A program made the position numbers and the translations under genes. Shown here one piece after another: positions 1 to 64,000 of a DNA stretch of 64,000 nucleotides. The stretch is from Clostridia bacterium (GTDB taxonomy: Bacteria > Bacillota > Clostridia > Oscillospirales > Acutalibacteraceae). A model generated the notes under the pieces. The model ran no database searches, was not told the origin of the DNA, and was given only the letters and a program-made list of their open reading frames with translations. Location of the stretch: assembly GCA_017465505.1 (NCBI GenBank), contig JAFTWB010000022.1, positions 57,558-121,557 on the forward strand. The letters are read 5' to 3'. The stretch's first letter is position 1. Each line of letters opens with the position of its first letter.

Positions 1-62
1 CCGCAACCGCCGCACTTAGCGGACTCGCAAAGATTCTTGGTATCAAGAGTTTTGATTGTCAT
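1..62 (-). CDS. Start of a Cys-rich SCIFF-like peptide precursor (partial)
   Basis: Only the first 20 codons lie in the window. The peptide opens MTIKTLDTKNLCESAKCGGC, with three Cys and a run of small residues. This resembles the N-terminus of SCIFF ('six cysteines in forty-five') peptides, substrates of a dedicated radical SAM maturase that makes thioether bridges and is widespread in Clostridia. An AGGAGG-type ribosome site lies 7 bases before the ATG, and a good promoter sits further upstream. The rest of the peptide and any maturase lie left of the window, so the family call is inference. Another small Cys-rich peptide remains possible. Confidence 0.5.
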   Translation of the reverse strand, partial: MTIKTLDTKNLCESAKCGGC

Positions 63-95
63 AATAAATTCCTCCGAAATTATATTTCTAAAGCT

Positions 96-124
96 ATTTT
101 ATCACGCAAAAAGCCATAAGTCAA
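96..124 (-). promoter_or_regulatory. Sigma-A promoter for the Cys-rich peptide gene
   Basis: Read on the minus strand: -35 TTGACT (119-124), 17-base spacer, -10 TAAAAT (96-101). A 12-base direct duplication just upstream (121-143) creates a second TTGACA. Confidence 0.55.
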
Positions 125-139
125 TGTTTATGTCAATGT

Positions 140-649
140 TTATATTAAAGTACCCTCAAAAATCCTTCGTGCAAGAGTAGAGTTTCGAAAACTCTTGTCG
201 TCAGACACATCCTTTATCACCTTGATAAAAGGCGGTACAGGGGGAGTTACATCTTCGCTTTCCACCTCAATTTCAAGAAAAGCCAAATCACTCCAGAAAG
301 GAAAAACGTCCAGCTCAAGAGTGTAGCCCTCATAAGAAAAAGTATATCGGGTTTTCTCAATGGGAGCAGTACCACGAGCAATGTAGGCTGAAAGCTCATT
401 AAACTCAGCCTCGGTGATGTTTTCTTCAATTTCAATCCTTGTGAGAGAGGTAACGTCCTGCTTGAAGGTTTTGCAGAAAGTCAGCTTGCCCTTTTCTTCG
501 GATTTGCGGATTCTGCACCGATACTCGGGCAGCTGAAGATAAAGCTGACAGAGCTTCTTCTCGTGAAACTCAGGCTGAGCAGAAATCACCTTTAAATCGG
601 GCATTTCAATTAAAAATTTATATTCAATTTCCAAGGGTTTGTTTGTCAT
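140..649 (-). CDS. CYTH-domain protein (triphosphate tunnel family)
   Basis: A protein of 169 residues starting MTNKPLEIEYKFLIE. The EIEYKFLI block matches the ExExK signature of CYTH / triphosphate tunnel metalloenzymes, which bind triphosphates and divalent metal inside a beta barrel. Alternating charged strands follow (CRIRKSE, LTRIEIEENI, YTLELDVF, LAFLEIEVE), as expected for the barrel. Family members hydrolyse tripolyphosphate or thiamine triphosphate, or are class IV adenylate cyclases; which applies here cannot be told. I chose the ATG at 649 because AGAGGTGG lies just upstream and the start overlaps the stop of the preceding gene as ATGA, implying translational coupling. An upstream in-frame start would lack a ribosome site. 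Confidence 0.8.
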   Translation of the reverse strand: MTNKPLEIEYKFLIEMPDLKVISAQPEFHEKKLCQLYLQLPEYRCRIRKSEEKGKLTFCKTFKQDVTSLTRIEIEENITEAEFNELSAYIARGTAPIEKTRYTFSYEGYTLELDVFPFWSDLAFLEIEVESEDVTPPVPPFIKVIKDVSDDKSFRNSTLARRIFEGTLI

Positions 650-1482
650 TTTCCACCTCTTAAGGTCAGACACAGAATCTCAGGGGGGTTATTGAACCGA
701 GGCACGGCTTGACTTGAAGAGCCCAGACCCCGTGTAACAACAAGAGTTGCCATTTCCTCCTGAAAAACACCGTAGTCATACTTGGGGAAATACCCCTGCT
801 CGGGAGCGTAAAGCCCACCTTTAAAGGGAACAATCACCTGACCGCCGTGAGTGTGACCTGAAAGCATAAGGTCAACTCCCACCTTATCCACTCCCCAGAA
901 GTAATACTCGGGACAGTGAGAAAGCAAAACTGTGAACTTGTCTGTGTCGGCAAAATCCCTGAGATACTCATTAAGGTTATCCAAACTGGGATGATATGCC
1001 GCAAGGCTTCCCAGACGGATGTCATTTTCGTTGAGGTCAACCTCAATGTACTCGTTGTGCAGAAAAGTGGTGTGCTCTTTGAGGATTTCCTCGATTTTTT
1101 CAAGATTGGCATTATCAAGCTCGTGATTTCCCAAAGTGCTGTATACAGGAGCAATTTCACAAAGCCCTTGGTAAAGAGCCTCAAAAGCGGACAAATCCGC
1201 AGAGTCACTGTTAATCATATCTCCCACAGTGAAAATCACATCAGGCTCCAGCCCTTTGACTTTTTCCAAAAGCTTTTTATTATCCTTTCCAAACACAGAC
1301 CCGTGTAAGTCGGAAAGGACAACGACCTTTGTATCTGCAGAAAGCTTATTGTCACAGATGGAGTAGTTTGTTACGGTAAGAAGGCGGTAGCTTACCAGCA
1401 CACCTACTGTGCTTAAAGCCAGAATAACCGCCAGAAAAACCGCAAAAATCACAGGAATCCATTTTGATTTTTTGGATTTCAT
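646..1482 (-). CDS. Membrane-anchored calcineurin-like phosphoesterase (YkuE-like)
   Basis: About 278 residues. An N-terminal membrane anchor (residues ~10-35) is followed by the metallophosphoesterase motifs in order: VVLSDLHGS (D-x-H), GDMIN (GD), GNHEL (GNHE), LLSHCPEYY and SGHTHGGQ (GHxH). These residues bind two metals. The layout matches YkuE/LpxH-like small phosphoesterases, with the catalytic domain outside the membrane. The substrate is unknown; phospholipid or UDP-sugar pyrophosphate esters are used by relatives. It precedes the CYTH gene with a 4-base overlap, so the two form an operon. Two in-frame starts (TTG 1488, ATG 1482) exist and neither has a clear ribosome site. Confidence 0.85.
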   Translation of the reverse strand: MKSKKSKWIPVIFAVFLAVILALSTVGVLVSYRLLTVTNYSICDNKLSADTKVVVLSDLHGSVFGKDNKKLLEKVKGLEPDVIFTVGDMINSDSADLSAFEALYQGLCEIAPVYSTLGNHELDNANLEKIEEILKEHTTFLHNEYIEVDLNENDIRLGSLAAYHPSLDNLNEYLRDFADTDKFTVLLSHCPEYYFWGVDKVGVDLMLSGHTHGGQVIVPFKGGLYAPEQGYFPKYDYGVFQEEMATLVVTRGLGSSSQAVPRFNNPPEILCLTLRGGK

Positions 1483-1509
1483 AAACAATAATTATGTTAT
1501 ATTTAGATT

Positions 1510-3066
1510 TTAAAACTTTTTGAAAAAGGAATGAAGCAAAAAGTAAAATTTTTCAATTATCTGACGAGACTTGGTTTCATTCCAGTTGGTTATTGTAATG
1601 CCTGTTTCTGAAATCTTTGGATTGCCATATTTGATAATGTCTTCATGAAACTCATCAGATATACGCTTGTTTTTTGGCGCAGTTAACATCAGATCTATTA
1701 GTAGACGATTGTTGTAGGGGATAAAGATTTCGTTGGAATATGAATGTTCGGATGTAATTACAATACCACCCCAAGCGCTATACCTAAATTCCCATAAATA
1801 CATATCACTTGCATCGTAACCGATTGGTAAATTATCAAAACCGCTCTTGTTGATAAACTCTTGAAAAATATTGTCAGTCTCTTTAGCAAGTTTGCGTTCA
1901 GTAAGGAAAATTTTGTACATGGAAGTCATTTGTCTCGGAGATAGCTTATCAGGCATTTTTTTAAGACCGAATTTTTTATAATAATTTGCTCTTCCAATTT
2001 CAGAAATCCAAGATTTGATTTCTACTTCAAATGGTTTTTGGGTATTAAAAAAAGCACGTTTTCTAACATCGTTTTTATTGCAGGTATATCCTCCGTTATT
2101 ATGTTGAAGTATTTCCCTTTGTTTCTCAATTTCAGGAAAATCATCGTCATTATCTGATATATTAAAAATTGTGTGATTTACGCCAATATGTTGTGCGATT
2201 TCGTGAGCCGCGTCAGCGTCTATTTTATCTCCCGGCATACTGCAATAGCTATAATAGAAAAATTTATCTTCAAGGCCATTTGTTGCAGCAAGTGTTGTTT
2301 TACTATCCATTCCTCCTGTTAAGGAAATAGCTGGGGTGTTCCATTTATTGGAGGCGCAAATTAAAGTGTTTTTTAAAATGGAGTGAATTTTTTCAATAAG
2401 GGCGGTGTACTCAATTTCGTTTGTACATTCGTGTATTTCTTTGGTTGGGAAGATTCGAATATAAGAAATCGATTTTTCTGAATAGTTATATAGGTGATTG
2501 GTTAAAGCACGCTTGATTTCAGAATATGGGGTTCTATCGCCAGGAAAGAATAAACCATATTTATAAAAGAATCGATAAGATTCAAAACGTTTTGTGTAGT
2601 TATCTTTTTCTAATTGAAATATGTCTGCAATTAACTGGTAATGCGAAGATAAATAAAGCCTCTCGTCGATAATTGCATATGTGCAAAATAACATTTCAGT
2701 TGGGTCCGTAATGAAGCTGATATTATTATTATGAATATATCCTATAAAAAAATCGCCAGTAAATTCGTTTATTGTATCTATGCATAGTTGATTTTTTTGT
2801 TTGGTTTTGTTAAATAATTCGTTTACAATTTCAATTTCATTGTACTGCATGGTGAAAGGATTGATGCAGTTGCCAATTAAGAAAAGAACTGAATTATCGT
2901 CGCCATAGTAATAGAAATGTTGTTCTTTATGTATATATATATAATATCGACCAAACTTATGCATATTAAAATATTCTAAAAAAGGATAAGCGGTGATATC
3001 GGACAAATCACGTTCTGATATAAGATAGCCACGACAAAATAGTTTATCAATATAATTATTCGACAC
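1510..3066 (-). CDS. Asparagine-synthetase-like protein, AT-rich, probably foreign
   Basis: 518 residues with a GTG start preceded by GGGGTG. Residues 248-255 (SLTGGMDS) form the PP-loop that binds ATP in asparagine synthetase-type amidoligases. The N-terminal half resembles a glutaminase-fold domain but does not begin with the catalytic Cys2, so it probably lacks glutamine hydrolysis. Relatives act in lasso-peptide cyclisation, sugar amidation in surface polysaccharides, and other amide-bond chemistry. Its base composition is far more AT-rich than the genes on either side and its codons favour A/T at third positions, which suggests recent acquisition. Neighbours make cell-envelope precursors, so surface-glycan amidation is a guess. 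No lasso precursor or B1/protease gene was seen beside it. Confidence 0.7.
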   Translation of the reverse strand: MSNNYIDKLFCRGYLISERDLSDITAYPFLEYFNMHKFGRYYIYIHKEQHFYYYGDDNSVLFLIGNCINPFTMQYNEIEIVNELFNKTKQKNQLCIDTINEFTGDFFIGYIHNNNISFITDPTEMLFCTYAIIDERLYLSSHYQLIADIFQLEKDNYTKRFESYRFFYKYGLFFPGDRTPYSEIKRALTNHLYNYSEKSISYIRIFPTKEIHECTNEIEYTALIEKIHSILKNTLICASNKWNTPAISLTGGMDSKTTLAATNGLEDKFFYYSYCSMPGDKIDADAAHEIAQHIGVNHTIFNISDNDDDFPEIEKQREILQHNNGGYTCNKNDVRKRAFFNTQKPFEVEIKSWISEIGRANYYKKFGLKKMPDKLSPRQMTSMYKIFLTERKLAKETDNIFQEFINKSGFDNLPIGYDASDMYLWEFRYSAWGGIVITSEHSYSNEIFIPYNNRLLIDLMLTAPKNKRISDEFHEDIIKYGNPKISETGITITNWNETKSRQIIEKFYFLLHSFFKKF

Positions 3067-3153
3067 ATTAACACCCCGTTGTTTAAGAAGTTTTCTGGTT
3101 AATTTATCTCCAAATATTTTATCAAATCTTTATTGATTTTGCGGAAAGTATCT

Positions 3154-4200
3154 TTATTTTGAAAGTCCTGCGGAAGCGATAAGCTCATCCATCAGTTTTT
3201 CGATAGAAAAGCCTACCTCACCCATCATCATCGGATACATACTGATTTGTGTAAAGCCGGGGAGAGTGTTGATTTCGTTGAACACCACCCTGCCTGATTC
3301 TTCCATAAAGAAGTCAACTCTGGAAAGGCCTGAGCAGCCTAAAACTCTGAAAATCTTCTCGGCATAGTCCTTGACCTTTTCGTTGACGCCTTGGGGAATA
3401 TCCGGGTGGAGGACTGTCTTGGAGTCAGCGTTGTTGTACTTGGCTTCATAGCTGTAAAAAACGTCGCCTGCCACGGCTTCTCCTGCGTTGGAGCAGGTGA
3501 TGTTGCCATTTTTTTCAAAAACCGCACACTCAAGCTCTCTGCCCTTGATGGTTTCCTCAATAAGCACCTTGGAGTCGTGCTTTAGGGCGAGATTTACGGC
3601 GTTAATAAGCTCGTTTCGGTTCTCTGCCTTGGAAACACCCTGAGAAGAGCCGGATTTACAGGGCTTTACAAACATAGGGTAGCCCAGCTTCTTTTCAGCT
3701 TCTTCTATGTAAGAGGTATTATCACCCTCTCTTACTAAAACGTAGTCTGCCTGAGGGATTTCCTTAAGACTTTCAACGATGATTTTTGTATAGGCCTTAT
3801 CCATAGAAACTGAGGAAGCCACAACACCGCAACCTACATAGGGGATGGAGCAAAGCTCAAAAAGCCCCTGAATTGTGCCGTCTTCACCGTTTTTGCCGTG
3901 AAGCACAGGGATGATAGTGTCGATTTTTATAGTGGTGTTGTTTTTGTCGAGAAGCACAAGGCCTTTGTTGGGAAACAGCATACAAGCTACGTTGGAAGGT
4001 TCAGAGTCCCATTTGCAGGCAGGAATCAGACCGGTGTCCCCAGTGTAATAAACCCAGTCGCCGTTTTTCTTTATGCCTACAAGATGTTTTGTGTATTTTT
4101 CGTCACTTACGTTTTTGATGAAGTTCATTACAGATTTGCAGGAAACTTCATGCTCGGTGGAATTGCCGCCGAAAATAATTAAAATTGATTTTTTTGTCAT
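3154..4200 (-). CDS. ddl: D-alanine--D-alanine ligase
   Basis: 348 residues, an ATP-grasp enzyme that joins two D-Ala for peptidoglycan precursors. Visible motifs are FGGNSTEHEVS near the N-terminus, LHGKNGEDGTIQG (P-loop-like substrate region), FVKPCKSGSSQG, LIEETIKGRELE, and RVDFFMEESG..NEINTLPGF (metal and ATP ligands). The YEAKY segment keeps the Tyr of D-Ala-D-Ala enzymes rather than the His of VanA-type D-Ala-D-Lac ligases. It lies 14 bases downstream of the 2-hydroxyacid dehydrogenase gene, probably in one transcript. The name is secure; a depsipeptide or D-Ser specificity is not supported by the residues seen. Confidence 0.93.
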   Translation of the reverse strand: MTKKSILIIFGGNSTEHEVSCKSVMNFIKNVSDEKYTKHLVGIKKNGDWVYYTGDTGLIPACKWDSEPSNVACMLFPNKGLVLLDKNNTTIKIDTIIPVLHGKNGEDGTIQGLFELCSIPYVGCGVVASSVSMDKAYTKIIVESLKEIPQADYVLVREGDNTSYIEEAEKKLGYPMFVKPCKSGSSQGVSKAENRNELINAVNLALKHDSKVLIEETIKGRELECAVFEKNGNITCSNAGEAVAGDVFYSYEAKYNNADSKTVLHPDIPQGVNEKVKDYAEKIFRVLGCSGLSRVDFFMEESGRVVFNEINTLPGFTQISMYPMMMGEVGFSIEKLMDELIASAGLSK

Positions 4201-4214
4201 AATATACCTTCTGT

Positions 4215-5129
4215 TTAGTTTTTACCGTAATCAAATTCGGTGAGATTTTTATGTATAAGGGCAAAAAGCCTGTCGTTTACTGCGTCGGATACGAAGCTGT
4301 TGTGAGGAGTTATTAGGACTCTCTCGGCCTGCCATAAGGGATTTTCAGAGGAAAGAGGCTCTTCTTCAAAAACATCCAGAGCCACTCCTGAAAGCTTGCC
4401 GTCGTGTAAAGCTTTCAGCAGGTCAATTTCATTTATAACTTTTCCTCTTGAAATGTTTATAAGAACTGCGTCATCTTTGAAATGAGCAAGAGTTTCGCTG
4501 TTTATAAGGTGGTGAGTTTTTTCAGTAAAAGGCAGACAAAGGACTACAACGTCGCTGAGTCTGAGGGCAGTGTTTAAACTGTCCATATAGAAAAACTCGT
4601 CAACAAAAGGAGATTTTGAATCGAAAATATCAGCACCCAGCACCTTTGTGCCGAAGGCCTTGAAGCGTTTGGCACACTCCTGACCGATGTTTCCCACACC
4701 TATAATAAGTACGGACTTGCCGTAAAGCTCCCGAAGATTTCTGTTTTTCTCCCATTTTGAAGCTTCCTGTTTTTTGAAAAAGAAGTGGGAGCTTTTGTAA
4801 ATTTCAAGGGTTTTCAGCACTGCCCACTCGGCCATTGGGATGTTGTAAACCCCTTTTGCATTGAAAAGAGCAATGCCTTTCTGGGCAAAAAGGCTCACAG
4901 GGACTCTGTCGTAGCCTGCACTGGTAAGCTGAACCGCCTTGAGGTTTTTGAAATCCTCTACGTTGTTATGAAGGAAAAGGCCGTTGCATACCACTGCGTC
5001 AAACCGTGAACAGTCGATACTCAGCTTTTCCAGTTCATTCTGGACAAAGGTTATTTCAAAACCGCTGTTTTTAAGAGCGGCCTTCTGCTGTTGAGAATAA
5101 TTAAAGGCTCCTGTTAAAAGAAGTTTCAC
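4215..5129 (-). CDS. D-isomer specific 2-hydroxyacid dehydrogenase
   Basis: 304 residues. The NAD-binding Rossmann motif is GVGNIGQECAKRF, followed by D of VLGAD. The catalytic-domain blocks are INISRGKVINE (active-site Arg), ALDVFEEEPL (Glu) and ITPHNSF (His). The family reduces 2-keto acids to D-2-hydroxy acids or the reverse (D-lactate, D-glycerate, phosphoglycerate). The exact substrate is unknown. It is flanked by ddl and a sugar transferase on the same strand. In VanHA operons a D-lactate dehydrogenase precedes the ligase, which makes the pairing notable, but this ligase looks like a normal D-Ala-D-Ala enzyme and no VanX is nearby. Confidence 0.85.
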   Translation of the reverse strand: MKLLLTGAFNYSQQQKAALKNSGFEITFVQNELEKLSIDCSRFDAVVCNGLFLHNNVEDFKNLKAVQLTSAGYDRVPVSLFAQKGIALFNAKGVYNIPMAEWAVLKTLEIYKSSHFFFKKQEASKWEKNRNLRELYGKSVLIIGVGNIGQECAKRFKAFGTKVLGADIFDSKSPFVDEFFYMDSLNTALRLSDVVVLCLPFTEKTHHLINSETLAHFKDDAVLINISRGKVINEIDLLKALHDGKLSGVALDVFEEEPLSSENPLWQAERVLITPHNSFVSDAVNDRLFALIHKNLTEFDYGKN

Positions 5130-5157
5130 TTCGTGTCACCTCAGATTGTGTGAATAA

Positions 5158-5793
5158 TTACTTTTCCACGGCTTCTCTTTTTTCTGCCTGAGCTTTTGCG
5201 GCGGTTTCGCCTGTGTTTTCGTTGTCGGCGTTTTTAAGCACCTTGAAAATTGAAATAAAGAAAATTTTGAAGTCAAGGCTGAAAGAAATGTTGCGGGTGT
5301 ACCACACGTTGAGCTCAATTCTTTTGTTCCACTCCACGTCTTTTCTGCCGTTTATCTGTGCCCAGCCTGTAACACCGGGGCGAACATCAAACATATGCCT
5401 CTGCTCCTCGGTGTAATCTTCCAGAGGCCAGGGGTGGTATGTAAGGGGAGGACGAGGGCCGATAATGCTCATATCGCCTTTGAGAATATTTACAAGCTGA
5501 GGAAGCTCATCGATACTTGTGGCACGGATGAATTTACCCACTTTGGTAACTCTGGAGTCGCCTTTTCCCGAGTAAACGCCGCTGCCTGTATGCTCTGCAC
5601 CTACGCACATACTGCGGAATTTATAAATATCGAAGACCTTACCATCCTTGCCCAGACGCTTTTGTTTGAAAATAACAGGGCCCTTTGAGTCGATTTTAAT
5701 AAGGAGAGACGTAATCAGAAGCACAGGAGACAAAATAATAAGCCCCAGAAGGGAAATGACAATGTCAGCGCTGCGTTTGAAAAATTTATACAT
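5158..5793 (-). CDS. Polyprenyl-phosphate priming sugar transferase (PglC/WcaJ family)
   Basis: About 211 residues from the chosen ATG. A single hydrophobic reentrant segment (ISLLGLIILSPVLL) follows FKRSADIV. The catalytic blocks are KRLGKDGKVFDIYKFRSM, TSIDELPQLVNILKGDMS and GPRPPLTY. Then comes the conserved RPGVTGWAQING and a final amphipathic segment. Such enzymes move a sugar-phosphate from a UDP-sugar to undecaprenyl phosphate and so start surface glycan synthesis. The divergent gene encodes a PglF/CapD-type dehydratase that would supply the UDP-sugar. The ATG at 5793 is preferred (AAGGGG 9 bases upstream) over an upstream start at 5832 without a ribosome site. The Ala/Glu/Lys-rich tail is unusual. 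Confidence 0.88.
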   Translation of the reverse strand: MYKFFKRSADIVISLLGLIILSPVLLITSLLIKIDSKGPVIFKQKRLGKDGKVFDIYKFRSMCVGAEHTGSGVYSGKGDSRVTKVGKFIRATSIDELPQLVNILKGDMSIIGPRPPLTYHPWPLEDYTEEQRHMFDVRPGVTGWAQINGRKDVEWNKRIELNVWYTRNISFSLDFKIFFISIFKVLKNADNENTGETAAKAQAEKREAVEK

Positions 5794-5837
5794 ATCCTCT
5801 ACCCCTTGGAATGTAATCGGACAATAAGTCATTTTAC

Positions 5838-5865
5838 ATTATATCATATTACATAAGAAAATCAA
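5838..5865 (-). promoter_or_regulatory. Sigma-A promoter for the envelope-precursor operon
   Basis: Minus strand: -35 TTGATT (5860-5865), 16-base spacer, -10 TATAAT (5838-5843), 45 bases before the sugar transferase start. Confidence 0.6.
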
Positions 5866-5892
5866 CGGAAAAAGTTTATAAAAATTCTTTAA

Positions 5893-5921
5893 TTGACAAT
5901 AGTGTTTATAAGTTGTATAAT
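5893..5921 (+). promoter_or_regulatory. Sigma-A promoter for the dehydratase-glmS operon
   Basis: Consensus TTGACA (5893-5898), 17-base spacer, TATAAT (5916-5921), 46 bases before the ATG at 5968. It is divergent from the promoter at 5838-5865. Confidence 0.75.
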
Positions 5922-5967
5922 TTAACTGTATAACTATGCTTATTTTTGTCCTGATGAGGTAAAATTG

Positions 5968-7866
5968 ATGAAAAAGTTCAGTTCCCGTAAGGGTTTTCTG
6001 CTTATAGCAGATATACTTATCACCGCAGTTTCGGGCACCTTTGTAAACCTGGCACTGATGTGGGTTGATATCGCCAAAGGAAGCTTTTCTTTAAGCGTTC
6101 CCTGGTCTACCCTGACTTTGGTTTTAGGTATTACTGTTTTGTTTGCCCTTTTATTATTGCTCAGCTTTGGCTCATATTCTTTCTTCTGGCGGCTTTTCGG
6201 CAGAAAGGACTATATGGTTTGTGCACTTGCCGTAACCTGTGCCTTTGCCTTAAGCGGAGTATTCCTGTATTATTTCAAGGCTTTTGACAATGGTTTTCCC
6301 TGGCTTTATATGATTTGCTCCTACCTTATGACAGTCTGTGCTATGGTTCTTATAAGATACGCTTTCAAGAAAGCTATCATAAGGCTTACCGAGGTAGGCA
6401 GAGAAGAAAACGGCAGACGAACTCTTATTGTTGGTGCAGGTCAGGCGGCTAAGCTTATTCTTGCTGACATCGAAAGTGCAAAAAGCGACCCCAACAATCC
6501 CTCTCACGACATTATTCCTGTTTGCCTTGTTGACGATAACCGTGCCAAATACGGCACAAAGCTCAGCGGTGTGCCGGTTCTCGGCAACACTCAGGACATT
6601 CCTCAGCTTTGTAAGGCAAGCAATATTTCCCTTATTCTTTTTGCCATTCCTTCCTGTAGTGACGAAGAGAGAAAGCATATTCTTGAGATTTGCTCCAAAA
6701 CTCAGTGCAGTATCAAAATGGTGCCTTATCTGAGTAATCTTTTCTTTGATGAATCCAGCAGAGGTAAGGGACTTTTAAAACAGGTTCAGGACATTAAAAT
6801 CGAGGACCTTCTTGGCAGAGAGCCTATCTCCTTTGACAGAAAAAAAGTCAAGGAGTTTATCAAGGGCAAGGTTTGTATGGTTACAGGCGGCGGCGGTTCA
6901 ATCGGCTCTGAGCTTGTAAGGCAGATTGCAAATTACGACCCCAAGCAGGTTATCATTGTTGATATTTATGAAAATAATGCCTACGATATTCAGCAGGAGC
7001 TGATTTTAGAGCACGAGGACAGCCTTAATCTGGTTACTCTCATTGCTTCTGTCAGGGATTATGATAAGATGGAAAGCATTTTCAAGGAGTATAAGCCTGA
7101 TATTGTCTTCCACGCAGCGGCTCACAAGCACGTTCCCTTAATGGAAACTTCTCCTGAAGAGGCCGTTAAGAATAATATTTTCGGTACTTATAACGTAGCT
7201 ACTCTGGCTGAAAATTACTCAGTAGAAAAGTTTGTTATGATTTCCACCGATAAGGCGGTTAACCCCACAAATGTTATGGGTGCAACCAAAAGGTGCTGCG
7301 AAATGATTGCCCAGTACAAGGCTCAGCACAGCACAAAAACCGATTTTGTTACCACAAGATTCGGTAATGTTTTAGGCTCAAACGGTTCGGTTATTCCTCT
7401 TTTCCGTCGTCAGATTGAAAGCGGCAAGGCGGTTACCGTTACCCACCCCGATATTATCCGCTACTTTATGACTATCCCCGAGGCAGTGTCACTTGTGCTT
7501 CAGGCAGGTGCTATGGCTCAGGGCGGCGAGATTTTCGTTCTTGATATGGGTGACCCTGTTAAGATTACTACTCTGGCAGAAAACCTTATCAGAATGTACG
7601 GCAAGGTGCCTTACAGGGATGTTGAGATTAAATTTACAGGTCTTCGTCCCGGCGAGAAGCTTTTTGAGGAGCTTCTTATGAACGAAGAGGGTCTTAAATC
7701 CACAGAAAACAAAAAAATCTTCATTGGCAACCAGATTGCCATTGATGAAGAAACCCTGCTTTCTCAGCTTTCTCAGCTCAGAAAGTACGCAGAAGATAAC
7801 GACAGTGAAAAGGTTGTGCAGATGCTTTCGGCAATTGTGCCCACCTTTAAACATACAATTAACTGA
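5968..7866 (+). CDS. Membrane nucleotide-sugar 4,6-dehydratase (PglF/CapD/FlaA1 type)
   Basis: 632 residues. Four membrane helices occupy roughly residues 8-130. A first Rossmann-like domain starts at TLIVGAGQAAKL (~150). The catalytic SDR domain starts at VTGGGGSIGSELVRQ (~307), followed by HAAAHKHVPLME, STDKAV, the catalytic Lys in GATKR, and RFGNVLGS. This is the UDP-GlcNAc 4,6-dehydratase architecture, giving the keto-sugar for diNAcBac, QuiNAc or FucNAc. With the divergent priming transferase and the downstream glmS, the locus would supply and load an amino-sugar on undecaprenyl phosphate. The start is the ATG in the TTGATG context; AGGT lies 8 bases upstream. Confidence 0.9.
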   Translation: MKKFSSRKGFLLIADILITAVSGTFVNLALMWVDIAKGSFSLSVPWSTLTLVLGITVLFALLLLLSFGSYSFFWRLFGRKDYMVCALAVTCAFALSGVFLYYFKAFDNGFPWLYMICSYLMTVCAMVLIRYAFKKAIIRLTEVGREENGRRTLIVGAGQAAKLILADIESAKSDPNNPSHDIIPVCLVDDNRAKYGTKLSGVPVLGNTQDIPQLCKASNISLILFAIPSCSDEERKHILEICSKTQCSIKMVPYLSNLFFDESSRGKGLLKQVQDIKIEDLLGREPISFDRKKVKEFIKGKVCMVTGGGGSIGSELVRQIANYDPKQVIIVDIYENNAYDIQQELILEHEDSLNLVTLIASVRDYDKMESIFKEYKPDIVFHAAAHKHVPLMETSPEEAVKNNIFGTYNVATLAENYSVEKFVMISTDKAVNPTNVMGATKRCCEMIAQYKAQHSTKTDFVTTRFGNVLGSNGSVIPLFRRQIESGKAVTVTHPDIIRYFMTIPEAVSLVLQAGAMAQGGEIFVLDMGDPVKITTLAENLIRMYGKVPYRDVEIKFTGLRPGEKLFEELLMNEEGLKSTENKKIFIGNQIAIDEETLLSQLSQLRKYAEDNDSEKVVQMLSAIVPTFKHTIN

Positions 7867-7901
7867 CGCAACCCAAATTCACTTTGTAAAGGAGATTTCC
7901 T

Positions 7902-9728
7902 ATGTGCGGAATTGTCGGATATGTTGGCAAGAATGATTGCAGTGAGGTTCTTGTCAGTGCTCTCTCAAAGCTTGAGTACCGCGGATATGACTCCGCAGGT
8001 ATTGCAGTTTTTGAAAACGGCACAGTAAATGTTATTAAGTCTGAGGGCAGACTCAAGAACCTTGAAGATAAAATGAAAAACGAAAACTTCCCCAAGGGAA
8101 GCGCAGGTATCGGGCACACCCGTTGGGCAACCCACGGCAAACCCAGTGACATTAACTCTCACCCTCATATCGGCGGCGAGTTCGTAACCTTGGTTCACAA
8201 CGGTATTATTGAGAATTACCGAGAGCTCAAGGAAATGCTTGAGGCTCAGGGTCGTGAGTTTTACAGTGAAACCGACACCGAGGTGTTGGCAAAGCTTCTG
8301 GACTTCAACTACAAAGGCGACCCTGTAAAGGCCATTGAAAAGACACTTTCAGAGGTTACAGGTTCTTTTGCTCTGGGTATTCTTTTCAAGGATATCCCTA
8401 ATGTAATTTATGCCGTGAGAAGAGGAAGTCCTCTTATCGTAGGCGTTAAGGGCGAGGAAGGTTTTATCGCTTCTGACGTTCCTGCAATTATCAAGTATAC
8501 AAAGGATTATTATCTTTTAGAGCACGACGAAATCGCCAGAATTGCACAGGGCGATATCAGCTTTACCGATTTACAGGGTAACCCAATCGAAAAAGAGCTT
8601 AAAACCGCTGATTGGGATATGGACGCCGCAGAAAAGGGCGGTTATGAGCACTATATGCTCAAGGAAATCCACGAGCAGCCCGAGGCAGTGAGAAAAACCG
8701 TTGCTCCCAGAGTGTTCCACGGTCTTCCCAGCCTTGAGGAGTGTTCGGTTACCCTTGAAAGCCTCAAGGACATCAAGCAGGTGTTTATTGTTGCCTGCGG
8801 TACTGCAATGCACGCAGGTATGATTGGCAAATACGCCATTGAAAAGCTTGCCCGTGTGCCTGTTAACGTTGATATTGCTTCCGAGTTCAGATATCGTGCT
8901 CCTCTGGTTTCTCAGGGCGATTTGGTTATTATTATTTCCCAGTCCGGTGAAACTGCCGACAGCCTTGAGGCTCTGCGTGTTTCCAAGGCTTTGGGTGCCA
9001 AGACTATGGGCGTGGTTAACGCCAAGGGAAGCTCCATTGCAAGAGAGTCGGATATGCTGATTTATACTCACGCAGGTCCTGAAATTGCCGTTGCTTCCAC
9101 AAAGGCATATATGGTTCAGATTGCGGTTATGTATCTCCTTACCTTCGAGCTTGCCTTTGCAAAGGGCAAAATCGACGAAGCTGAGTGCAAGCGTCTTACT
9201 GCTGAGCTTTTGGCTATGCCTGAGAAGATTGATGAAATTATCAACCTTGTTGACGCTTCTTCAAAAGAAGCTGCCAAAGAGCTTTTAGAGGCAGAAAGCC
9301 TTCTTTACATAGGCAGAGGCTTTGACTATGCTCTTTCTATGGAGGGCTCTCTTAAGCTTAAAGAAATTTCCTATATCCATTCCGAGTGCTATGCCGCAGG
9401 TGAATTAAAACACGGCACAATTTCTCTTATTACAGATGGTATGCCTGTTATCGCCGTGGCAACTCAGAGTGACCTTTTCGACAAAACCATCTCCAACATC
9501 AAGGAGGTTAAGGCAAGAGGTGCCAAGGTGCTTCTTGTTTGCACCGAAGGCTTTGAGGTTGGCGAGGATGTGGCAGATGAAATCATCCGTGTGCCTGCAG
9601 GAGAAGAAATGCTTATGCCTATGAGTGCCATTGTGCCTTTACAGCTTGTTGCTTATTATTCTTCCGTGCTCAGAGGCAACGACGTAGATAAGCCCAGAAA
9701 CCTTGCAAAATCCGTAACCGTAGAATAA
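7902..9728 (+). CDS. glmS: Glutamine--fructose-6-phosphate aminotransferase (isomerizing)
   Basis: 608 residues of standard length, starting MCGIVGYVG, so Cys2 is the glutaminase nucleophile after Met removal. Typical blocks are GYDSAGIAV, GHTRWATHGKPS, HNGIIENY, the SIS domains with VACGTAMHAG and SQSGETADS, and the C-terminal LAKSVTVE. It makes glucosamine-6-phosphate for UDP-GlcNAc. A GGAGA site precedes the ATG. It follows the dehydratase gene by only 35 bases, so it is co-transcribed with it, and there is no room for a glmS ribozyme. That differs from many Firmicutes, where the ribozyme controls glmS. Confidence 0.97.
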   Translation: MCGIVGYVGKNDCSEVLVSALSKLEYRGYDSAGIAVFENGTVNVIKSEGRLKNLEDKMKNENFPKGSAGIGHTRWATHGKPSDINSHPHIGGEFVTLVHNGIIENYRELKEMLEAQGREFYSETDTEVLAKLLDFNYKGDPVKAIEKTLSEVTGSFALGILFKDIPNVIYAVRRGSPLIVGVKGEEGFIASDVPAIIKYTKDYYLLEHDEIARIAQGDISFTDLQGNPIEKELKTADWDMDAAEKGGYEHYMLKEIHEQPEAVRKTVAPRVFHGLPSLEECSVTLESLKDIKQVFIVACGTAMHAGMIGKYAIEKLARVPVNVDIASEFRYRAPLVSQGDLVIIISQSGETADSLEALRVSKALGAKTMGVVNAKGSSIARESDMLIYTHAGPEIAVASTKAYMVQIAVMYLLTFELAFAKGKIDEAECKRLTAELLAMPEKIDEIINLVDASSKEAAKELLEAESLLYIGRGFDYALSMEGSLKLKEISYIHSECYAAGELKHGTISLITDGMPVIAVATQSDLFDKTISNIKEVKARGAKVLLVCTEGFEVGEDVADEIIRVPAGEEMLMPMSAIVPLQLVAYYSSVLRGNDVDKPRNLAKSVTVE

Positions 9729-9848
9729 GCCGTTAGCCACGGCAGGGCAATTCCACCTTTTGAAAGGCTTGCTTTATAGGTGAGCTTCATAAACGGTGGG
9801 GATAAAAGTTGATTTGGATTGATTAAATAAAATAACATAACAAAAAGT

Positions 9849-9885
9849 AACCGCTGAGGATTTTTAAGATTTCCTCAGCGGTTTT
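9849..9885 (+). terminator. Terminator downstream of glmS (repeat copy 1)
   Basis: A 12-bp stem AACCGCTGAGGA / TCCTCAGCGGTT with an 11-base loop, followed by TTTT. The same hairpin is repeated 201 bases downstream. Confidence 0.75.
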
Positions 9886-10049
9886 CCGTTAGCCACGGTG
9901 GACAATTTCACCGTTAGCCACGGCAGGGCAATTCCACCGTTAGCCACGGTGGGCAGTTCCACCTTCTGAAAGGCTTGCTTTATAGGTGAGCTTCATAAAC
10001 GGTGGGGTCAGAAGTTGGTTCGGATTGATAAAATAACATAACAAAAAGT

Positions 10050-10086
10050 AACCGCTGAGGATTTTTAAGATTTCCTCAGCGGTTTT
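10050..10086 (+). terminator. Second copy of the same terminator hairpin
   Basis: Identical stem AACCGCTGAGGA / TCCTCAGCGGTT. It was carried along with the surrounding repeat unit, so it is probably a passive duplicate. Confidence 0.65.
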
Positions 10087-10186
10087 CCGTTAGCCACGGT
10101 GGACAATTCCCCCGTTAGCCACGGTGGGCAGTTCCGCCTTTTGAAAGGTTTGAAATAACTTTTACCCCCATCAACGGCGGGTAAAA

Positions 10187-10273
10187 AGTAAAAAACTGTG
10201 CGAAGCACAATAAAACTGCATAGCAATACCACTCGCCACAGGCGAATACCACTGTCCGCAGGACAATAACACT
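10187..10273. repeat. Mini-hairpin array (linkers of ATAACACT/ATACCACT type)
   Basis: Short stem-loops with different stems are joined by near-constant 8-base linkers: TGTGCGAAGCACA, CTGCATAGCAG-like, CGCCACAGGCG and GTCCGCAGGAC. The last of these hairpins also occurs in arrays near 23.65 and 52.62 kb. Confidence 0.65.
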
Positions 10274-10381
10274 ACCGTTAGCCACGGCAGGGCAGTTCCA
10301 CCTTCTGAAAGGCCGGCTTTATCGGTGAGCTTCATAAACGGTGGGGTCAGAAGTTGGTTTGGATTGACAAAATAATATAAC

Positions 10382-10415
10382 AAAAAACACCTCGACGCTA
10401 ATTAACGTCGAGGTG
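10382..10415 (-). terminator. Terminator of the small surface-protein gene
   Basis: A perfect 10-bp stem CACCTCGACG / CGTCGAGGTG with an 8-base loop. On the minus strand it is followed by TTTTTTG, 20 bases after the stop of the gene at 10435-10962. Confidence 0.85.
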
Positions 10416-10434
10416 AAATTTTGCTTATATTTAA

Positions 10435-10962
10435 TTAGTTAGCAGCCCTTTTCTTAAGAACAACTACTGCAAGAGCGGCCACAAGAACAACACCTGCAAC
10501 TGCGAAAACAGGAGTGATGTCGCCTGTTGTGGGGGATTTGTCGTCGTCATCAACAGGGGGAACAGGCTTGGAATCGGGAGTTGTGGGAGTAACATCCTCT
10601 TTTACAAAGTTTGCGTAAGCACGGATGTTAGCGTCGCCCTTAGGACGGATTACAAGTGTGGGGGTTGTAAGAGAACCCTCGATAATGTCAAACTCGCCTG
10701 TGATAAATTCCCAGTGGCTGAACTTGAAGCCTTCTACGGAGCTTGCAATAAGAGTAACATTGCCGTCAGAATCGATAACATACTCAAAGGGATTGTCAAC
10801 GTTGGGAGTAACTGAGCCGGCATTGTCGGGAACAACGATTGCGTCAATGTAGATAGTGTCCTTAACAACTGTGGGAGCTGTGGGGCTTACCTCAGCAGAA
10901 ACGGATACAACTGCACACACGCATAAAAGAATTGCAACTAATAAAGAAACTGCCTTTTTCAT
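10435..10962 (-). CDS. Small secreted wall-anchored protein with sorting signal
   Basis: 175 residues. A signal peptide (residues 1-23, MKKAVSLLVAILLCVCAVVS) precedes a single ~95-residue beta-rich domain (VTLIASSVEGFKFSHW), which resembles the GF.F.gW pattern of InlB-type/bacterial repeat domains. A Pro/Asp-rich spacer follows. At the C-terminus, SPTTGD (143-148), a hydrophobic helix and KKRAAN form an LPXTG-like sorting signal. A sortase is encoded at 40.5-42.6 kb and could anchor it to the wall. It has its own promoter and terminator, so it is monocistronic. The ligand is unknown. Confidence 0.8.
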   Translation of the reverse strand: MKKAVSLLVAILLCVCAVVSVSAEVSPTAPTVVKDTIYIDAIVVPDNAGSVTPNVDNPFEYVIDSDGNVTLIASSVEGFKFSHWEFITGEFDIIEGSLTTPTLVIRPKGDANIRAYANFVKEDVTPTTPDSKPVPPVDDDDKSPTTGDITPVFAVAGVVLVAALAVVVLKKRAAN

Positions 10963-11007
10963 TTATATATTCCTCCTAAGTAAAAATTACATTGTATAAC
11001 TAAAGTA

Positions 11008-11035
11008 AGTATATCATCTGAAAACCTAATTGTAA
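11008..11035 (-). promoter_or_regulatory. Likely promoter of the small surface-protein gene
   Basis: Minus strand: TTACAA (11030-11035), 16-base spacer, TATACT (11008-11013), 46 bases before the start codon. Confidence 0.45.
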
Positions 11036-11344
11036 AGCCTTTTTCTCAAGTTTAAAATATTTGTTTATTGTGCCTAAGTGACAGAGAGGTTTTTTGTAGA
11101 AAAATTATTTCACAGAAAATTTTTAGTGTAGAAATTTTATCTTTATAAAAAATAGGTAAAAATTGCCATAGACAATATCGCTAATTTTTATTGTTTGCTT
11201 TTGTGCCAAGTTCCGAAAGTGGGTAAAACTGGCTGAAATAACTTCAAATCCGTTGAAAAAATCCGTTATAAATGTTACAATTTCGTAGTAAATAATTGCC
11301 GAGGAGTGCCTTGTTCCCACTGTAACGCTTATACTGTTATACTC

Positions 11345-11398
11345 GGAACACTGACGGGGTCAGCGCCAGGGCGAAAGCCAAGGTTAAAAGCTCCAGTG
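11345..11398 (+). ncRNA. Candidate structured 5' leader of the CotH gene
   Basis: The ~490 bases between the two surface-protein genes are AT-rich, except for this GC-rich block 50 bases before the start codon at 11449. It can form a CTGAC-GGG-GTCAG hairpin (11351-11363), a GGC-GAAA-GCC tetraloop hairpin (11370-11379) and, as an alternative, a closing CACTG/CAGTG pair (11349-11353 / 11394-11398). It does not match a riboswitch class I can recall. The structure is drawn by eye, and a leader role is inference. Confidence 0.4.
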
Positions 11399-11448
11399 AT
11401 TAAGATTTACGTGAAAACATCAAAAAATTTTATTAGGAGGAATGACTA

Positions 11449-14400
11449 ATGAGTAATAGTAAGACACTCGGCAAAAGAGTACTTGCCGTAATTCTTACAG
11501 TTATGATGCTTATGTCTACGCTGACAATAGCTATGACAGCATCAGCCGCTAATGTTGACCTTGCTCCCACAGGTGCAAACGTTCCTGCCGGACAGACACT
11601 GTATCTGAATCCTAACATCTGGAACAAAGATGGTGCCCGTTTTGCTATGTATGGCTGCAACGGTACTGCCGCTGCCGAGTGGGTTAGCATGAGCCCTGTA
11701 CCCGGAGATGGAAGCACTTTCCAGGGTACTTTTAAAACAGGCCCTCATACGAATGTTATTTTCGTTCGTATGAATGGTTCTAACCAGACAAACGATTGGA
11801 ACAATAAGTGGAACCAGACAGCTAATCTTACATGGGATGGCGCAAAGAGCCTCTTTACCGTTACATCCTGGGACAACCAGAGCTCAGGCTGGACTGACTA
11901 CACCGCTCCTGAACTTCCCAAGGCCGGTGACGCTTCTGATTACTACTTTATGGGTACATTGTCCGACTGGGCAACCGGTGCCAACATGGTTTATACTGAC
12001 GACATCGATGTTGTTACTGTAACATTTAAGGATGTTGCAGCAGGCAACTACGAGTTTAAGGTTAAGACAGGTAGCACATGGTATGGTGTTTCTCAGCTCG
12101 GCACAACAATCAGCCCTGCTGACGGTGGTAAACTTTCCGGTTCTGATAATGTAACATTGGCAGCTACCGGCGGTGATTACACATTTAATTACAAGGTTTC
12201 TACCGGTAAACTTTCAATTGTTTACTCTGCTCCCGTTGTTGAAACAACAACAGTTCCTGCAACTACAACAGTTCCCGTAACTACAACTGTTCCTGCTACA
12301 ACAACTCCCGTAGAAACATCTTCCGTAGCAGCTGAGACAGATCCTGTTGAAACAACAACAGCTCCTGCAACAGAGCCTGCTACAACTACTCCTGCTACAA
12401 CAGTTCCTGCTACAACTACAACTCCTGTAGCCGAAACAACAACAGCTCCCTCAACACAGCCTGCTACAACAACTCCTGCAGATGTGAATATCGACCTTCC
12501 CTGGTCAAAAGATAGCGGCCTCTATGCTTATGCAGGCACAAGTGTCAGCAGCACAAGCGTAAATGCTTGGCAGCGTTGGCACGAGAATGGCGGCAAGCGT
12601 TACTTCCTGCTTGCTCCCACAGCTTCTGACACAGAAGTTATCATTTACAGCACATACACAAGCGACGTTAAAGTTAACGGCGTAACAATCAAGCCCGGTG
12701 AGTTTGAGGTTGTTCCTTATGTTGACGGTACAACATACACTTGCTCCGGTGCAACAACTCAGTCCGTTAAAATCAGCAAGACCGACGCAGAGGGCGTTAT
12801 CTACGTTAACTCTAAAGATGGTATGGTAACTGTTAACGACGATTCTGCTGAAACAGAAACCGAGCGTAACGCTTCCTACGACCTTTTTGCTTTCCTTACA
12901 GGCGGCACAAAGAACCGTGAGGGTGCAGGTGTTGCAGGTGCAGTTGCTTCTGCTGAAAACGGCGTTAACGACGCAGCAACAATCAAGAAGATTAAAGGCC
13001 GTGGTAACTCCACTTGGTCTGAAACAAAGAAGCCCTTTAACATTACTTACAAAGACAACATCGAGCTTGATGGTATGAAAGGTAAGAAGTGGTCTCTCCT
13101 TGCAAACGCAAAGGACGGCTCACTGCTGAGAAACCGCCTTGTTTACGATATGGCAAACGAAGTTGAGATGACTTACGCTTGCGATTCCAGATTCGTAGAC
13201 TTCTATGTAAACGGCTACTACAAGGGTTCTTACCAGCTCACTCAGAAGATTGAGATGGGTAAAAACACAGTTATGCCTGACCTCACCGAGCCTGAAGTTG
13301 AAGATGTTATCGACGATGAAACAGGCGAAACAATCGAGTATCCCAAGACCGACTTCGACTTTATCCTTGAGCTTGACACAGAGGAAAACGCAGCATCAGC
13401 TAACGATAAGGGCTTCAACACTAAGGAAGGTCAGTGGATGACTTACAAGACTCCTGATGATCCTGCAACAGAGCAGATTGCTTTCATCAAGGCAAAATAT
13501 CAGGCAGTTGAAGACGCACTTTACGGCGACAATATGGCAGAACTTGAAAAACTCGTTGATATCGAGGACTTCGCAAAGGCTTACCTTATTAACGAAGTTA
13601 CAAAGAACATCGACGCCGGTGTTACAAGCTGCTACTTCACTTATAATTCCACAGACGGCAAGTTCTACGCTTCTCCCGTTTGGGACTACGATAACTCTAT
13701 CGGTAACCTTCCCGACAACGGCGGCAGAACCGATATGAGCGGCAAGGTTCTTGACCTCGACAGCCCAGCAGGCTGGTACGCAAGAGAGCTCAAGCACTAC
13801 GCAAGAAATGCAAGAAGCATTTTCTCCGAGGCTTGGTACAACACATCCAAGACTGCTGACGGCAAGAAGTTCTCTGACATCGTTTTAGATGTTTGGAATG
13901 CAGAGTTTGCAGGTCTTGTTGACAAGCTTGAGGGCACAGCTGACGCCACAGGCAGACTTAACACAATCGATGGTTATATGTCTAACCTTGCTAAGTCCGG
14001 TGCATTCAACACTAAGGCTGATGGCGCTTATGTAACCGCTGACTGGAAAGCAAACAAGACTTCTCTCACAATGTATGACTACAACGCAGAGAAGAACACA
14101 CTTTCTCAGACAACAAAGAACTATTCCGCTTCCTTCGAGGGTGAGGCAGACTACGCAGGCGATTGGCTCATCTCCAGACTTAACTGGATGGCAGCTCAAT
14201 ATGCTTCTGCTGAAGTAGATGTTCCTGACAATCCTGATGGTTACATTACCCTCTTCTTTACAAACAACTGGTGCTTCGAGAGCCAGAACGCTTACTATTG
14301 GGGCGGTTCTGCTGAGTCTATGGAGTGGCCCGGCGTTTCTATGTCATTCTATAAGACAAACGATGACGGCGAGGACGTTTACAGTATAGCAGTTCCTGCT

Positions 14401-16782
14401 GATATCGAAGGCATCATCTTCAATGGTATCAGTGATATCGACCACACTACAATCAGACAGACAGTTGACATCAAGGAAGGTCTTGTTGACAGAGCAGGCT
14501 TCTACTGCAAAGACGAGGCTAACGGCAAGATTAACGTTGGCACATATATGATGCCCGTTGAGGAAACAACAACACCTGTTGAAACTTCTTCTTCCGTGGT
14601 TGTAACATCCTCTACTCCTGTTGAAACTTCTTCTTCCGCAGTTGCAACAGATCCCACAGAAACAACATCAACACCCGTTGAAACATCCTCTTCCGTAGTT
14701 GCAACTGATCCTACAGAAACAACAACTCCCGTTGAGGATACAACAGTTACAGTTCCTGCAAAGACAACAATAACTCTCTTCTTCACAAACAACTGGTGCT
14801 TCGAAAGCCAGAACGCATACTTCTGGGGCGGTTCTGCTGAGTCTATGGAGTGGCCCGGCGTGAAGATGGAGTACTATGGCGAGAACAGCGACGGTGAAGA
14901 TGTTTACTACATTGAAGTTCCTGCTGACATCGACGCAATTATCTTTAACGGTATCAGCGATATCGACCACAAGACAATCAGACAGACAGTTGACATCGAG
15001 GAAGGCCTTGTTGACAGAGCAGGCTTCTACTGCAAGGATGAAGCTAATGGTAAGATCAACGTTGGCACATATATGATGCCCGTTGAGGAAACAACAACAC
15101 CTGTTGAAACTTCTTCTTCCGTGGTTGTAACATCCTCTACACCTGTTGAAACTTCTTCTTCCGTAGTTGCAACAGATCCCACAGAAACAACATCAACTCC
15201 TGTTGAAACTTCTTCATCTGCAGTTGAAAACACAACATCAACTCCTGCGATTGAGGATGATGTTTACGTTGTAACTTGGGCAGATTCTGACAAGTACACA
15301 GTTGCCACAGACCTTGACGCAACAGCAGTTAAGGCAGGCACAGACTTTACATTCACAGTAACTGCCGCTGAGGGCTATAAGGTAGCAGCTGTTATCGCTG
15401 ATATGACTGTTATTGAGGCAGTAGACGGCACTTACACAATTAACGTAACCAAGGACACAACTATCCTGGTAATTACTGCCGAGGACACAACTGTTCCCGA
15501 GGTTATGAAGTTCACAGTAACATTTACCGATAAGGACGGCAACGAGCTCGATAAGCAGACAGTTGAGTACGGCAAGGCAGCAACAGCTCCCACTGCACCC
15601 ACAGTAGAAGGCTATGACTTTATCGGCTGGTCCGAGGACTTTGACTTCGTAACAAAGGACATCACAGTTAAGGCACAGTACAATAAGATTGTTACTCCTC
15701 CCACACCTGCTACAACAGGCACACTTAAGATTGAGCTTGCAGGTGGTTCCAGCTTTACAATCTCCATTAACGGCGGCGTAGCCCGTCCTCAGGGTTCAAC
15801 CTTCACAAGCACTTCTGTTCCCGTTGGTGCAACAGTAACAGTTGTAGCAAAGTCAACAGATGATAAGGAGTTCTTAGGTTGGGTAAATCCCGCAACAGGC
15901 TTTGTTGCTTCCACAGATTACGAGTTCACCTTCACAACCTCCGGTAACGACTTCTTCAAGGCAATGTTCAACACCAAGGTAGAGGGTGTAAATATGGTAT
16001 CCTTCTACAATGATGTTACAAAGCAGTATCTTGATATGCAGTACTATGCAGCAACAGATACAATCAGCTGGCCCACAGTTAAGCCCGTTCAGGCAGGTTA
16101 CGACTTCACAGGCTGGAATATGACAGCAGAAGAAATCGCAGCAGAGCTTGCAGCAGGCAAGGACGTAACAGTTCTTCCTAAGTGGGAGAAGCAGCTTGTA
16201 TACGTAACTCTTGATGTAGTTAACGGTACAGTAACAGCAGGTGAAGAGAAAGACGGCAAGTATCTTGCAAACACAAAGACAACCGTTAAGGCAAACGCAG
16301 CTGCTGAAGGTTATGCATTCGCTTACTGGACATTAGACGGTAAGGTAGTAACATACAACGAAGAGTATAGCTTCTATCCCAAGGCAGACGCTAAGCTTGA
16401 GGCAGTATTTGTAGAAGACGGCACTGCAATTGACTACAAGGTTCTTGCAGAAGTTTCCAGCTTCACAGCAACAGAATACGGTCAGTTCGGTATCTCCTGG
16501 TATGTACCCGAAGCACAGAACAACCTTACTTACAAGGGTGCAGGTATCGTAGCAGTTAAGGATAACCTCTACAACGAAAGCACATTTGTTCACGGTACAA
16601 CAGACGCTAACGTTTGGGACAGAACTCTTAATACAGACAAGGCAAACGGCTCTGCTGTATGGACAGGTCCTGTATATTCCGGCGAAACATGGATTGCTGC
16701 TTGTTGGGTACAGTACACCGACAACGCAACAGGCGAAACAGCAGTTGTATACTCTGACCTCTTCACAGTAACAAAGGAGTAA
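11449..16782 (+). CDS. Giant secreted CotH-kinase protein with starch-binding modules
   Basis: 1777 residues; AGGAGG lies 8 bases before the ATG. A signal peptide (1-33) ends MTASA. Two beta-sandwich modules follow (~35-165, and ~170-265 with YYFMGTLSDW like SusE/X25 modules), then a Thr/Pro linker. The CotH-type domain spans ~470-900: KGRGNSTW, KKWSLLANAKD..LLRNRL, NGYYKGSYQL, DFDFILELD and the metal/catalytic-type PVWDYDNSIGN. CotH proteins are atypical secreted kinases. Two near-identical CBM26-like modules (~930-1038 and 1104-1213; ITLFFTNNWCFESQNAY) follow, separated by PVETSSS linkers. After these come InlB/Listeria-Bacteroides repeats (GYDFIGW, GYDFTGW) and a C-terminal beta domain. 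No dockerin or sorting signal is visible, so attachment to the cell is unexplained. Confidence 0.88.
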   Translation: MSNSKTLGKRVLAVILTVMMLMSTLTIAMTASAANVDLAPTGANVPAGQTLYLNPNIWNKDGARFAMYGCNGTAAAEWVSMSPVPGDGSTFQGTFKTGPHTNVIFVRMNGSNQTNDWNNKWNQTANLTWDGAKSLFTVTSWDNQSSGWTDYTAPELPKAGDASDYYFMGTLSDWATGANMVYTDDIDVVTVTFKDVAAGNYEFKVKTGSTWYGVSQLGTTISPADGGKLSGSDNVTLAATGGDYTFNYKVSTGKLSIVYSAPVVETTTVPATTTVPVTTTVPATTTPVETSSVAAETDPVETTTAPATEPATTTPATTVPATTTTPVAETTTAPSTQPATTTPADVNIDLPWSKDSGLYAYAGTSVSSTSVNAWQRWHENGGKRYFLLAPTASDTEVIIYSTYTSDVKVNGVTIKPGEFEVVPYVDGTTYTCSGATTQSVKISKTDAEGVIYVNSKDGMVTVNDDSAETETERNASYDLFAFLTGGTKNREGAGVAGAVASAENGVNDAATIKKIKGRGNSTWSETKKPFNITYKDNIELDGMKGKKWSLLANAKDGSLLRNRLVYDMANEVEMTYACDSRFVDFYVNGYYKGSYQLTQKIEMGKNTVMPDLTEPEVEDVIDDETGETIEYPKTDFDFILELDTEENAASANDKGFNTKEGQWMTYKTPDDPATEQIAFIKAKYQAVEDALYGDNMAELEKLVDIEDFAKAYLINEVTKNIDAGVTSCYFTYNSTDGKFYASPVWDYDNSIGNLPDNGGRTDMSGKVLDLDSPAGWYARELKHYARNARSIFSEAWYNTSKTADGKKFSDIVLDVWNAEFAGLVDKLEGTADATGRLNTIDGYMSNLAKSGAFNTKADGAYVTADWKANKTSLTMYDYNAEKNTLSQTTKNYSASFEGEADYAGDWLISRLNWMAAQYASAEVDVPDNPDGYITLFFTNNWCFESQNAYYWGGSAESMEWPGVSMSFYKTNDDGEDVYSIAVPADIEGIIFNGISDIDHTTIRQTVDIKEGLVDRAGFYCKDEANGKINVGTYMMPVEETTTPVETSSSVVVTSSTPVETSSSAVATDPTETTSTPVETSSSVVATDPTETTTPVEDTTVTVPAKTTITLFFTNNWCFESQNAYFWGGSAESMEWPGVKMEYYGENSDGEDVYYIEVPADIDAIIFNGISDIDHKTIRQTVDIEEGLVDRAGFYCKDEANGKINVGTYMMPVEETTTPVETSSSVVVTSSTPVETSSSVVATDPTETTSTPVETSSSAVENTTSTPAIEDDVYVVTWADSDKYTVATDLDATAVKAGTDFTFTVTAAEGYKVAAVIADMTVIEAVDGTYTINVTKDTTILVITAEDTTVPEVMKFTVTFTDKDGNELDKQTVEYGKAATAPTAPTVEGYDFIGWSEDFDFVTKDITVKAQYNKIVTPPTPATTGTLKIELAGGSSFTISINGGVARPQGSTFTSTSVPVGATVTVVAKSTDDKEFLGWVNPATGFVASTDYEFTFTTSGNDFFKAMFNTKVEGVNMVSFYNDVTKQYLDMQYYAATDTISWPTVKPVQAGYDFTGWNMTAEEIAAELAAGKDVTVLPKWEKQLVYVTLDVVNGTVTAGEEKDGKYLANTKTTVKANAAAEGYAFAYWTLDGKVVTYNEEYSFYPKADAKLEAVFVEDGTAIDYKVLAEVSSFTATEYGQFGISWYVPEAQNNLTYKGAGIVAVKDNLYNESTFVHGTTDANVWDRTLNTDKANGSAVWTGPVYSGETWIAACWVQYTDNATGETAVVYSDLFTVTKE
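14239..15230 (+). repeat. Direct duplication of CBM26 module plus linker
   Basis: Two ~400-base copies (from about 14239 and about 14764) encode the same module and PVETSSSVV linker with few changes. Their DNA-level similarity points to recent in-frame duplication and a likely site for recombination. Confidence 0.8.
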
Positions 16783-16824
16783 TCAGTTAAGTCTGATTAT
16801 AAATATGTTCTCTGAATGAACTTC

Positions 16825-16850
16825 ACCCCGACAGGCGAGCCTGTCGGGGT
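16825..16850 (+). terminator. Hairpin after the CotH gene
   Basis: A 10-bp stem ACCCCGACAG / CTGTCGGGGT with loop GCGAGC, 43 bases after the stop. It is followed by GTTTGG rather than a clean T run. Confidence 0.65.
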
Positions 16851-16885
16851 GTTTGGTATAATTGCATAATTTTTCAAAAATAACC

Positions 16886-16913
16886 TTGACATATAGGTAG
16901 TATTTGCTATAAT
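16886..16913 (+). promoter_or_regulatory. Strong promoter of the 35-codon peptide gene
   Basis: TTGACA (16886-16891), 16-base spacer, TATAAT (16908-16913), 32 bases before the ATG. The GGAGGTG ribosome site at 16931 is near-perfect, so high expression is expected. Confidence 0.85.
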
Positions 16914-16944
16914 AAAATAAGAATATTATAGGAGGTGAAAAGGA

Positions 16945-17052
16945 ATGAAATACACAGCTCCCGAGATGGAGGTTGTTATGTTCGAGACAGAGGAAGTTAT
17001 GGCTGCTTCTAACAACAACAATGACGAGAAAGAGGATCAGTTACAGTTCTAA
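16945..17052 (+). CDS. 35-residue peptide, candidate RiPP precursor
   Basis: A complete 35-codon gene between a consensus promoter and a terminator. It encodes MKYTAPEMEVVMFETEEVMA, then AS, four Asn and an acidic tail ending EDQLQF. The ordered, hydrophobic/acidic N-terminal half followed by a short low-complexity tail has the look of a leader-plus-core peptide. I recall small clostridial peptides with similar 'MKYxxPEMEvv.FetEDVi' openings, but cannot verify this here. The tail has no Cys, Ser or Thr, so lanthionine or sactionine rings are not possible in it; Asn, Asp or Gln would be the only side chains to modify. The next gene is a radical SAM enzyme on the same strand. The gene itself is well supported; its function is inference. 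Confidence 0.75.
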   Translation: MKYTAPEMEVVMFETEEVMAASNNNNDEKEDQLQF

Positions 17053-17911
17053 TCTGATACTGTTCCAAGCTTTATGGCGGCGCTTTGAGTCCGCCATATT
17101 TTTTTACCAAAAAGGGCGTGTTATTATCAGCAGACAAGAAACCTTAAGACTTGAGCTTTTCCCTGCGTATTTTGTGCCTGATATTGCTGACCGTTTCAAC
17201 GACAACAGAAGGGTACACGTTGTAAGATACGGCAGGTGTAATTATCGTTGTGAGTTTTGTTATTTTGGCAAAAAGCCTTACGATTCTGCACCTGAATACA
17301 CCTTGGAAAGCTTTGAGCAGAAGATATGGGAGTTTCTCAGATATAGCAAAAACTTCAAATTTACAGGCGGCGAGCCTACTCTTAACCCTTACTTGGCTGA
17401 TTTAATGCGTATCGTTAAAATATACGGTGCTCAGACTTTTCTGGACACCAACGGCTCGAATCCCCAAAAGGTCAAGGCTCTTATTGATGAGGGACTAGTG
17501 GATATTATGGGAATTTCTCTGAAGGGGCTTGATGAGGATTCTGCCTCAGCTACCGCAAATATCACAAACAAAAGGCTTGCCTGGGAAAATGTGTGGAAGT
17601 CTGTTGAGCTGGGCTCAAAGGCGGAGAATGTAAAGCTTATTATTACCTATGTAGCCTGCGAAGGCTTTTTTACAGAGACTGACCTTGATAAACTGGCTCA
17701 GCTTTTAAAGCCTTATCCCGATGTTACTCTTAAAATCAACAACTGTTACCTTGAGGACAAAATAGATTTCAGACGCAAGGGTCTGGATAAAACGGAGATT
17801 TACTCAATGGTGGAGAGATTTGTTCAGAGATATCCCGAGTACAAAGGAAGAACGGTTCTTTTCAGGGACCATGACTCCTGCATAGACCAGTCAAAAATCG
17901 CCTTGTTCTGA
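17021..17911 (+). CDS. Radical SAM protein, candidate peptide-modifying enzyme
   Basis: The [4Fe-4S] motif is C-x3-C-x2-C in RCNYRCEFC, followed by FTGGEPT (SAM binding) and LDTNGS. The C-terminal half lacks an obvious SPASM or second cluster motif, so it resembles small NrdG/QueE-size enzymes (about 260 residues of conserved sequence). The start is uncertain. The first in-frame ATG (17021) overlaps the peptide gene and would put a terminator hairpin inside the coding region. After that hairpin the only ribosome-like site (AAAGGG, 17111-17116) faces an ATT at 17123, which would give 262 residues. Read-through of the terminator would give a low enzyme-to-peptide ratio, as in many RiPP loci. 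The substrate is not proven. Confidence 0.8.
   Translation: MTRKRISYSSNLILFQALWRRFESAIFFYQKGRVIISRQETLRLELFPAYFVPDIADRFNDNRRVHVVRYGRCNYRCEFCYFGKKPYDSAPEYTLESFEQKIWEFLRYSKNFKFTGGEPTLNPYLADLMRIVKIYGAQTFLDTNGSNPQKVKALIDEGLVDIMGISLKGLDEDSASATANITNKRLAWENVWKSVELGSKAENVKLIITYVACEGFFTETDLDKLAQLLKPYPDVTLKINNCYLEDKIDFRRKGLDKTEIYSMVERFVQRYPEYKGRTVLFRDHDSCIDQSKIALF
17074..17105 (+). terminator. Intrinsic terminator between peptide and radical SAM genes
   Basis: A perfect 7-bp stem ATGGCGG / CCGCCAT with a 10-base loop, then A and seven T, 22 bases after the peptide stop. Probably partial, limiting expression of the downstream enzyme. Confidence 0.8.
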
Positions 17912-17930
17912 TTTTTAAAATTGATTTCAG

Positions 17931-17957
17931 CCACCTGAAAATTTTCGGGTGGTTTTT
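17931..17957 (+). terminator. Terminator after the radical SAM gene
   Basis: CCACCTGAAAA / TTTTCGGGTGG inverted repeat followed by TTTTT, 20 bases after the stop. Confidence 0.75.
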
Positions 17958-18059
17958 CTTTTTGGCGTCAGCTATAAAAAACGCATTGCAGGTTGCTTTT
18001 TTATACAGTTGGTGATAAAATAATAAATTAGAGTATTATATTTTACAGGAGTGATAAAA

Positions 18060-20012
18060 ATGTGTGATAACAATAAATTTTATATTACAACACCTATTTA
18101 CTATCCTTCGGGAAATCCCCATATCGGTCATTGCTACACAACAGTTGCCTGTGACTCTATTGCAAGATACAAGCGTCTTCAGGGCAAAGAGGTAATGTTT
18201 CTCACAGGTACTGACGAGCACGGTCTGAAAATTGAGCAGAAAGCTGCCGAGAAGGGCGTTTCTCCCAAGGAGTATGTTGACGAAATCGTTCTTAAATTCA
18301 AAGAGCTCTGGAAGTATATGAACGTTGACTATGACAGATATATCCGTACTACTGACGATTACCACGTTGAGGCGGTGCAGAAGATTTTCAAGGCTCTTTA
18401 CGATAAGGGTTATATCTACAAGGGCGAGTACAAGGGCAAATATTGTACCCCCTGCGAAAGCTTCTGGACAGACAGCCAGCTTGTAGACGGCAAGTGTCCC
18501 GAGTGCGGCAGAGATGTTATTGAGGCTAAGGAAGAGGCATACTTTCTGAAGATGTCCCCTTTTGCCGAGAGAATAGAAAAGCTCCTTACAGAAACCGACT
18601 ATCTTCGTCCCAAGACAAGAGCTACTGAGCTTGTAAATAACTTTATTAAGCCCGGTCTTGAGGATTTGTGCGTGTCCCGTACAACTTTCACCTGGGGTGT
18701 GCCTGTAAGCTTTGACGAAAAGCACGTTGTTTATGTGTGGATTGACGCTCTTTCCAACTATATTACCGCTTTGGGCTATGAGAACAGTGCTTATGACGAT
18801 TACAGCAAATTCTGGCCGGCTGACACCCATATGGTTGCAAAGGACATTATGCGTTTTCACGCAATTATCTGGCCTGCAATGCTTATGGCTCTTGATTTGC
18901 CTTTGCCCAAGCACCTTGCAGTTCACGGCTGGATTACCTTTAACGGCCAGAAGATGAGCAAATCCCTTGGCAACGTTGTTGACCCCTTTGTTCTTGGCGA
19001 GAGATACGGAGCAGACGCCATCCGTTATCACATTCTCCGTGAGATGGCTCTGGGTGCAGACAGCTCTTTCTCCAACGAAATTATGATTAACCGCATTAAC
19101 ACCGACCTTGCAAACGGTCTTGGTAACCTTGTTTCCAGAACTGTTGCAATGGTTGAAAAATACTTTGGCGGTACATTGCCTGATGTTCAGGCAGAGGGTG
19201 AGTTTGACGACTCTCTCATTGAAACTGCTCTTGCTTTAAAGGGTGAGGTTGATAAATTTATTGATGAAACCCAGCTTAATAACGCTCTGGCTGAGATTTT
19301 CAAGGTAGTTAACCGTGCTAACAAATACATCGACGAAACTATGCCTTGGGTGCTTGCAAAGGATGAGGCACTTAAACCCCGTCTTGCAAGAGTTCTTTAT
19401 AATCTCCTTGAGGCTATCCGTCTTGTTACAATTCCTCTTTCCTGCTTTATGCCTGCTACAATGCCTAAAATCTGGGAGCAGATTGGTATGGATTCTCAGC
19501 TTGCTACCTACGAGAATATGGGCAAGTGGGGTGTTCTTGAGGCAGATGTAACAGTTAAACGCGGCGAGGTGCTTTTCCCCAGAATAGACGTTGAAAAGGA
19601 AATCGAAGAGCTTAACAAGTTTATCTGTAACAACGAGCCCAAGGCTGAAGAGGCAAAGGCAGAGCCTGAGTTTGAAATCCCCGAGGGTCTGGCTGAGATT
19701 GGCATTGAGGATTTCTGCAAGGTTGACCTTCGTGTGGCTAAAATCACAGCCGCTGAGCCTGTTAAGAAAGCTAAAAAGCTTCTGAAGCTTACTGTTTTTG
19801 ACGGCGTTAAGGAGAGAACAGTTGCTTCGGGCATTGCAAAGTATTATAAGCCTGACGAGCTTGTTGGCAAGTCCATTATTCTTGTTTCTAACCTTAAGCC
19901 TGCAACCCTTTGCGGCATTGAAAGTGCAGGTATGATTCTGGCGGCTACAAGCGGTGAGGATGTAAAGGTTATTTTTGTGGACGGTATACCCGCAGGCTCT
20001 AAAATCAGCTGA
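18060..20012 (+). CDS. metG: Methionyl-tRNA synthetase with C-terminal tRNA-binding domain
   Basis: 650 residues from the ATG at 18060, preceded by CAGGAG; an in-frame GTG at 18051 is less likely. Class I signatures are PHIGH (ATP) and KMSKSLGN. A zinc-binding insertion (CTPC..CPEC) is present. The anticodon-binding helical domain is followed, from about residue 545, by the EMAPII/Arc1p-type OB fold (FCKVDLRVAKI, SAGMILAA). It charges tRNA-Met in the cytoplasm. The tatD start overlaps its stop by one base, the common metG-tatD pairing in Firmicutes. Confidence 0.97.
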   Translation: MCDNNKFYITTPIYYPSGNPHIGHCYTTVACDSIARYKRLQGKEVMFLTGTDEHGLKIEQKAAEKGVSPKEYVDEIVLKFKELWKYMNVDYDRYIRTTDDYHVEAVQKIFKALYDKGYIYKGEYKGKYCTPCESFWTDSQLVDGKCPECGRDVIEAKEEAYFLKMSPFAERIEKLLTETDYLRPKTRATELVNNFIKPGLEDLCVSRTTFTWGVPVSFDEKHVVYVWIDALSNYITALGYENSAYDDYSKFWPADTHMVAKDIMRFHAIIWPAMLMALDLPLPKHLAVHGWITFNGQKMSKSLGNVVDPFVLGERYGADAIRYHILREMALGADSSFSNEIMINRINTDLANGLGNLVSRTVAMVEKYFGGTLPDVQAEGEFDDSLIETALALKGEVDKFIDETQLNNALAEIFKVVNRANKYIDETMPWVLAKDEALKPRLARVLYNLLEAIRLVTIPLSCFMPATMPKIWEQIGMDSQLATYENMGKWGVLEADVTVKRGEVLFPRIDVEKEIEELNKFICNNEPKAEEAKAEPEFEIPEGLAEIGIEDFCKVDLRVAKITAAEPVKKAKKLLKLTVFDGVKERTVASGIAKYYKPDELVGKSIILVSNLKPATLCGIESAGMILAATSGEDVKVIFVDGIPAGSKIS

Positions 20013-20785
20013 TGAGTTATAAAAATATTTTTGACGTTCACGCTCATTATGATGACGAAAAGTTTGACGTTGACAGAGAGGCTTTTCTGGCTTCTCTGCC
20101 GGATATGGGCGTGAAAAGAGTAATAAACGCTTCAGTGGACCTTGCTACTGCAAAAAAGGCAATTGAGTTTGCTGAGAAATACCCCTTTATGTATGCGGCG
20201 GTGGGTGTTCACCCTGAAAACCTTGAGGGGCTTGAAGAAGATTATCTTTCTCGCCTTGCAAGTCTTTACAGTGAAAACGAAAAGGTAGTTGCTATTGGGG
20301 AAATCGGTCTGGATTATTACTGGGATATTCCCAAAGAGCCTCAGCAGAGGGTTTTTGAGGAGCAGCTTAAGTTATCCCTTGAGCTTGACGCACCCGTGGT
20401 AATTCACGACAGAGAAGCTCATTCGGACACTATGAGGCTTCTGAAAAAGTATCAGCCCCAAAAGGTGCTTTTGCACTGTTACAGCGGCAGTGCAGAAATG
20501 CTTAAAGAGGTTTTAAAGCTGGGTGCTTTCATAAGTCTTGGAGGCGTGGTGACCTTCAAAAACGCAAGAGTGCCTGTTGAAGTAGCCAAAAGTGTGCCTT
20601 TAGAGAGGCTTTTTCTTGAAACCGACTGCCCCTACCTTGCACCCACGCCTTTCAGAGGCAAGCGAAACAGCAGCGAGAAAATCGCTTTTACTGCTGAAAA
20701 AATCGCTGAAATCAAGGAAATGGACACCCAGACCCTTATTGATATCACCACAAAAAACGCCGAAGAGTTTTTCGGCATAAAATAA
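20012..20785 (+). CDS. tatD: TatD-family metal-dependent hydrolase
   Basis: 257 residues. TIM-barrel metal ligands are visible in order: FDVHAHYDD (HxH), GVHPENL, GEIGLDYYW (Glu), VIHDREA (His), LHCYSG (His) and ETDCPYLAP (Asp). Members are 3'-5' exonucleases or D-aminoacyl-tRNA-type hydrolases. Its start is coupled to metG (TGATG). A strong terminator follows. Confidence 0.93.
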   Translation: MSYKNIFDVHAHYDDEKFDVDREAFLASLPDMGVKRVINASVDLATAKKAIEFAEKYPFMYAAVGVHPENLEGLEEDYLSRLASLYSENEKVVAIGEIGLDYYWDIPKEPQQRVFEEQLKLSLELDAPVVIHDREAHSDTMRLLKKYQPQKVLLHCYSGSAEMLKEVLKLGAFISLGGVVTFKNARVPVEVAKSVPLERLFLETDCPYLAPTPFRGKRNSSEKIAFTAEKIAEIKEMDTQTLIDITTKNAEEFFGIK

Positions 20786-20790
20786 ACGCA

Positions 20791-20818
20791 AAGCCCTTCC
20801 GTTTTGGAAGGGCTTTTT
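20791..20818 (+). terminator. Terminator of the metG-tatD operon
   Basis: Perfect 10-bp stem AAGCCCTTCC / GGAAGGGCTT, loop GTTTT, then TTT. Confidence 0.9.
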
Positions 20819-20838
20819 GAAAGTTGGGAGGCTGTACC

Positions 20839-23517
20839 GTGAAAAAAAGTGTAAAAAGCTTTTTCGGACAAAACCTTTTTATAATAATCTCGTTTTTGCT
20901 GCCTATGGCAATTATGACTGCTTGTTTTGTTTTTAACAGAATCATTCCTTTCGGGGATAATGCCATTATGGTCAAGGACGCATGGCACCAGTATTATCCT
21001 TTTCTCAGAGAGTTTCAGACCCTTCTCAAAGAAGGCAACCTGCCTCTTTATTCCTTTAACACAGGAGGCGGCTCTGATTTTCTCGGGGTTGTGGGCAATT
21101 ATGTTGCCAGTCCTCTTTACTGGCTCAGCGTTTTTCTTCCTGATTCACATCGGTGGCTCATAGGCTTTCTGGGCTTTACAGTGGTGCTGAGAATCGGTTT
21201 TGCAGGTGGCTTTATGGCACTTTTTCTGAGAAAGCTTTTTAACCGCAACGATTTATCACTGGTGTATTTCTCCCTTTCCTATGCTTTTTGCGGATTTATT
21301 CTGGGCTATTACTGGAATGTTATGTGGCTTGACAGTGTGGCACTTCTTCCTGTGGTAGTTTGGGGTGCTTACTCTGTGCTGAAAGAAGGCAGGTTTAAGC
21401 TTTACATAATCGCTCTGGCTCTTTCTGTAATATGCAGTTTTTATATAGGATTCTTCATCTGCATTTTCGTTCTGCTTTTCTCAATCTGTTATACCCTGAT
21501 AAATTGGAAAGGTATGGGCCACAGCCTTAAAAATGCAGGCAAAATGGCGGTTTTCACTCTCGTTGCTTTTATGCTCACCGCCTTTATCACCGTGCCTACA
21601 TATATGGCTCTGAGCCACTCCGATTCTGCGGCAGATGCTTTGGGCTTTCCTCTTCAGTACAGTATAAATTACGCCTACGGCTACAACGGGGCAAACACCC
21701 TGCTTAACACTCTTAAGGCGTTTGTGCGTACATTTACAAACCTTCTTTCTTTTACCCGTCCCATAATAATAGACAAAGGTGCACCCAATATTTTCTGCGG
21801 TGCGTTGTGTCTTTTTCTTTCTGTTTTCTATTTCCTCAATAAGAAAATCAGCCTTAAAGAAAAGCTTGTGTCCGGCTCGCTTTGCCTTTTTATTATGTCA
21901 AGCTTTGTGATAAATCAGCTTAATTACATCTGGCACGGCTTTAATACTCCTGCAATGGTTTATTATCGCTTCAGCTTTGTATTTTCCTTTGTGCTGATTA
22001 TTCTCTCTTACAGGGCTTTCTGCCTTGTGGACGGAATGAGCAAAAAGTCATTTATCTTCGCAGGAATTTTCTTCCTGCTTTATCTTGCAGCAGCATTTCT
22101 TTTCCAGAGAAAGCTTTCTGTTGCCATTACCGCCGCCGCTCTTGCTTTTCTCGGTGTGCTCTTTTTGCTTTGGCGAAAAAGAAAGCTTAAGAAAAGAGTA
22201 GTTTCCCTTTTACTCTGTCTTTTTGTGATTTGCGAAATGGGGCTCAGTGCCGCTTACGGTACAAGGGTTGTGGGCTATACCGACGCCCTTGAATATCCAT
22301 TTCAGGCGGAGGAGCTTAAATCTGCCCTTTCTTTTGCAGAGAATGAAAGCGAGGGAGAGCTGTATCGCACGGAATTTGTAAATGCCCAGACTCTTAACGA
22401 CGGAGCACTTAATTCCGTGTATGGCATTTCCACCTTTAACTCAATGTGCCGAAGAGATTATACCGACTTCTTTGCCGAGTTTGGTCTGGCGGCTTCTGTA
22501 AAAAACAACCGCTATGAGTATGTTGAGGGTACACCTGTTGAGAATCTTTTTCTCAATATAAAATACCTTGCAGGCAGAGCAAGACTATCCACCGAAGACG
22601 AGATGGTGCTTGTTGAGGATGAGGTGGTGGACAGTAGTTTTATGAGCCTTGTTTTTGAGAATGAGGGGATAAACCTTTACGAAAACACCGCCTATATTCC
22701 TATGGGCTTTATGACGGATAAGAAGCTTTTAAGCTACGAGCTTTCCGAGAAAGCCAAGCTCCCTCATATTGCTCAGAATGAGCTTTTCTCTCTTGCAACC
22801 GGTATTGAGGAAGATGTCCTTGTTCCTGTTGATGAAAGCAGGGTGAGCGGTGTGGATTTAAGTGGGATGACTCATCACAAGGAGCTTCTGGATTACTACA
22901 CCTATACCCGAGAAGCCAGTGCTGACGAGGCGCTTTCCGTAGAATACGAAATTCCCAAAGACGGAAGTTACTACGGGCTTTTCCGATATACAGATGAAGA
23001 TGACGATGATATTATAATAAATTGCGGCGACAGACAGGTCAGAGATAACGGCGAGTACAGCCATATTGTGGCTCTCGGAGAAATGAAAAAGGGTGAAAAA
23101 GTCAGCGTAGACCTGCCTCTTGCTCAGAAAGACGGCGGAAAGCTGGGATATTTTCTTTTCTATTTTGACAAAGAGGTCTTTGACAAAGGGTATGAAAAGC
23201 TCAGTCGAAACTTTATGACCTTGACAGAAAAAACTTCCAGAGGTATTAAGGGCAGTATTAAGACTGATGAAGACGGGCTTTTCTACCTTTCAGTCCTTTA
23301 TGACGAGGGCTTTAAAGCCTTTGTGGACGGCAAAGAGGTAGAGATTACCCCTGCCTCAAAAACCTTCTGTGCCTTTGAGCTGGAAGAAGGCGAGCATACA
23401 ATAGAACTCAGATTTACTCCTCAGGGTATGTATATGGGCCTTTGGGTAAGCTGTGCAGGACTTATAGCTTTTGCTTTGTTGTTAATTATATATAAAAAGG
23501 AAAAGCGTAATTTTTGA
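20839..23517 (+). CDS. YfhO-family polytopic membrane protein
   Basis: 892 residues from a GTG start with GGGAGG 7 bases upstream. About a dozen hydrophobic segments occupy residues ~8-480. The first external loop carries KDAWHQYYPFLREF and the next SFNTGGGSDFLG, patterns typical of YfhO/GT-C-like glycosyltransferases. A long soluble extracellular domain (~490-850) and a last membrane helix before the basic tail follow. YfhO of Bacillus is needed for lipoteichoic-acid glycosylation, so transfer of a lipid-linked sugar to a surface polymer is the likely role. It lies directly after a terminator and is probably transcribed alone. Confidence 0.85.
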   Translation: MKKSVKSFFGQNLFIIISFLLPMAIMTACFVFNRIIPFGDNAIMVKDAWHQYYPFLREFQTLLKEGNLPLYSFNTGGGSDFLGVVGNYVASPLYWLSVFLPDSHRWLIGFLGFTVVLRIGFAGGFMALFLRKLFNRNDLSLVYFSLSYAFCGFILGYYWNVMWLDSVALLPVVVWGAYSVLKEGRFKLYIIALALSVICSFYIGFFICIFVLLFSICYTLINWKGMGHSLKNAGKMAVFTLVAFMLTAFITVPTYMALSHSDSAADALGFPLQYSINYAYGYNGANTLLNTLKAFVRTFTNLLSFTRPIIIDKGAPNIFCGALCLFLSVFYFLNKKISLKEKLVSGSLCLFIMSSFVINQLNYIWHGFNTPAMVYYRFSFVFSFVLIILSYRAFCLVDGMSKKSFIFAGIFFLLYLAAAFLFQRKLSVAITAAALAFLGVLFLLWRKRKLKKRVVSLLLCLFVICEMGLSAAYGTRVVGYTDALEYPFQAEELKSALSFAENESEGELYRTEFVNAQTLNDGALNSVYGISTFNSMCRRDYTDFFAEFGLAASVKNNRYEYVEGTPVENLFLNIKYLAGRARLSTEDEMVLVEDEVVDSSFMSLVFENEGINLYENTAYIPMGFMTDKKLLSYELSEKAKLPHIAQNELFSLATGIEEDVLVPVDESRVSGVDLSGMTHHKELLDYYTYTREASADEALSVEYEIPKDGSYYGLFRYTDEDDDDIIINCGDRQVRDNGEYSHIVALGEMKKGEKVSVDLPLAQKDGGKLGYFLFYFDKEVFDKGYEKLSRNFMTLTEKTSRGIKGSIKTDEDGLFYLSVLYDEGFKAFVDGKEVEITPASKTFCAFELEEGEHTIELRFTPQGMYMGLWVSCAGLIAFALLLIIYKKEKRNF

Positions 23518-23519
23518 AT

Positions 23520-23930
23520 TTTACTGTCGTGGCAAACGACATACCGGCGGTGAGGCGATATGTTTGCGGTGCAAACGTTTCGGTGGCAGGGTGGCACCTG
23601 TGATTTGAGTGTTATTCGCCTTTCGGCGAGTGTTATTACTTCGTAGTGGTATTGTGCTTTGCACCGTGTTATTGTCCTGCGGACAGTTTTACTTCTGACC
23701 CCGCCGTTGATGAACGTAAAAGGCAGATGAAACCTGTCTAAAGGCGGAACTGCCCTGCCGTGGCTAAGGGTAGTGTTATTGTCCTGCGGACAGTTTTACT
23801 TCTGACCCCGCCGTTGATGAACGTAAAAGGCAGGTGAAACCTGTCTAAAGGCGGAACTGCCCTGCCGTGGCTAACGGCCGGAACTGCCCTCGGGTGGCTA
23901 ACCCGCGGCTAGCGGTTTGCACATATATAG
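23520..23930. repeat. Intergenic repeat block: mini-hairpin arrays and inverted GTTAGCC repeats
   Basis: About 410 bases with no gene. Positions 23604-23690 hold an array of small stem-loops (CGCCTTTCGGCG, GTGCTTTGCAC, GTCCTGCGGAC) joined by GTGTTATT/GTGGTATT linkers. Two near-identical ~105-base units follow (about 23665-23770 and 23775-23880): a GTCCTGCGGACAG hairpin, CCCCGCCGTTGATGAACGTA, and GGCGGAACTGCCCTGCCGTGGCTAA. The last is the reverse complement of the core repeat at 9.7-10.3 kb. Confidence 0.75.
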
Positions 23931-23956
23931 CTCTGCTATTCTATCAATTCTGTTAA

Positions 23957-23985
23957 TTGAACGAAAGCAGGGCTTGTGTTATAAT
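23957..23985 (+). promoter_or_regulatory. Promoter of the dockerin phosphoesterase gene
   Basis: TTGAAC (23957-23962), 17-base spacer, TATAAT (23980-23985), with a ~45-base leader before the ATG at 24038. Confidence 0.65.
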
Positions 23986-24037
23986 TATACTGTACGATTA
24001 TAGGTGCGAGTGCACCGATTTAAAGGAGGATTTTTTG

Positions 24038-27000
24038 ATGAAAACAAAGAAAAAAGCCAAGGCTTTACTTTCTGTTGCTTTGGTTATTGCAATGCTTCTT
24101 TCTATGTGCGTTGTGGGCTTTGTAGGCGTAAGTGCTGCAACTGCCACACTCAAGTATGAGTTCGCATACAAGAACGCAGGCTACGCAGAAGGCCGTATCA
24201 GCTTCTCAGGCGGAAGCGGTACTTACATCCTTTACTGGGCTGACGACACAAAAGCCCTTGAAGGTTACAGCGGTATGGTGCAGATTACCGCCGGCTCAGG
24301 CACAAAATATTTCCAGATGCCTGCAAACACTGCTATTCCTGCAGGTGCAACAAAGGTTATTGCTGTGCCCAGCACAAAGGAAGCCACTGTTGCAAATGCA
24401 GAGGTTGTGTTTGACATTCCTGCAGAAAAGCAGTTTAAGGCAAAGCCCAGTGACAAGCAGTACACCTTTGAGGCTCTGTCCGACATTCACATCCAGCACG
24501 ACAATTCTTACTGGTACTTAAGTAAGATTCACTTTGCAAACGCTCTTGAGGTTGCTGCAAAGAGAGGCGTTGACTTTATGACCATCTGCGGTGATATGGT
24601 TAACGGTTACAGCTACTCTAACCTTGAGAAAGAATATCCTCAGTACCTTGAGCTTATTGCAAAGTCCAACTACAATAATCCTATTTACGAAACCAACGGC
24701 AACCACGAGATGAAGGGTGGCTCTGCTTCTCAGAACCTTGACCTCTACAGAAAGTACACAGGTCTTAACTCCACAACAGGTGCAGTTCAGGATAAGCCTT
24801 ACTACGAAAAGACAATCAACGGCGACCACTACATCTTCCTGGTTCTTGAGCTTTCAGGTTCTCCCAATGAGTCAAGTGAGTTTACAACTGCTCAGCTTGA
24901 TTGGTTCGAGGGTCTTTTAAACAAGTACAAGAATGATGGTCACAAGATTATCGTTAACCAGCACGCACTTATCCGCGGCTACGGTGCAGGCGACAACAAG
25001 CTTACTCCTTACTACGGCGGTGCTCTTAAGCAGGACTATGCAGAAGTTAAGCGTCTTATGTCTATTATGGAAGCTAACCCCGAAATCATTATGATGAACG
25101 GTCACAGCCATATCGACTTCAAGTACGGCTACAACTTCGACAACGAAAACGGCAACACCTGCTATACAGTTCACATTCCCTCTACTTCTTCCACAACTCA
25201 TCCCAACGCAAGCGGTACTACTGATTACACAATGGATGTAAACAGCTCTCAGGGTTACCTCGTTGACGTTTACAACGACTACGTTATCTTAAACGGTACT
25301 GACCTTGCTTTCAACCTTATCTGCCCCTCTTATGTATATATGGTTGACTATACAGGCGAGAAGCTTGAGAAAAACGAGATGGAAGAAATCGTTGTAGGTA
25401 CATACGATGTTACTGTTGATGTTTCTGCTCTCACAGACGCTCCTCAGAGCGTTGTTTGCGTTGCAGTTGACGAAAACAATGCCGCAAACAACAAGTCTAT
25501 TCCTATGACAAGAAATGCTGACGGCACATACTCCTGCAAGGTTGAAGAGGGCTACTCCTCAATGTACTTTGCCATCAACGGTGCAACAGGCGTGAAGACA
25601 AGTGCTTTCCCTGTTGGCAACTGCAAGGTTATTCTTGGTTATCAAACTCTTGAGTACACTCCCACAAATTCCCCCAGCTTTGTAAGAGCTCACGTTTGGG
25701 GCGGTGGCGGTGACGGTACAACCTGGCCCGGCACTACTATGACAAAGGACGGCGACAAGTTTACTGCCAGAATCCCTGCTTCCGATTACACAGGCGTAGT
25801 ATTCAACTGGGGCGATGGGGATGCAAACAAGTCCACAGACCTTGATATTGCAGATTACATCACAGGCAAAGTTGCTGACCAGTATATTGAGCTTGGTTCA
25901 GATACAACTGAGCCTGCAACACAGCCTGCAACCACTCAGCCTGTGACAACAGCCAAACCTACCGAAAAGCCCACAGAGGCAGACCCCACAGAGGCTCCCA
26001 CAACTGCTAAACCCACAGAGCCCAAGACCGAGCCTACGGAGTCTACACCCATTGTGACTGAGCCCACAGAGTCTACACCTCCTGTAACTGAGCCTGTTGA
26101 TGAGCTTGCTCCCATTGTTATTGTTGAGCAGGACGACGACGGCCTCTTCCTTGTAGACGCTTACACAGCAGACGGCTCCCAGGGTGAGTTCAAGTTTGCA
26201 GTTAACGGTGTTGTATATCAGGCTTATTCCGAGATTAACACCTTCATATTTGACGCACCTGCCGATTATCTCTACATCCTTGAGGTAACTGCAAAGCATA
26301 AAGATGGCAGCGAGCACAAGACAACAGTTATGTTTGAGGTTAAGGACGGCGTTGCATACTTACCCGAAATGCCCGAAAGACCTACAAAGCCTGTAGAGTC
26401 CACTCCTGCAACAACTGTTCCCGTAACATCTACTCCCGACGAAACAGTTCCCACCACAGAAACAACTGCTCCTGCAGTGGAATACCTTTACGGTGACGCC
26501 GACTTAAACGGCAAGATTAACGTTAAGGACGCAACAACCATTCAGAAGTTTGCTGCAAAAATCCTCGACCTTGACGAAACAGCTAAGGTTCAGGCTGACG
26601 TTAACGGCGATATGAAGGTTAACGTTAAGGACGCAACCGCTATTCAGAAGCTTATCGCAAAGATTATCGACAAATTCCCCGTTGAAGAGGGTGCAGCTCT
26701 CGCAGCAGTTGGTGCAAATACTTCTGCTCTGAAAACTGAAGTTAAGACTGCACTTTCCAAGGAATATCAGTATGCTTCCTACGACGCTTATATGGCTCTT
26801 AAGAAGGCATATATGAATGATTCCTCCAATCTCCAGACCGCTTATAACGACTACAAGACAATGAAGTCCAAGAACAGCCTTGCAAATCCCGGTGGTACAG
26901 CAAATATCGGTGACATCGACATCGGTGACACAGGTAAAGGCACACCTGCTATTCCCGGTCCCAGCCTGAGCACAGGTGGCAATACCGGCGGTAACACAGG

Positions 27001-27736
27001 CGGTAATACAGGCGGCAACACAGGTGGCAACACAGGTGGCAACACAACAGATACAATCAAGATTTATCTCAAGCCTGATTCATCCTGGAGCGGTGCAAGT
27101 GTTTACGGCTTCTATGGCGAAGTTGGCGGCACTGCCACAGGCGAGCCTCTGGGTGCATACCCAGGTAAGGCTATGACTTCCGAGGGTTCAGGCTGGTACG
27201 TTGCAGAGATTCCTGCTGATATCGACTATATCAAGTTCTGTGACGGTACAGGCAGTGGCGGTGTAAATAACCGCACAGATAACATCCCCAACTCTGAGTT
27301 TGAGGATAAAACAACCTTTACCATTACAACACAGGGTAGTAAGTACTGGTCTTATACAACAGGCTCTACAATTACTCCTCCTGCTGATGACGAGAACACA
27401 GGCGGTAACACCGGCGGCAACACAGGTTCAAACTCCACCTACTATCTCCGTGGCTCTCTCACAGACTGGGATCCAGGTAAGGTAATGGCTCTTAACTCCG
27501 ACGGCTCTGCAAGCATTACACTTTCGCTTTCTGCAGGCACTTACGAGTTCAAGATTTATAACAGTGCAACCTCCGAGTGGTTCGGTAACACAGGTACAAT
27601 TGAAGACACAGCTTCTGGCTGGACCTTCACCGACACAGGTATGGTAAACTGCACACTTAACGCCACAGGCGGCAACTACACCTTCAAGTGCTACACAAAC
27701 AGTGATGGCAAGTTCAAGGTTGACGTTACAAAATAA
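24038..27736 (+). CDS. Secreted dockerin-bearing metallophosphoesterase with CBM26-like modules
   Basis: 1232 residues; AAAGGAGG precedes the ATG. A signal peptide (1-~32) ends VGVSAA. A short beta module is followed by the calcineurin-like phosphoesterase: SDIHIQHD, CGDMVNG, TNGNHEM, NQHALIRG and NGHSHID. A CBM26-like module (VRAHVWGGGGDGTTWPG) and a Pro/Thr linker follow. The type I dockerin sits internally at ~815-880, with two Ca-binding repeats (GDADLNGKINVKDATTIQK, ADVNGDMKVNVKDATAIQK). After it come a short helical segment, a GGNT repeat linker, a second CBM26-like module and an X25/SusE-like module (YYLRGSLTDW). It should dock on a cohesin scaffold and act on phosphoesters bound to starch or other glucans; that substrate is inference. 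Confidence 0.9.
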   Translation: MKTKKKAKALLSVALVIAMLLSMCVVGFVGVSAATATLKYEFAYKNAGYAEGRISFSGGSGTYILYWADDTKALEGYSGMVQITAGSGTKYFQMPANTAIPAGATKVIAVPSTKEATVANAEVVFDIPAEKQFKAKPSDKQYTFEALSDIHIQHDNSYWYLSKIHFANALEVAAKRGVDFMTICGDMVNGYSYSNLEKEYPQYLELIAKSNYNNPIYETNGNHEMKGGSASQNLDLYRKYTGLNSTTGAVQDKPYYEKTINGDHYIFLVLELSGSPNESSEFTTAQLDWFEGLLNKYKNDGHKIIVNQHALIRGYGAGDNKLTPYYGGALKQDYAEVKRLMSIMEANPEIIMMNGHSHIDFKYGYNFDNENGNTCYTVHIPSTSSTTHPNASGTTDYTMDVNSSQGYLVDVYNDYVILNGTDLAFNLICPSYVYMVDYTGEKLEKNEMEEIVVGTYDVTVDVSALTDAPQSVVCVAVDENNAANNKSIPMTRNADGTYSCKVEEGYSSMYFAINGATGVKTSAFPVGNCKVILGYQTLEYTPTNSPSFVRAHVWGGGGDGTTWPGTTMTKDGDKFTARIPASDYTGVVFNWGDGDANKSTDLDIADYITGKVADQYIELGSDTTEPATQPATTQPVTTAKPTEKPTEADPTEAPTTAKPTEPKTEPTESTPIVTEPTESTPPVTEPVDELAPIVIVEQDDDGLFLVDAYTADGSQGEFKFAVNGVVYQAYSEINTFIFDAPADYLYILEVTAKHKDGSEHKTTVMFEVKDGVAYLPEMPERPTKPVESTPATTVPVTSTPDETVPTTETTAPAVEYLYGDADLNGKINVKDATTIQKFAAKILDLDETAKVQADVNGDMKVNVKDATAIQKLIAKIIDKFPVEEGAALAAVGANTSALKTEVKTALSKEYQYASYDAYMALKKAYMNDSSNLQTAYNDYKTMKSKNSLANPGGTANIGDIDIGDTGKGTPAIPGPSLSTGGNTGGNTGGNTGGNTGGNTGGNTTDTIKIYLKPDSSWSGASVYGFYGEVGGTATGEPLGAYPGKAMTSEGSGWYVAEIPADIDYIKFCDGTGSGGVNNRTDNIPNSEFEDKTTFTITTQGSKYWSYTTGSTITPPADDENTGGNTGGNTGSNSTYYLRGSLTDWDPGKVMALNSDGSASITLSLSAGTYEFKIYNSATSEWFGNTGTIEDTASGWTFTDTGMVNCTLNATGGNYTFKCYTNSDGKFKVDVTK

Positions 27737-27749
27737 ACTGCAAAAAATT

Positions 27750-27782
27750 ACGGAGCTGAGGTGACTCAGCTCCGTTTTTTTA
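27750..27782 (+). terminator. Terminator of the dockerin phosphoesterase gene
   Basis: 11-bp stem ACGGAGCTGAG / CTCAGCTCCGT, loop GTGA, followed by TTTTTTTA. Confidence 0.92.
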
Positions 27783-27787
27783 TTATA

Positions 27788-28012
27788 TCAGTCTCGTGGC
27801 GGTACAGGGTCGTTTCCGAAAGAACTCTTCTTGCGGATTTTGCCATCTCTACCGCAGATTGTAAGCTCGGATTTCTGGTTTTTTGCAATGTCGGTGGCAA
27901 TGGAAATAGCTTCACGCTGAGTTTCTACCACAACTGTAGGCTTTTTGTTGCCCTCGCCCATAACCTGCCAGTAACCGTCCTCACGGTGGGTCACAAACTG
28001 GTTTTTGCCCAT
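27788..28012 (-). CDS. Small DUF2188-like protein
   Basis: 74 residues from the ATG preceded by GGAGGTG (28012); an upstream in-frame start at 28072 is unlikely. The sequence MGKNQFVTHREDGYWQVMGE..., VVETQREAISIATDIAKNQ and ELTICGRDGKIRKKSSFGND has the W-x-V, 'T..EA...A..iAk...sel.ih..dGkIr.k.syG.DP.PP.D' pattern of the DUF2188 family. That family is a small alpha/beta protein of unknown function. It ends with DPVPPRD, as family members often do. No partner gene is obvious. Confidence 0.8.
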   Translation of the reverse strand: MGKNQFVTHREDGYWQVMGEGNKKPTVVVETQREAISIATDIAKNQKSELTICGRDGKIRKKSSFGNDPVPPRD

Positions 28013-28194
28013 ATTAACACCTCCAAAAATAAATTCAAAGGTATTATTTGTGACCGGGTTTAAAATATACAAAGCCTGAGTGTTCAGCGTTGGAAGAAAG
28101 TTGAAAATTGAAAGTTTTCGGTATCACGCTTTGCGTGCAATTCTATTTTATTTAATAATCGGAGCGAAGCGACCCGAAATTTTCAACTATCAAT

Positions 28195-28290
28195 TTTGTT
28201 ATTTTCCGCCGTTAATGAGCGTTACATTTACCGCCAACCTGCCCAAAGGCGGAATTGTCCTCCGGGTGGCTAACCCGGCGTGGTGGCTAA
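28195..28290. repeat. Degenerate copy of the GTTAGCC intergenic repeat
   Basis: CCGCCGTTAATGAGCGTTA ... AAAGGCGGAATTGTCC ... GGGTGGCTAACCC ... GTGGTGGCTAACG, the same orientation as the 23.7-23.9 kb copies. It runs into the last codons of plsY. The preceding bases (28080-28195) hold AT-rich sequence with a GTATCACGCTTTGCGTGC hairpin; I see no gene there. Confidence 0.6.
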
Positions 28291-28886
28291 CGACGCTTGA
28301 AGAAGTCACGGATTTTGGAATCTCCGCCTTCTTTGACTCTTTTGATGTCGGGAATATGCCTTAAAGCAAGGATGATTCCTGCAATAATGCTTATGCATAT
28401 AACCTCAGGCTCGGGATTTCCTATACCGTAAAGAAGAGGGAAAACCACCGCCGCCGTGTAGGGCACAATAACAGAATGGTTGGCGATAACCATAAGGCCC
28501 ACGCAAAGAATAAACATAAAAATGCAAAGCACAGGGTCAAGAGCCAGAATCATACCGCCAAAACAGGCAAGTCCTTTGCCGCCTTTGAATTTAAGATAAA
28601 AGGGAAAGATATGGCCCAGCACCGCAGAAGTGCCTGTAAGCACCCCTGCTGCGGCAAAGGTGGGGAATACTGCTCTTGCGATAATAATGGCGATAACGGT
28701 TTTGAGAACGTCAAGCACCATTACCAGAGCACCAATGCCCTTGCCCATAACCAGCATAGCATTAGTTGCACCCAGGTTTTTTGTGCCGTTTTCTTTGAGA
28801 TTAACTTTTTTGAATTTTGAAAAAATCGTGGCAAAATTAACACAGCCGAAAAGATAGCCTGTTAAAATGCAGAAAACATAATGCAT
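28287..28886 (-). CDS. plsY: Acyl-phosphate:glycerol-3-phosphate acyltransferase
   Basis: 199 residues, membrane protein with about five helices. Motif 1 is GTKNLGATNAMLVMGK (family: GSGNxGATN), motif 2 is FPFYLKFKGGKGLACFGG (family: FKGGKGVAT), and a third lies near the C-terminus (LRHIPDIKRV). PlsY transfers acyl groups from acyl phosphate to glycerol-3-phosphate, the first step of phospholipid synthesis. The start has AAGGAT 7 bases upstream. The PlsC-type partners in this window are at 54.8-56.2 kb. Confidence 0.93.
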   Translation of the reverse strand: MHYVFCILTGYLFGCVNFATIFSKFKKVNLKENGTKNLGATNAMLVMGKGIGALVMVLDVLKTVIAIIIARAVFPTFAAAGVLTGTSAVLGHIFPFYLKFKGGKGLACFGGMILALDPVLCIFMFILCVGLMVIANHSVIVPYTAAVVFPLLYGIGNPEPEVICISIIAGIILALRHIPDIKRVKEGGDSKIRDFFKRR

Positions 28887-28915
28887 AATACTAATCCTTA
28901 AAAAAATTAAAACTT

Positions 28916-29611
28916 TTAGTCTGAAATGCCTCTGAGTTTGGTTACAGGAAGCTTACGCTTGATTTGCCTGTATATATTGCTCAGCTCTTCGTCAGAGTAG
29001 CCTGAAAGGGAAGAGTCAATAAGATTTCCCGAATCAACAAATTGCTGAAGAAAATATCTGTCGCAGCCTGAAATCCAGCCTGTGATTTTCAGCAAATCCT
29101 CTTCTGTGTGGAAGTTTTTTACAACAGTGGTGCGAAATTCCGCCTGTACCTCGCCTGAAAGAAGAAATTTTATGCTTTCGTCGATTGCGGTTAAGTCCAG
29201 CATAGCCTTGCCCGAGGTGAGAGCGTATTTTTCACGGCAATTCTTTATGTCCATAGCAACGTAATCCACCAGACCCTTGCGTACAAGGTCCTTGAGCTTC
29301 TTGGGAAAAGTGCCGTTGGTGTCAAGCTTAACGAGAAAGCCCATATCCTTGATTTTTCTGAGGAAATCCTCAATATCAGGCTGGAGCAGAGGCTCGCCGC
29401 CTGTAACGCAAACACCCTCAAGCATATTCTTTCTGGTAGAAAGAAAGCTCAGCACTTCTTCAGCAGGGATACCGCCTTCGCTTTGCTCTGTTACAAGCAA
29501 AGCATTGTGGCAGAAAGGACAACGCAGGTTGCAGCCGTAGGTGAAAACCGTTGCCGCCATTTTACCGGGAAAATCTAGTAAAGTGAGCTTTTGCAGTGCT
29601 TCTATCTTCAT
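28916..29611 (-). CDS. Anaerobic ribonucleotide reductase activating protein (NrdG2-like radical SAM)
   Basis: 231 residues. The radical SAM cluster motif is TYGCNLRCPFCHN (C-x3-C-x2-C), followed by VTGGEPLLQPD and KLDTNG. The opening KLTLLDFPGKMAATVFT is characteristic of the NrdG2/TIGR02495-type activases, which generate the glycyl radical of class III ribonucleotide reductase. NrdD is not in the window. It overlaps the upstream hydrolase gene by 4 bases. Confidence 0.88.
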   Translation of the reverse strand: MKIEALQKLTLLDFPGKMAATVFTYGCNLRCPFCHNALLVTEQSEGGIPAEEVLSFLSTRKNMLEGVCVTGGEPLLQPDIEDFLRKIKDMGFLVKLDTNGTFPKKLKDLVRKGLVDYVAMDIKNCREKYALTSGKAMLDLTAIDESIKFLLSGEVQAEFRTTVVKNFHTEEDLLKITGWISGCDRYFLQQFVDSGNLIDSSLSGYSDEELSNIYRQIKRKLPVTKLRGISD

Positions 29612-30573
29612 ATAATCTCAAGTTCCTCTAAGAAGTTTTTGATGGTCTTGTCGTACTTTTCTACTGCATTGATTCTCAGGTGAGAGTGAGCACCCTTGTC
29701 AAAGGTGACCAACTTTTTCTGGGTGGAAGCACACTTGTCAAAGAGAGTTCTGCACTTCTCAGGCAGAGAGTAAAGGTCGCACTTGCCGCTCATTAAAAGA
29801 AGAGGCAGAGTGAACTTGTCGGCAACCTCAATGGGAGATTCCTTCTTTACGTCAATGCCGAAGCGACGCTTGCAGATACTTCTCATCTGCCAGATAACGG
29901 GATAAGTGGGCTTTTTAAGCTCCTTGAGGTGCTCCTTGAAGCTTTCGTAAAAGCTGTGGTATGTACCCTCTGCAACAAGAGCCTTAACACTTTTGGGAAA
30001 ATTCTTCTTTGTGGCCGCAAGGAAAACAGAGGCAGAGCCAATGCAGATTCCGTGAAGCACAAAGGTGTGGATACCGTACTTTTTCTCAATATGATTTATC
30101 CAGGCAGGAACGTCCCTGCTTTCTGTAATACCGCAACCGTTGAAGTAGCCTTCGCTTTCGCCGTGACCACGGGTGTCAATTACAAGCACATTGAAGCCGA
30201 TTGCTCTGTAAGGCTCGGCAAAATAATAGGAGTAAAGCAGACTTTCGGCTCTGCCCTGTAAAATAAGAGCACATTTGTCAAAGCCAAAGTCAAAGTACTC
30301 GCCTGTAAGCTTAAGGTCGTCGTTTGTGATATTTTCAACATTTGCAAAGGAGCGGTATTTATCTCCCCAGGCAATACCCTCCTCAAACATTCTAACGTGT
30401 TCTTCGTTGGTGGCACAGCTGCAATCTCTTGCCCATTTTTCCTTTGAGGTGCGAACCAGCTGCTCGTCAACTACTTTCCAGGTGATTTTATAGGTATAAC
30501 GGCAAACAAAAATCAAAGGAACGATAATAGCCGCCAAAGCACCTAATATAATAAGATAAACCCAAAACTCCAT
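29608..30573 (-). CDS. Membrane-anchored alpha/beta hydrolase with Cys in the nucleophile elbow
   Basis: 321 residues, ATG with GGAGG upstream. An N-terminal membrane helix (4-24) precedes an alpha/beta-hydrolase fold of the YqkD/BAAT-like group: VLVIDTRGHGESEG (oxyanion region) and LHGICIGSAS at 173-182. Relatives have G-x-S-x-G there; here the position is Cys177. Candidate Asp266 (SGKCDLYS) and His296/298 (GAHSHLR) complete a triad. Cys nucleophiles occur in dienelactone hydrolases, so the protein may be an active thiol hydrolase, or the Ser may be lost. The substrate is unknown. Confidence 0.85.
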   Translation of the reverse strand: MEFWVYLIILGALAAIIVPLIFVCRYTYKITWKVVDEQLVRTSKEKWARDCSCATNEEHVRMFEEGIAWGDKYRSFANVENITNDDLKLTGEYFDFGFDKCALILQGRAESLLYSYYFAEPYRAIGFNVLVIDTRGHGESEGYFNGCGITESRDVPAWINHIEKKYGIHTFVLHGICIGSASVFLAATKKNFPKSVKALVAEGTYHSFYESFKEHLKELKKPTYPVIWQMRSICKRRFGIDVKKESPIEVADKFTLPLLLMSGKCDLYSLPEKCRTLFDKCASTQKKLVTFDKGAHSHLRINAVEKYDKTIKNFLEELEII

Positions 30574-30694
30574 AATAATCCTCCTTTACATTTACCTTTA
30601 TATTATCTAATAAAATCGGGAAAAAGTAAAGTGTCGGCTTATAGAAGAATATGAGGAAATTTAAGGAAAAATAGTTTAATTTGATAAAAAATCC

Positions 30695-30723
30695 TTGAAA
30701 AAGCGACACGCGTGTGCTATAAT
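30695..30723 (+). promoter_or_regulatory. Promoter of the degV gene
   Basis: TTGAAA (30695-30700), 17-base spacer, TATAAT (30718-30723); AGAGGAG lies just before the ATG at 30760. Confidence 0.75.
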
Positions 30724-30759
30724 TCGGTTTGTTGAATGAATTAAGAGGAGATTGATTAA

Positions 30760-31698
30760 ATGAGTAAATTTGCGATTGTTTCCGATACCTCCTGCGATTT
30801 AATAAAAGAGCAGCGCGACAGATTCGGCATTGCGGAATATGCCAGAGGTTACGTTCATCTGCCTGACGGCAGTGCAATTAAGGGTAACCTTGACTGGAGC
30901 AAAGAGGAAAGCGACGAATTTTTTAAGACGCTTTCCAATAAAAAGGCAAGCTTTAAGACTGCCGCTCCTGCTATTGGTGAGGTTATTGATATTCTTGAGC
31001 CCTTCCTTAAAAACGGCGAGGATGTTCTTTGTGTTACACTTTCAGGCGGTCTTTCGGGTATGTACGGCGTTTTTGTAAACGCAAAGAGAGATTTAGAGGA
31101 AAAATACCCCGAGAGAAAGGTTATTGTTGTGGACTCTATGCGTTACTCCACTGCTGAGGGTATGGTTTGTGTCCTTGCTTCTCAGTACAGAGCAATGGGC
31201 AAAAGCATTGAGGAAACTGCCGCTTTGCTGGAAGAGAACAAGGGCAGAATTCATCAGATTGGCTGGATGGACGACCTTTTCTACTGCAAAAAAATGGGCA
31301 GAGTAAGCAACGCCGCCGCAGTTATGGGCACACTTGTGGGCATTAAGGCTATGGCGGACTTCAACCACAAGGGTATGAGCCACGTTTTAGGCAAAACCAG
31401 AGGTTACCAGAGTGCTTACAGGCACATTGTTGAATATATGAAGGCAACAGGCGAGAATCTTCAGGAGCAGATTATTTTCATTACTCACAGTATGAGAGAA
31501 GAACACGCTCTTAAGGTTAAAGAGCTTATAGAAAAAGAAATTGCCCCCAAGGAGATTATCATCACCACAGTTGGTCAGGGCAGTGCTCCCAACATTGGCC
31601 CCGGTCTTGTGGCTGCCTTCTACTCAGGTAAGGAAATTTCCGAAGATTGCGTTGAAGAAATCAAGATTTTCGAAGAAGTTTCATCTAAAATCAAATAA
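30760..31698 (+). CDS. DegV-family fatty-acid-binding protein
   Basis: 312 residues. N-terminal KFAIVSDTSCDL, then FKTAAPAIGE, TLSGGLSGMYG and DSMRYSTAEG: the DegV lipid-binding pocket residues (Thr/Ser around the acyl carboxylate). The C-terminal domain carries ITHS and GPGLVAAFY. In Gram-positive bacteria such proteins (FakB) present fatty acids to the kinase FakA for phosphorylation. No fakA is in the window. It would feed acyl phosphate to PlsY, encoded 2 kb away. Confidence 0.92.
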   Translation: MSKFAIVSDTSCDLIKEQRDRFGIAEYARGYVHLPDGSAIKGNLDWSKEESDEFFKTLSNKKASFKTAAPAIGEVIDILEPFLKNGEDVLCVTLSGGLSGMYGVFVNAKRDLEEKYPERKVIVVDSMRYSTAEGMVCVLASQYRAMGKSIEETAALLEENKGRIHQIGWMDDLFYCKKMGRVSNAAAVMGTLVGIKAMADFNHKGMSHVLGKTRGYQSAYRHIVEYMKATGENLQEQIIFITHSMREEHALKVKELIEKEIAPKEIIITTVGQGSAPNIGPGLVAAFYSGKEISEDCVEEIKIFEEVSSKIK

Positions 31699-31714
31699 TT
31701 CTTCCTAAAAAATA

Positions 31715-31753
31715 ACTACCCGAGAAGCTGAGCTTTTCGGGTAGTACTTTTTT
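31715..31753 (+). terminator. Bidirectional terminator between degV and the dockerin gene
   Basis: 15-bp stem ACTACCCGAGAAGCT / AGCTTTTCGGGTAGT with one unpaired base at the tip as drawn. T runs flank it on both strands, so it serves both convergent genes. Confidence 0.9.
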
Positions 31754-34433
31754 ATCCTACTACAATAGGCGGCATATTATAATTATATATGGTGGAGTCG
31801 GAGAACTTTGTTACATTCTCAACATCCTTAAGGTCCACCTCGATGGCGGTAAGGCGGTAATGCATATCGGGTGTGCCGTTTTTGGGAACGTTGATTTCTC
31901 TGAGAACGGTGAGAGTGTCGCTCCATACGTCCATTTGCAGAATAGACTGAGAAGCGTCGCCACTTCCTACAAAGGAAAGGTGAATGATAAGTGCCTTGTT
32001 ACGCTGAGCAAGAGTGTCTGTGTCAAGCTCGGGGAGCTCGTCCTCATCTATACCTGCCTTGTACTCGTCGTCACTGCTGTTTCTTACGATATACATACGG
32101 GTTTCGTCAGAATAGCTTCCTTCGTAGCCTGAGTAAAGGCGGACATCTCTTACAACATCAAAGTCGATGTAGGTGGCACCTGTACAGGGAGAGTTCTCGG
32201 AATAGGGGAAATAGGTAACAAACCAGTTTTCGTTAATATCAAGGCTTTCAGGTAAGAAGCAGGTGTTTCTTTCGGTAATGCCGAGAATGTCTACTGTCTG
32301 CTCCTTGTCTTCGCCTGCACCATTGTTGAAAATAATGCCGTCCTTTGCTTCGTGAAGGTCATATCTGTAAATATCGTGACCATAGATGTTTGTGCGGACA
32401 TATTCCATAGGAACACCGGGCCACTGGAGCGGGGCGTCATTGTTGTTCCAGTAGTAGATGTTTACCTCATCCCAATGATAGAAGTTTGTAAAGTAAACGT
32501 AAAAGCTGGGACGGGCGTTATCCTGTGACTTGTCTTCTGTGGTGGTTTCTGTTGTATTTTCAGTTGCTTGGGTTGTAATGATAGCTTCCTGAGTTGTAGC
32601 TTCTTCGGCGTCTGTTGTAGCTTCGCTTGCTTCAGTCATTTTAGTTGCTTCTGTTGCCTCTGTTGCCACTGTGGATATTTCCTCGTCTGTTGTAGCTTCG
32701 GTTGTATAAGTGGGAAGCTCATCTTCTGTTGCAGGAGCACTGCCTTCAGGTGAGTATCCGTCGGTGGACTCGGCGGTTGTTTCCTGAGAAGGAGTGGTTG
32801 TGCTGGAGGCTTCGCAAATCTGACCTATGGGAGAGCCCACGGGTATGTTTGCAAGGAACTTCTGAATTTCTGTTGCGTCCTTGATGTTAACCTTCAGGTC
32901 GCCGTTGCCGTCAGCGGCTAAGAGAGCTGTGCCCTCAAGAGTAAGGATTTTTGCAAGGTGCTTCTGAATTACTGTTGCGTCCTTGATGTTGATTTTATCG
33001 TTGCCGTCTGCGTCACCGATATAGAAATATGTGTATGTGTGAGGAACAGTTGTGAACTGAACCTTTGTTTCAGTGGGGGTAGCCTCGTCAGCAGTGGTAG
33101 TTGTGGGAATAACAATAACAGGCTCTTCGGTTGTTTCTTCCATAGCGGTGGTGTTTGTAAAAGCACTTGTTTCTTCTGTGGGGTCTGTGGAGGTGGTTGT
33201 GAAAGCTTCAGAGCCGCTGGTGGCTTCGGTATTCTCTGTAGCTACTGTAACTTCGGCAGGCTCGGTTACAGTAGTGGAAGGAGCAACCTCAAGGCCTTCA
33301 ACAGCGTCCCATAAATCATTCAGTGCCTGAACAAGAGTTTGTTCGGGAGCGTTTTCTTTAATAAGGTCGCTTGCCATTGTGTAAGTAATGCCTACTCGTG
33401 TGAGAGAATCTACTGTGTAGATACTGTCATCTACAAAATAGGTTTCTTCTACTTTTTTTAGCTCTTCTTCAAGATGAGTCTTAACGTCTTTTTTGATAAG
33501 ACGCTCAATTGCCTTGAGAAGATTTACTCTGGCGTTGTCTACCTCTTCCTGTGACTGAGCATAGTAAAGAGCCAGGTGAGCCTCGTGGTTTGCCTCTGCG
33601 TAATTGTCGTAGGATGTTTCTTCATAATCCTCTTCGTCAATACCCTCGCACTGCTGAATAGCTTCCCAGAGAGCGTCTGTGTCCCAGCTGAAATACTCAA
33701 GACCATCAAGGGCTTCCTGAATACAGTCAGCGGCAACGAGGATGTCAAGATTTCCTGACTCCGGGTCAGCCAGCACACACTCACCCTCTTCGTAAGCTGA
33801 CATAAGTGCGTAGAAGGTTTCCATATTGAAATTGCCGCCTACTGTGTTGAGCTCACGGTCAGCGGCTTCAAGTAAAGACTCAAGGAGCTGAACTGAGGAA
33901 TAAAGAGGCTCGGTGTAAGGAAGTGTTGGTACACTTGCACCGTTTATAGGCTGCAGAGCCTTTACGGCTTTGTAAATATCAAGAGTGAGGTCGTCAATCT
34001 CCTGCTGAGAGGAAGCATAGTGAAGAACGCCGTAGTTGTTTGCCAGAGCTTTCATATGCTCGTAGCTTTCCTCGGTGTAGTTTTCTTTGGGAATTGCGTT
34101 GGCAAATACCATAGCGTCCCAGAGCTTTGAGTTGTCAAAATCGCGGATGATAATTCCTGAACCTGCGTTTTCCAGCTTATCAATCATTGCTTCGATTTCA
34201 AGTTCGGTAGCGTCAGGATTGTTGAGAAGAAGCTCTGCTTCAGCAATGGCGTCTAAAAGATCACCAAATCCCGTGGCGTTACTGCCCGGAGGCGGAATAC
34301 GGCTTTCTGCCTCGTTGATGGCTTCGGCTAACTCTTCTTTTGCACTTTCAACGTCAGCCGAAACTGTAAAAAGGGCAGTTGAGAGAAGCATAACCAAAGT
34401 CAGCAGAACTGCCAAAACTTTTGATGTCTTCAT
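31752..34433 (-). CDS. Secreted dockerin protein with FIVAR-like repeats and CBM26-like module
   Basis: 893 residues from the ATG at 34433 (GGAGTG upstream). A signal peptide (1-26) ends FTVSA. Residues ~27-400 are helical repeats of the FIVAR type (LAEAINEAES, 'Y...S...L..A...A..v......Q.eid.....L..Ai..L'), sugar- or surface-binding bundles. A Thr-rich linker follows. The dockerin at ~468-533 has GDADGNDKINIKDATVIQK and ADGNGDLKVNIKDATEIQK. After a second Thr/Glu linker comes a CBM26-like module (~640-745; VYFTNFYHWDEVNIYYW, LQWPGVPM) and a ~120-residue C-terminal domain of unknown fold. No enzyme domain is visible, so it looks like a structural or binding subunit for a cohesin complex. Confidence 0.87.
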   Translation of the reverse strand: MKTSKVLAVLLTLVMLLSTALFTVSADVESAKEELAEAINEAESRIPPPGSNATGFGDLLDAIAEAELLLNNPDATELEIEAMIDKLENAGSGIIIRDFDNSKLWDAMVFANAIPKENYTEESYEHMKALANNYGVLHYASSQQEIDDLTLDIYKAVKALQPINGASVPTLPYTEPLYSSVQLLESLLEAADRELNTVGGNFNMETFYALMSAYEEGECVLADPESGNLDILVAADCIQEALDGLEYFSWDTDALWEAIQQCEGIDEEDYEETSYDNYAEANHEAHLALYYAQSQEEVDNARVNLLKAIERLIKKDVKTHLEEELKKVEETYFVDDSIYTVDSLTRVGITYTMASDLIKENAPEQTLVQALNDLWDAVEGLEVAPSTTVTEPAEVTVATENTEATSGSEAFTTTSTDPTEETSAFTNTTAMEETTEEPVIVIPTTTTADEATPTETKVQFTTVPHTYTYFYIGDADGNDKINIKDATVIQKHLAKILTLEGTALLAADGNGDLKVNIKDATEIQKFLANIPVGSPIGQICEASSTTTPSQETTAESTDGYSPEGSAPATEDELPTYTTEATTDEEISTVATEATEATKMTEASEATTDAEEATTQEAIITTQATENTTETTTEDKSQDNARPSFYVYFTNFYHWDEVNIYYWNNNDAPLQWPGVPMEYVRTNIYGHDIYRYDLHEAKDGIIFNNGAGEDKEQTVDILGITERNTCFLPESLDINENWFVTYFPYSENSPCTGATYIDFDVVRDVRLYSGYEGSYSDETRMYIVRNSSDDEYKAGIDEDELPELDTDTLAQRNKALIIHLSFVGSGDASQSILQMDVWSDTLTVLREINVPKNGTPDMHYRLTAIEVDLKDVENVTKFSDSTIYNYNMPPIVVG

Positions 34434-34573
34434 AAATTTACACTCCAATCATATTTTTACATAATCCTTTAATCTAAAGTATGAGGGTTTAAGGGGTAAA
34501 AGTCAAGACTTTATGCACAAATGACGTAAATAAGCAAAAAAAGACATATGGTTAAGTAAATTTTCAACAAAGG

Positions 34574-34602
34574 ATGACAAAGCTCTCAGGTTGTGATATA
34601 AT
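34574..34602 (+). promoter_or_regulatory. Promoter of the LytTR regulator
   Basis: ATGACA (34574-34579), 17-base spacer, TATAAT (34597-34602) with an upstream TG (extended -10). GAGGAGG precedes the ATG. Confidence 0.7.
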
Positions 34603-34623
34603 AGACCGAGAGGAGGTAGAGCT

Positions 34624-35346
34624 ATGATAAAGGTTTTGGTTTGCGACGATGATGAACTTATTACCCGAAAGGTTTCTCAGCTGATTGAAAAAATCAACTG
34701 CGAAAATGAGCTGGGCCTTGAAGTTGTGGAAAAAAACTTACCGAACTTTATTCTTCAGGACAAAACATCTTTTGATATTGCGGTTGTGGATATGGAAATG
34801 CCCCATATGAACGGCATTGAGCTTTCAAAAAAGCTGATGGAAATCAACCCTGATGTCATTATTCTGGTACTTACCTCTCATTCGGGTTATATCGACAGTG
34901 CTATGCGCATTTCGGTTTTCCGCTATTTGTCAAAGCCTTTGGATGAAGAGCGGTTTAATCGGAATTTTCTTGAGGCGGTTGAAAGCTTCAACACCCTTTG
35001 CAAAACCATTGTGGTGGAAAAGGCCGACGGAGTCTTTATTGTAAAGACCAAGGATATACTATATATAGAAACTCTTCGCAACGGCTCACGAATTGTTACC
35101 AAAAATATGGAGATAAAAACCTCCAGAAAGCTTTCCCAGTGGGAAGAGTTTATTGACCAGCCTCATTTTTTTGCCAGTCCTCATAAAAGTTATCTGGTCA
35201 ATATGCGTAGAGTTCTTAATTTCGACAAATATTCTGTCACCTTTGAGGCAGAAGGCTCGCCTGTTACTGTGCCTTGCGTTGCTCAAAGGAGATACACAAG
35301 CTTTAAAAAACAGTTTTTCGCTTTTATGGCAAAAATTGATACATAA
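34624..35346 (+). CDS. LytTR-family response regulator (orphan)
   Basis: 240 residues. The receiver domain has acidic pocket D8-D9, phospho-acceptor D56 (VVDMEMPHMNG) and K104 (YLSKPL). The LytTR DNA-binding domain (~135-235) has VKTKDILYIET, SPHKSYLVNM and the final RRYTSFKKQF. This AgrA/LytR architecture controls surface proteins, bacteriocins or competence. No histidine kinase is adjacent, so the partner is encoded elsewhere. It lies between two surface-protein genes and may regulate them; that is inference. Confidence 0.93.
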   Translation: MIKVLVCDDDELITRKVSQLIEKINCENELGLEVVEKNLPNFILQDKTSFDIAVVDMEMPHMNGIELSKKLMEINPDVIILVLTSHSGYIDSAMRISVFRYLSKPLDEERFNRNFLEAVESFNTLCKTIVVEKADGVFIVKTKDILYIETLRNGSRIVTKNMEIKTSRKLSQWEEFIDQPHFFASPHKSYLVNMRRVLNFDKYSVTFEAEGSPVTVPCVAQRRYTSFKKQFFAFMAKIDT

Positions 35347-35354
35347 ACCTTAGC

Positions 35355-35397
35355 CCCGAAGGCTGTGCAGTGTATGCATAAGCTTTCGGGATTTTTA
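35355..35397 (+). terminator. Terminator after the LytTR regulator
   Basis: CCCGAAGGCT / AGCTTTCGGG stem (one G-T pair) with a 16-base loop, followed by ATTTTTATTTTT. Confidence 0.75.
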
Positions 35398-35449
35398 TTT
35401 TTGCACAAAAATTAAGAGGAAATTTTGTGAGGTGCTATAAAAACGAGCG

Positions 35450-35465
35450 ATTCGTTTAAACGAAT
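35450..35465. promoter_or_regulatory. 16-base perfect palindrome, possible operator
   Basis: ATTCGTTTAAACGAAT lies in the 285-base gap between the regulator and the next gene. The rest of the gap is AT-rich with no other feature seen. LytTR proteins usually bind direct repeats, so its ligand is unclear. Confidence 0.35.
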
Positions 35466-35630
35466 AATTTCGTGACAACTTAGACTGATTCTTTCAGAAA
35501 AATGTTTATTTTACCTTTTTGAGTGCAAAAACAGTCAATTCCAATGTCTGTTTTTATGGTGAAATGGACATTATATTTTTTCATTATTTAATATAAAATA
35601 AAACCATAAAACCAGAAGGGAGGCTTACCA

Positions 35631-35915
35631 ATGGAAAAAACCATTGTCCGTTCCTTTGCTATTGACGGTGATATCTGTGAGGTTGTGTTTAAATTCGATA
35701 TACAATCTCAGCGTTACATCGGAGATTATCCTGATTTTGAGCTTTCGCCACGAAAAACGCCAAACGGTTTTCGTTGGATAAATGCCACTCAGGACGGGTG
35801 CGATAGTGGGGTACATAAATACTATCCACAAGAAAAATGTCTTGATTGCGGGTCCTGCTCCCATTTTACAACGGAAAAAGCAGGAGATTTAATCGGAGTT
35901 TGTACTCTTATATGA
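35631..35915 (+). CDS. 94-residue Cys-rich protein, unknown function
   Basis: Begins MEKTIVRSFAIDGD, with GGGAGG 9 bases upstream of the ATG. The N-terminal half is an alternating-strand segment (VVFKFDIQSQRYIGDYPDF). The C-terminal half carries CLDCGSCSHFTTE...GVC, a C-x2-C-x2-C-x-H...C cluster able to bind zinc or an Fe-S centre. It has no signal peptide or membrane segment. It is 13 bases upstream of the VWA surface-protein gene and probably co-transcribed with it. I do not recognise a family. Confidence 0.6.
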   Translation: MEKTIVRSFAIDGDICEVVFKFDIQSQRYIGDYPDFELSPRKTPNGFRWINATQDGCDSGVHKYYPQEKCLDCGSCSHFTTEKAGDLIGVCTLI

Positions 35916-35928
35916 AAGGATGAAAATT

Positions 35929-38900
35929 ATGAAGAGAAATAAAGCTTTTACAAGGGTGCTTTCCTTGGCTCTTGCTTTGATTATTCTCACTCTCTGTGTG
36001 CCTGCTGTTTCGGTTTCGGCTATTACCACCGCCGACAGCAGTCAGCAGATTCAGTTTACAGGGGGGTGGAATCCTCCTCAGTATCCTGTAGACGGTACTC
36101 TTTACAAAGACAGAATTGCAGTGAGCAAAACCATTGCACCCACCGAGAACGAAAACTATTTTGACATTACCCTCAAGGTAGTTGCAAAGCCCAGAGTAAT
36201 TGACCAGAGCGTGGACGTTGTGGTTGTTATGGACGTTTCCAATACAATGAACTACACCCACGAGGGCTTAAGTGTAGGTGCGGCAGGATATAACGTAAAG
36301 GACGCCCGTATTACCCACGCAAAGGCGGCGGTTAATACCTTCCTTGACCTGTACTCTGTTGACAAAAACATCAGCGACGACAGAGGCTTCGGTCTTGTTA
36401 CTTTTAACTCTCACGCAAACACAGTTGTTCCCATTACCCCTATGAACACTGCTCAGGCGGCAAAAAACGCTAAGAATATTGTAAATAACATCACAGCTCC
36501 CACAGGAAACGATGTAAGATTTACAAACATCGAGGGCGGCTTGCAGCTTGCTCATAACCTGCTTAAAGAATCTGACGCTGTTTTTAAATATATTATTTTT
36601 ATTACAGACGGTTTCCCCACCACTTATATTCAGAGCTCCCGAAACAGTAAAACAACCATTACAGGTTACGACACTTATATGACCGGCTCTTATGACGCCA
36701 AAAAAGTGGGTACAGACGGTTATTTTGCTGACGCAGTTACCAAGAAGATTTGTACCTATGGTGTTAACTATTCTGACATAGCCGCAGATAAGGCTGACGA
36801 TGTAGCTCAGGCTATTCACAGGTCGGGTGTGAACATCTTCTCAATCGGTATTGATGTAGGTGTGCAGAGTGTTCCTGATTATATAAAAGCTTCCAACAGC
36901 ACCGCTTTTACAACAGTTGACAGAGCAAGCACAAACCACGTTATCGGCGACAACGCCCAGTCCTATAAAGCTTGGCTCAGGGACGATATTGCAGGCGGCC
37001 CTATGATTGAAAATGCAAAAAATCCCCAGGAAATTAACCGTTATGCTTCCGGTAACAGTGCTACAGAGCTTCAGACTGCTTTTGAAAATATTCTGAATGC
37101 CATTGAGCTTCTCCCTGCAGAGAGTATGGAGCAGGCATTTACCCTTGACCCTATGAGCGATTACGTTGAGTTCAAGCACTTTTACGACCTTGACGGCAGT
37201 GAAACTCAGGCGGTTATCAACACCCGAAACGGCAGAGACGTAGCCACTTTTGACCCCGAGAGTCAGTCCATCACCTGGTGGCTTACCACTACTCAGAACT
37301 TTTATATAGATGAGCTTGGCAACTATGTGCTTTCCGTAAGCTACAAGGTAAGACTTAAAAATGAGATGGAAGGCTTTGAGTTTTCCAAGGCTTTCCCCAC
37401 AAATGACACCACAACCTTCTATTTTAAAACAGTCGACGTTGGTACAGGTGAGCCAATTTATGGTGACAACCACATTGACTACCTTATCCCCGAGGTTGAG
37501 GGATATGTGGGAGAGCTGAACTTTACAAAGGTTGACCAAACCACAAGAAAACCTCTTGAGGGTGCGGTTTTCAGACTTGAGCATTACGGCGAAAGCTGTC
37601 ACGTGTGTGATGGTGACGCCATTATAGCCTCTCAGACTGCTTCTTCCGACGAGGCAGGTGTGGTGAGCTTTAAAAATCTTCCATCAGGTCACGAATATGC
37701 CCTTATTGAAGAAACTCCTCCCGAGGGTTACCAGCCCGGCCCTGTTCGCTCGGTGCACGTTGCCTATGGCAAAACCTATCTGGACGGCAAGCTTGTAACC
37801 GAGTCAAGCCCTGCTGTAATTACAAACAACGAAATTGTTCCCGTAGTTGTTGAGCTTTCTGCTATGAAAACTCTTGACGGCAGAGAGCTGGAGGCAGGAG
37901 AGTTTACCTTTGTTCTTGAGGGTGAATACATCAACAAGTTCCACGAAAAAGCCCACAACGATGAAGATGGTCTGGTAAAGTTTCATCCCATTACATTGGA
38001 CGATGAGGGTACATATAGCTTCAAGGTTTACGAAGAAAAAGGCAAGGACAGCACTGTTCTTTACGACAGCAAGGTTTATAACATTGAGTTTAACGTTACC
38101 ATAAGTGATGACTCAAAGAGGTATATCCTTGAAACCAAGGTTGACGGTGAGGATGTTGAGTCGGATACTTCTCCACTGCCCTTCGAGTTTACAAACACCT
38201 TGAGAAAGCCTGTGGGGGTAATCCTGTCTGCTGATAAGCTTCTTGACGGCAAGGCTTCTCCCGACGGACTCTTCACCTTTGAGCTTGAAGACGCTCAGGG
38301 CGAGATTATCGACTCAACCTCCACCATAGGCGGCACTGCAAGCTTTGACGAAATCATCTACACCCGAGAAGGTGTATACAAGTATAAAATTCGCGAAAGT
38401 CACATCTGCTCTGACGACGAAGCCGAGGATACAATTTTCTTTGACCACAACGTTTACGACGCAGTGGTTACGGTTACTGCACCCGAGGACAGCGACAGCT
38501 TCAAGGCTGAGGTAGTATACTCCCTTGACGGAAAGGTTATTGACAAGGTTGTTTTTGAAAACTTTACCCGAGGTAATGCAAGCCTTACCATCAAGGGTAC
38601 AAAAACCTTTGAAAACGGCACGTTAGAGGATGGTCAGTTTAAATTTGAGGTCAGAAAAGTGAGCGGCAAGCTTCTGATTGAAACCACAAACGACGCTCAG
38701 GGTAACTTCGAATTCGATAAAATGGAATTTGACCGAATCGGGTACTTCGTCTTTATGGTTACCGAGGCGAAAGGAAGCAATGACGAAATTGCTTACGATG
38801 AAATGGTTTACAAGATTTTTGTAAACTGTGAGGCCCGCCATAATCTTAAGGATTATTACTTAGAGGTTACGGTTTACCAGTGTAATTCAGAGGGAATTAT

Positions 38901-39558
38901 GGAAATTAACAGCCTGCACGGTGTTGATTTGGAGCTTGACTTTGACAATGGATTAAGCTTTGTGAATCGTTTTGTTCCTACAGAGCCTACCACCGTAGTT
39001 CCCACGGAAACCACAGAGGCAACTGAGCCTAAGACAGAGCCCACGGAAACCACAGAGGTAACTGAGCCTAAGACAGAGCCTACAGAAACCACAGAGGTAA
39101 CTGAGCCTAAGACAGTTCCTACGGAAACTACAGAGGTAACCGAGCCTAAGACAGTTCCCACGGAAACCACAGAGGCAACTGAGCCCAAGACAGAGCCTAC
39201 AGAAACCACAGAGGTAACCGAGCCTAAGACAGTTCCCACGGAAACCACAGAGGTAACTGAGCCTAAGACAGACCCCACGGAAACAACAGAGGTAACCGAG
39301 CCCAAGACAGACCCCACGGAAACTACAGAGGTAACCGAGCCCAAGACAGACCCCACGGAAACCACAGAGGTAACAGAACCTAAGACAGTTCCTACAGAAA
39401 TCACTGAGCCTGCAAAGCCTGAGCCTACAAAACCTGTACCCCCTGATTTTGTTCCCACAGGAGATAGCCATAATCCGCTTATGTGGATTGCAGTGCTCTT
39501 TGTATCAGGAGGGTTAGGAGCAGCCTCAGCTAAGGTTTACAAACGTAAGGAAGAATAA
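35929..39558 (+). CDS. VWA-domain pilin-like surface protein with isopeptide domains
   Basis: 1209 residues from the ATG at 35929 (AAAGGA 8 bases upstream; ATG 35920 is an alternative). A signal peptide (~1-31) ends VSVSA. A von Willebrand A domain (~92-330) has the MIDAS-like VVVVMDVSNTMNY and FITDGFP. A SpaA/Cna-B domain (~527-634) has LNFTKVDQTTRKPLEGAVF and ALIEETPPEGY. Three Spy0128-type pilin isopeptide domains (~637-755, 762-877, 882-1010) show the G.F.F.L...E, Y.Y.i.E and YD...Y.v.V pattern. A 10-copy 13-residue Thr/Glu/Pro repeat leads to VPTGD (~1175), a membrane helix and YKRKEE. The layout is that of a tip or shaft adhesin anchored by sortase; the sorting motif is degenerate. Confidence 0.88.
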   Translation: MKRNKAFTRVLSLALALIILTLCVPAVSVSAITTADSSQQIQFTGGWNPPQYPVDGTLYKDRIAVSKTIAPTENENYFDITLKVVAKPRVIDQSVDVVVVMDVSNTMNYTHEGLSVGAAGYNVKDARITHAKAAVNTFLDLYSVDKNISDDRGFGLVTFNSHANTVVPITPMNTAQAAKNAKNIVNNITAPTGNDVRFTNIEGGLQLAHNLLKESDAVFKYIIFITDGFPTTYIQSSRNSKTTITGYDTYMTGSYDAKKVGTDGYFADAVTKKICTYGVNYSDIAADKADDVAQAIHRSGVNIFSIGIDVGVQSVPDYIKASNSTAFTTVDRASTNHVIGDNAQSYKAWLRDDIAGGPMIENAKNPQEINRYASGNSATELQTAFENILNAIELLPAESMEQAFTLDPMSDYVEFKHFYDLDGSETQAVINTRNGRDVATFDPESQSITWWLTTTQNFYIDELGNYVLSVSYKVRLKNEMEGFEFSKAFPTNDTTTFYFKTVDVGTGEPIYGDNHIDYLIPEVEGYVGELNFTKVDQTTRKPLEGAVFRLEHYGESCHVCDGDAIIASQTASSDEAGVVSFKNLPSGHEYALIEETPPEGYQPGPVRSVHVAYGKTYLDGKLVTESSPAVITNNEIVPVVVELSAMKTLDGRELEAGEFTFVLEGEYINKFHEKAHNDEDGLVKFHPITLDDEGTYSFKVYEEKGKDSTVLYDSKVYNIEFNVTISDDSKRYILETKVDGEDVESDTSPLPFEFTNTLRKPVGVILSADKLLDGKASPDGLFTFELEDAQGEIIDSTSTIGGTASFDEIIYTREGVYKYKIRESHICSDDEAEDTIFFDHNVYDAVVTVTAPEDSDSFKAEVVYSLDGKVIDKVVFENFTRGNASLTIKGTKTFENGTLEDGQFKFEVRKVSGKLLIETTNDAQGNFEFDKMEFDRIGYFVFMVTEAKGSNDEIAYDEMVYKIFVNCEARHNLKDYYLEVTVYQCNSEGIMEINSLHGVDLELDFDNGLSFVNRFVPTEPTTVVPTETTEATEPKTEPTETTEVTEPKTEPTETTEVTEPKTVPTETTEVTEPKTVPTETTEATEPKTEPTETTEVTEPKTVPTETTEVTEPKTDPTETTEVTEPKTDPTETTEVTEPKTDPTETTEVTEPKTVPTEITEPAKPEPTKPVPPDFVPTGDSHNPLMWIAVLFVSGGLGAASAKVYKRKEE
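39001..39390 (+). repeat. Ten tandem 39-base repeats in the VWA protein stalk
   Basis: Exactly ten 39-base units encode PTETTExTEPKTx (x = V/A and E/V/D). They run without interruption into a degenerate last unit, and copies differ mostly at third positions. A length-variable stalk is expected. Confidence 0.92.
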
Positions 39559-39570
39559 ATTATAAGCAAA

Positions 39571-39607
39571 ACGAGCAAACACAAAAGCGTGTTTGCTCGT
39601 TTTTTTA
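39571..39607 (+). terminator. Bidirectional terminator between the VWA gene and the channel gene
   Basis: 12-bp stem ACGAGCAAACAC / GTGTTTGCTCGT, 6-base loop, followed by TTTTTTT on the plus strand and TTTTGC on the minus strand. Confidence 0.9.
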
Positions 39608-39621
39608 GGTTGTTTTAAAGT

Positions 39622-40035
39622 TTATTTCCATTTTTTTGCCTTCTTGGCGATTTCTTCAAGCTCTTCTTTGGAAAGCTCCGGAAGCCTCTGGAGCTTATCA
39701 AGGAAGACTTCTTTGCTTTCTTTAAACTGAGCTTCCACAACTCCGTTGTAAAAGCTGACCACAACGCCTGTGACAACGGCAATTGCAAAAAGTGCGTATA
39801 TGGTAATCAGCACAGAAAGCACCTTGCTCACAAAGGTGGTGGCCACAATATCGCCGAAGCCTATGGTGGAGAACACTGCATAGCAGTACCACAAAGCGTC
39901 TGCATAGCTTGTGATATCGGGCTCAACAAGAAGTATGATAAATGCACTGACAAGAAGAAAAGCAACAAAGCCCAGAATAATTTTATCTGCCTTTGTTTTT
40001 TTCAGGACTCCGTGCAAAATTCGCAGCTTTTTCAT
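39622..40035 (-). CDS. Two-helix potassium channel (Ion_trans_2)
   Basis: 137 residues. Two membrane helices (~20-38 and ~72-97) flank the pore loop, whose selectivity filter reads STIGFGDIVA (TIGFGD, the KcsA-like T-x-G-[YF]-G-D). A ~40-residue charged cytoplasmic tail follows. It would form a tetrameric K+ channel without a visible RCK or voltage-sensor domain. It is the last gene of a tight series (9 bases after the MoaB/CinA-like gene). Confidence 0.9.
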   Translation of the reverse strand: MKKLRILHGVLKKTKADKIILGFVAFLLVSAFIILLVEPDITSYADALWYCYAVFSTIGFGDIVATTFVSKVLSVLITIYALFAIAVVTGVVVSFYNGVVEAQFKESKEVFLDKLQRLPELSKEELEEIAKKAKKWK

Positions 40036-40044
40036 AAAATCACC

Positions 40045-40467
40045 TTAATTAAGTCCGTAAAGGTCTGCGATATATGCCTTAAGCTCCTGAGAAAGCATAG
40101 CCTTGAGCTCTTCGGGATTGTCGGGCAAAGCAACCAGAAGCTGTCTGCCTGAGCGGATAAGGTATCCGCAGTTTTTGCCCACAGGGTTTGAAAGCTTTTT
40201 CACATCGGTTATCTGCACTTTTGAGGTAGCAAGAGCACGGGATAGTACGTCGGAAAGACGATTTTCACCGGAAAAGCCCAGACCTCCGATAATAAAAACA
40301 AGGTTGCAGGTGCTCAGTGCGTCTGTAAGCTTTTCGCCTAACATTATAGGCGTGGTAGAAGCACAGATGTTGTTAAGCTCAATGTTGATTTGAGAAAGTG
40401 TTTTTTTCAGTGCCTTTTCGCAGTAGCTGGTCTTTCGGGCAAGATAGAAAACAAGGTTTGATTTCAT
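40045..40467 (-). CDS. Stand-alone MoaB/CinA-like domain protein
   Basis: 140 residues from the ATG at 40467, with AGAGGT upstream; an in-frame extension would run into the sortase gene and is unlikely. The segments LVFIIGGLGFSGENRLSDVL, KLSNPVGKNCGYLI and LLVALPDNPEELKAML follow the order and spacing of the MoaB/MogA/CinA fold (GGLGpt..D.T, NP.G...G, ..LPG.P.E...M). The catalytic Asp/Thr residues of pterin-binding members are altered, so binding of molybdopterin is doubtful. No other molybdenum-cofactor genes are nearby. The upstream sortase carries a similar, more diverged domain. Function unknown. Confidence 0.65.
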   Translation of the reverse strand: MKSNLVFYLARKTSYCEKALKKTLSQINIELNNICASTTPIMLGEKLTDALSTCNLVFIIGGLGFSGENRLSDVLSRALATSKVQITDVKKLSNPVGKNCGYLIRSGRQLLVALPDNPEELKAMLSQELKAYIADLYGLN

Positions 40468-40480
40468 AATTTTACCTCTT

Positions 40481-42580
40481 TTACTGGGTAGACTCTGCTT
40501 CGGTGTAGGGAGCTTCAGTAGCTTCAGTAGCCTCAGTGGGCAGAGGAGCAACTGTAACGGGAGCTAAAGTTGTGGGAGCTTCGGTAATGGGAGCCTGCGT
40601 TGTGGGTGCCTGAGTCTGAGGCGGCAGAGTAGTGGGAGCAACTGTAACGGGAGCTTCTGTAATTTCCGGTGCCTCGGTTTCAGGCTCAATGTAAGGCGCC
40701 TCGGTTTCAATGGGGGCAGTTGTGGGCATTGTGGTGGTAGGTTGGGTGGGTTTGTCAATTTTCTTTTTTGTGAAGATTGGCTTTATTGTCAAGTCCTTGG
40801 TAACATCAAGATACACGCTGTCCCAACCTTTGAACACATAGTAGTATGTGCCGTCGCTGGCTTTTCTGGGATTTTCTTTGGGGGCTTTAGCGTCCCTGCC
40901 TTCTAAGATAAGCTGGGTGGAAATAACCTTGCCGTTGGCGTCCAGAAATTGAACGGTGAACATCTTGCTCTGTGACATATACTCAACGGTTTCGTCGCCC
41001 TGAAGCTTGCCTTTACCGTCGTACCAGGGGGTGTTGTTGGCGGCGTGCTCAAGGTGGAAAGAGGAGCTTGCCACGTTTACAGGGCTTGACTTTTCCACTG
41101 TGTTGATGTAAGGCTTGATATCCTCGTTTTCTCTTACCTTTCGTGCCACAACAATGGTACGCATATTGTCTGTTTCGTAGGAGCAGGTGGAAAGAGTGAG
41201 GAGAGAGTCGTTCTCGTTAATGGGAACATTTACATCCAGATAAGAGCGGATTTTGATGTTATAAATGAAGTTCATAAATCTTGCGTCAGAGTCAAAATCT
41301 GCCTTAAGGTAGTCAAAAATATTTTCAAGGTCGTTGGAAACATCGATTTTCATAACTGCAAAGATTATGTAATCGTCTTTGCCCTGAGGAGTGTCAAGGG
41401 TAACGGTGGGCGAGGTCTTGTAAAACTTTGTATTGCCCTGAGTTCTGCCGTCTGCCCGAGCGTAGTTCATAAGCTGACCAAACATAGAGTCATCACTGCC
41501 CATATTGTGGCCGTGGAGAATAAGATTTTTTGACCCAATGCTCTTTTCGTAACAGCGGTAATCTACAAAGATACTGCCAAAGTCAGAGTAATCCTTTTTG
41601 TAGTTGCGGTAGAGGTAGAACTGGTCTTCAGGGGTGTCGCCTATATGCTCAAGAACAGGGTAGTCGATTTTGGTGCCGTCAATTTTAATCCAGGCAACGA
41701 TTTCGTCGTTTACCTTCTTAAGACCCTTCCAGTTTTTGTTTGTGGTTTTCTTGATTTCTACAACTTCGCCTTCGTCGTTGGTGGCAAGAACAATAACCTC
41801 GTCCTCAGTAGCGTCGTAGGCGATGTTCTGAATTTCGGTGATTACGCTCTGGTTTCCCATAGGCATAAACACATAGAAGTTAAGAAGCAGAACCGCACCT
41901 GTAATGAAAGCACCAAGTGCAAGAATCACAACCAGCTTTCGGATAACTTCAAAGGCGGAATCGCCCTTTGCAGGGATAAAGCTGAAGATAAAGTGCTTTA
42001 CTCTGCCCTTGGGCTTTAAGTATGTAAGGGTTGAATTTTCAAAAAGCACAGTGCCCTGAGGAAACTTTGCAAGACTGTTTTCCAAAGCGGCGTCACCGTT
42101 TTTAAAGGCTGAGGTCACAAAGTCCTCAAAGGAAATGCCCTCAACACCCTCAAAAGAGGGAAGAACAAAGAACTTTTTGCCAATAGCGTAGAAGCAGTAG
42201 CCCTTAAGTTCAGTTCCTTCGCAGTTAAAAGAAGCAACGTTAACGTGCTTTACAAGCTTTTTGCCGTCTGCAACAAAAGGCACAGAGCACTCCATAGCTT
42301 CTTCTAAAAGCTTCATAAGGGGAGTGAAAAGGTCAACAAAGGATGAACTGTCCTTGGTGTCTGTTGCGTTTAAGAAAATGTAGCCATCCAGAGAGTCATC
42401 CCCCGAAATACTGTACTCAAAAGCCTGAGTAAGCTTTCTGGGGTTTCGGTCAACCTCGGTGGTGGAAATAATATGAGCTGAAGTTTCGTTGTCCAGTTTG
42501 TCAAAAAGAGCTTTGCAGCTTTCTCTGACTAACTCTGTTTCAGCAGATGTTCTTCGTAAAGAAAACAACTCTATTCGCAT
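40481..42580 (-). CDS. Class B sortase with N-terminal MoaB/CinA-like domain and InlB repeat
   Basis: 699 residues. Residues 1-~205 are a cytoplasmic domain that resembles a degenerate MoaB/CinA fold (LTQAFEYSISGD, GYIFLNATDT, ASFNCEGTELKGYCF, FFVLPSFEGV). A membrane helix spans ~215-238. The extracellular class B sortase domain (~285-485) has His358 (LHGHNMGSDD), Cys466 (LTLSTCSYE) and Arg474. An InlB-type repeat (541-605; FTVQFLDANGKVIS, YVFKGW) and a Pro/Thr/Glu tail follow. Sortase B enzymes normally have neither extension. It likely anchors the proteins at 10.4 and 35.9 kb or builds pili. It follows thiI by 26 bases and is 13 bases upstream of the next gene. Confidence 0.88.
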   Translation of the reverse strand: MRIELFSLRRTSAETELVRESCKALFDKLDNETSAHIISTTEVDRNPRKLTQAFEYSISGDDSLDGYIFLNATDTKDSSSFVDLFTPLMKLLEEAMECSVPFVADGKKLVKHVNVASFNCEGTELKGYCFYAIGKKFFVLPSFEGVEGISFEDFVTSAFKNGDAALENSLAKFPQGTVLFENSTLTYLKPKGRVKHFIFSFIPAKGDSAFEVIRKLVVILALGAFITGAVLLLNFYVFMPMGNQSVITEIQNIAYDATEDEVIVLATNDEGEVVEIKKTTNKNWKGLKKVNDEIVAWIKIDGTKIDYPVLEHIGDTPEDQFYLYRNYKKDYSDFGSIFVDYRCYEKSIGSKNLILHGHNMGSDDSMFGQLMNYARADGRTQGNTKFYKTSPTVTLDTPQGKDDYIIFAVMKIDVSNDLENIFDYLKADFDSDARFMNFIYNIKIRSYLDVNVPINENDSLLTLSTCSYETDNMRTIVVARKVRENEDIKPYINTVEKSSPVNVASSSFHLEHAANNTPWYDGKGKLQGDETVEYMSQSKMFTVQFLDANGKVISTQLILEGRDAKAPKENPRKASDGTYYYVFKGWDSVYLDVTKDLTIKPIFTKKKIDKPTQPTTTMPTTAPIETEAPYIEPETEAPEITEAPVTVAPTTLPPQTQAPTTQAPITEAPTTLAPVTVAPLPTEATEATEAPYTEAESTQ

Positions 42581-42606
42581 TTTAATCCTCTTTTCAATAT
42601 ACCAAA

Positions 42607-43773
42607 TCAGATTTCTGTGATTTCAACGTTTCTTATTGCCTCTTCCATAAGCTCTGTAAAGTTTGCTTCTTCCTCGGCAAACTTCACGAACTTAAGAACA
42701 GGGCGGGTTCTGGGGTGTTTGGGAGTAAAGATTGTGCAGCAGTCCTCAAAAGGCTCAATGGAGGTTTCAAAGGTGTCAATCTTTCGGGAGATTTTTATGA
42801 TTTCTTCCTTATCCATACCGATTAAGGGTCTGAACACAGGCATAGTTGCGGCTTCGTCTGTGCAGTAGATGGCGTGTATTGTCTGGCTTGCTACCTGACC
42901 CAAGCTCTCGCCTGTAATGAGAGCTGAGCAGTCGTAGTCTTTAGCAATTCGCTCACTTATCTGCATCATAAGACGACGCATAATAATTGTGAAAAGCTCC
43001 TCGGGGCAATCATCTCTGATTTTTTCCTGAAGCTTTGTGAAAGGCACGGTTATCATAGTGATACTTCCGCTGTAACGACTTACAAGCTTTAAAAGCTTCT
43101 TAACCTTCTCTAAAGCACGTTCGCTGGTGTAAGGAGGGCTTGCAAAGTGCACTGCGGTGAGCTTAATGCCTCTCTTTGCCATCATATAAGCGGCAACAGG
43201 AGAGTCGATACCGCCGCTGATAAGGATACATCCATTGCCGCCTGTGCCTACGGGAATACCGCCTGCACCCTTTTTGCTGTCGGCGTGAACATAAGCGGCA
43301 AAATCTCTTACCTCAACGGTTACCTTAACATCGGGGTTATGAACATCAACGCTGAGATGAGGGAATTTCTCCAGAATAAGACCGCCTAACTCCATACAGA
43401 TTTCAGGAGATTTAAGAGGGAACTTTTTATCGCTTCGTTTTGCCTCTACCTTGAAGGTTTTTGCCTCAAGAAGAGTATCCTCAAGATACACGGGAGCTTT
43501 GGCGTAGATGTCTTCCACAGTTTTTTCGCAGACAGCGGCACGGCAGTAGCTTACAATACCGAAAACCCTTGAAATAGCGTCTTCTACCTTGTCCATATCC
43601 ACGTCCTTGCTTTCGGGAGTTACGCAGATTGTGGACTGGGCAATGCTCAGCTTGAAATATCCAAGGCCGTAAAGAGCCTTTTTGATGTTTTTCTTGAGAA
43701 CATCCTCAAAGGTGCGTCTGTTAAGTCCCTTAAGGGCGATTTCGCCCAGCTTTATCAAAACAACTTCTTTCAT
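42607..43773 (-). CDS. thiI: tRNA 4-thiouridine synthase
   Basis: 388 residues, the short form without a C-terminal rhodanese. An N-terminal ferredoxin-like/THUMP region (~1-165) precedes the PP-loop ATP site LISGGIDSPVAAYMM (~180). Conserved blocks follow: CPEELFTIIMRRLMM, ALITGESLGQVASQT and the C-terminal FTPKHPRTRP. It activates U8 of tRNA for sulfur insertion. It overlaps the cysteine desulfurase gene by 4 bases; that pair supplies the persulfide. Confidence 0.95.
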   Translation of the reverse strand: MKEVVLIKLGEIALKGLNRRTFEDVLKKNIKKALYGLGYFKLSIAQSTICVTPESKDVDMDKVEDAISRVFGIVSYCRAAVCEKTVEDIYAKAPVYLEDTLLEAKTFKVEAKRSDKKFPLKSPEICMELGGLILEKFPHLSVDVHNPDVKVTVEVRDFAAYVHADSKKGAGGIPVGTGGNGCILISGGIDSPVAAYMMAKRGIKLTAVHFASPPYTSERALEKVKKLLKLVSRYSGSITMITVPFTKLQEKIRDDCPEELFTIIMRRLMMQISERIAKDYDCSALITGESLGQVASQTIHAIYCTDEAATMPVFRPLIGMDKEEIIKISRKIDTFETSIEPFEDCCTIFTPKHPRTRPVLKFVKFAEEEANFTELMEEAIRNVEITEI

Positions 43774-44906
43774 AATTTAACCCTCTGTAATGTATTAAGT
43801 CCAAGACGCAGAGCCTCAAGCAAGGCGTCGATGTCTTCTTTTGTGCTTTCCTTTGAAAAGCTTACTCTTATGGCACTGTCTGCTCTCTCCGGCGAGAGGT
43901 GCAGAGCAGCCAGAACGTGGCTTTTTCCGCCTTTTGAGCAGGCACTGCCCGAGGAAACATACACCCCTTGGCTTGAGAGGTGGTGAAGCATTGTTTCGCT
44001 TCTTATGCCCAAAGCTGAAAAATTCAGAATATAGGACGAGGCGTCCTCAGGTGAGTTTATGATTATATCATCCATCTCAGCAAGTTTTTGTCTGAGATAC
44101 TGATTAAGAGGCTTTATTTTTTCACTGTTTTCCAAAACTTTTATTTCACTTGCGGCAACTGCAAAAGCTCCGATTAAAGGCAGAGCCTCTGTACCGGGAC
44201 GGATAGAGTTTTCCTGCTTGCCGCCAAAGGTACGGGGAAGAATACGGGTGCCTTTCTTTACAAAAAGTGCACCCACGCCCTTAGGGCCGTGAATTTTGTG
44301 AGCACTTATGCTGAGTAAATCACACCTCAGAGCGGCGACATTTACATTTTCCTTGCCAAATCCCTGTACTGCGTCAATGTGAAAAGCCGCAGGTGCACCC
44401 TTGCGTTTAATAAGTGCAGGGATTTTAGAAACAGGAGGCATAAGCCCTGTTTCGTTGTTCACCAGCATAACGGAAACCAGAATGGTTTTCTCGTCAATTG
44501 CCTTTTCAAAATCAGCAAGGTCAAAGCCCTGCTCGTCCTTGGGATAAACAAACTCCACCTCAAAGCCAAGACTTTCAAGGTGCTTGAAAGAGTCCAGCAC
44601 CGAGCTGTGCTCAATAGCGGTGGTGACGATTTTTTTGCCCATACGCTTTCTGGCCTCAACCGAGCCCATAATGGCAAGGTTATTTGCCTCTGTACCGCCT
44701 GAAGTAAAGTAAATTTCCGATTCCTTGGCGTTTATAGCCTGTGCAATGGTGCTTCTGGCGAAATCAAGCTCTTTTTCAGCAGAAAAGCCGAAAGAGTGAA
44801 GTGAAGAAGGGTTGCCGAAATTTTCCCTCATAAGCATAAGTGCCTTATTTGCAGCGGCTTCGCTGACTCTGGTTGTGGCACTGTTATCAAGATAATGAAA
44901 GCTCAA
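43770..44906 (-). CDS. nifS: Cysteine desulfurase (NifS/IscS family)
   Basis: 378 residues, PLP enzyme. LDNSATTRVS opens the fold. FTSGGTEANN binds the phosphate. HIDAVQGFGK and SAHKIHGPKGVGAL carry the Asp and the Schiff-base Lys. SSGSACSKGG contains the catalytic Cys. It delivers sulfur to the adjacent ThiI, a usual Firmicutes pairing (NifZ/ThiI for thiouridine). AGGAGG lies upstream of the start. Confidence 0.95.
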   Translation of the reverse strand: MSFHYLDNSATTRVSEAAANKALMLMRENFGNPSSLHSFGFSAEKELDFARSTIAQAINAKESEIYFTSGGTEANNLAIMGSVEARKRMGKKIVTTAIEHSSVLDSFKHLESLGFEVEFVYPKDEQGFDLADFEKAIDEKTILVSVMLVNNETGLMPPVSKIPALIKRKGAPAAFHIDAVQGFGKENVNVAALRCDLLSISAHKIHGPKGVGALFVKKGTRILPRTFGGKQENSIRPGTEALPLIGAFAVAASEIKVLENSEKIKPLNQYLRQKLAEMDDIIINSPEDASSYILNFSALGIRSETMLHHLSSQGVYVSSGSACSKGGKSHVLAALHLSPERADSAIRVSFSKESTKEDIDALLEALRLGLNTLQRVKL

Positions 44907-44936
44907 ATTAACCCTCCTAATAATTTCTCACATTAC

Positions 44937-44965
44937 ATTATACTACGAAATACACCTGAAAGCAA
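44937..44965 (-). promoter_or_regulatory. Promoter of the nifS-thiI-sortase operon
   Basis: Minus strand: TTGCTT (44960-44965), 17-base spacer, TATAAT (44937-44942), 31 bases before the nifS start. Confidence 0.55.
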
Positions 44966-44994
44966 ACAGTTATTTGCTGTTATCATGATTTTTA

Positions 44995-45022
44995 TTGACA
45001 AACTTTATTATTCCAATATAAT
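44995..45022 (+). promoter_or_regulatory. Promoter of the type I toxin mRNA
   Basis: TTGACA (44995-45000), 16-base spacer, TATAAT (45017-45022). The mRNA would have a ~155-base leader before the toxin ATG. Confidence 0.75.
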
Positions 45023-45152
45023 TATAGTTGTAGAGATCGCGCCGAGCAGGTGAACTTCCATCTTCATAGCTTGACGAGGCGAAAAAATTAGGTGGTCATA
45101 AAACATCTGATACCTTGAGGGTTGGATGGTTTTATCTCCTTTTACATCTTAG

Positions 45153-45176
45153 TCCTCCTTGGTATCAAAAGGAGGA
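45153..45176 (+). promoter_or_regulatory. Hairpin sequestering the toxin ribosome site
   Basis: TCCTCCTT (45153-45160) pairs perfectly with AAGGAGGA (45169-45176), which is the Shine-Dalgarno sequence 8 bases before the toxin ATG. The loop is 8 bases. Such masking keeps the primary toxin transcript untranslated in known type I systems. Confidence 0.8.
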
Positions 45177-45183
45177 TGATATT

Positions 45184-45261
45184 ATGACTGTTTATGAAGC
45201 TTTAATGTTAATGATTGCTTTTGCGGCGTTTGTTATATCTTTTATAAACATCAAGAAGTAA
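45184..45261 (+). CDS. 25-residue holin-like type I toxin
   Basis: MTVYEALMLMIAFAAFVISF followed by INIKK. This is one membrane helix with a short basic tail. The opening M-T-x-[YF]-E-A-L-x-L-M-I-x-F is the hallmark of the 'putative holin-like toxin' family found with antisense RNAs in Firmicutes. The peptide would insert in the membrane and depolarise it. Its 155-base leader, masked ribosome site, and a convergent promoter whose RNA overlaps the toxin 3' end through a shared terminator all fit a TxpA/RatA- or BsrG/SR4-like type I toxin-antitoxin locus. The antisense mechanism is inferred from the layout. Confidence 0.85.
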   Translation: MTVYEALMLMIAFAAFVISFINIKK

Positions 45262-45265
45262 AAAG

Positions 45266-45294
45266 AAAGCCACCTATTCGCAGTAGGTGGCTTT
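45266..45294. terminator. Bidirectional terminator shared by toxin and antisense RNA
   Basis: 11-bp perfect stem AAAGCCACCTA / TAGGTGGCTTT with a 7-base loop. T-rich sequence follows on both strands (TTTTCTTCTT; TTTCTTTTTAC). Confidence 0.88.
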
Positions 45295-45361
45295 TCTTCT
45301 TGATGTTATACATCATTTAATTTAAAATAAGTTACCATAGTGATCGCCTAACGATCTCTAC
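45266..45361 (-). ncRNA. Antisense RNA antitoxin
   Basis: The minus-strand promoter at 45368-45396 would start an RNA near 45361 that runs toward the toxin gene. It would end at the shared hairpin 45266-45294, or read on into the toxin mRNA 3' end. The predicted length is about 95-105 bases. Start and end are inferred, not observed. Both this RNA and the toxin mRNA begin near a GTAGAGATCG sequence. Confidence 0.65.
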
Positions 45362-45367
45362 ATCTTT

Positions 45368-45396
45368 ATTATAAGCCAATTGAATCTCGTTGTCAA
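45368..45396 (-). promoter_or_regulatory. Consensus promoter of the antisense RNA
   Basis: Minus strand: TTGACA (45391-45396), 17-base spacer, TATAAT (45368-45373). A perfect consensus match, expected to be stronger than the toxin promoter. Confidence 0.85.
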
Positions 45397-45424
45397 CACA
45401 CAAATTATACCATATTTTGTACCT

Positions 45425-45448
45425 AAGCACCCGAAAGGGTGCTTTTTA
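45425..45448 (+). terminator. Terminator upstream of spoVAC
   Basis: AAGCACCC / GGGTGCTT stem with a GAAA loop, then TTT; it separates the toxin locus from spoVAC. Confidence 0.8.
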
Positions 45449-45499
45449 TTTGCTTATATTTGGGGTATTTCAGGAAAAAATAAGGGTGGTGATTAAAAA

Positions 45500-45937
45500 A
45501 TGGACAAAAATAAATATTCACAGCTTGTAAAAGAAAAATCCCCCAACTCAAACACCTTCTCCGATATGCTCAGAGCATTTTTGGTTGGGGGTGGAATATG
45601 TGCCTTTGGCGAGGTGGCTTTTGAGGCCTTTAAAGCATTGGGACTTGCCGAAAAACAGGGTCGTGCCTTGGTGTCGCTGAGCCTTATTCTTATAGCTTCA
45701 CTGCTGACTATGATTGGCGTTTTTGACAGAATCGCAAGATTTTCAGGTGCAGGAGTACTGGTGCCCATTACGGGCTTTTCCAATGCCGTTACCAGTGCCG
45801 CTATTGAATTTAAAACCGAGGGTTTTGTTATGGGAATGGGAGCGAAGATGTTTACCATTGCAGGGCCTGTTATAGTTTTCGGCACTGTGGCAAGCGTGAT
45901 TTATGGGATTATTTATTGGACTTTTACGATAATATAA
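45500..45937 (+). CDS. spoVAC: Stage V sporulation protein AC
   Basis: 145 residues with GGTGGTG upstream of the ATG. After a charged N-terminus there are about four hydrophobic segments. Blocks matching the SpoVAC/SpoVAEb family are FLVGGGICAFGEV, GAGVLVPITGFSNAVTS and EFKTEGFVMGMGAKMFTIAGP. SpoVAC is a mechanosensitive membrane channel that moves dipicolinic acid during sporulation and germination. The usual partners spoVAD and spoVAE do not follow; the next gene is on the other strand, so this is a single-gene unit. Confidence 0.88.
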   Translation: MDKNKYSQLVKEKSPNSNTFSDMLRAFLVGGGICAFGEVAFEAFKALGLAEKQGRALVSLSLILIASLLTMIGVFDRIARFSGAGVLVPITGFSNAVTSAAIEFKTEGFVMGMGAKMFTIAGPVIVFGTVASVIYGIIYWTFTII

Positions 45938-45942
45938 AGAAG

Positions 45943-45969
45943 CACGGCAGAGAGATAATCTCTGCCGTG
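45943..45969. terminator. Hairpin between spoVAC and the YafQ toxin gene
   Basis: 11-bp perfect stem CACGGCAGAGA / TCTCTGCCGTG with a 5-base loop. There is no long T run on the plus strand and only T-rich sequence on the minus strand. Confidence 0.7.
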
Positions 45970-45990
45970 ATGAAATAAAACTATTAAAAA

Positions 45991-46269
45991 CTATCGGAAT
46001 AAATCAGAATGACTCCCGACTCTGTATAGCATTAAAACAAGAACATCGTCAATAACCTCGTATACAAGTAACCAATCCGGCTCGATATGACACTCCCGAC
46101 ATCCATTGTAATTACCGCTTAAATCGTGGTCACGGTATTTTTCTTCAAGAGGTTCACCGTTTGCCAGCTTTTCAACAACAGTAAACAGCTTTTCTGTATC
46201 CTTGCCTTGCTTTTTGGCGAGCTTCAGGTCTTTTTTGAACTGCGTTGTAAATTTGACTTGGTACTTCAT
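45991..46269 (-). CDS. YafQ/RelE-family mRNA interferase toxin
   Basis: 92 residues. KYQVKFTTQFKKDLKLAKKQGKD, LEEKYRDHDLSGNYNGCREC, HIEPDWLLVYEV and LVLMLYRVGSHSDLF match the YafQ pattern, including the catalytic H of HDLSG and the H of GSHSDLF. YafQ cuts mRNA at the ribosome. It overlaps the antitoxin gene by 4 bases, antitoxin first, giving the normal type II toxin-antitoxin order. Confidence 0.93.
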   Translation of the reverse strand: MKYQVKFTTQFKKDLKLAKKQGKDTEKLFTVVEKLANGEPLEEKYRDHDLSGNYNGCRECHIEPDWLLVYEVIDDVLVLMLYRVGSHSDLFR

Positions 46270-46538
46270 CTCTCAAGTGCTGCCTTTAAATCTTCTATAT
46301 TGTCATAGCCGTCTGAGGTTTTGTCATAAGCAAGGGTTCTGCCCTCACGGATAGCGGCGGCGGTAGCTTCGTTTGGAGTGTTCAGCTTTACTTCAAAGGG
46401 AATGCCATTCTCACGGATAGCTTGCCTTAAAAAAATATTAACTGCAGTACTCATATTAAGCCCTAAAGCCTCAAAAATCCTTTCTGCCTGGGCTTTTATA
46501 TCCTTATCTGTGCGTATATTCAAATTAGCGGATTCCAT
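46266..46538 (-). CDS. RelB/DinJ-family antitoxin
   Basis: 90 residues from the ATG at 46538, preceded by GGAGGTG; an upstream start at 46553 lies on the ribosome site and is rejected. The ribbon-helix-helix N-terminus (ANLNIRTDKDIKAQAERIF) and LGLNMSTAVNIFLRQAIREN match DinJ. The C-terminal half would wrap the YafQ toxin. It represses its own promoter in relatives. Confidence 0.92.
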   Translation of the reverse strand: MESANLNIRTDKDIKAQAERIFEALGLNMSTAVNIFLRQAIRENGIPFEVKLNTPNEATAAAIREGRTLAYDKTSDGYDNIEDLKAALER

Positions 46539-46568
46539 ATAATACACCTCCATTATTATTCTATGTAT

Positions 46569-46597
46569 ATAGTAGCACGTTATGTGTACAATGTCAA
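46569..46597 (-). promoter_or_regulatory. Promoter of the dinJ-yafQ operon
   Basis: Minus strand: TTGACA (46592-46597), 17-base spacer, TACTAT (46569-46574). The spacer carries the imperfect palindrome GTACACATAACGTGC, a possible autoregulatory site. Confidence 0.7.
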
Positions 46598-46661
46598 CAC
46601 AAATATATTGTGACTCTGTGCAAAATTTAAATCAATCCATACTAAAAATTCATATAAAGTT

Positions 46662-46695
46662 AACCGCCCATTTGTTATGAATGAGCGGTTTTTTT
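46662..46695 (+). terminator. Hairpin with T run beside the zinc-ribbon gene
   Basis: AACCGC..CATT / AATG.GCGGTT stem followed by TTTTTTT on the plus strand. It overlaps the end of the minus-strand gene at 46694. Confidence 0.6.
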
Positions 46696-46936
46696 ACTCG
46701 TCAACCAAGTCCTTGCCGCAGTAAGGGCAGTGATTGTATTTGGTAGAACGGATGTGTTTGTTGCAATAGGGACATCTGAGCATAATTATTATGAAAACAC
46801 AGTAAAGCACCAGCAAAATGCCAAGGATTATAATCTGAGCTTCGATAAAAGGTGTAAACAAAATGTTCAGAAAAAAATAAATACCCATAATAATAGAGGA
46901 GATTCCTATAACTTTTTTTCTGGTCTGAAATTTCAT
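46694..46936 (-). CDS. Small membrane protein with C-terminal zinc ribbon
   Basis: 80 residues, with GGAGGT upstream of the ATG. Two hydrophobic helices (~9-27 and ~33-52) are followed by RCPYCNKHIRSTKYNHCPYCG, a C-x2-C...C-x2-C zinc ribbon on the cytoplasmic side. Such proteins are common in Clostridia and have no assigned function. It is probably monocistronic. Confidence 0.7.
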   Translation of the reverse strand: MKFQTRKKVIGISSIIMGIYFFLNILFTPFIEAQIIILGILLVLYCVFIIIMLRCPYCNKHIRSTKYNHCPYCGKDLVDE

Positions 46937-47004
46937 TTATCCCGACCTCCTTTTAAGCTGATTATATCACTTGAGTTTATCCTAGTCAACAAAAACTCAG
47001 CTTC

Positions 47005-47865
47005 TCAGATTCCCCAGGCACTCAGACCTGTCAGCCTTTCAATGGTGCTGATTTCGTAATTGGGAAAGTAAATCCACATAAGCTCGCCTTTGTAAACAAC
47101 CTCCAGAACGTGGTAGCAGGGAGCACAATAAACATCAAACTTATTCTTGTAAATACCGTAAACCTCGTATTTTTCACTGTTGAAGCCTTCACTTTTGTGC
47201 CAATGGGGAAAGGTTGCGTCTTCTTCCATAGTGCGGATTGTTCGGATGGAGTTTAAGGGGAAGGCGTATTTTCCTTTGGCGTTTGCAAGGTAAAGATTCT
47301 CGTTGTCTTTGTAAATCCTGAAAGAAAGGTTCAGAAAATTAGTGGACTGCATAGCCTCGCGGTGGATTTTTATATTGCCGTTTTCAAGCTTGTATTTGTA
47401 GGTGAAAATGTCGATTTCTTCACTGTTAAGCGGGACGCCCAGAGTGGTGAGGATGGTGTCAAAGGTGGTTTCGGCGTCGGTTCTTGCCTGAATGCTTTCG
47501 CTGCTCTCTAAAACCGTGTTACGCTTTTTGCCGCTGAAATAGGAGAGCACAAGCCAGAGAATAAAACACACAAGACCCACAACGTAGAGCCAGCCTGCGT
47601 TTTTGATTCCTCTTATAAGATTACCTGTAAAAAGGGCACTTAAAGCTCCCATGCCCACAATAGCCGCCACAATTCCGCAGAGCCAATGAATAAAACGGAC
47701 AAATGAAGGAAGCTTGCTTTTTTCCAGAGCCTTGCCCATACGGCAGGTTGCGTTGTCAAGTTTTTCAATAAGCTGAGGATGAGTCCTCAGCACCATACCT
47801 TCAAGGTCGTTTTGTGTGGTATTTTCGGGGTTAAGGGTTACGTCTATGCCTAAAAAAGCTTTCAT
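47005..47865 (-). CDS. Membrane protein of unknown function, 286 residues
   Basis: The ATG has GGAGG upstream. The N-terminal ~55 residues are soluble, two membrane helices lie at ~60-80 and ~90-110, and a ~170-residue soluble C-terminal domain follows (FTYKYKLENGNIKIHREAM, FPLNSIRTIRTMEED, GELMWIYFPNYE). The C-terminal part has a PH-like beta-sheet look (YGIYKNKFDVYCAPCYHVLEV). I do not recognise a family. It is flanked by single-gene units. Confidence 0.6.
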   Translation of the reverse strand: MKAFLGIDVTLNPENTTQNDLEGMVLRTHPQLIEKLDNATCRMGKALEKSKLPSFVRFIHWLCGIVAAIVGMGALSALFTGNLIRGIKNAGWLYVVGLVCFILWLVLSYFSGKKRNTVLESSESIQARTDAETTFDTILTTLGVPLNSEEIDIFTYKYKLENGNIKIHREAMQSTNFLNLSFRIYKDNENLYLANAKGKYAFPLNSIRTIRTMEEDATFPHWHKSEGFNSEKYEVYGIYKNKFDVYCAPCYHVLEVVYKGELMWIYFPNYEISTIERLTGLSAWGI

Positions 47866-47984
47866 ATCATTGCCTCCTGTACAGAAGAATTATACAGGAT
47901 TTTCGGGAAAAAGCAAACTTCTGATATAGCAGAGGAAAAGCTGGTTTATGTGATTTGGTTTAAAAAACTTACCTCGGGTTTGAA

Positions 47985-48359
47985 TTACTGAACGGAATAG
48001 CTTACTCCGATAATTTCCTGTTGTTTGTCCATTAAATGTTGATGATATAAAAATCCGCAAAAAGTTGTTGCTACAATGGTTGCAAGAGCCAAAAGAGCAA
48101 TAAGAGATAATTTTATGGCTTTTGTTGTTCTTATGCGTTTGATTATGTAGTCGGTGTCGGCACTGCTGATGTAGTTGCTCACTACCTCACAGGGCAAGCC
48201 GTAGTTTGCGTATAAATCCTTTTTGGTGCAGTTTTGGGTTTCACTGCAATAGTCCTCAATATCCTGAGAAAGCTTTCTGAGGTATTCCTTTTCCTGTTTG
48301 GATTTAATAGGAAAAAGTGCTTTTACCTCAGAGATATATTCTTTGCAAATCTTATTCAT
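47985..48359 (-). CDS. Small membrane protein co-transcribed with PadR (DUF6120-like)
   Basis: 124 residues from the ATG at 48359, overlapping the PadR gene by 8 bases. The helical N-terminal domain (YISEVKALFPIKSKQEKEYL, LSQDIEDYCSE, DLYANYGLPCEVVSNY) resembles the HAAS/DUF1700-type signalling domain often encoded next to PadR regulators. One membrane helix (~87-109) and a short external tail follow. In this pairing the membrane protein is thought to respond to envelope state; here that is inference. Confidence 0.7.
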   Translation of the reverse strand: MNKICKEYISEVKALFPIKSKQEKEYLRKLSQDIEDYCSETQNCTKKDLYANYGLPCEVVSNYISSADTDYIIKRIRTTKAIKLSLIALLALATIVATTFCGFLYHQHLMDKQQEIIGVSYSVQ

Positions 48360-48702
48360 TTTCGTTGTCCTTTCTTTCAAGTGCTGAGAAAATCTTGAGT
48401 ACACCTTCTGTGGTGTTTTGATAAGAGGTGCGAAGCTCCTGAAGATATTCTCTGCCCTTTGGCTCAAGATGATAATAAACCCTTGTACGCTTTCTGCCCA
48501 CAAGCTGTGAGTATTCCGTAATGCAACCGTCTTTTTCCAGCTTGTAAGCGGCAGTGTATATGGTATTCTGAGAAATGTTCAGCAAGCCTTCGGAAAATTC
48601 AAAGATGGACTTTACAATTTCATACATATAGCAGTCTTTGTAATCCAGAAGAGAAAGAATCAGCAAATCGGTAAAACCGTTGATAAAGTGATTTTTGTTC
48701 AT
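48352..48702 (-). CDS. PadR-family transcriptional regulator
   Basis: 116 residues. The winged-helix domain has LTDLLILSLLDYKDCYMYEIV, ISQNTIYTAAYKLEKDGCI and the wing GRKRTRVYYHLEPKGREYL, followed by a dimerisation helix. PadR repressors usually control a neighbouring membrane or transport gene. The 8-base overlap with the next gene shows co-regulation. Confidence 0.92.
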   Translation of the reverse strand: MNKNHFINGFTDLLILSLLDYKDCYMYEIVKSIFEFSEGLLNISQNTIYTAAYKLEKDGCITEYSQLVGRKRTRVYYHLEPKGREYLQELRTSYQNTTEGVLKIFSALERKDNENE

Positions 48703-48771
48703 AAATATTCACCCATAGTTATTATACACCTGATTATCCGCCCAATCAATATTACTGCCGCCAAAATATTA

Positions 48772-48800
48772 TTGACAAGGTTTTGGAACATTGCTATAAT
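48772..48800 (+). promoter_or_regulatory. Promoter of the dockerin gene at 48969
   Basis: TTGACA (48772-48777), 17-base spacer, TATAAT (48795-48800), then a ~160-base AT-rich leader in which I see no clear fold. Confidence 0.8.
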
Positions 48801-48968
48801 ACAAATATAGGCAAGGGTCTGGTTTAAAATTATCTTGTTAATTTACACAAATCTGCCTGCTCTGAATTATTCATTCATACAAAAATTTCTTTTTCTAAAA
48901 TTTTAGCGTGAGATTTTAATAAAATTTACGTCTAATATTTGGAAAGAAAATTAAAAAGGAGGATTTTT

Positions 48969-50549
48969 ATGAAAAGATGTACTCAGAAGTTATTGGTGCT
49001 TGTGCTTGCGTGTTTGCTGAGCTTTGGCGTGGCAGTGCCCAATGCACTGGCTTACACTCTGGAAGAGTCCGCAGGCTTAAGCGAGCTTTACGCAAAACGC
49101 ATATACACCTTTGCAGAGCACTTCACCGCCACAGACGACGAAGCCTTGACTTTGATTGATTTGAAAATCCTCGGAGAAAACGTGGCAGATTGCGGCTATG
49201 ATTTGTGCTTTGTTTTCAGCGGATATTCCACTGAGGAAGAAGGCGAGATAGAGGTTGACGGCTTTGTTTATAAATATTTCGCCGCTCAGAAGCCCTACGC
49301 CTTGGGATATTACCTCATAAACGATACCGACGCACTTACTCTCACAGAGGCTTGCGAAAAGGGTGTTATCACACTGAAAGGTGCAGAGGGTGAGCAGGTT
49401 AGGCGTCTGATTACCGCTCCTTTGGTTGAAGAAGCTAAGACAGAGCCCACAACATCTGCAAGCTTTGACGAGCCTGCTGAACCTACTGAACCTGCTGAGC
49501 CAACCACAACGGCAAGCTTTGATGAACCTGTTGAACCAACTGAGCCAACCAAGCCAACCGAGCCCACAACGGCAGTTGTTACAGAGCCTACGGAAATTCC
49601 CACAGTGGAGGCCACAGAGCCCACTGAAGAGGTTATTACTCCTCAGCCCGATTATTCAAAACTCAGCGGTGGGCTTTATGAAAAATTAAGGAAAATGACA
49701 GAGGAAGATAAAGCCCTTGTGCTTCTTTATCTTAAAGTTTATGATGAGGGAATTTCAGATGATATGACCGAAGAAGAAATTGCTGATTTATATAAGGAAA
49801 GAGAAGCCGCAAACTATAATTTTCTTGAGAAATACCCCAACATTCAGACTGAGGACGAGATTCTCTTTGTAGGTCAGTATTACAGACGTGTGATTGTTTA
49901 CGCAGACAAGTCTGAGCTTGAAACTTTCTGCCTTGACAGTGAGATTAGTCAGGTAGTTGAGTTTGAGCAGAATCTTAATTGTCCCAAAACAGGTTATAGC
50001 GGTGCTGAACTTTACAAAGACCTTGAAGAGTACATAGGAGAATGCGGAAACGGTGCTATTGATAACTGCGGTGCAGTTTTTGAAAAGGCAGGAGAAAGCG
50101 GCAATGTGCCAATAGTAAAATACACCATTCTGCCCACTGCTGACGAAACAAGAGCTTTGAGATACGGCAATTACATTTTCGTTTCAAGCGGTATAAACGC
50201 TTGTTATCATTTAGGCTTCTTTGCAGTAATTGATGGTAAGTTTATGCCCTTTGAAGAGGCTCTTGAGAAAAACCTCATTAACCTTGACGAAGCGGCAAAA
50301 ATCTATGAAAATGCCTACGAAATCGAAAATTTAGGGGATATGGACGGCAACGGCAAGGTGAATATCAAGGACGCAACTTACTTGCAGAAGGCCCTTGCAG
50401 GAATAGTTGAAATGCCTAAAATCACAGTTGATTTTCAGGACTTCAGAGATTTTGATGTAACAGACTTTAACAACGACGGCAAGCTTAACATCCGCGACGC
50501 AACTGCAATTCAGAAGCATATCGCAAAAATCGGCTTGACTCCCGTTTGA
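48969..50549 (+). CDS. Secreted protein with C-terminal type I dockerin
   Basis: 526 residues from the ATG at 48969 (AAAAGGAGG upstream). The signal peptide (~1-28) ends PNALA. A ~125-residue domain with ENVADCGYDLCFVFSGYS is followed by a Thr/Pro/Glu linker (~155-230), then a second domain rich in short helices (LRKMTEEDKALVLLYLKVYD, YRRVIVYADKSELETF). The dockerin (~453-526) has GDMDGNGKVNIKDATYLQK and TDFNNDGKLNIRDATAIQK with a longer insert than usual between repeats. No catalytic motif is visible. It is 46 bases upstream of another dockerin gene. Confidence 0.82.
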   Translation: MKRCTQKLLVLVLACLLSFGVAVPNALAYTLEESAGLSELYAKRIYTFAEHFTATDDEALTLIDLKILGENVADCGYDLCFVFSGYSTEEEGEIEVDGFVYKYFAAQKPYALGYYLINDTDALTLTEACEKGVITLKGAEGEQVRRLITAPLVEEAKTEPTTSASFDEPAEPTEPAEPTTTASFDEPVEPTEPTKPTEPTTAVVTEPTEIPTVEATEPTEEVITPQPDYSKLSGGLYEKLRKMTEEDKALVLLYLKVYDEGISDDMTEEEIADLYKEREAANYNFLEKYPNIQTEDEILFVGQYYRRVIVYADKSELETFCLDSEISQVVEFEQNLNCPKTGYSGAELYKDLEEYIGECGNGAIDNCGAVFEKAGESGNVPIVKYTILPTADETRALRYGNYIFVSSGINACYHLGFFAVIDGKFMPFEEALEKNLINLDEAAKIYENAYEIENLGDMDGNGKVNIKDATYLQKALAGIVEMPKITVDFQDFRDFDVTDFNNDGKLNIRDATAIQKHIAKIGLTPV

Positions 50550-50595
50550 ACTTTGTGTAAAATAAGGAAAACATAAAAGGAAAGGATGTTTTGAA

Positions 50596-52350
50596 ATGAA
50601 AAGCTTTAAAAAGATTTTAGCCCTTACTATGGCCTTGCTTGTAATGTCTTCTGCTTTTGCGGTAAATGCTTTTGCCGCTGAGTTTGAGGACTATTACGAA
50701 ACGCCTGTGTTTATGTATGGCGACGTGGATTTTGATAGTCGTGTGTCTGTCAAGGACTCCACCGCTATCCAGAAATATCTTGCAAAAATCATCACTCTTT
50801 GTGAGGATTCCATTTTTTACGGCGACGTTGACGGCAACGAGAAGCTTTCAATCAGCGACGCTACCCTGATTCAGAAGTTTGTGGCAAAGATGATTGATGT
50901 CTTCCCTGCCGAGGCACCTGCTCCCGATTATTCGGTAAACGCCGACGGAAAGGTGCTTGAGCTTGACCTGAGCACAGAAGACACAGTTACAATTCAGGTT
51001 AACGTTAAAGAGGCAGGATACTACGAGATGTCTGCTACTACCGGCGGCGAAACCTCCCTTTTCCTTGATTTGAGAAGCGAAGACTCAGAGGAATACTGGG
51101 GTGCTCAGCCCGACGGCGAAACCTATTATGCTCTTATGTATCTTGAAGAGGGTACATATTACTCAATTATGTTTATCGAGGGTGGTCTTGATACTCACGT
51201 CAGCTACAAGGTTGCTCCCACAGATTTTGAGCCTCCCTTTGATATCGCTTCTGCCGATGAAATCAAGCTTGGGGACAGAATAGAAATTAAAGCAGGTACA
51301 ACGCCTCTTCTCTTTAAGCTTACCCTTGAAGGCAACGAAGGCAGCGTGAATGTTTATACAGAGGGTTTGGCTTCTAACTCAATCCTTGAGGCTTATGACG
51401 AGAGATATAACCTCTGCTACACCGGAGAGGCTTATGACTATACAGATTCCATTATAAGCTTTTATGATGAGGGTGTGCCTTCTGTTTATTATATTCTGGT
51501 AACACAGGATGAAAACGGCACTGACTTTGCCCTTTGTTGTGATACAAGTGTAGATATGCTTAAGAAGGAAGCAAAGGTTATTGAAGTTGGCTCAGTTGAC
51601 GAGTGCGAGATTATCGAGCTTACCTATGAAGACCCCGATTCTGCTCCCATCAGCGGTCTTGCCGAGGGTATTTACAGCTTTACACCCGAGAAGAGCGGTT
51701 ATTACAGCCTTAACTTCAGAAGCGACTCAGCCATTGAGGTTATGGGCATTGTAGGAAAGTTTGAAAACGTCAGCGACGACGGCTATATTATGGTTAAAGC
51801 AGGAGAAGCAGGCCAGAGAGTTTTTGACGTGCTTTACCTTGAGGAAAATACAGAGTACTGTATTGTTGTGCTGATTTTTGTTGACGGTGTTAATAACATT
51901 GATGTTTCTTTGGAAGAATCCAACGAGGAAGAATACAAAAAGGCTCAGGAAGACAGCTTTGTTGATGACGCTACTCTGGACGAAGCAAAGCCTATCAGCC
52001 TTGGGAAAGTGGTAGAGTTTAACTGCAACGCTTCTGCTGACGAGTACTACGAAGAAAACTATATCTTTACAGCAGATGAAGATATGGAGGTTGTAATCTT
52101 CAGCACAAACTCTCAGGACGCCTGCGTTTATATCTATGATGAATACGGCGATATTCTTTTCTTGGGAGATGAAATCGTTACCGCAGTGGTTACAAACAAG
52201 GGCATTGATATGCTTTACAGCAGTGATTTTGCAGTAAAGGGCACAATCTCCAAGGGCGAAACAATCCGCCTTGGTGTAAGCTCTTTCGCAGAAGAGGACA
52301 ACTTTACATTCTCAATTGTAAAGGCTGAGGATTATAAAGAGCTCTTTTAA
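50596..52350 (+). CDS. Secreted protein with N-terminal type I dockerin
   Basis: 584 residues, with AAAGGAAAGG upstream. A signal peptide (~1-28) ends VNAFA. The dockerin directly follows (~39-105): GDVDFDSRVSVKDSTAIQK and GDVDGNEKLSISDATLIQK. Three or four beta-sandwich domains follow, with the prepeptidase/PPC-like pattern (AGYYEMSATTGGETSLFLDL, GTYYSIMFIEGG, SGYYSLNFRSDS, EDMEVVIFSTNSQDACVYIYD). These may bind carbohydrate or serve as spacers. An N-terminal dockerin is less common than a C-terminal one. Confidence 0.82.
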   Translation: MKSFKKILALTMALLVMSSAFAVNAFAAEFEDYYETPVFMYGDVDFDSRVSVKDSTAIQKYLAKIITLCEDSIFYGDVDGNEKLSISDATLIQKFVAKMIDVFPAEAPAPDYSVNADGKVLELDLSTEDTVTIQVNVKEAGYYEMSATTGGETSLFLDLRSEDSEEYWGAQPDGETYYALMYLEEGTYYSIMFIEGGLDTHVSYKVAPTDFEPPFDIASADEIKLGDRIEIKAGTTPLLFKLTLEGNEGSVNVYTEGLASNSILEAYDERYNLCYTGEAYDYTDSIISFYDEGVPSVYYILVTQDENGTDFALCCDTSVDMLKKEAKVIEVGSVDECEIIELTYEDPDSAPISGLAEGIYSFTPEKSGYYSLNFRSDSAIEVMGIVGKFENVSDDGYIMVKAGEAGQRVFDVLYLEENTEYCIVVLIFVDGVNNIDVSLEESNEEEYKKAQEDSFVDDATLDEAKPISLGKVVEFNCNASADEYYEENYIFTADEDMEVVIFSTNSQDACVYIYDEYGDILFLGDEIVTAVVTNKGIDMLYSSDFAVKGTISKGETIRLGVSSFAEEDNFTFSIVKAEDYKELF

Positions 52351-52366
52351 TTTCATAAATACATAG

Positions 52367-52727
52367 AAAAAGCCGACGTTTCAAACGGAGACACTTCGTA
52401 AAGAAGTAGTCTCCGTTTTTCTATACAAAAAGAAAATGACACTTTAAAAAATTTAAAGTGTCATAGTGGGTTATATATTTTGAGAAAGGTAAATACTTGC
52501 CGAAAAGCAGCAGATTATTTTTCGGCTTGTGAAGTGAAGTTTTTGCTAACGCCAAAGTGAAGTTGTTCGCTTTGTTCACAGTGAAGTTTAGTTTGCCCAT
52601 TTCGCCGTAGGCGAAACTTCACTGTCCGCAGGACAACTTCACTATCGTAGATAACTTCACTTGCCCGAAAGGGCAAACTTAATTGAGGCACACTTCCTTA
52701 CGGAGTGTGCCTCAGCGTCGGCTTTTT
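52367..52727. repeat. Hairpin array enclosed by a split terminator stem
   Basis: About 390 bases lie between the dockerin gene and mscS. AAAAAGCCGACG (52367-52378) and CGTCGGCTTTTT (52716-52727) form a perfect 12-bp inverted repeat 337 bases apart. Between them are hairpins CGGAGAC...GTCTCCG, ATGACACTTTAAA / TTTAAAGTGTCAT, and GCCGAAAA...TTTTCGGC. Next comes an array of small stem-loops (GTTCGCTTTGTTCAC, TTTCGCCGTAGGCGAAA, GTCCGCAGGAC, TTGCCCGAAAGGGCAA) joined by AACTTCACT/AGTGAAGTT linkers. A 12-bp GAGGCACACTTC..GGAGTGTGCCTC hairpin closes the block. Confidence 0.8.
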
Positions 52728-52739
52728 GCTTTGTTTAAC

Positions 52740-53552
52740 TTAATTGTTTTTAACGTGAACGTCCATCTGGGGATAGGGAATCTCAATTTTGTTTGTGTCG
52801 AAGGCTTCCTTAACCTTTTCGATGATGTCAAAGTAAACATCCCAGTAGTTTTCGTTATCGCACCAGATACGAACTGTATAGGTGAGAGCACTGTCGCCGT
52901 GCTGAGAAAGCCTTACGAAAGGCTCGGGGTCTTTAAGTGCCATAGGGTGGCTCTGAGCAATGTCTGTGAGAATGTTTTTAACCTTGGTGATGTCTGCGTC
53001 ATAAGAAGTGGTGAAGGTAAGGTCAACACGTCTGATTTTTTCAGCAGAATAGTTCTTGATAACAGAGTTTGTAAGAGTGCCGTTGGGAATTGTCACACGC
53101 TTGTTGTCAGGAGTGAGAAGCACTGTGTAAACCACGGAAATTTCCTCAACTGTGCCTGAGTCACTGCCTGCCTCAATATAGTCGCCTACCTTGAAGGGCT
53201 TGAAGAGGAGAATCATAATTCCGCCTGCAAAGTTTGAAAGAGAGCCCTGAAGTGCAAGACCTATTGCCACACCGCAGGAAGCAAGAATTGTAATGAAGGA
53301 AGTTGCAGGTACACCCAGAATCATAGCGATTGTAATAACAAGAACTATGTAAAGAGCGATTTTTGAGAAGCTTCCAAGGAAAGAACGCAGGCTTTGGTCA
53401 ATTTTGTCAAGCTTAGGGGATTTTAAAATCCATTTTGTCAGGGCTTTGATGAGCTTAATGCCCACAATAAGCAGGATGATTGCCGCCAGAAGCTTAATGC
53501 CCCAGGATGTGGCAAACTCTAAAAGTGTTTCCCAAATTTTGTTCCAGTCCAT
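52740..53552 (-). CDS. Small-conductance mechanosensitive channel (MscS family)
   Basis: 270 residues with AAAGGAG upstream. Three membrane helices occupy ~15-40, 60-85 and 90-120. The pore-lining TM3 has ASCGVAIGLALQGSLSNFAGG. Then the beta domain FKPFKVGDYIEAGSDSGTVEEIS, NKRVTIPNGTLTNSVIKNYS and the alpha/beta tail. This is the minimal MscS (YggB) layout. It releases solutes on hypo-osmotic shock. Confidence 0.95.
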   Translation of the reverse strand: MDWNKIWETLLEFATSWGIKLLAAIILLIVGIKLIKALTKWILKSPKLDKIDQSLRSFLGSFSKIALYIVLVITIAMILGVPATSFITILASCGVAIGLALQGSLSNFAGGIMILLFKPFKVGDYIEAGSDSGTVEEISVVYTVLLTPDNKRVTIPNGTLTNSVIKNYSAEKIRRVDLTFTTSYDADITKVKNILTDIAQSHPMALKDPEPFVRLSQHGDSALTYTVRIWCDNENYWDVYFDIIEKVKEAFDTNKIEIPYPQMDVHVKNN

Positions 53553-53573
53553 AATTTTGTCTCCTTTTTGTTT

Positions 53574-54503
53574 TTATATGAGAGCTTCCAGCTCGTCTAA
53601 AATTATATCAATGTTTTCGTCGGAATATTCGATTTCCGACGAAAAAAGCCTCATAATCTCCAGCTGATTTTCTGTGGTGAAGTTTCCGTTTTGGCTGAAA
53701 AGCCTTTCGCCCATAGCAAAAACCAGCTTAAAGCAAAGCACCGCAAACAGAGAATAAAGTGCCATTTCAAAGGAAGTTGCGGACTTTGAAAAATGCCTGT
53801 AAATCAGATAGCAGAGAAACTGCTCATACTCTGATTCTCTCTCTTTCATAAAGCTTCTGAAGGGCTCGCACTTTTCCTCGTCAAAGTCGTTTAAAGAGGA
53901 AAGAAGAGTGCTCCAGTCCTCATCAAGCCTTTCAAGTTTTTCAAAAACAGGGAGAAAAGCCTTCAGAGAAAGCTGAGGGCTTTCCTTAAAGAAAAGGCTC
54001 AGCATATTTTCTGTTCGCTTATAAATGTCCTTTGAATAGTCCTGAAGAATCTGAAAAATCTTTTCTCTTAAGATGGTGACTTCATTTTGCATTTCTTCTG
54101 TGAGGTTAAGTTTAAAAGGGGTTTTATCTGTGATAATAAGCCTTGCGGCCTCTTCACAGCAAAGGCCCAGACCTGCCTCGTTGTGAGTGTCAAAGGTGTT
54201 GTAAAATCGAGGGTGCTCGGTGCAGATTGAGCAAAGCTTGCTTTCGCCCAGATTTATGAAGATATCGCAGAGATTTTTCTTGTTTAGGAAAGGGCACCGC
54301 TCATTCTCGCCTAGAATAAAATGAGGCGTACCCTCAAGAGAGATATTCTTCCTCAGCCTCTTGCCAAATTCACCCTCTGCACTTTGGTAGCAGGCAAGGG
54401 TTTGGGGGTCAATATCAATCTCCCAGCCGATACAACAGTTGTGTCGGCATTTTTCTGCAATGCATTTGAAGTTTTCAAAATAATCAGGAAAAATAGTTTT
54501 CAT
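53574..54503 (-). CDS. FliB-like lysine-N-methylase family protein
   Basis: 309 residues. The Cys-rich N-terminus has FKCIAEKCRHNCCIGWEIDID, RCPFLNKKNLCDIF, LCSICTEHPRFYN and LGLCCEEAARLI, the pattern of the FliB family (flagellin lysine methylase), which is thought to bind an Fe-S cluster. The C-terminal half is helical. No flagellar gene is in the window, and many members occur in non-motile Clostridia, so the substrate is unknown. It follows the acyl carrier gene on the same strand but after a copy of the GTTAGC repeat, so it is probably separate. Confidence 0.82.
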   Translation of the reverse strand: MKTIFPDYFENFKCIAEKCRHNCCIGWEIDIDPQTLACYQSAEGEFGKRLRKNISLEGTPHFILGENERCPFLNKKNLCDIFINLGESKLCSICTEHPRFYNTFDTHNEAGLGLCCEEAARLIITDKTPFKLNLTEEMQNEVTILREKIFQILQDYSKDIYKRTENMLSLFFKESPQLSLKAFLPVFEKLERLDEDWSTLLSSLNDFDEEKCEPFRSFMKERESEYEQFLCYLIYRHFSKSATSFEMALYSLFAVLCFKLVFAMGERLFSQNGNFTTENQLEIMRLFSSEIEYSDENIDIILDELEALI

Positions 54504-54504
54504 A

Positions 54505-54540
54505 GTAAAAGGCTGAATTGCCCATCGTAGTTAGCGGTTT
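54505..54540. repeat. Short diverged copy of the GTTAGC repeat
   Basis: GGCTGAATTGCCCATCGTAG followed by TTAGCGG, at the 3' end of the acyl carrier protein gene. It is the same orientation as the 23.8 and 28.2 kb copies. Confidence 0.5.
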
Positions 54541-54781
54541 ATAAGCACTTTTCGATAACTGCCACGATGTCGCCAACAGTCTTGCAGTCAGAAGCTTCTT
54601 TAATGGGAAGCTCAATGCCAAACTCTTCCTCAATACCGATTACCAGCATAAGCATAGAAATAGAGGTAAGACCGATATCTTCCATAAGTCTGCTGCTTTC
54701 ATCTATCTTGTCGTAATCGATTCCGTTGTTGGCGTCTGCCATAATTGCCTTTGTAATTTTCTTAAGCTTCTCAATAACCAT
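54539..54781 (-). CDS. Acyl carrier protein
   Basis: 80 residues from the ATG at 54781 (AAAGGTG upstream); upstream in-frame starts would lie inside the PlsC gene. The helical carrier fold has MEDIGLTSISMLMLVIGIEEEFGIELP. The phosphopantetheine Ser is in GLTS, a variant of the usual DSL. The sequence is acidic, as carriers are. It is the last gene of an acyl-ligase/acyltransferase operon, so it probably carries the acyl or aryl group activated by the ligase rather than serving general fatty acid synthesis. Confidence 0.88.
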   Translation of the reverse strand: MVIEKLKKITKAIMADANNGIDYDKIDESSRLMEDIGLTSISMLMLVIGIEEEFGIELPIKEASDCKTVGDIVAVIEKCL

Positions 54782-54782
54782 T

Positions 54783-55526
54783 TTATTCACCTTTATTGTT
54801 CCTTTTTGCTGATATTTTCTGACGTTTTTCGGCAAATTTCTGTCGTGAGATACGTCTGATTTCTTTATCCTTGTCGCTCATCTTGCTGAAAAGAAGCTTT
54901 GAAAGCTCTTCCATACGCTTTTTCATAAGGTTGGTGGCGTTAACCATAGCCGTTGCACCCAAGGACTCGGGGAAAAGCTCGTCGTAGGAAATGGGGTCGC
55001 CCACAATGAGCTTAAGTCCGCCGAAGGGTCTGTAAACACCCGAGGTGTACACAGGTACAACCGCACTTTGAGCTTGCATAGCAATAAGTGCCGCACCTGC
55101 CTTGAAGTCAAGAATCTCATCTGTGAGATTAAGCTGACCCTCAGGGAAAATTACAATCCTCTGGTCATCCTTAAGTCTTGCTACACATTCCTTGATACAG
55201 GCTAAATCCATTGTGCTTCTGTCCAGAGGAATACACCTTAACCCTCTCATAAGAGGGCCTCTGCCGCTTTCGAAAATCTCTTTTGCGGCAACAGAGTTTA
55301 CAAGGCTTTTTCTGAAGAGAATGGAAAGGTTTGCAGGGTCAAGCCAGTAAGTGTGGTTGCTGATAATAATAAGCCTTTTGGGAAGGTTCTTAAACTCTGC
55401 CTTTTCGCTCTGAAAGTAAATTTTAGGTCTGCCGATAAGGGCATTGAAGGCAGTGCAGGTGGCAATTGCCACACGGTACAAAATACGATTTATAATTTTA
55501 TCCTGAGGCATTTTGGTGGTGCTCAT
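54783..55526 (-). CDS. PlsC-type 1-acylglycerol-3-phosphate acyltransferase (second copy)
   Basis: 247 residues. ISNHTYWLDPANL contains the H-x4-D catalytic motif, GRGPLMRGLRCIPLDR the glycerol-phosphate site, and VIFPEGQLNLT the third PlsC block. A hydrophobic N-terminal segment anchors it. It overlaps the preceding PlsC-like gene by 4 bases and is followed at once by the ACP gene. The donor is probably acyl-ACP. The basic C-terminus (KFAEKRQKISAKRNNK) is unusual. Confidence 0.9.
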   Translation of the reverse strand: MSTTKMPQDKIINRILYRVAIATCTAFNALIGRPKIYFQSEKAEFKNLPKRLIIISNHTYWLDPANLSILFRKSLVNSVAAKEIFESGRGPLMRGLRCIPLDRSTMDLACIKECVARLKDDQRIVIFPEGQLNLTDEILDFKAGAALIAMQAQSAVVPVYTSGVYRPFGGLKLIVGDPISYDELFPESLGATAMVNATNLMKKRMEELSKLLFSKMSDKDKEIRRISRQKFAEKRQKISAKRNNKGE

Positions 55527-56164
55527 TTTACACCACCTCCTTTTTTGGAGAGAGCTTCAAGCTCAAGCATTTTATTTCTCAGCATTTCGGTAAGCTCGGT
55601 AAGCTCCTTTTCGCTGGGAGTTTTTGTTTTGCAGAAATCCTTAAGGTAGATTCTGTCACCCACCATAATGTCTGTACGCTTGAAACAACCGTAATCAGCG
55701 GTGTGATAAACAGGGATAATGGGCACCCCTGCCTGAAGAGCGAGCAAGGTGGCGGTGCTTTTGAACTCGTCGATTTTGCCTGTGGTAGAAAACTTACCCT
55801 CGGGGAAAATCAGCACAACGCCTTTTTTCTTCAACACATCCATTGCCTTGAAGAAAAACTCCATATCAAAAGAGAAACGGTCAACCTTTATACAGCCAAG
55901 GCCGTTAAGGATAGTCTGAAGAAAACGGCTGCTTTCGTAAAGGGTTTTGCCAACGATACAACGAACATATCTGAAAGCAAAAACATACATTAAAATTGTG
56001 AAATCAAGAAAATGATTGTGGTTGCTGATAATAACGGCAGGTCCTTTGAAGAAAAAGGTGGACTTGCGGTTTTCTTTGCTTTCGTGGCGGATTCTTATAC
56101 GAAAACCAAGACCGATTGACCACAGGGTCATAATTTTTACGAAAATTCTGAAAATATGCTTCAT
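55523..56164 (-). CDS. PlsC-type acyltransferase (first copy)
   Basis: 213 residues. ISNHNHFLDFTIL gives H-x4-D, LNGLGCIKVDR the acceptor-binding block, and LIFPEGKFSTTGKIDEF the FPEG block. It is diverged from the copy next to it, so the two probably acylate different positions or acceptors. It starts 3 bases after the ligase stop, i.e. the same transcript. Confidence 0.9.
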   Translation of the reverse strand: MKHIFRIFVKIMTLWSIGLGFRIRIRHESKENRKSTFFFKGPAVIISNHNHFLDFTILMYVFAFRYVRCIVGKTLYESSRFLQTILNGLGCIKVDRFSFDMEFFFKAMDVLKKKGVVLIFPEGKFSTTGKIDEFKSTATLLALQAGVPIIPVYHTADYGCFKRTDIMVGDRIYLKDFCKTKTPSEKELTELTEMLRNKMLELEALSKKGGGVK

Positions 56165-56167
56165 ATC

Positions 56168-58093
56168 TTAATCCTCGGCTTTCTTAAGCACCGCTGAGGC
56201 AAAGTCAGCAGGGGTGAAAAGGGGATTGGATGAGTCGATTTTAAGCTCCACACCAAAGGAAGCGGACATCACTGAGAATAGGTTGTAGTAAGCCATACTG
56301 CTTCCGCCTAAATCGTAAATAAAGTTGGAGGAGGGGGTGATGGTTTCTTTATCAATAGAAAGTACATCTGCAAATATTTCAATTGCTTTCTCAAGAGCCT
56401 GCTTGAAGCTCTCGTCAAACATTTTGTCAAGGTCATCTTTGGAGGCTCTGCTCATAAGCTCCAGCTTTACCTCGCCTGAGGCAATAAACTTTTTAAGAAG
56501 GCTTCGCTTAACCTTACCCAGATTCTGGGGGATTTCGTCGGTTGTGACGTAAACTGCCTTGGGTCTGAGGGTGAGAGGCAGAGTGTCAATTTGATTGTAA
56601 AGAGCTGAGGCGGCACTTGCCTTTTCAAAGTCTGTTGCACCCTTTGCAAGACCTATAACCGCAACGGGACAAACGTCACCCTGAACCTCAAGCCCCATAA
56701 CGCAGAAGCCGAGATTGTATGGTGGGGTGAGCTTAAGAGAAATCATATCGGGGCTGATGTTTTCGCCGTTTTCGCCGATGATGATGTCATCCTTCCTGCC
56801 GAAAAGCTTCCATCTGCCGCAGTCTGTTACGGTGCAGCTGTCCTGAGTAACAAAATACTCGTCAGCGTTTCGCTCTATTCTTCCTTCGTCTGTAATAATG
56901 GCACAGTGGAGCACATCACCCTTAACGCAAAGAACACCGTCTTCGTTTATTATGTATTCAATACCGTCTAAGGGCTTGCCTACGGTGTTGAGGTTTCGCA
57001 CCTTGGGTTTTTCAGAAAGCTCAACTGAGGTGATACCTGTTTCTGTCATACCATAGCCCACGTGCATTGAGTAGCCTATGCCGTTTAAAATTTCAACTGC
57101 TTCGTCGTTTAAGAAACCGCCGCCGCTGATACAGAAGGAAACAGTAGTGCCGAAAATCTGCTCTCGGATATCCTTGAAAAGAATCTTGCGGGCGATGAAA
57201 AGTCCCAGCTTGGGGCAAAGGTTCTGAAGTTTGTTGGAAAGCTTAACGGCTTTTCTCAATGTATCTTCCTTGCCTTGCTTTTTAGCCTCTGCAAGAAGAC
57301 CTCTCACTGCCAGCACCCACACCGCAGGAATTGCAAAGAAGTGGGTGACTTCACCTCTTTTGCAGGCAAAGCGGATTGCCTCGGCGTCAAGAGCAGTGGG
57401 AAAAACAAGAGTCCTTCCGAAGAAGATAAACCACATAAATACGGCACTCAAGCCGAAAATGTGATAAAAAGGCAGAAGTGCAAGAAGCTTTATGTCAAGC
57501 TTTTTGTTCTGGGTAATGGACTTTGACTCTTTTAAAATACCTGTGGTGGTAAGCACCTGAGCACAGATAGCACTGCCTGAGTAAACCACAAGCTTGGCGT
57601 CTCCTGTTGTGCCCGAGGTCATAAGGATAATTTCGTTTTCCCAGTCAAAGCTTGCTTTTTTGTTGCTTTTAAGAGTTTTTGCAGGGATGTAGAGCTCTTT
57701 CTCAACACCTTCGTCGCAGATAACACAAAGAGCCTTTGCCTTGTTTATTGCTTTTTCAATGCTTTCTTCATCCAGACGGGTGTTTACAAGAAAAGGCTTG
57801 AACCCTGCCATAAGGGTGCCGAAAAAGGCGGCACACCACATAACGGAATTGTCCATTCTTATGGCAACTACTTCGCCTTCTTTGCCGCAAAATCTTGACT
57901 TAAGAGCTGAGGCAAAGCTTTCACAAAGCTCGTAAAACTCGGCGTAGGTGGTTTTTACCTCAATACCGCCGAAAAACTCAACACCGAAGATTTCGCTTTG
58001 AAATCTGCTTTTCATTATTTCATAAATGTCACAGAAGCACTTTTTACCCTCTCTGAGAGTATCAAGCTGCTTATAGTATTTGTCCAGATACAC
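56168..58093 (-). CDS. Acyl-AMP ligase fused to an acyl carrier domain
   Basis: 641 residues. ANL superfamily motifs: ILMTSGTTGDAKLV (P-loop), LPFYHIFGLSA, GYGMTETGIT, and LFGRKDDIIIGENGENISP (the hinge Asp/Arg region); the conserved Lys is near GKVKRSLLKKF. Residues ~560-640 form a carrier domain (FIYDLGGSSMAYYNLFSV, Ser in GGSS). The enzyme would activate a fatty or aryl acid with ATP and load it on its own carrier. Two acyltransferases and a separate ACP follow. No ketosynthase is present, so this is not a polyketide or aryl-polyene cluster of standard type. Confidence 0.9.
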   Translation of the reverse strand: MYLDKYYKQLDTLREGKKCFCDIYEIMKSRFQSEIFGVEFFGGIEVKTTYAEFYELCESFASALKSRFCGKEGEVVAIRMDNSVMWCAAFFGTLMAGFKPFLVNTRLDEESIEKAINKAKALCVICDEGVEKELYIPAKTLKSNKKASFDWENEIILMTSGTTGDAKLVVYSGSAICAQVLTTTGILKESKSITQNKKLDIKLLALLPFYHIFGLSAVFMWFIFFGRTLVFPTALDAEAIRFACKRGEVTHFFAIPAVWVLAVRGLLAEAKKQGKEDTLRKAVKLSNKLQNLCPKLGLFIARKILFKDIREQIFGTTVSFCISGGGFLNDEAVEILNGIGYSMHVGYGMTETGITSVELSEKPKVRNLNTVGKPLDGIEYIINEDGVLCVKGDVLHCAIITDEGRIERNADEYFVTQDSCTVTDCGRWKLFGRKDDIIIGENGENISPDMISLKLTPPYNLGFCVMGLEVQGDVCPVAVIGLAKGATDFEKASAASALYNQIDTLPLTLRPKAVYVTTDEIPQNLGKVKRSLLKKFIASGEVKLELMSRASKDDLDKMFDESFKQALEKAIEIFADVLSIDKETITPSSNFIYDLGGSSMAYYNLFSVMSASFGVELKIDSSNPLFTPADFASAVLKKAED

Positions 58094-58123
58094 ACAAACA
58101 CCCCATTATAATAATCTGCTTTA

Positions 58124-58152
58124 ATAATACCACCTAAGTGCTTTTTAGTCAA
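58124..58152 (-). promoter_or_regulatory. Promoter of the acyl-ligase operon
   Basis: Minus strand: TTGACT (58147-58152), 17-base spacer, TATTAT (58124-58129), 31 bases before the ligase start. Confidence 0.65.
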
Positions 58153-58214
58153 TTTGAGCACAATTAGAAAATATAGGAAGATTGGGCTCTATTTTTGTAA
58201 AAAATCTTTATATG

Positions 58215-58243
58215 TTGCAAAAAAATGCCATTTCGTATATAAT
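58215..58243 (+). promoter_or_regulatory. Promoter of the glycosyltransferase-PPTase operon
   Basis: TTGCAA (58215-58220), 17-base spacer, TATAAT (58238-58243), divergent from the ligase promoter 65 bases away. Confidence 0.65.
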
Positions 58244-58279
58244 GTAATATAGTATAAATTGGATTTTCTGAGGGGTTTT

Positions 58280-59296
58280 ATGGATACAGTTGTTCTTCTT
58301 CCTGCTTACAATCCTAATATTATGATGCTTACCACTTTGAAAGAGCTTACAAAAGAGGGCTTCGGGATTCTGGTGGTTAACGACGGCTCAGCCAAAGAAT
58401 TTTCAGAGCTTTTTGTGGAGGCCGAGAAATACGCCGTTGTTTTAAGCTACGAAAAAAACCGTGGCAAGGGTTACGCTCTTAAATACGGTATGCAGAAAAT
58501 CCCCGAGTATTTTCCCGAGGCAAAGCGATTTATCACAGCAGACGCCGACGGTCAGCACTCAACTGAGGATATCGTCAACATCCGTGAAAAAATGCGTGCA
58601 GGAGATGACTTTATCTTAGGCACTCGTGACTTTGTGGGCAATACACCCTTACGCTCCAGAGTGGGCAACAGTATGTCTCGCTTTGTTTTTGCGGTTTCCA
58701 CGGGGTATTACCTCAGCGACAACCAGTCGGGACTGAGAGGCTTTGATATGTGCCACGTTCCCTGGATGACTAAGGTTAAAGGCGACAGGTACGAGTACGA
58801 GATGAACGTACTCATCTGTGCTGTAAAGCAGAGGATAAAAATCCGTACAGTGCCCATTAAAACCATTTACATAGACGACAACCGCTCCTCTCACTTCAAC
58901 CCCATCAGGGACACTCTGCGTATTCACAAAAATATGTTTGCAGGAGCAGGTGCAAGCCTTATTTCGGTTTTTCTCAGTGTGCTTCTGGTTTGTGTTTTTG
59001 ATATGTTGTTCGGCTATGAAATGTGGCCTGTAAGGCTTTATGCCATAGGTGTGCTCAGTATAATGCTCAGCTGGGTGCTGAACCGCTTTGTGTGGTACAG
59101 AAAATTTGCATTCAAAGGGGACAAACGCCTTGTTTTCTCGGCAATTCTCAGGTGGGTGCTTTATATTCTGGTGATTCTAACCATTCATACGATTCTACCT
59201 TTTCTCAGCCTTACACTCTGCTTTATTGCCACCGTTGTTATGGTGATGATTGGTGAGTATTTCACCCGAAAAATCACTGCAAATACAGCCTTATGA
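58280..59296 (+). CDS. DPM1-like glycosyltransferase fused to a GtrA membrane domain
   Basis: 338 residues from the ATG at 58280 (GAGGGG upstream). The GT2 domain has VVLLPAYNP, ILVVNDGSA, RGKGYALKYGM, FITADADGQHS (DxD), GTRDF and QSGLRGFD. From ~220 there are four membrane helices of the GtrA type. It likely transfers a sugar from UDP- or GDP-sugar to polyprenyl phosphate (or glycolipid) and flips or presents it. It is divergent from the acyl-ligase operon and co-transcribed with the phosphopantetheinyl transferase. Confidence 0.9.
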   Translation: MDTVVLLPAYNPNIMMLTTLKELTKEGFGILVVNDGSAKEFSELFVEAEKYAVVLSYEKNRGKGYALKYGMQKIPEYFPEAKRFITADADGQHSTEDIVNIREKMRAGDDFILGTRDFVGNTPLRSRVGNSMSRFVFAVSTGYYLSDNQSGLRGFDMCHVPWMTKVKGDRYEYEMNVLICAVKQRIKIRTVPIKTIYIDDNRSSHFNPIRDTLRIHKNMFAGAGASLISVFLSVLLVCVFDMLFGYEMWPVRLYAIGVLSIMLSWVLNRFVWYRKFAFKGDKRLVFSAILRWVLYILVILTIHTILPFLSLTLCFIATVVMVMIGEYFTRKITANTAL

Positions 59297-59889
59297 TGAA
59301 GTTTGAGATTTTAAACACAAAAGCCTTGGGAGAAGAGGATTTCAAAAGAGCCTTTGAAAAGCTGAGTCGTCCTCAGAAAAATCGCTGTCTCAGATTTAAG
59401 TTTGAGGCAGACAGACGCAGGCTTGCCTTTGGCGAGGAGCTTTTAAGAGAGCTTATTAAAAAAGAGCTTGGCTGTACGGAAGAAGACATCACCATAAGTC
59501 GTGAGGCCTCAGGCAGACCTGTGGCAACGGCAAAGGGTGAGGAGCTTTTTGTCAGCATAACTCACAGCGGTGACTTTGTGGCCTGTGCCCTGTCTTTAAA
59601 GCCTGTGGGCATAGATTTGGAAGTAAAAAGAGAGGTTAAGCCTCAGTTTTTGCAAAGGGTTTTAAATCAGCAGGAGCTTGAATTTCTAAAAGCAGAAAGT
59701 GACGAGGCTCTGGGCTTTCTGAAAATCTGGACGGCAAAGGAAGCCTTTGTGAAGTTAACGGGCAAGGGCCTTGCAGGCTTAAGTGAGGCAGATGTGCTTC
59801 CCCTTATGGAAAAAGGAAGCTTTGAAGGGATTAAAATAATAACAAGCCACAGCAGTGACTATGCCTGCTCGGTTATTTTTGAAGAATAG
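59293..59889 (+). CDS. 4'-Phosphopantetheinyl transferase (Sfp type)
   Basis: 198 residues, overlapping the glycosyltransferase stop by 4 bases (ATGA). LAFGEELL and ISREASGRPVA (substrate region), SITHSGDFVACAL, PVGIDLEVKREV (Mg-binding Asp/Glu) and LKIWTAKEAFVKLTGKGL (W-x-x-K-E-A-x-x-K). It converts apo-carrier domains to holo form. The two carriers of the divergent operon are the obvious targets. Its location is the main evidence that the two operons form one pathway. Confidence 0.93.
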   Translation: MMKFEILNTKALGEEDFKRAFEKLSRPQKNRCLRFKFEADRRRLAFGEELLRELIKKELGCTEEDITISREASGRPVATAKGEELFVSITHSGDFVACALSLKPVGIDLEVKREVKPQFLQRVLNQQELEFLKAESDEALGFLKIWTAKEAFVKLTGKGLAGLSEADVLPLMEKGSFEGIKIITSHSSDYACSVIFEE

Positions 59890-59890
59890 A

Positions 59891-59926
59891 AAACAGCACT
59901 ATCCTTAAGCGGATGGTGCTGTTTTT
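59891..59926. terminator. Bidirectional terminator
   Basis: 14-bp stem AAACAGCACTATCC / GGATGGTGCTGTTT (one G-T pair), 6-base loop, T runs on both strands. It ends the PPTase and the convergent hydrolase gene. Confidence 0.9.
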
Positions 59927-59928
59927 GG

Positions 59929-61005
59929 TTACGGGTAGGTTTTAAAGAAATCGCTGATGGTTTTTATCAGCTCTTTGTTTGCTTCCTGAGCTTTTAAAGG
60001 GTCAATGCTTTGGAGAAATTCTTTTTCGGTGCTTTCAGGAATTTCGCCGTTGTATCGGGTGTAAAGGTCGTCAAAATCGTCCTTGACCTCTTCACGATAA
60101 GCATTTGCTTCCTTGGTAAAAAGCAGAGTGGTGTGGCCTGCGTTTTCAGTGTTTTCGTAAAGCATAAACTGAGCCTTGGGGTTAGTCACCTCATCCTTGT
60201 GAGCGTAAATGCTGCTTCCGTCAATGCTTACGGTGACGTCATTTTCGCAGTGAATAACAAGTGCAGGAATATCGCCCTCGTTAATCGCCTGAGCACCGCC
60301 GGAAGAGATAATATCACCACCGAAAATCATTGTCTGATAAGCATAAAGGGCAGGATACCCCGAGTAAGCAAAGGCTCCCACGTAGTTTGTGCTCCATTCA
60401 AGAGTGATTTCGATTTCCGAGTTAACCGCACCTACTGTAGCAACGGCACGGATATCATAGTCCTGATTGCACATCATTGCACAGGCGTAGCCGCCTCGGC
60501 TGTGACCGAAAAGGTACAAGGGGAGTTTATTAAGCTCAGGGTCGGATTTTATAAAATCAAGGGCACACTGAAGGTCTAAAACCTCCTGAGAAAACCCAAC
60601 GGAGTTTTTGCCTTCGCTCTCAAAGCTTCCTGTGGTGTCGAAGGTGAAAACCTTGTAGCCCAAATCTACAAAAGCAAGAGCTTGAGAGGTGTAGTCCTCG
60701 CCACCGTCGCTTAGCCCCGGAGCAATCACCACAAGGGCTGAGGCGTTGTCATCGCCGTAAATGTAGGCTCTGAGCCTGTTTTCTTCTGACATAAAGTAAG
60801 CTTCTCTGCACTGTGTGATTTCTGAAGCGTGACTGCTTGTAAGGTTTAGCGCTTGCTCAAGAGGACTTCGCTCAAATCTGGGGAAAATTGCGGTGTAAAT
60901 GAATTTTGTGGCCATAAGCATTCCCATACAAAGAAGAAGCAGAGCCAGTGTAATCACTGCCGTAACTTTCAGTATTCTCTTTTTTACGGCCTTCCTTTCA
61001 GCCAT
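59929..61005 (-). CDS. Membrane-anchored alpha/beta hydrolase (lipase/esterase-like)
   Basis: 358 residues from the ATG at 61005 (GGTGGG upstream). An N-terminal helix (~12-35) anchors it outside. The fold has VVIAPGLSDGGEDY, VFTFDTTGSFES, the nucleophile LFGHSRGGYA (G-H-S-R-G), LVIHCENDVTV (Asp) and AGHTTLL (His). It resembles secreted cutinase/lipase-like hydrolases. Here, unlike the hydrolase at 29.6 kb, the Ser is kept. The substrate is unknown; it sits between the lipid cluster and the O-acylation pair. Confidence 0.85.
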   Translation of the reverse strand: MAERKAVKKRILKVTAVITLALLLLCMGMLMATKFIYTAIFPRFERSPLEQALNLTSSHASEITQCREAYFMSEENRLRAYIYGDDNASALVVIAPGLSDGGEDYTSQALAFVDLGYKVFTFDTTGSFESEGKNSVGFSQEVLDLQCALDFIKSDPELNKLPLYLFGHSRGGYACAMMCNQDYDIRAVATVGAVNSEIEITLEWSTNYVGAFAYSGYPALYAYQTMIFGGDIISSGGAQAINEGDIPALVIHCENDVTVSIDGSSIYAHKDEVTNPKAQFMLYENTENAGHTTLLFTKEANAYREEVKDDFDDLYTRYNGEIPESTEKEFLQSIDPLKAQEANKELIKTISDFFKTYP

Positions 61006-61068
61006 AATTATTCCCACCTTTTTGAAAGTTAATACAAAACTGTAAATTGACTTGAAACAATAAAACAA

Positions 61069-61097
61069 TTATTATGTAAGGTGAGGGTCTTTGTCAA
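61069..61097 (-). promoter_or_regulatory. Promoter of the hydrolase gene
   Basis: Minus strand: TTGACA (61092-61097), 17-base spacer, TAATAA (61069-61074). Confidence 0.6.
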
Positions 61098-61130
61098 GAC
61101 CTTTGCCAAATTTTTAAGAAAAGAGGGAGA

Positions 61131-62525
61131 TTGTTGGTTTTTTCAAGCCTTACCTTCTGGTTTATATACCTGCCTGTGGTGTTGCTGCTTTACTATATAA
61201 CACCTAAAAAAGCACGAAACGTTGTGCTCTTCGTGGTTAGCCTTGCCTTTTACGGCTGGGGCGAGCCTGTATACATTCTCCTAATGCTTGTGACCATCCT
61301 CATAAACTACCTTGCAGGATTTCTTATGGAAAAAAGCAGGGAAAAGAGGCAGAAAAAGCTGTGGCTTATTCTGTGCGTGGCTCTTAATCTGGGCTTTCTC
61401 GTGTTTTTCAAGTATTCGGGAATGATTGTAAGCACCCTCAATCTCTTGCCTTTTATCAGTATAAATTTTACACCCCCTGCACTTCCCATCGGCATAAGCT
61501 TCTATACATTTCAGGCGATGTCCTATACAATTGACGTATATAATGAGCAGTGCAAGGCTCAGAAAAATCCTCTGATTCTCGGCACCTACGTCACCCTTTT
61601 TCCTCAGCTTATTGCAGGCCCTATTGTCCGCTATGTTGACGTTGAAAAAGAGCTTGTCACGAGATATGAAACCCTTGAGAAGTTTAAAAGCGGTGTTATC
61701 CTTTTCCTCTGCGGTATGGGCAAAAAGGTGCTTCTGGCAAATCAGTTTGCCCTTATGTACCGAAACCTCAGCCAGTCGGGCGAAGGCTTTACCCTTGTGT
61801 CTGCCTGGGCAGGGCTTCTGGCACTTTCTTTGCAGATTTACTTCGATTTCTCGGGCTACAGCGATATGGCAAGGGGCCTTGGCAGGATGATTGGCTTTGA
61901 GTTTATGGAAAACTTCAATTATCCTTATATTTCTCGTTCTATTACAGAGTTCTGGAGAAGATGGCACATTTCTCTGTCCACTTGGTTTCGTGACTATGTT
62001 TACATTCCCCTTGGCGGCAACAGAAAAGGCTTTGCAAGGCAAATTTTCAACCTTTTTGTGGTGTGGCTCTTAACGGGACTTTGGCACGGTGCGGCTTACA
62101 ATTTTGTTTTGTGGGGTCTGTATTTCTTCCTGATTCTTGTTGTGGAAAAGCTTTTCCTTTCAAAGCTTCTCTCAAAAGCTCCAAGAGCAGTAAGCCATAT
62201 TTACTCTATTATTCTTATTATGCTGGGCTGGGCGATTTTCAGCTTTGACAATATGGCTGAGCTTTCTTCATTTATGGGCTCTCTCTTCGGTGCTCAGGGT
62301 GTAAGTCTTGGAGAAAATCAGCTTTCGGTTATTATCAGCTACCTGCCTGTAAGCCTTGTGGGTTGTGTGCTCAGCACCCCTGTGGCAAAGGTTCTTTACG
62401 GCAAAATCCGTGGTGCAAAGGGTGCAGTAGTGATTGAAACTCTTTTCTGCCTTGTGATTATGGTGCTTTGCATAGCTTCTCTTGTAAGCGAAAGCTACAA
62501 TCCCTTTATTTATTTCAGATTCTGA
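61131..62525 (+). CDS. MBOAT-family O-acyltransferase (AlgI/DltB-like)
   Basis: 464 residues from a TTG start; AGAGGGAGA lies just upstream. About 10-11 membrane helices. Family blocks are LTFWFIYLPVVLLLYY, YTFQAMSYTIDVY, QLIAGPIVRY, FWRRWHISLSTWFRDYVYIPLGGNR and LLTGLWHGAAYNFVLWG, with the catalytic His in WHG. It carries an acyl group (usually acetyl) across the membrane. It is followed 14 bases later by the DHHW protein, which would place the acyl group on the surface polymer. Confidence 0.95.
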   Translation: MLVFSSLTFWFIYLPVVLLLYYITPKKARNVVLFVVSLAFYGWGEPVYILLMLVTILINYLAGFLMEKSREKRQKKLWLILCVALNLGFLVFFKYSGMIVSTLNLLPFISINFTPPALPIGISFYTFQAMSYTIDVYNEQCKAQKNPLILGTYVTLFPQLIAGPIVRYVDVEKELVTRYETLEKFKSGVILFLCGMGKKVLLANQFALMYRNLSQSGEGFTLVSAWAGLLALSLQIYFDFSGYSDMARGLGRMIGFEFMENFNYPYISRSITEFWRRWHISLSTWFRDYVYIPLGGNRKGFARQIFNLFVVWLLTGLWHGAAYNFVLWGLYFFLILVVEKLFLSKLLSKAPRAVSHIYSIILIMLGWAIFSFDNMAELSSFMGSLFGAQGVSLGENQLSVIISYLPVSLVGCVLSTPVAKVLYGKIRGAKGAVVIETLFCLVIMVLCIASLVSESYNPFIYFRF

Positions 62526-62539
62526 GGAGGGTGGAAAAT

Positions 62540-63688
62540 TTGAAAAATAAAATAGTTAAATTTCTGCCTGCACTTGTGTTTCTGCTGGTGACCTTCGGAT
62601 TCTGTATTCTCTTTTTCCTTTTGCCAAAAAGTGATTTCAGCGTTAATGAAAAAAGATATCTTGCTGATACTCCCAAGTTTTCTGTAGAGAACCTTATATC
62701 GGGCGAGCTTGTAAAAGAAATCGACGGCGACAGCGAAAAGGGCTCTGTGGGCTATGTGGCAGACCATTTTCCTTTCAGAAGCTTTTTTGTAGGGCTTAAT
62801 TCCTACTATAATCTTGGTATGGGCAACACCGCCAACAGTGATTATTATTTTGCAAAAGACGGCTTTATTATTACAAAGCCTTATGGTACCGACAGGCTTG
62901 ACACCAACATCAGGGTCATAAACTCTTTTGCAGAGGATAAAAACGTGACTCTTTGCGTTGTGCCAAGCCCCGGAAATATTTTAGAGGACAAGCTGCCGAA
63001 AAACCACCTCAGCTATAAGGACGACGTGGTTTATGAAACTCTTTCTTCTCAACTTTCTGAGGATGTGTCGTACTGCGATGTAAACTCGGTTCTGAAAGAT
63101 ATGAAGGAAAAGGGCAATGCTCCTTTTTACAAGACAGACCACCACTGGACAACTCCTGCGGCATATAACGCTTATGTCAGACTTGCGGATAATCTCGGCT
63201 ATATCCCTGCAACGGAAAGCGACTTTAAAAAGGAGCTTTACTCAGGCTTTTACGGCACAACCTACTCTTCCTCGGGCTATTTTCTCGCTCAGCCCGACAC
63301 CATAGAGGTGTGGAGCGGCAAAGCAGAAGAGAGTGTAAGTGTTGAAATTCACGAGCTCGACGAGGTTAAAACATCGGATTCAATGTTTTTTGAAAGCCAT
63401 CTCAGCGAGCCAGATATGTATCCTGTTTTCTTAGACGGCAACCACGCTCTTGTGAAAATCAAAAATCAAAAGGCAGATGGGGGCAAGCTTCTTGTTATCA
63501 AAGACAGTTTCGCTCACGCACTGACTCCATTTCTGGCTGAAAACTTCAGCGAGATAATTATGATTGACCTGCGTTATTATAAAGAAAATGTCACCGAATT
63601 GTGTGAAACTGAGGGCATTGAGGATGTTTTGGTGCTTTACAGTATCTCTAACTTCTGTACCGACACATCCCTTGCGTTTTTGGAGTAA
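62540..63688 (+). CDS. DHHW-family protein (AlgJ/AlgX-like acyl transfer partner)
   Basis: 382 residues from a TTG start with GGAGGGTGG upstream; longer in-frame starts overlap the MBOAT gene and lack a ribosome site. A single N-terminal helix (~10-30) is followed by an SGNH-like extracellular domain. FYKTDHHWTTPAAYNAY has the DHHW signature (Asp/His), VVPSPGNI is the region of the first block, and LLVIKDSFAHALTPF carries the Ser of the GDSF-like block. It pairs with the upstream MBOAT protein for O-acylation of a wall or capsular polysaccharide. Confidence 0.9.
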   Translation: MKNKIVKFLPALVFLLVTFGFCILFFLLPKSDFSVNEKRYLADTPKFSVENLISGELVKEIDGDSEKGSVGYVADHFPFRSFFVGLNSYYNLGMGNTANSDYYFAKDGFIITKPYGTDRLDTNIRVINSFAEDKNVTLCVVPSPGNILEDKLPKNHLSYKDDVVYETLSSQLSEDVSYCDVNSVLKDMKEKGNAPFYKTDHHWTTPAAYNAYVRLADNLGYIPATESDFKKELYSGFYGTTYSSSGYFLAQPDTIEVWSGKAEESVSVEIHELDEVKTSDSMFFESHLSEPDMYPVFLDGNHALVKIKNQKADGGKLLVIKDSFAHALTPFLAENFSEIIMIDLRYYKENVTELCETEGIEDVLVLYSISNFCTDTSLAFLE

Positions 63689-63745
63689 CCGTTAGCCACG
63701 GTGGGCGTTTTAGACCACTAGCCGTAGTGGGCGTTTTAGCCTATT
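63688..63745. repeat. GTTAGCCACGG repeat copies after the DHHW gene
   Basis: ACCGTTAGCCACGGTGGGCG, then a diverged CACTAGCCGTAGTGGGCG, in direct tandem and each followed by TTTTAG. Same family as the 9.7-10.3 kb repeats. Confidence 0.7.
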
Positions 63746-63765
63746 GATAACTTTAATTCATCCGA

Positions 63766-63789
63766 AACCTCGCCTAACGGCGGGGTTTT
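63766..63789 (+). terminator. Terminator of the MBOAT-DHHW operon
   Basis: AACCTCGCC / GGCGGGGTT stem (one G-T pair), loop TAAC, then TT. Confidence 0.75.
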
Positions 63790-63827
63790 GTGCTTATTTA
63801 TATAAACGCAGGCAAGGCGAATATAAA

Positions 63828-63857
63828 TGAGGCACCTTCCAGATGGAAGGTGCCTCA
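63828..63857 (+). terminator. Terminator-like hairpin used as intron insertion site
   Basis: Perfect 13-bp stem TGAGGCACCTTCC / GGAAGGTGCCTCA with loop AGAT. There is no T run after it; a group II intron begins 8 bases downstream, so the original tail may have been displaced. Confidence 0.75.
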
Positions 63858-63864
63858 ACTGCTT

Positions 63865-64000
63865 GTGTGCTCGGCACGCATTATTACTTGGCGGTGAAAG
63901 TCCGCTACAGGCTTGGCAGTAGGAACTGTTAGCTGAAGACAAGGGCGTCCATCGTGAGGTGGAGTCTGAAGGAAGTCGGAGGCAAAACCTCGGTCTGACG
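63865..64000 (+). mobile_element. 5' part of a group IIC intron (truncated by window end)
   Basis: The boundary GTGTGCTCGGCACGC matches the GUGUGCCCGGCAUG start of the well-studied Oceanobacillus iheyensis IIC intron. Domain I blocks follow in the same order: GCGGTGAAAGTCCGC, GGAACTGTTAGC, AAGGGCGTCC, GGAGTCTGAAGGAAG and CCTCGGTCTGACG. Insertion just after a terminator-like hairpin is typical of class C introns. The reverse transcriptase/maturase gene and domains V-VI would lie beyond the right edge. The comparison rests on memory of the published intron, not on an alignment. Confidence 0.9.

Follow-up and report, generated by a model that had tools for sequence, protein, structure and literature searches.

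A YxxP-leader peptide gene recurrently paired with a radical SAM enzyme gene in gut Clostridia: a candidate RiPP-like precursor and tailoring enzyme

The described systems closest to the locus reported here are PqqA/PqqD/PqqE, the paeninodin/pseudomycoidin-type lasso clusters of Firmicutes, which carry a kinase, a nucleotidyltransferase, a discrete RRE and an ABC exporter, the RiPP radical SAM epimerases (proteusin type, YydG/EpeE) and the NrdG2/PFL-type activases, of which PFL activase acts on a peptide backbone. As described in PMC8326336, PqqE has no RRE and requires PqqD, and the RiPP radical SAM epimerases tolerate varied cores and use a critical Cys. Stand-alone RRE proteins are described as binding leaders and recruiting enzymes (PMC7470986), and YxxP is given as the lasso recognition motif (PMC12710340). 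According to the authors of RRE-Finder, discrete RRE matches of the lasso type that lack lasso machinery may in some cases represent uncharacterised RiPP classes or DNA-binding proteins (PMC7470986), and for rumen genomes the figures reported are ~58% for HPr kinase, ~46% for PqqD and ~30% for an uncharacterised nucleotidyltransferase (PMC7533575). We found no description of the peptide family or radical SAM clade treated below in the open-licence PMC literature, which does not imply that they are unpublished.

The window, that is, the whole stretch of 64,000 nucleotides analysed, derives from a gut relative of Ruminococcus and carries on its forward strand a gene for a 35 aa peptide (16945-17052; MKYTAPEMEVVMFETEEVMAASNNNNDEKEDQLQF) directly upstream of a radical SAM enzyme ORF (17123-17911). 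A sequence-only reading had proposed that the two form a RiPP unit, and the strong promoter, ribosome site, 35-codon gene and enzyme ORF with C-x3-C-x2-C and GGEPT motifs on which it was built are all present. Upstream lies a gene for a 1777 aa protein with, by eye, a signal-like N-terminus (11449-16782, +), followed by a terminator-like site (16824-16851, +); visual inspection of the other enzyme loci also revealed ORF ends of similar sequence 5' of the peptide gene. The peptide gene is preceded by a sigma-70 type promoter, TTGACA-16-TATAAT with a TG before the second hexamer (16886-16913, +; 12/12 matches), and by the ribosome-site sequence AGGAGGTGA. Promoter-like sites in the scan (3, against a shuffle mean of 2.5) show no excess over shuffles, and only the perfect match, not the site count, is a notable feature. 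Terminator-like sites numbered 4 against a shuffle mean of 0.8, and include the site upstream of the promoter and one behind the enzyme ORF (17929-17954, +), in agreement with one of the two intrinsic terminators that had been proposed. The other, between the two genes, is a hairpin of 8 outer pairs before a T run (17073-17098, +), a candidate attenuator or leaky terminator that is plain by eye but absent from the terminator-scan list, and the gap containing it folds no better than shuffles (z -0.37). The gap between peptide and enzyme recurs with its hairpin at four other distinct loci (folding z -3.3 to -5.2), in support of the idea of a leaky terminator separating precursor and enzyme. Downstream genes are metG and tatD in the window, and GDSL-like and DUF4358-like genes (Pfam-tested in genome G078) at the other enzyme loci.

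Read from an ATT at 17123, the enzyme ORF comprises 262 codons, with an ambiguous start. The listed start of its frame, a TTG at 16973, falls inside the peptide gene, the window has no ATG, GTG or TTG in this frame 3' of the hairpin, and the ATG of the enzyme's relatives aligns with an ATC at 17126. A near-cognate start, a lost start and an assembly error are the alternatives, and an enzyme without a normal start codon counts against the interpretation preferred below. The product belongs to the radical SAM superfamily by its cluster motif (C39-x3-C43-x2-C46, 17237-17260, +; all three Cys invariant in the alignment), its core domain (Radical_SAM PF04055, 1.4e-22, 81 bits against a cut-off of 29.5 in Pfam) and its fold, for which PFL activase is the nearest match (VIA-align). 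Among NCBIfam families, the best 25 of 48 matches all lie below their own cut-offs. NrdG2 (TIGR02495) scores highest, at 87.7 bits against 131.15 (68.7-85.2 bits for the enzyme's relatives), and the enzyme clade is separate from the NrdG2 rows in the tree (100/99); QueE (TIGR03963) reaches 24.9 bits against 260.1. Both identities were rejected; placement in a non-peptide family such as QueE or an NrdG activase had been named beforehand as an outcome that would refute the sequence-only reading.

Further features set the enzyme apart. No SPASM domain was matched in Pfam, although three extra Cys could bind a cluster, and there is no RRE match in the enzyme. These three, C179, C208 and C253 (codons C179 to C253, with C208 between, 17657-17881, +), occur without exception in the five distinct peptide-linked enzymes and in none of the distant relatives L052, L114 and L115, a comparison with two independent peptide-less relatives, L114 and L115 being near-identical. 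Two of them sit two residues after barrel strands in the secondary structure. By analogy with peptide epimerases they could donate hydrogen; alternatively, they could bind an auxiliary cluster. The likeness to RiPP radical SAM epimerases lies in the varied cores and in Cys residues, critical there and invariant here; unlike them, the enzyme lacks an RRE match and scores only 28.6 bits against the YydG cut-off of 300. To the NrdG2/PFL-type activases it is similar in size, core motif and nearest solved fold, but it differs in its extra Cys and its separate clade, and the ORFs around it include no recognisable gene for a glycyl-radical enzyme.

The enzyme is rare in the genus (6/161 genomes); since L005 and L006 do not differ anywhere in the 2,922 bases compared, its six copies represent five distinct loci. 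The peptide gene lies directly upstream on the same strand in all six genomes, so that the co-occurrence as neighbours put forward as a check was found. Recurrence at five distinct loci, between which the enzymes are 58-71% identical, is more than expected by chance, and the pair is kept at all five while the downstream neighbours vary. The genus has no copy of the enzyme without the peptide; against a strict pairing, a profile scan of the loci of the distant relatives L052 and L114/L115 found no family peptide. L052, from a rumen Rhodospirillales MAG (2878-6786), encodes a 40% identical relative, preceded by two more radical SAM genes and a methyltransferase-like gene that run into it. One genome contains two prophage-like copies of a relative of the enzyme (L216, 9710-10450; L217, 400-1140), each lying immediately 3' of a gene for a tail-like protein and overlapping with a 94-aa frame that resembles a membrane protein.

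The enzyme was also sought in wider collections. Genome contigs gave no match to it in a single-sequence scan; among the matches listed in an alignment scan were the five enzyme-bearing MAGs, L052 and at least 60 more distant radical SAM proteins. Viral contigs yielded only distant radical SAM proteins or no match, plasmids six weak matches, phage records three weak matches to the prophage-like relative, and PHROGs only weak generic radical SAM families. A search of the phylum (398 genomes) added one match, in G808, to an NrdG2-like gene located 3' of an NrdD-like frame, both labels given by eye.

The linked peptides show a conserved front and a hypervariable tail. Across the five distinct peptides, the first 22 residues (16945-17010, +), a candidate leader with Y3-x-x-P6 and S22, have a mean pairwise identity of 87% (77-95%), and the remaining 13 residues (17011-17049, +), a candidate core, of 18% (0-47%). 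Ser22 is nearly invariant and could be a phosphorylation or cleavage site, which we offer only as a suggestion. From the run of Asn in the window tail it had been supposed that the chemistry, if real, would be on Asn, Asp or Gln; with tails only 18% identical and Asn absent from three of the five, that proposal is unsupported. Chemistry at Gly alpha-carbons in the style of PFL activase was considered because several tails contain GG, and was rejected as a general rule, the window tail having no Gly. Since no tail position is common to all peptides, a reaction would have to take place inside the conserved part or be tolerant of sequence. Two other arrangements of family peptides were noted: in G079 and G076 the enzyme is followed by another YxxP peptide (L005, 1518-1661), and G076 has, at a distance from the enzyme, three close YxxP peptide genes next to an IS3-like transposase frame (L045/L227, 156-2112).

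The peptide family extends far beyond the enzyme. With the peptide alone as query, 28/60 genomes of the genus match at the loose limit of E 1, and a profile of nine close members matches 30/161 at E 0.001. Eleven of these 30 genomes hold a close subfamily (match >50 bits, a line drawn afterwards and including several profile members whose own scores are circular), and six of the 11 have the enzyme. The other five (G010, G069, G070, G088 and G090), in which no enzyme of this clade was matched, are 72-100% complete, so that an assembly gap is possible in some. In G010, G069 and G088 the peptide lies between a large-protein gene and a GDSL-like gene, and in G070 a close peptide gene, encoded on the opposite strand, lies 5' of a metG-tatD block resembling the window's. 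The G010 peptide gene is inverted between a gene for a 1930-aa protein and the GDSL-like gene (L223, 5994-13157). Peptide homologues without a linked enzyme, named beforehand as an outcome that would speak against the pair, thus do occur, in many genomes and in five of the 11 of the closest subfamily.

A broad profile of 30 sequences matched 16/148 genomes of the class (Clostridia, as inferred from MAG labels) at E 0.001, with up to 15 matches in one genome. Across 86 loci, 95 profile matches reduced to 83 distinct peptides once duplicates and matches without a usable start were dropped, and 78 of the 83 have at least 450 nt of upstream sequence. For 53 of those 78, a same-strand ORF of at least 150 aa ends no more than 60 nt from the peptide start, and in 45 of the 53 the distance is 8-28 nt; no member of the close subfamily lies within 60 nt of such an end. 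By eye, the upstream ORFs appear to encode secreted surface proteins, many being cut by the locus edge.

PqqD exceeded its cut-off in 11/11 tested genomes against 3/14 controls, and a discrete PqqD protein is present in all six enzyme genomes, though no PqqD gene lies beside the window pair. Among the 148 genomes of the class, PqqD occurs in 62 (E 1e-6; PF05402 also covers other kinds of PqqD) and a P-loop protein that we take to be HPrK-like in 46 (E 1e-8). This kinase-like protein has invariant GxGKST and NDD motifs; none of the Pfam kinase families passes its cut-off with it, and the NCBIfam model ScmC gives 15.7 bits where 125 are required. All 16 peptide-positive genomes contain both proteins (hypergeometric p 2.5e-7 for PqqD and 9e-10 for the kinase-like protein, treating as independent genomes that are not), as expected of an RRE-dependent precursor sharing its genome with an RRE protein. 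G010, which is 100% complete and has a close peptide but no enzyme, is an exception: its only PqqD match is borderline and inside a 461-aa frame, and this absence of a discrete PqqD weakens the link. A strict link is also opposed by the 28 of 44 genomes that have PqqD and the kinase-like protein but no peptide at the threshold used.

The two genes also cluster with family peptides. Peptide, kinase-like gene and PqqD fall within 1.6 kb in 4/16 peptide-positive genomes. In the window genome, the PqqD locus (L243; contig C25, 85000-101000) reads large protein, YxxP peptide, LRR-dockerin protein, kinase-like protein, PqqD, ABC exporter, NTP_transf_5 and HAD hydrolase; its peptide misses the E 0.001 limit with the broad profile and reaches 21.6 bits in the locus profile scan. 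The order is repeated in G076, G079 and G088 and, as far as read, in G082 and G078 (labels by likeness to L243; in G078 the contig starts only with the LRR-dockerin gene). In G028 a family peptide immediately precedes a PqqD gene, the rest of the order being absent. A PqqD locus with a family peptide is found in five of the six enzyme genomes, the sixth being cut off by a contig end, which adds to the PqqD link. The statement that no exporter is adjacent is true of the window pair itself, but an ABC exporter, PqqD and the kinase-like gene stand beside another family peptide of the same genome.

Compared with known systems, the window genome shares with paeninodin/pseudomycoidin-type clusters the YxxP leader and the kinase-like, PqqD, exporter and nucleotidyltransferase genes beside a peptide. 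It departs from them in having a radical SAM enzyme, in showing no cyclase among the ORFs read at PqqD loci, and in the B2 transglutaminase-like peptidase (PF13471), which is over cut-off in 0/21 genomes, with one weak match below it. Despite the YxxP motif, a lasso identity was rejected, no such leader peptidase passing the cut-off in these 21 genomes. PqqA/PqqD/PqqE offers a short precursor, a radical SAM enzyme without its own RRE and a discrete PqqD in the genome, all paralleled here; it differs in that our enzyme has no SPASM match, PqqD lies at another locus and, as the tails have no fixed residues, there is no conserved Glu/Tyr pair. On the simplest reading, the conserved segment of the peptide is brought to the radical SAM enzyme by PqqD.

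We favour, at a probability of roughly one half, the interpretation that the 35-aa product is a RiPP-like precursor with a YxxP leader, that the radical SAM protein encoded next to it is its dedicated tailoring enzyme and that PqqD acts in trans. A discrete PqqD-type protein encoded elsewhere in the genome would hold the 22-residue part, as PqqD does for PqqE. The enzyme, which itself matches neither recognition nor SPASM domains, would then abstract hydrogen from the peptide, either at one fixed position of the conserved segment or at alpha-carbons in tails of whatever sequence, and the ABC exporter and kinase-like protein of the PqqD locus might serve export and phosphorylation. The analysis shows that the two genes are adjacent, that a conserved front is joined to a hypervariable tail, that the enzymes form a clade of their own marked by three additional Cys, and that the peptide family shares its genomes with PqqD and the kinase-like protein; we infer the action on the peptide, the trans-acting RRE and the type of reaction. 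The window pair is real and probably functional, and the arrangement is most likely a novel variation on known RRE-dependent RiPP logic. The caution of the RRE-Finder authors about DNA-binding proteins (PMC7470986) counts against this interpretation.

An exclusive pair is also opposed by the reach of the peptide family well beyond the enzyme and by tails that look the same in genomes lacking it; the peptide does not depend on the enzyme. Three other explanations were weighed. The enzyme might instead modify another target, such as the large upstream protein, with the peptide a neighbour by family habit. The frequent position of family peptides just behind large ORFs, the large-protein ends preceding the enzyme loci and the prophage-like relatives directly 3' of a tail-like protein gene, where no peptide was found, are in line with this idea. 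Similar large proteins also occur at the enzyme-less loci L222 and L223, however, and the two genes remain neighbours at each of the five distinct loci despite changing downstream genes, and we regard it as rather unlikely. Less probable still is that the peptides are small structural or regulatory proteins working unmodified with the preceding large proteins, the YxxP and PqqD links being non-functional and the enzyme's substrate a small molecule or RNA. Such a role sits poorly with the 16/16 co-occurrence, with clustering in four of those 16 genomes and five of the six enzyme genomes, and with a conserved front and hypervariable tail typical of leader and core. It is very improbable that the enzyme is an NrdG2-like glycyl-radical activase that drifted beside the peptide: NrdG2 is its best NCBIfam match and PFL activase its best fold, but its score is below cut-off, its clade lies apart, no glycyl-radical enzyme gene was seen nearby, and the window already contains a true NrdG2 gene (28916-29611, -; 216.1 bits with the NrdG2 profile).

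Returning to the precursor and tailoring-enzyme interpretation, we tentatively entertain a broader possibility, in which gut Clostridia would harbour an undescribed genome-wide system of many YxxP-leader peptides, most of them behind secreted-looking large proteins, served by one PqqD, a P-loop kinase and an ABC exporter, and in which, in a few Ruminococcus relatives, one branch of these peptides would have gained an additional modifier tolerant of varied tails, a minimal radical SAM enzyme akin to PFL activase. If true, the products would make up a novel RiPP-like class linked to the cell surface. If the precursor and tailoring-enzyme interpretation is right, the window pair would offer small-scale, testable access to a widespread family of peptides that share one recognition protein, a family hard to see because its precursors are scattered far from the shared machinery, and its enzyme would be a radical SAM maturase without a SPASM or RRE domain that accepts hypervariable tails.
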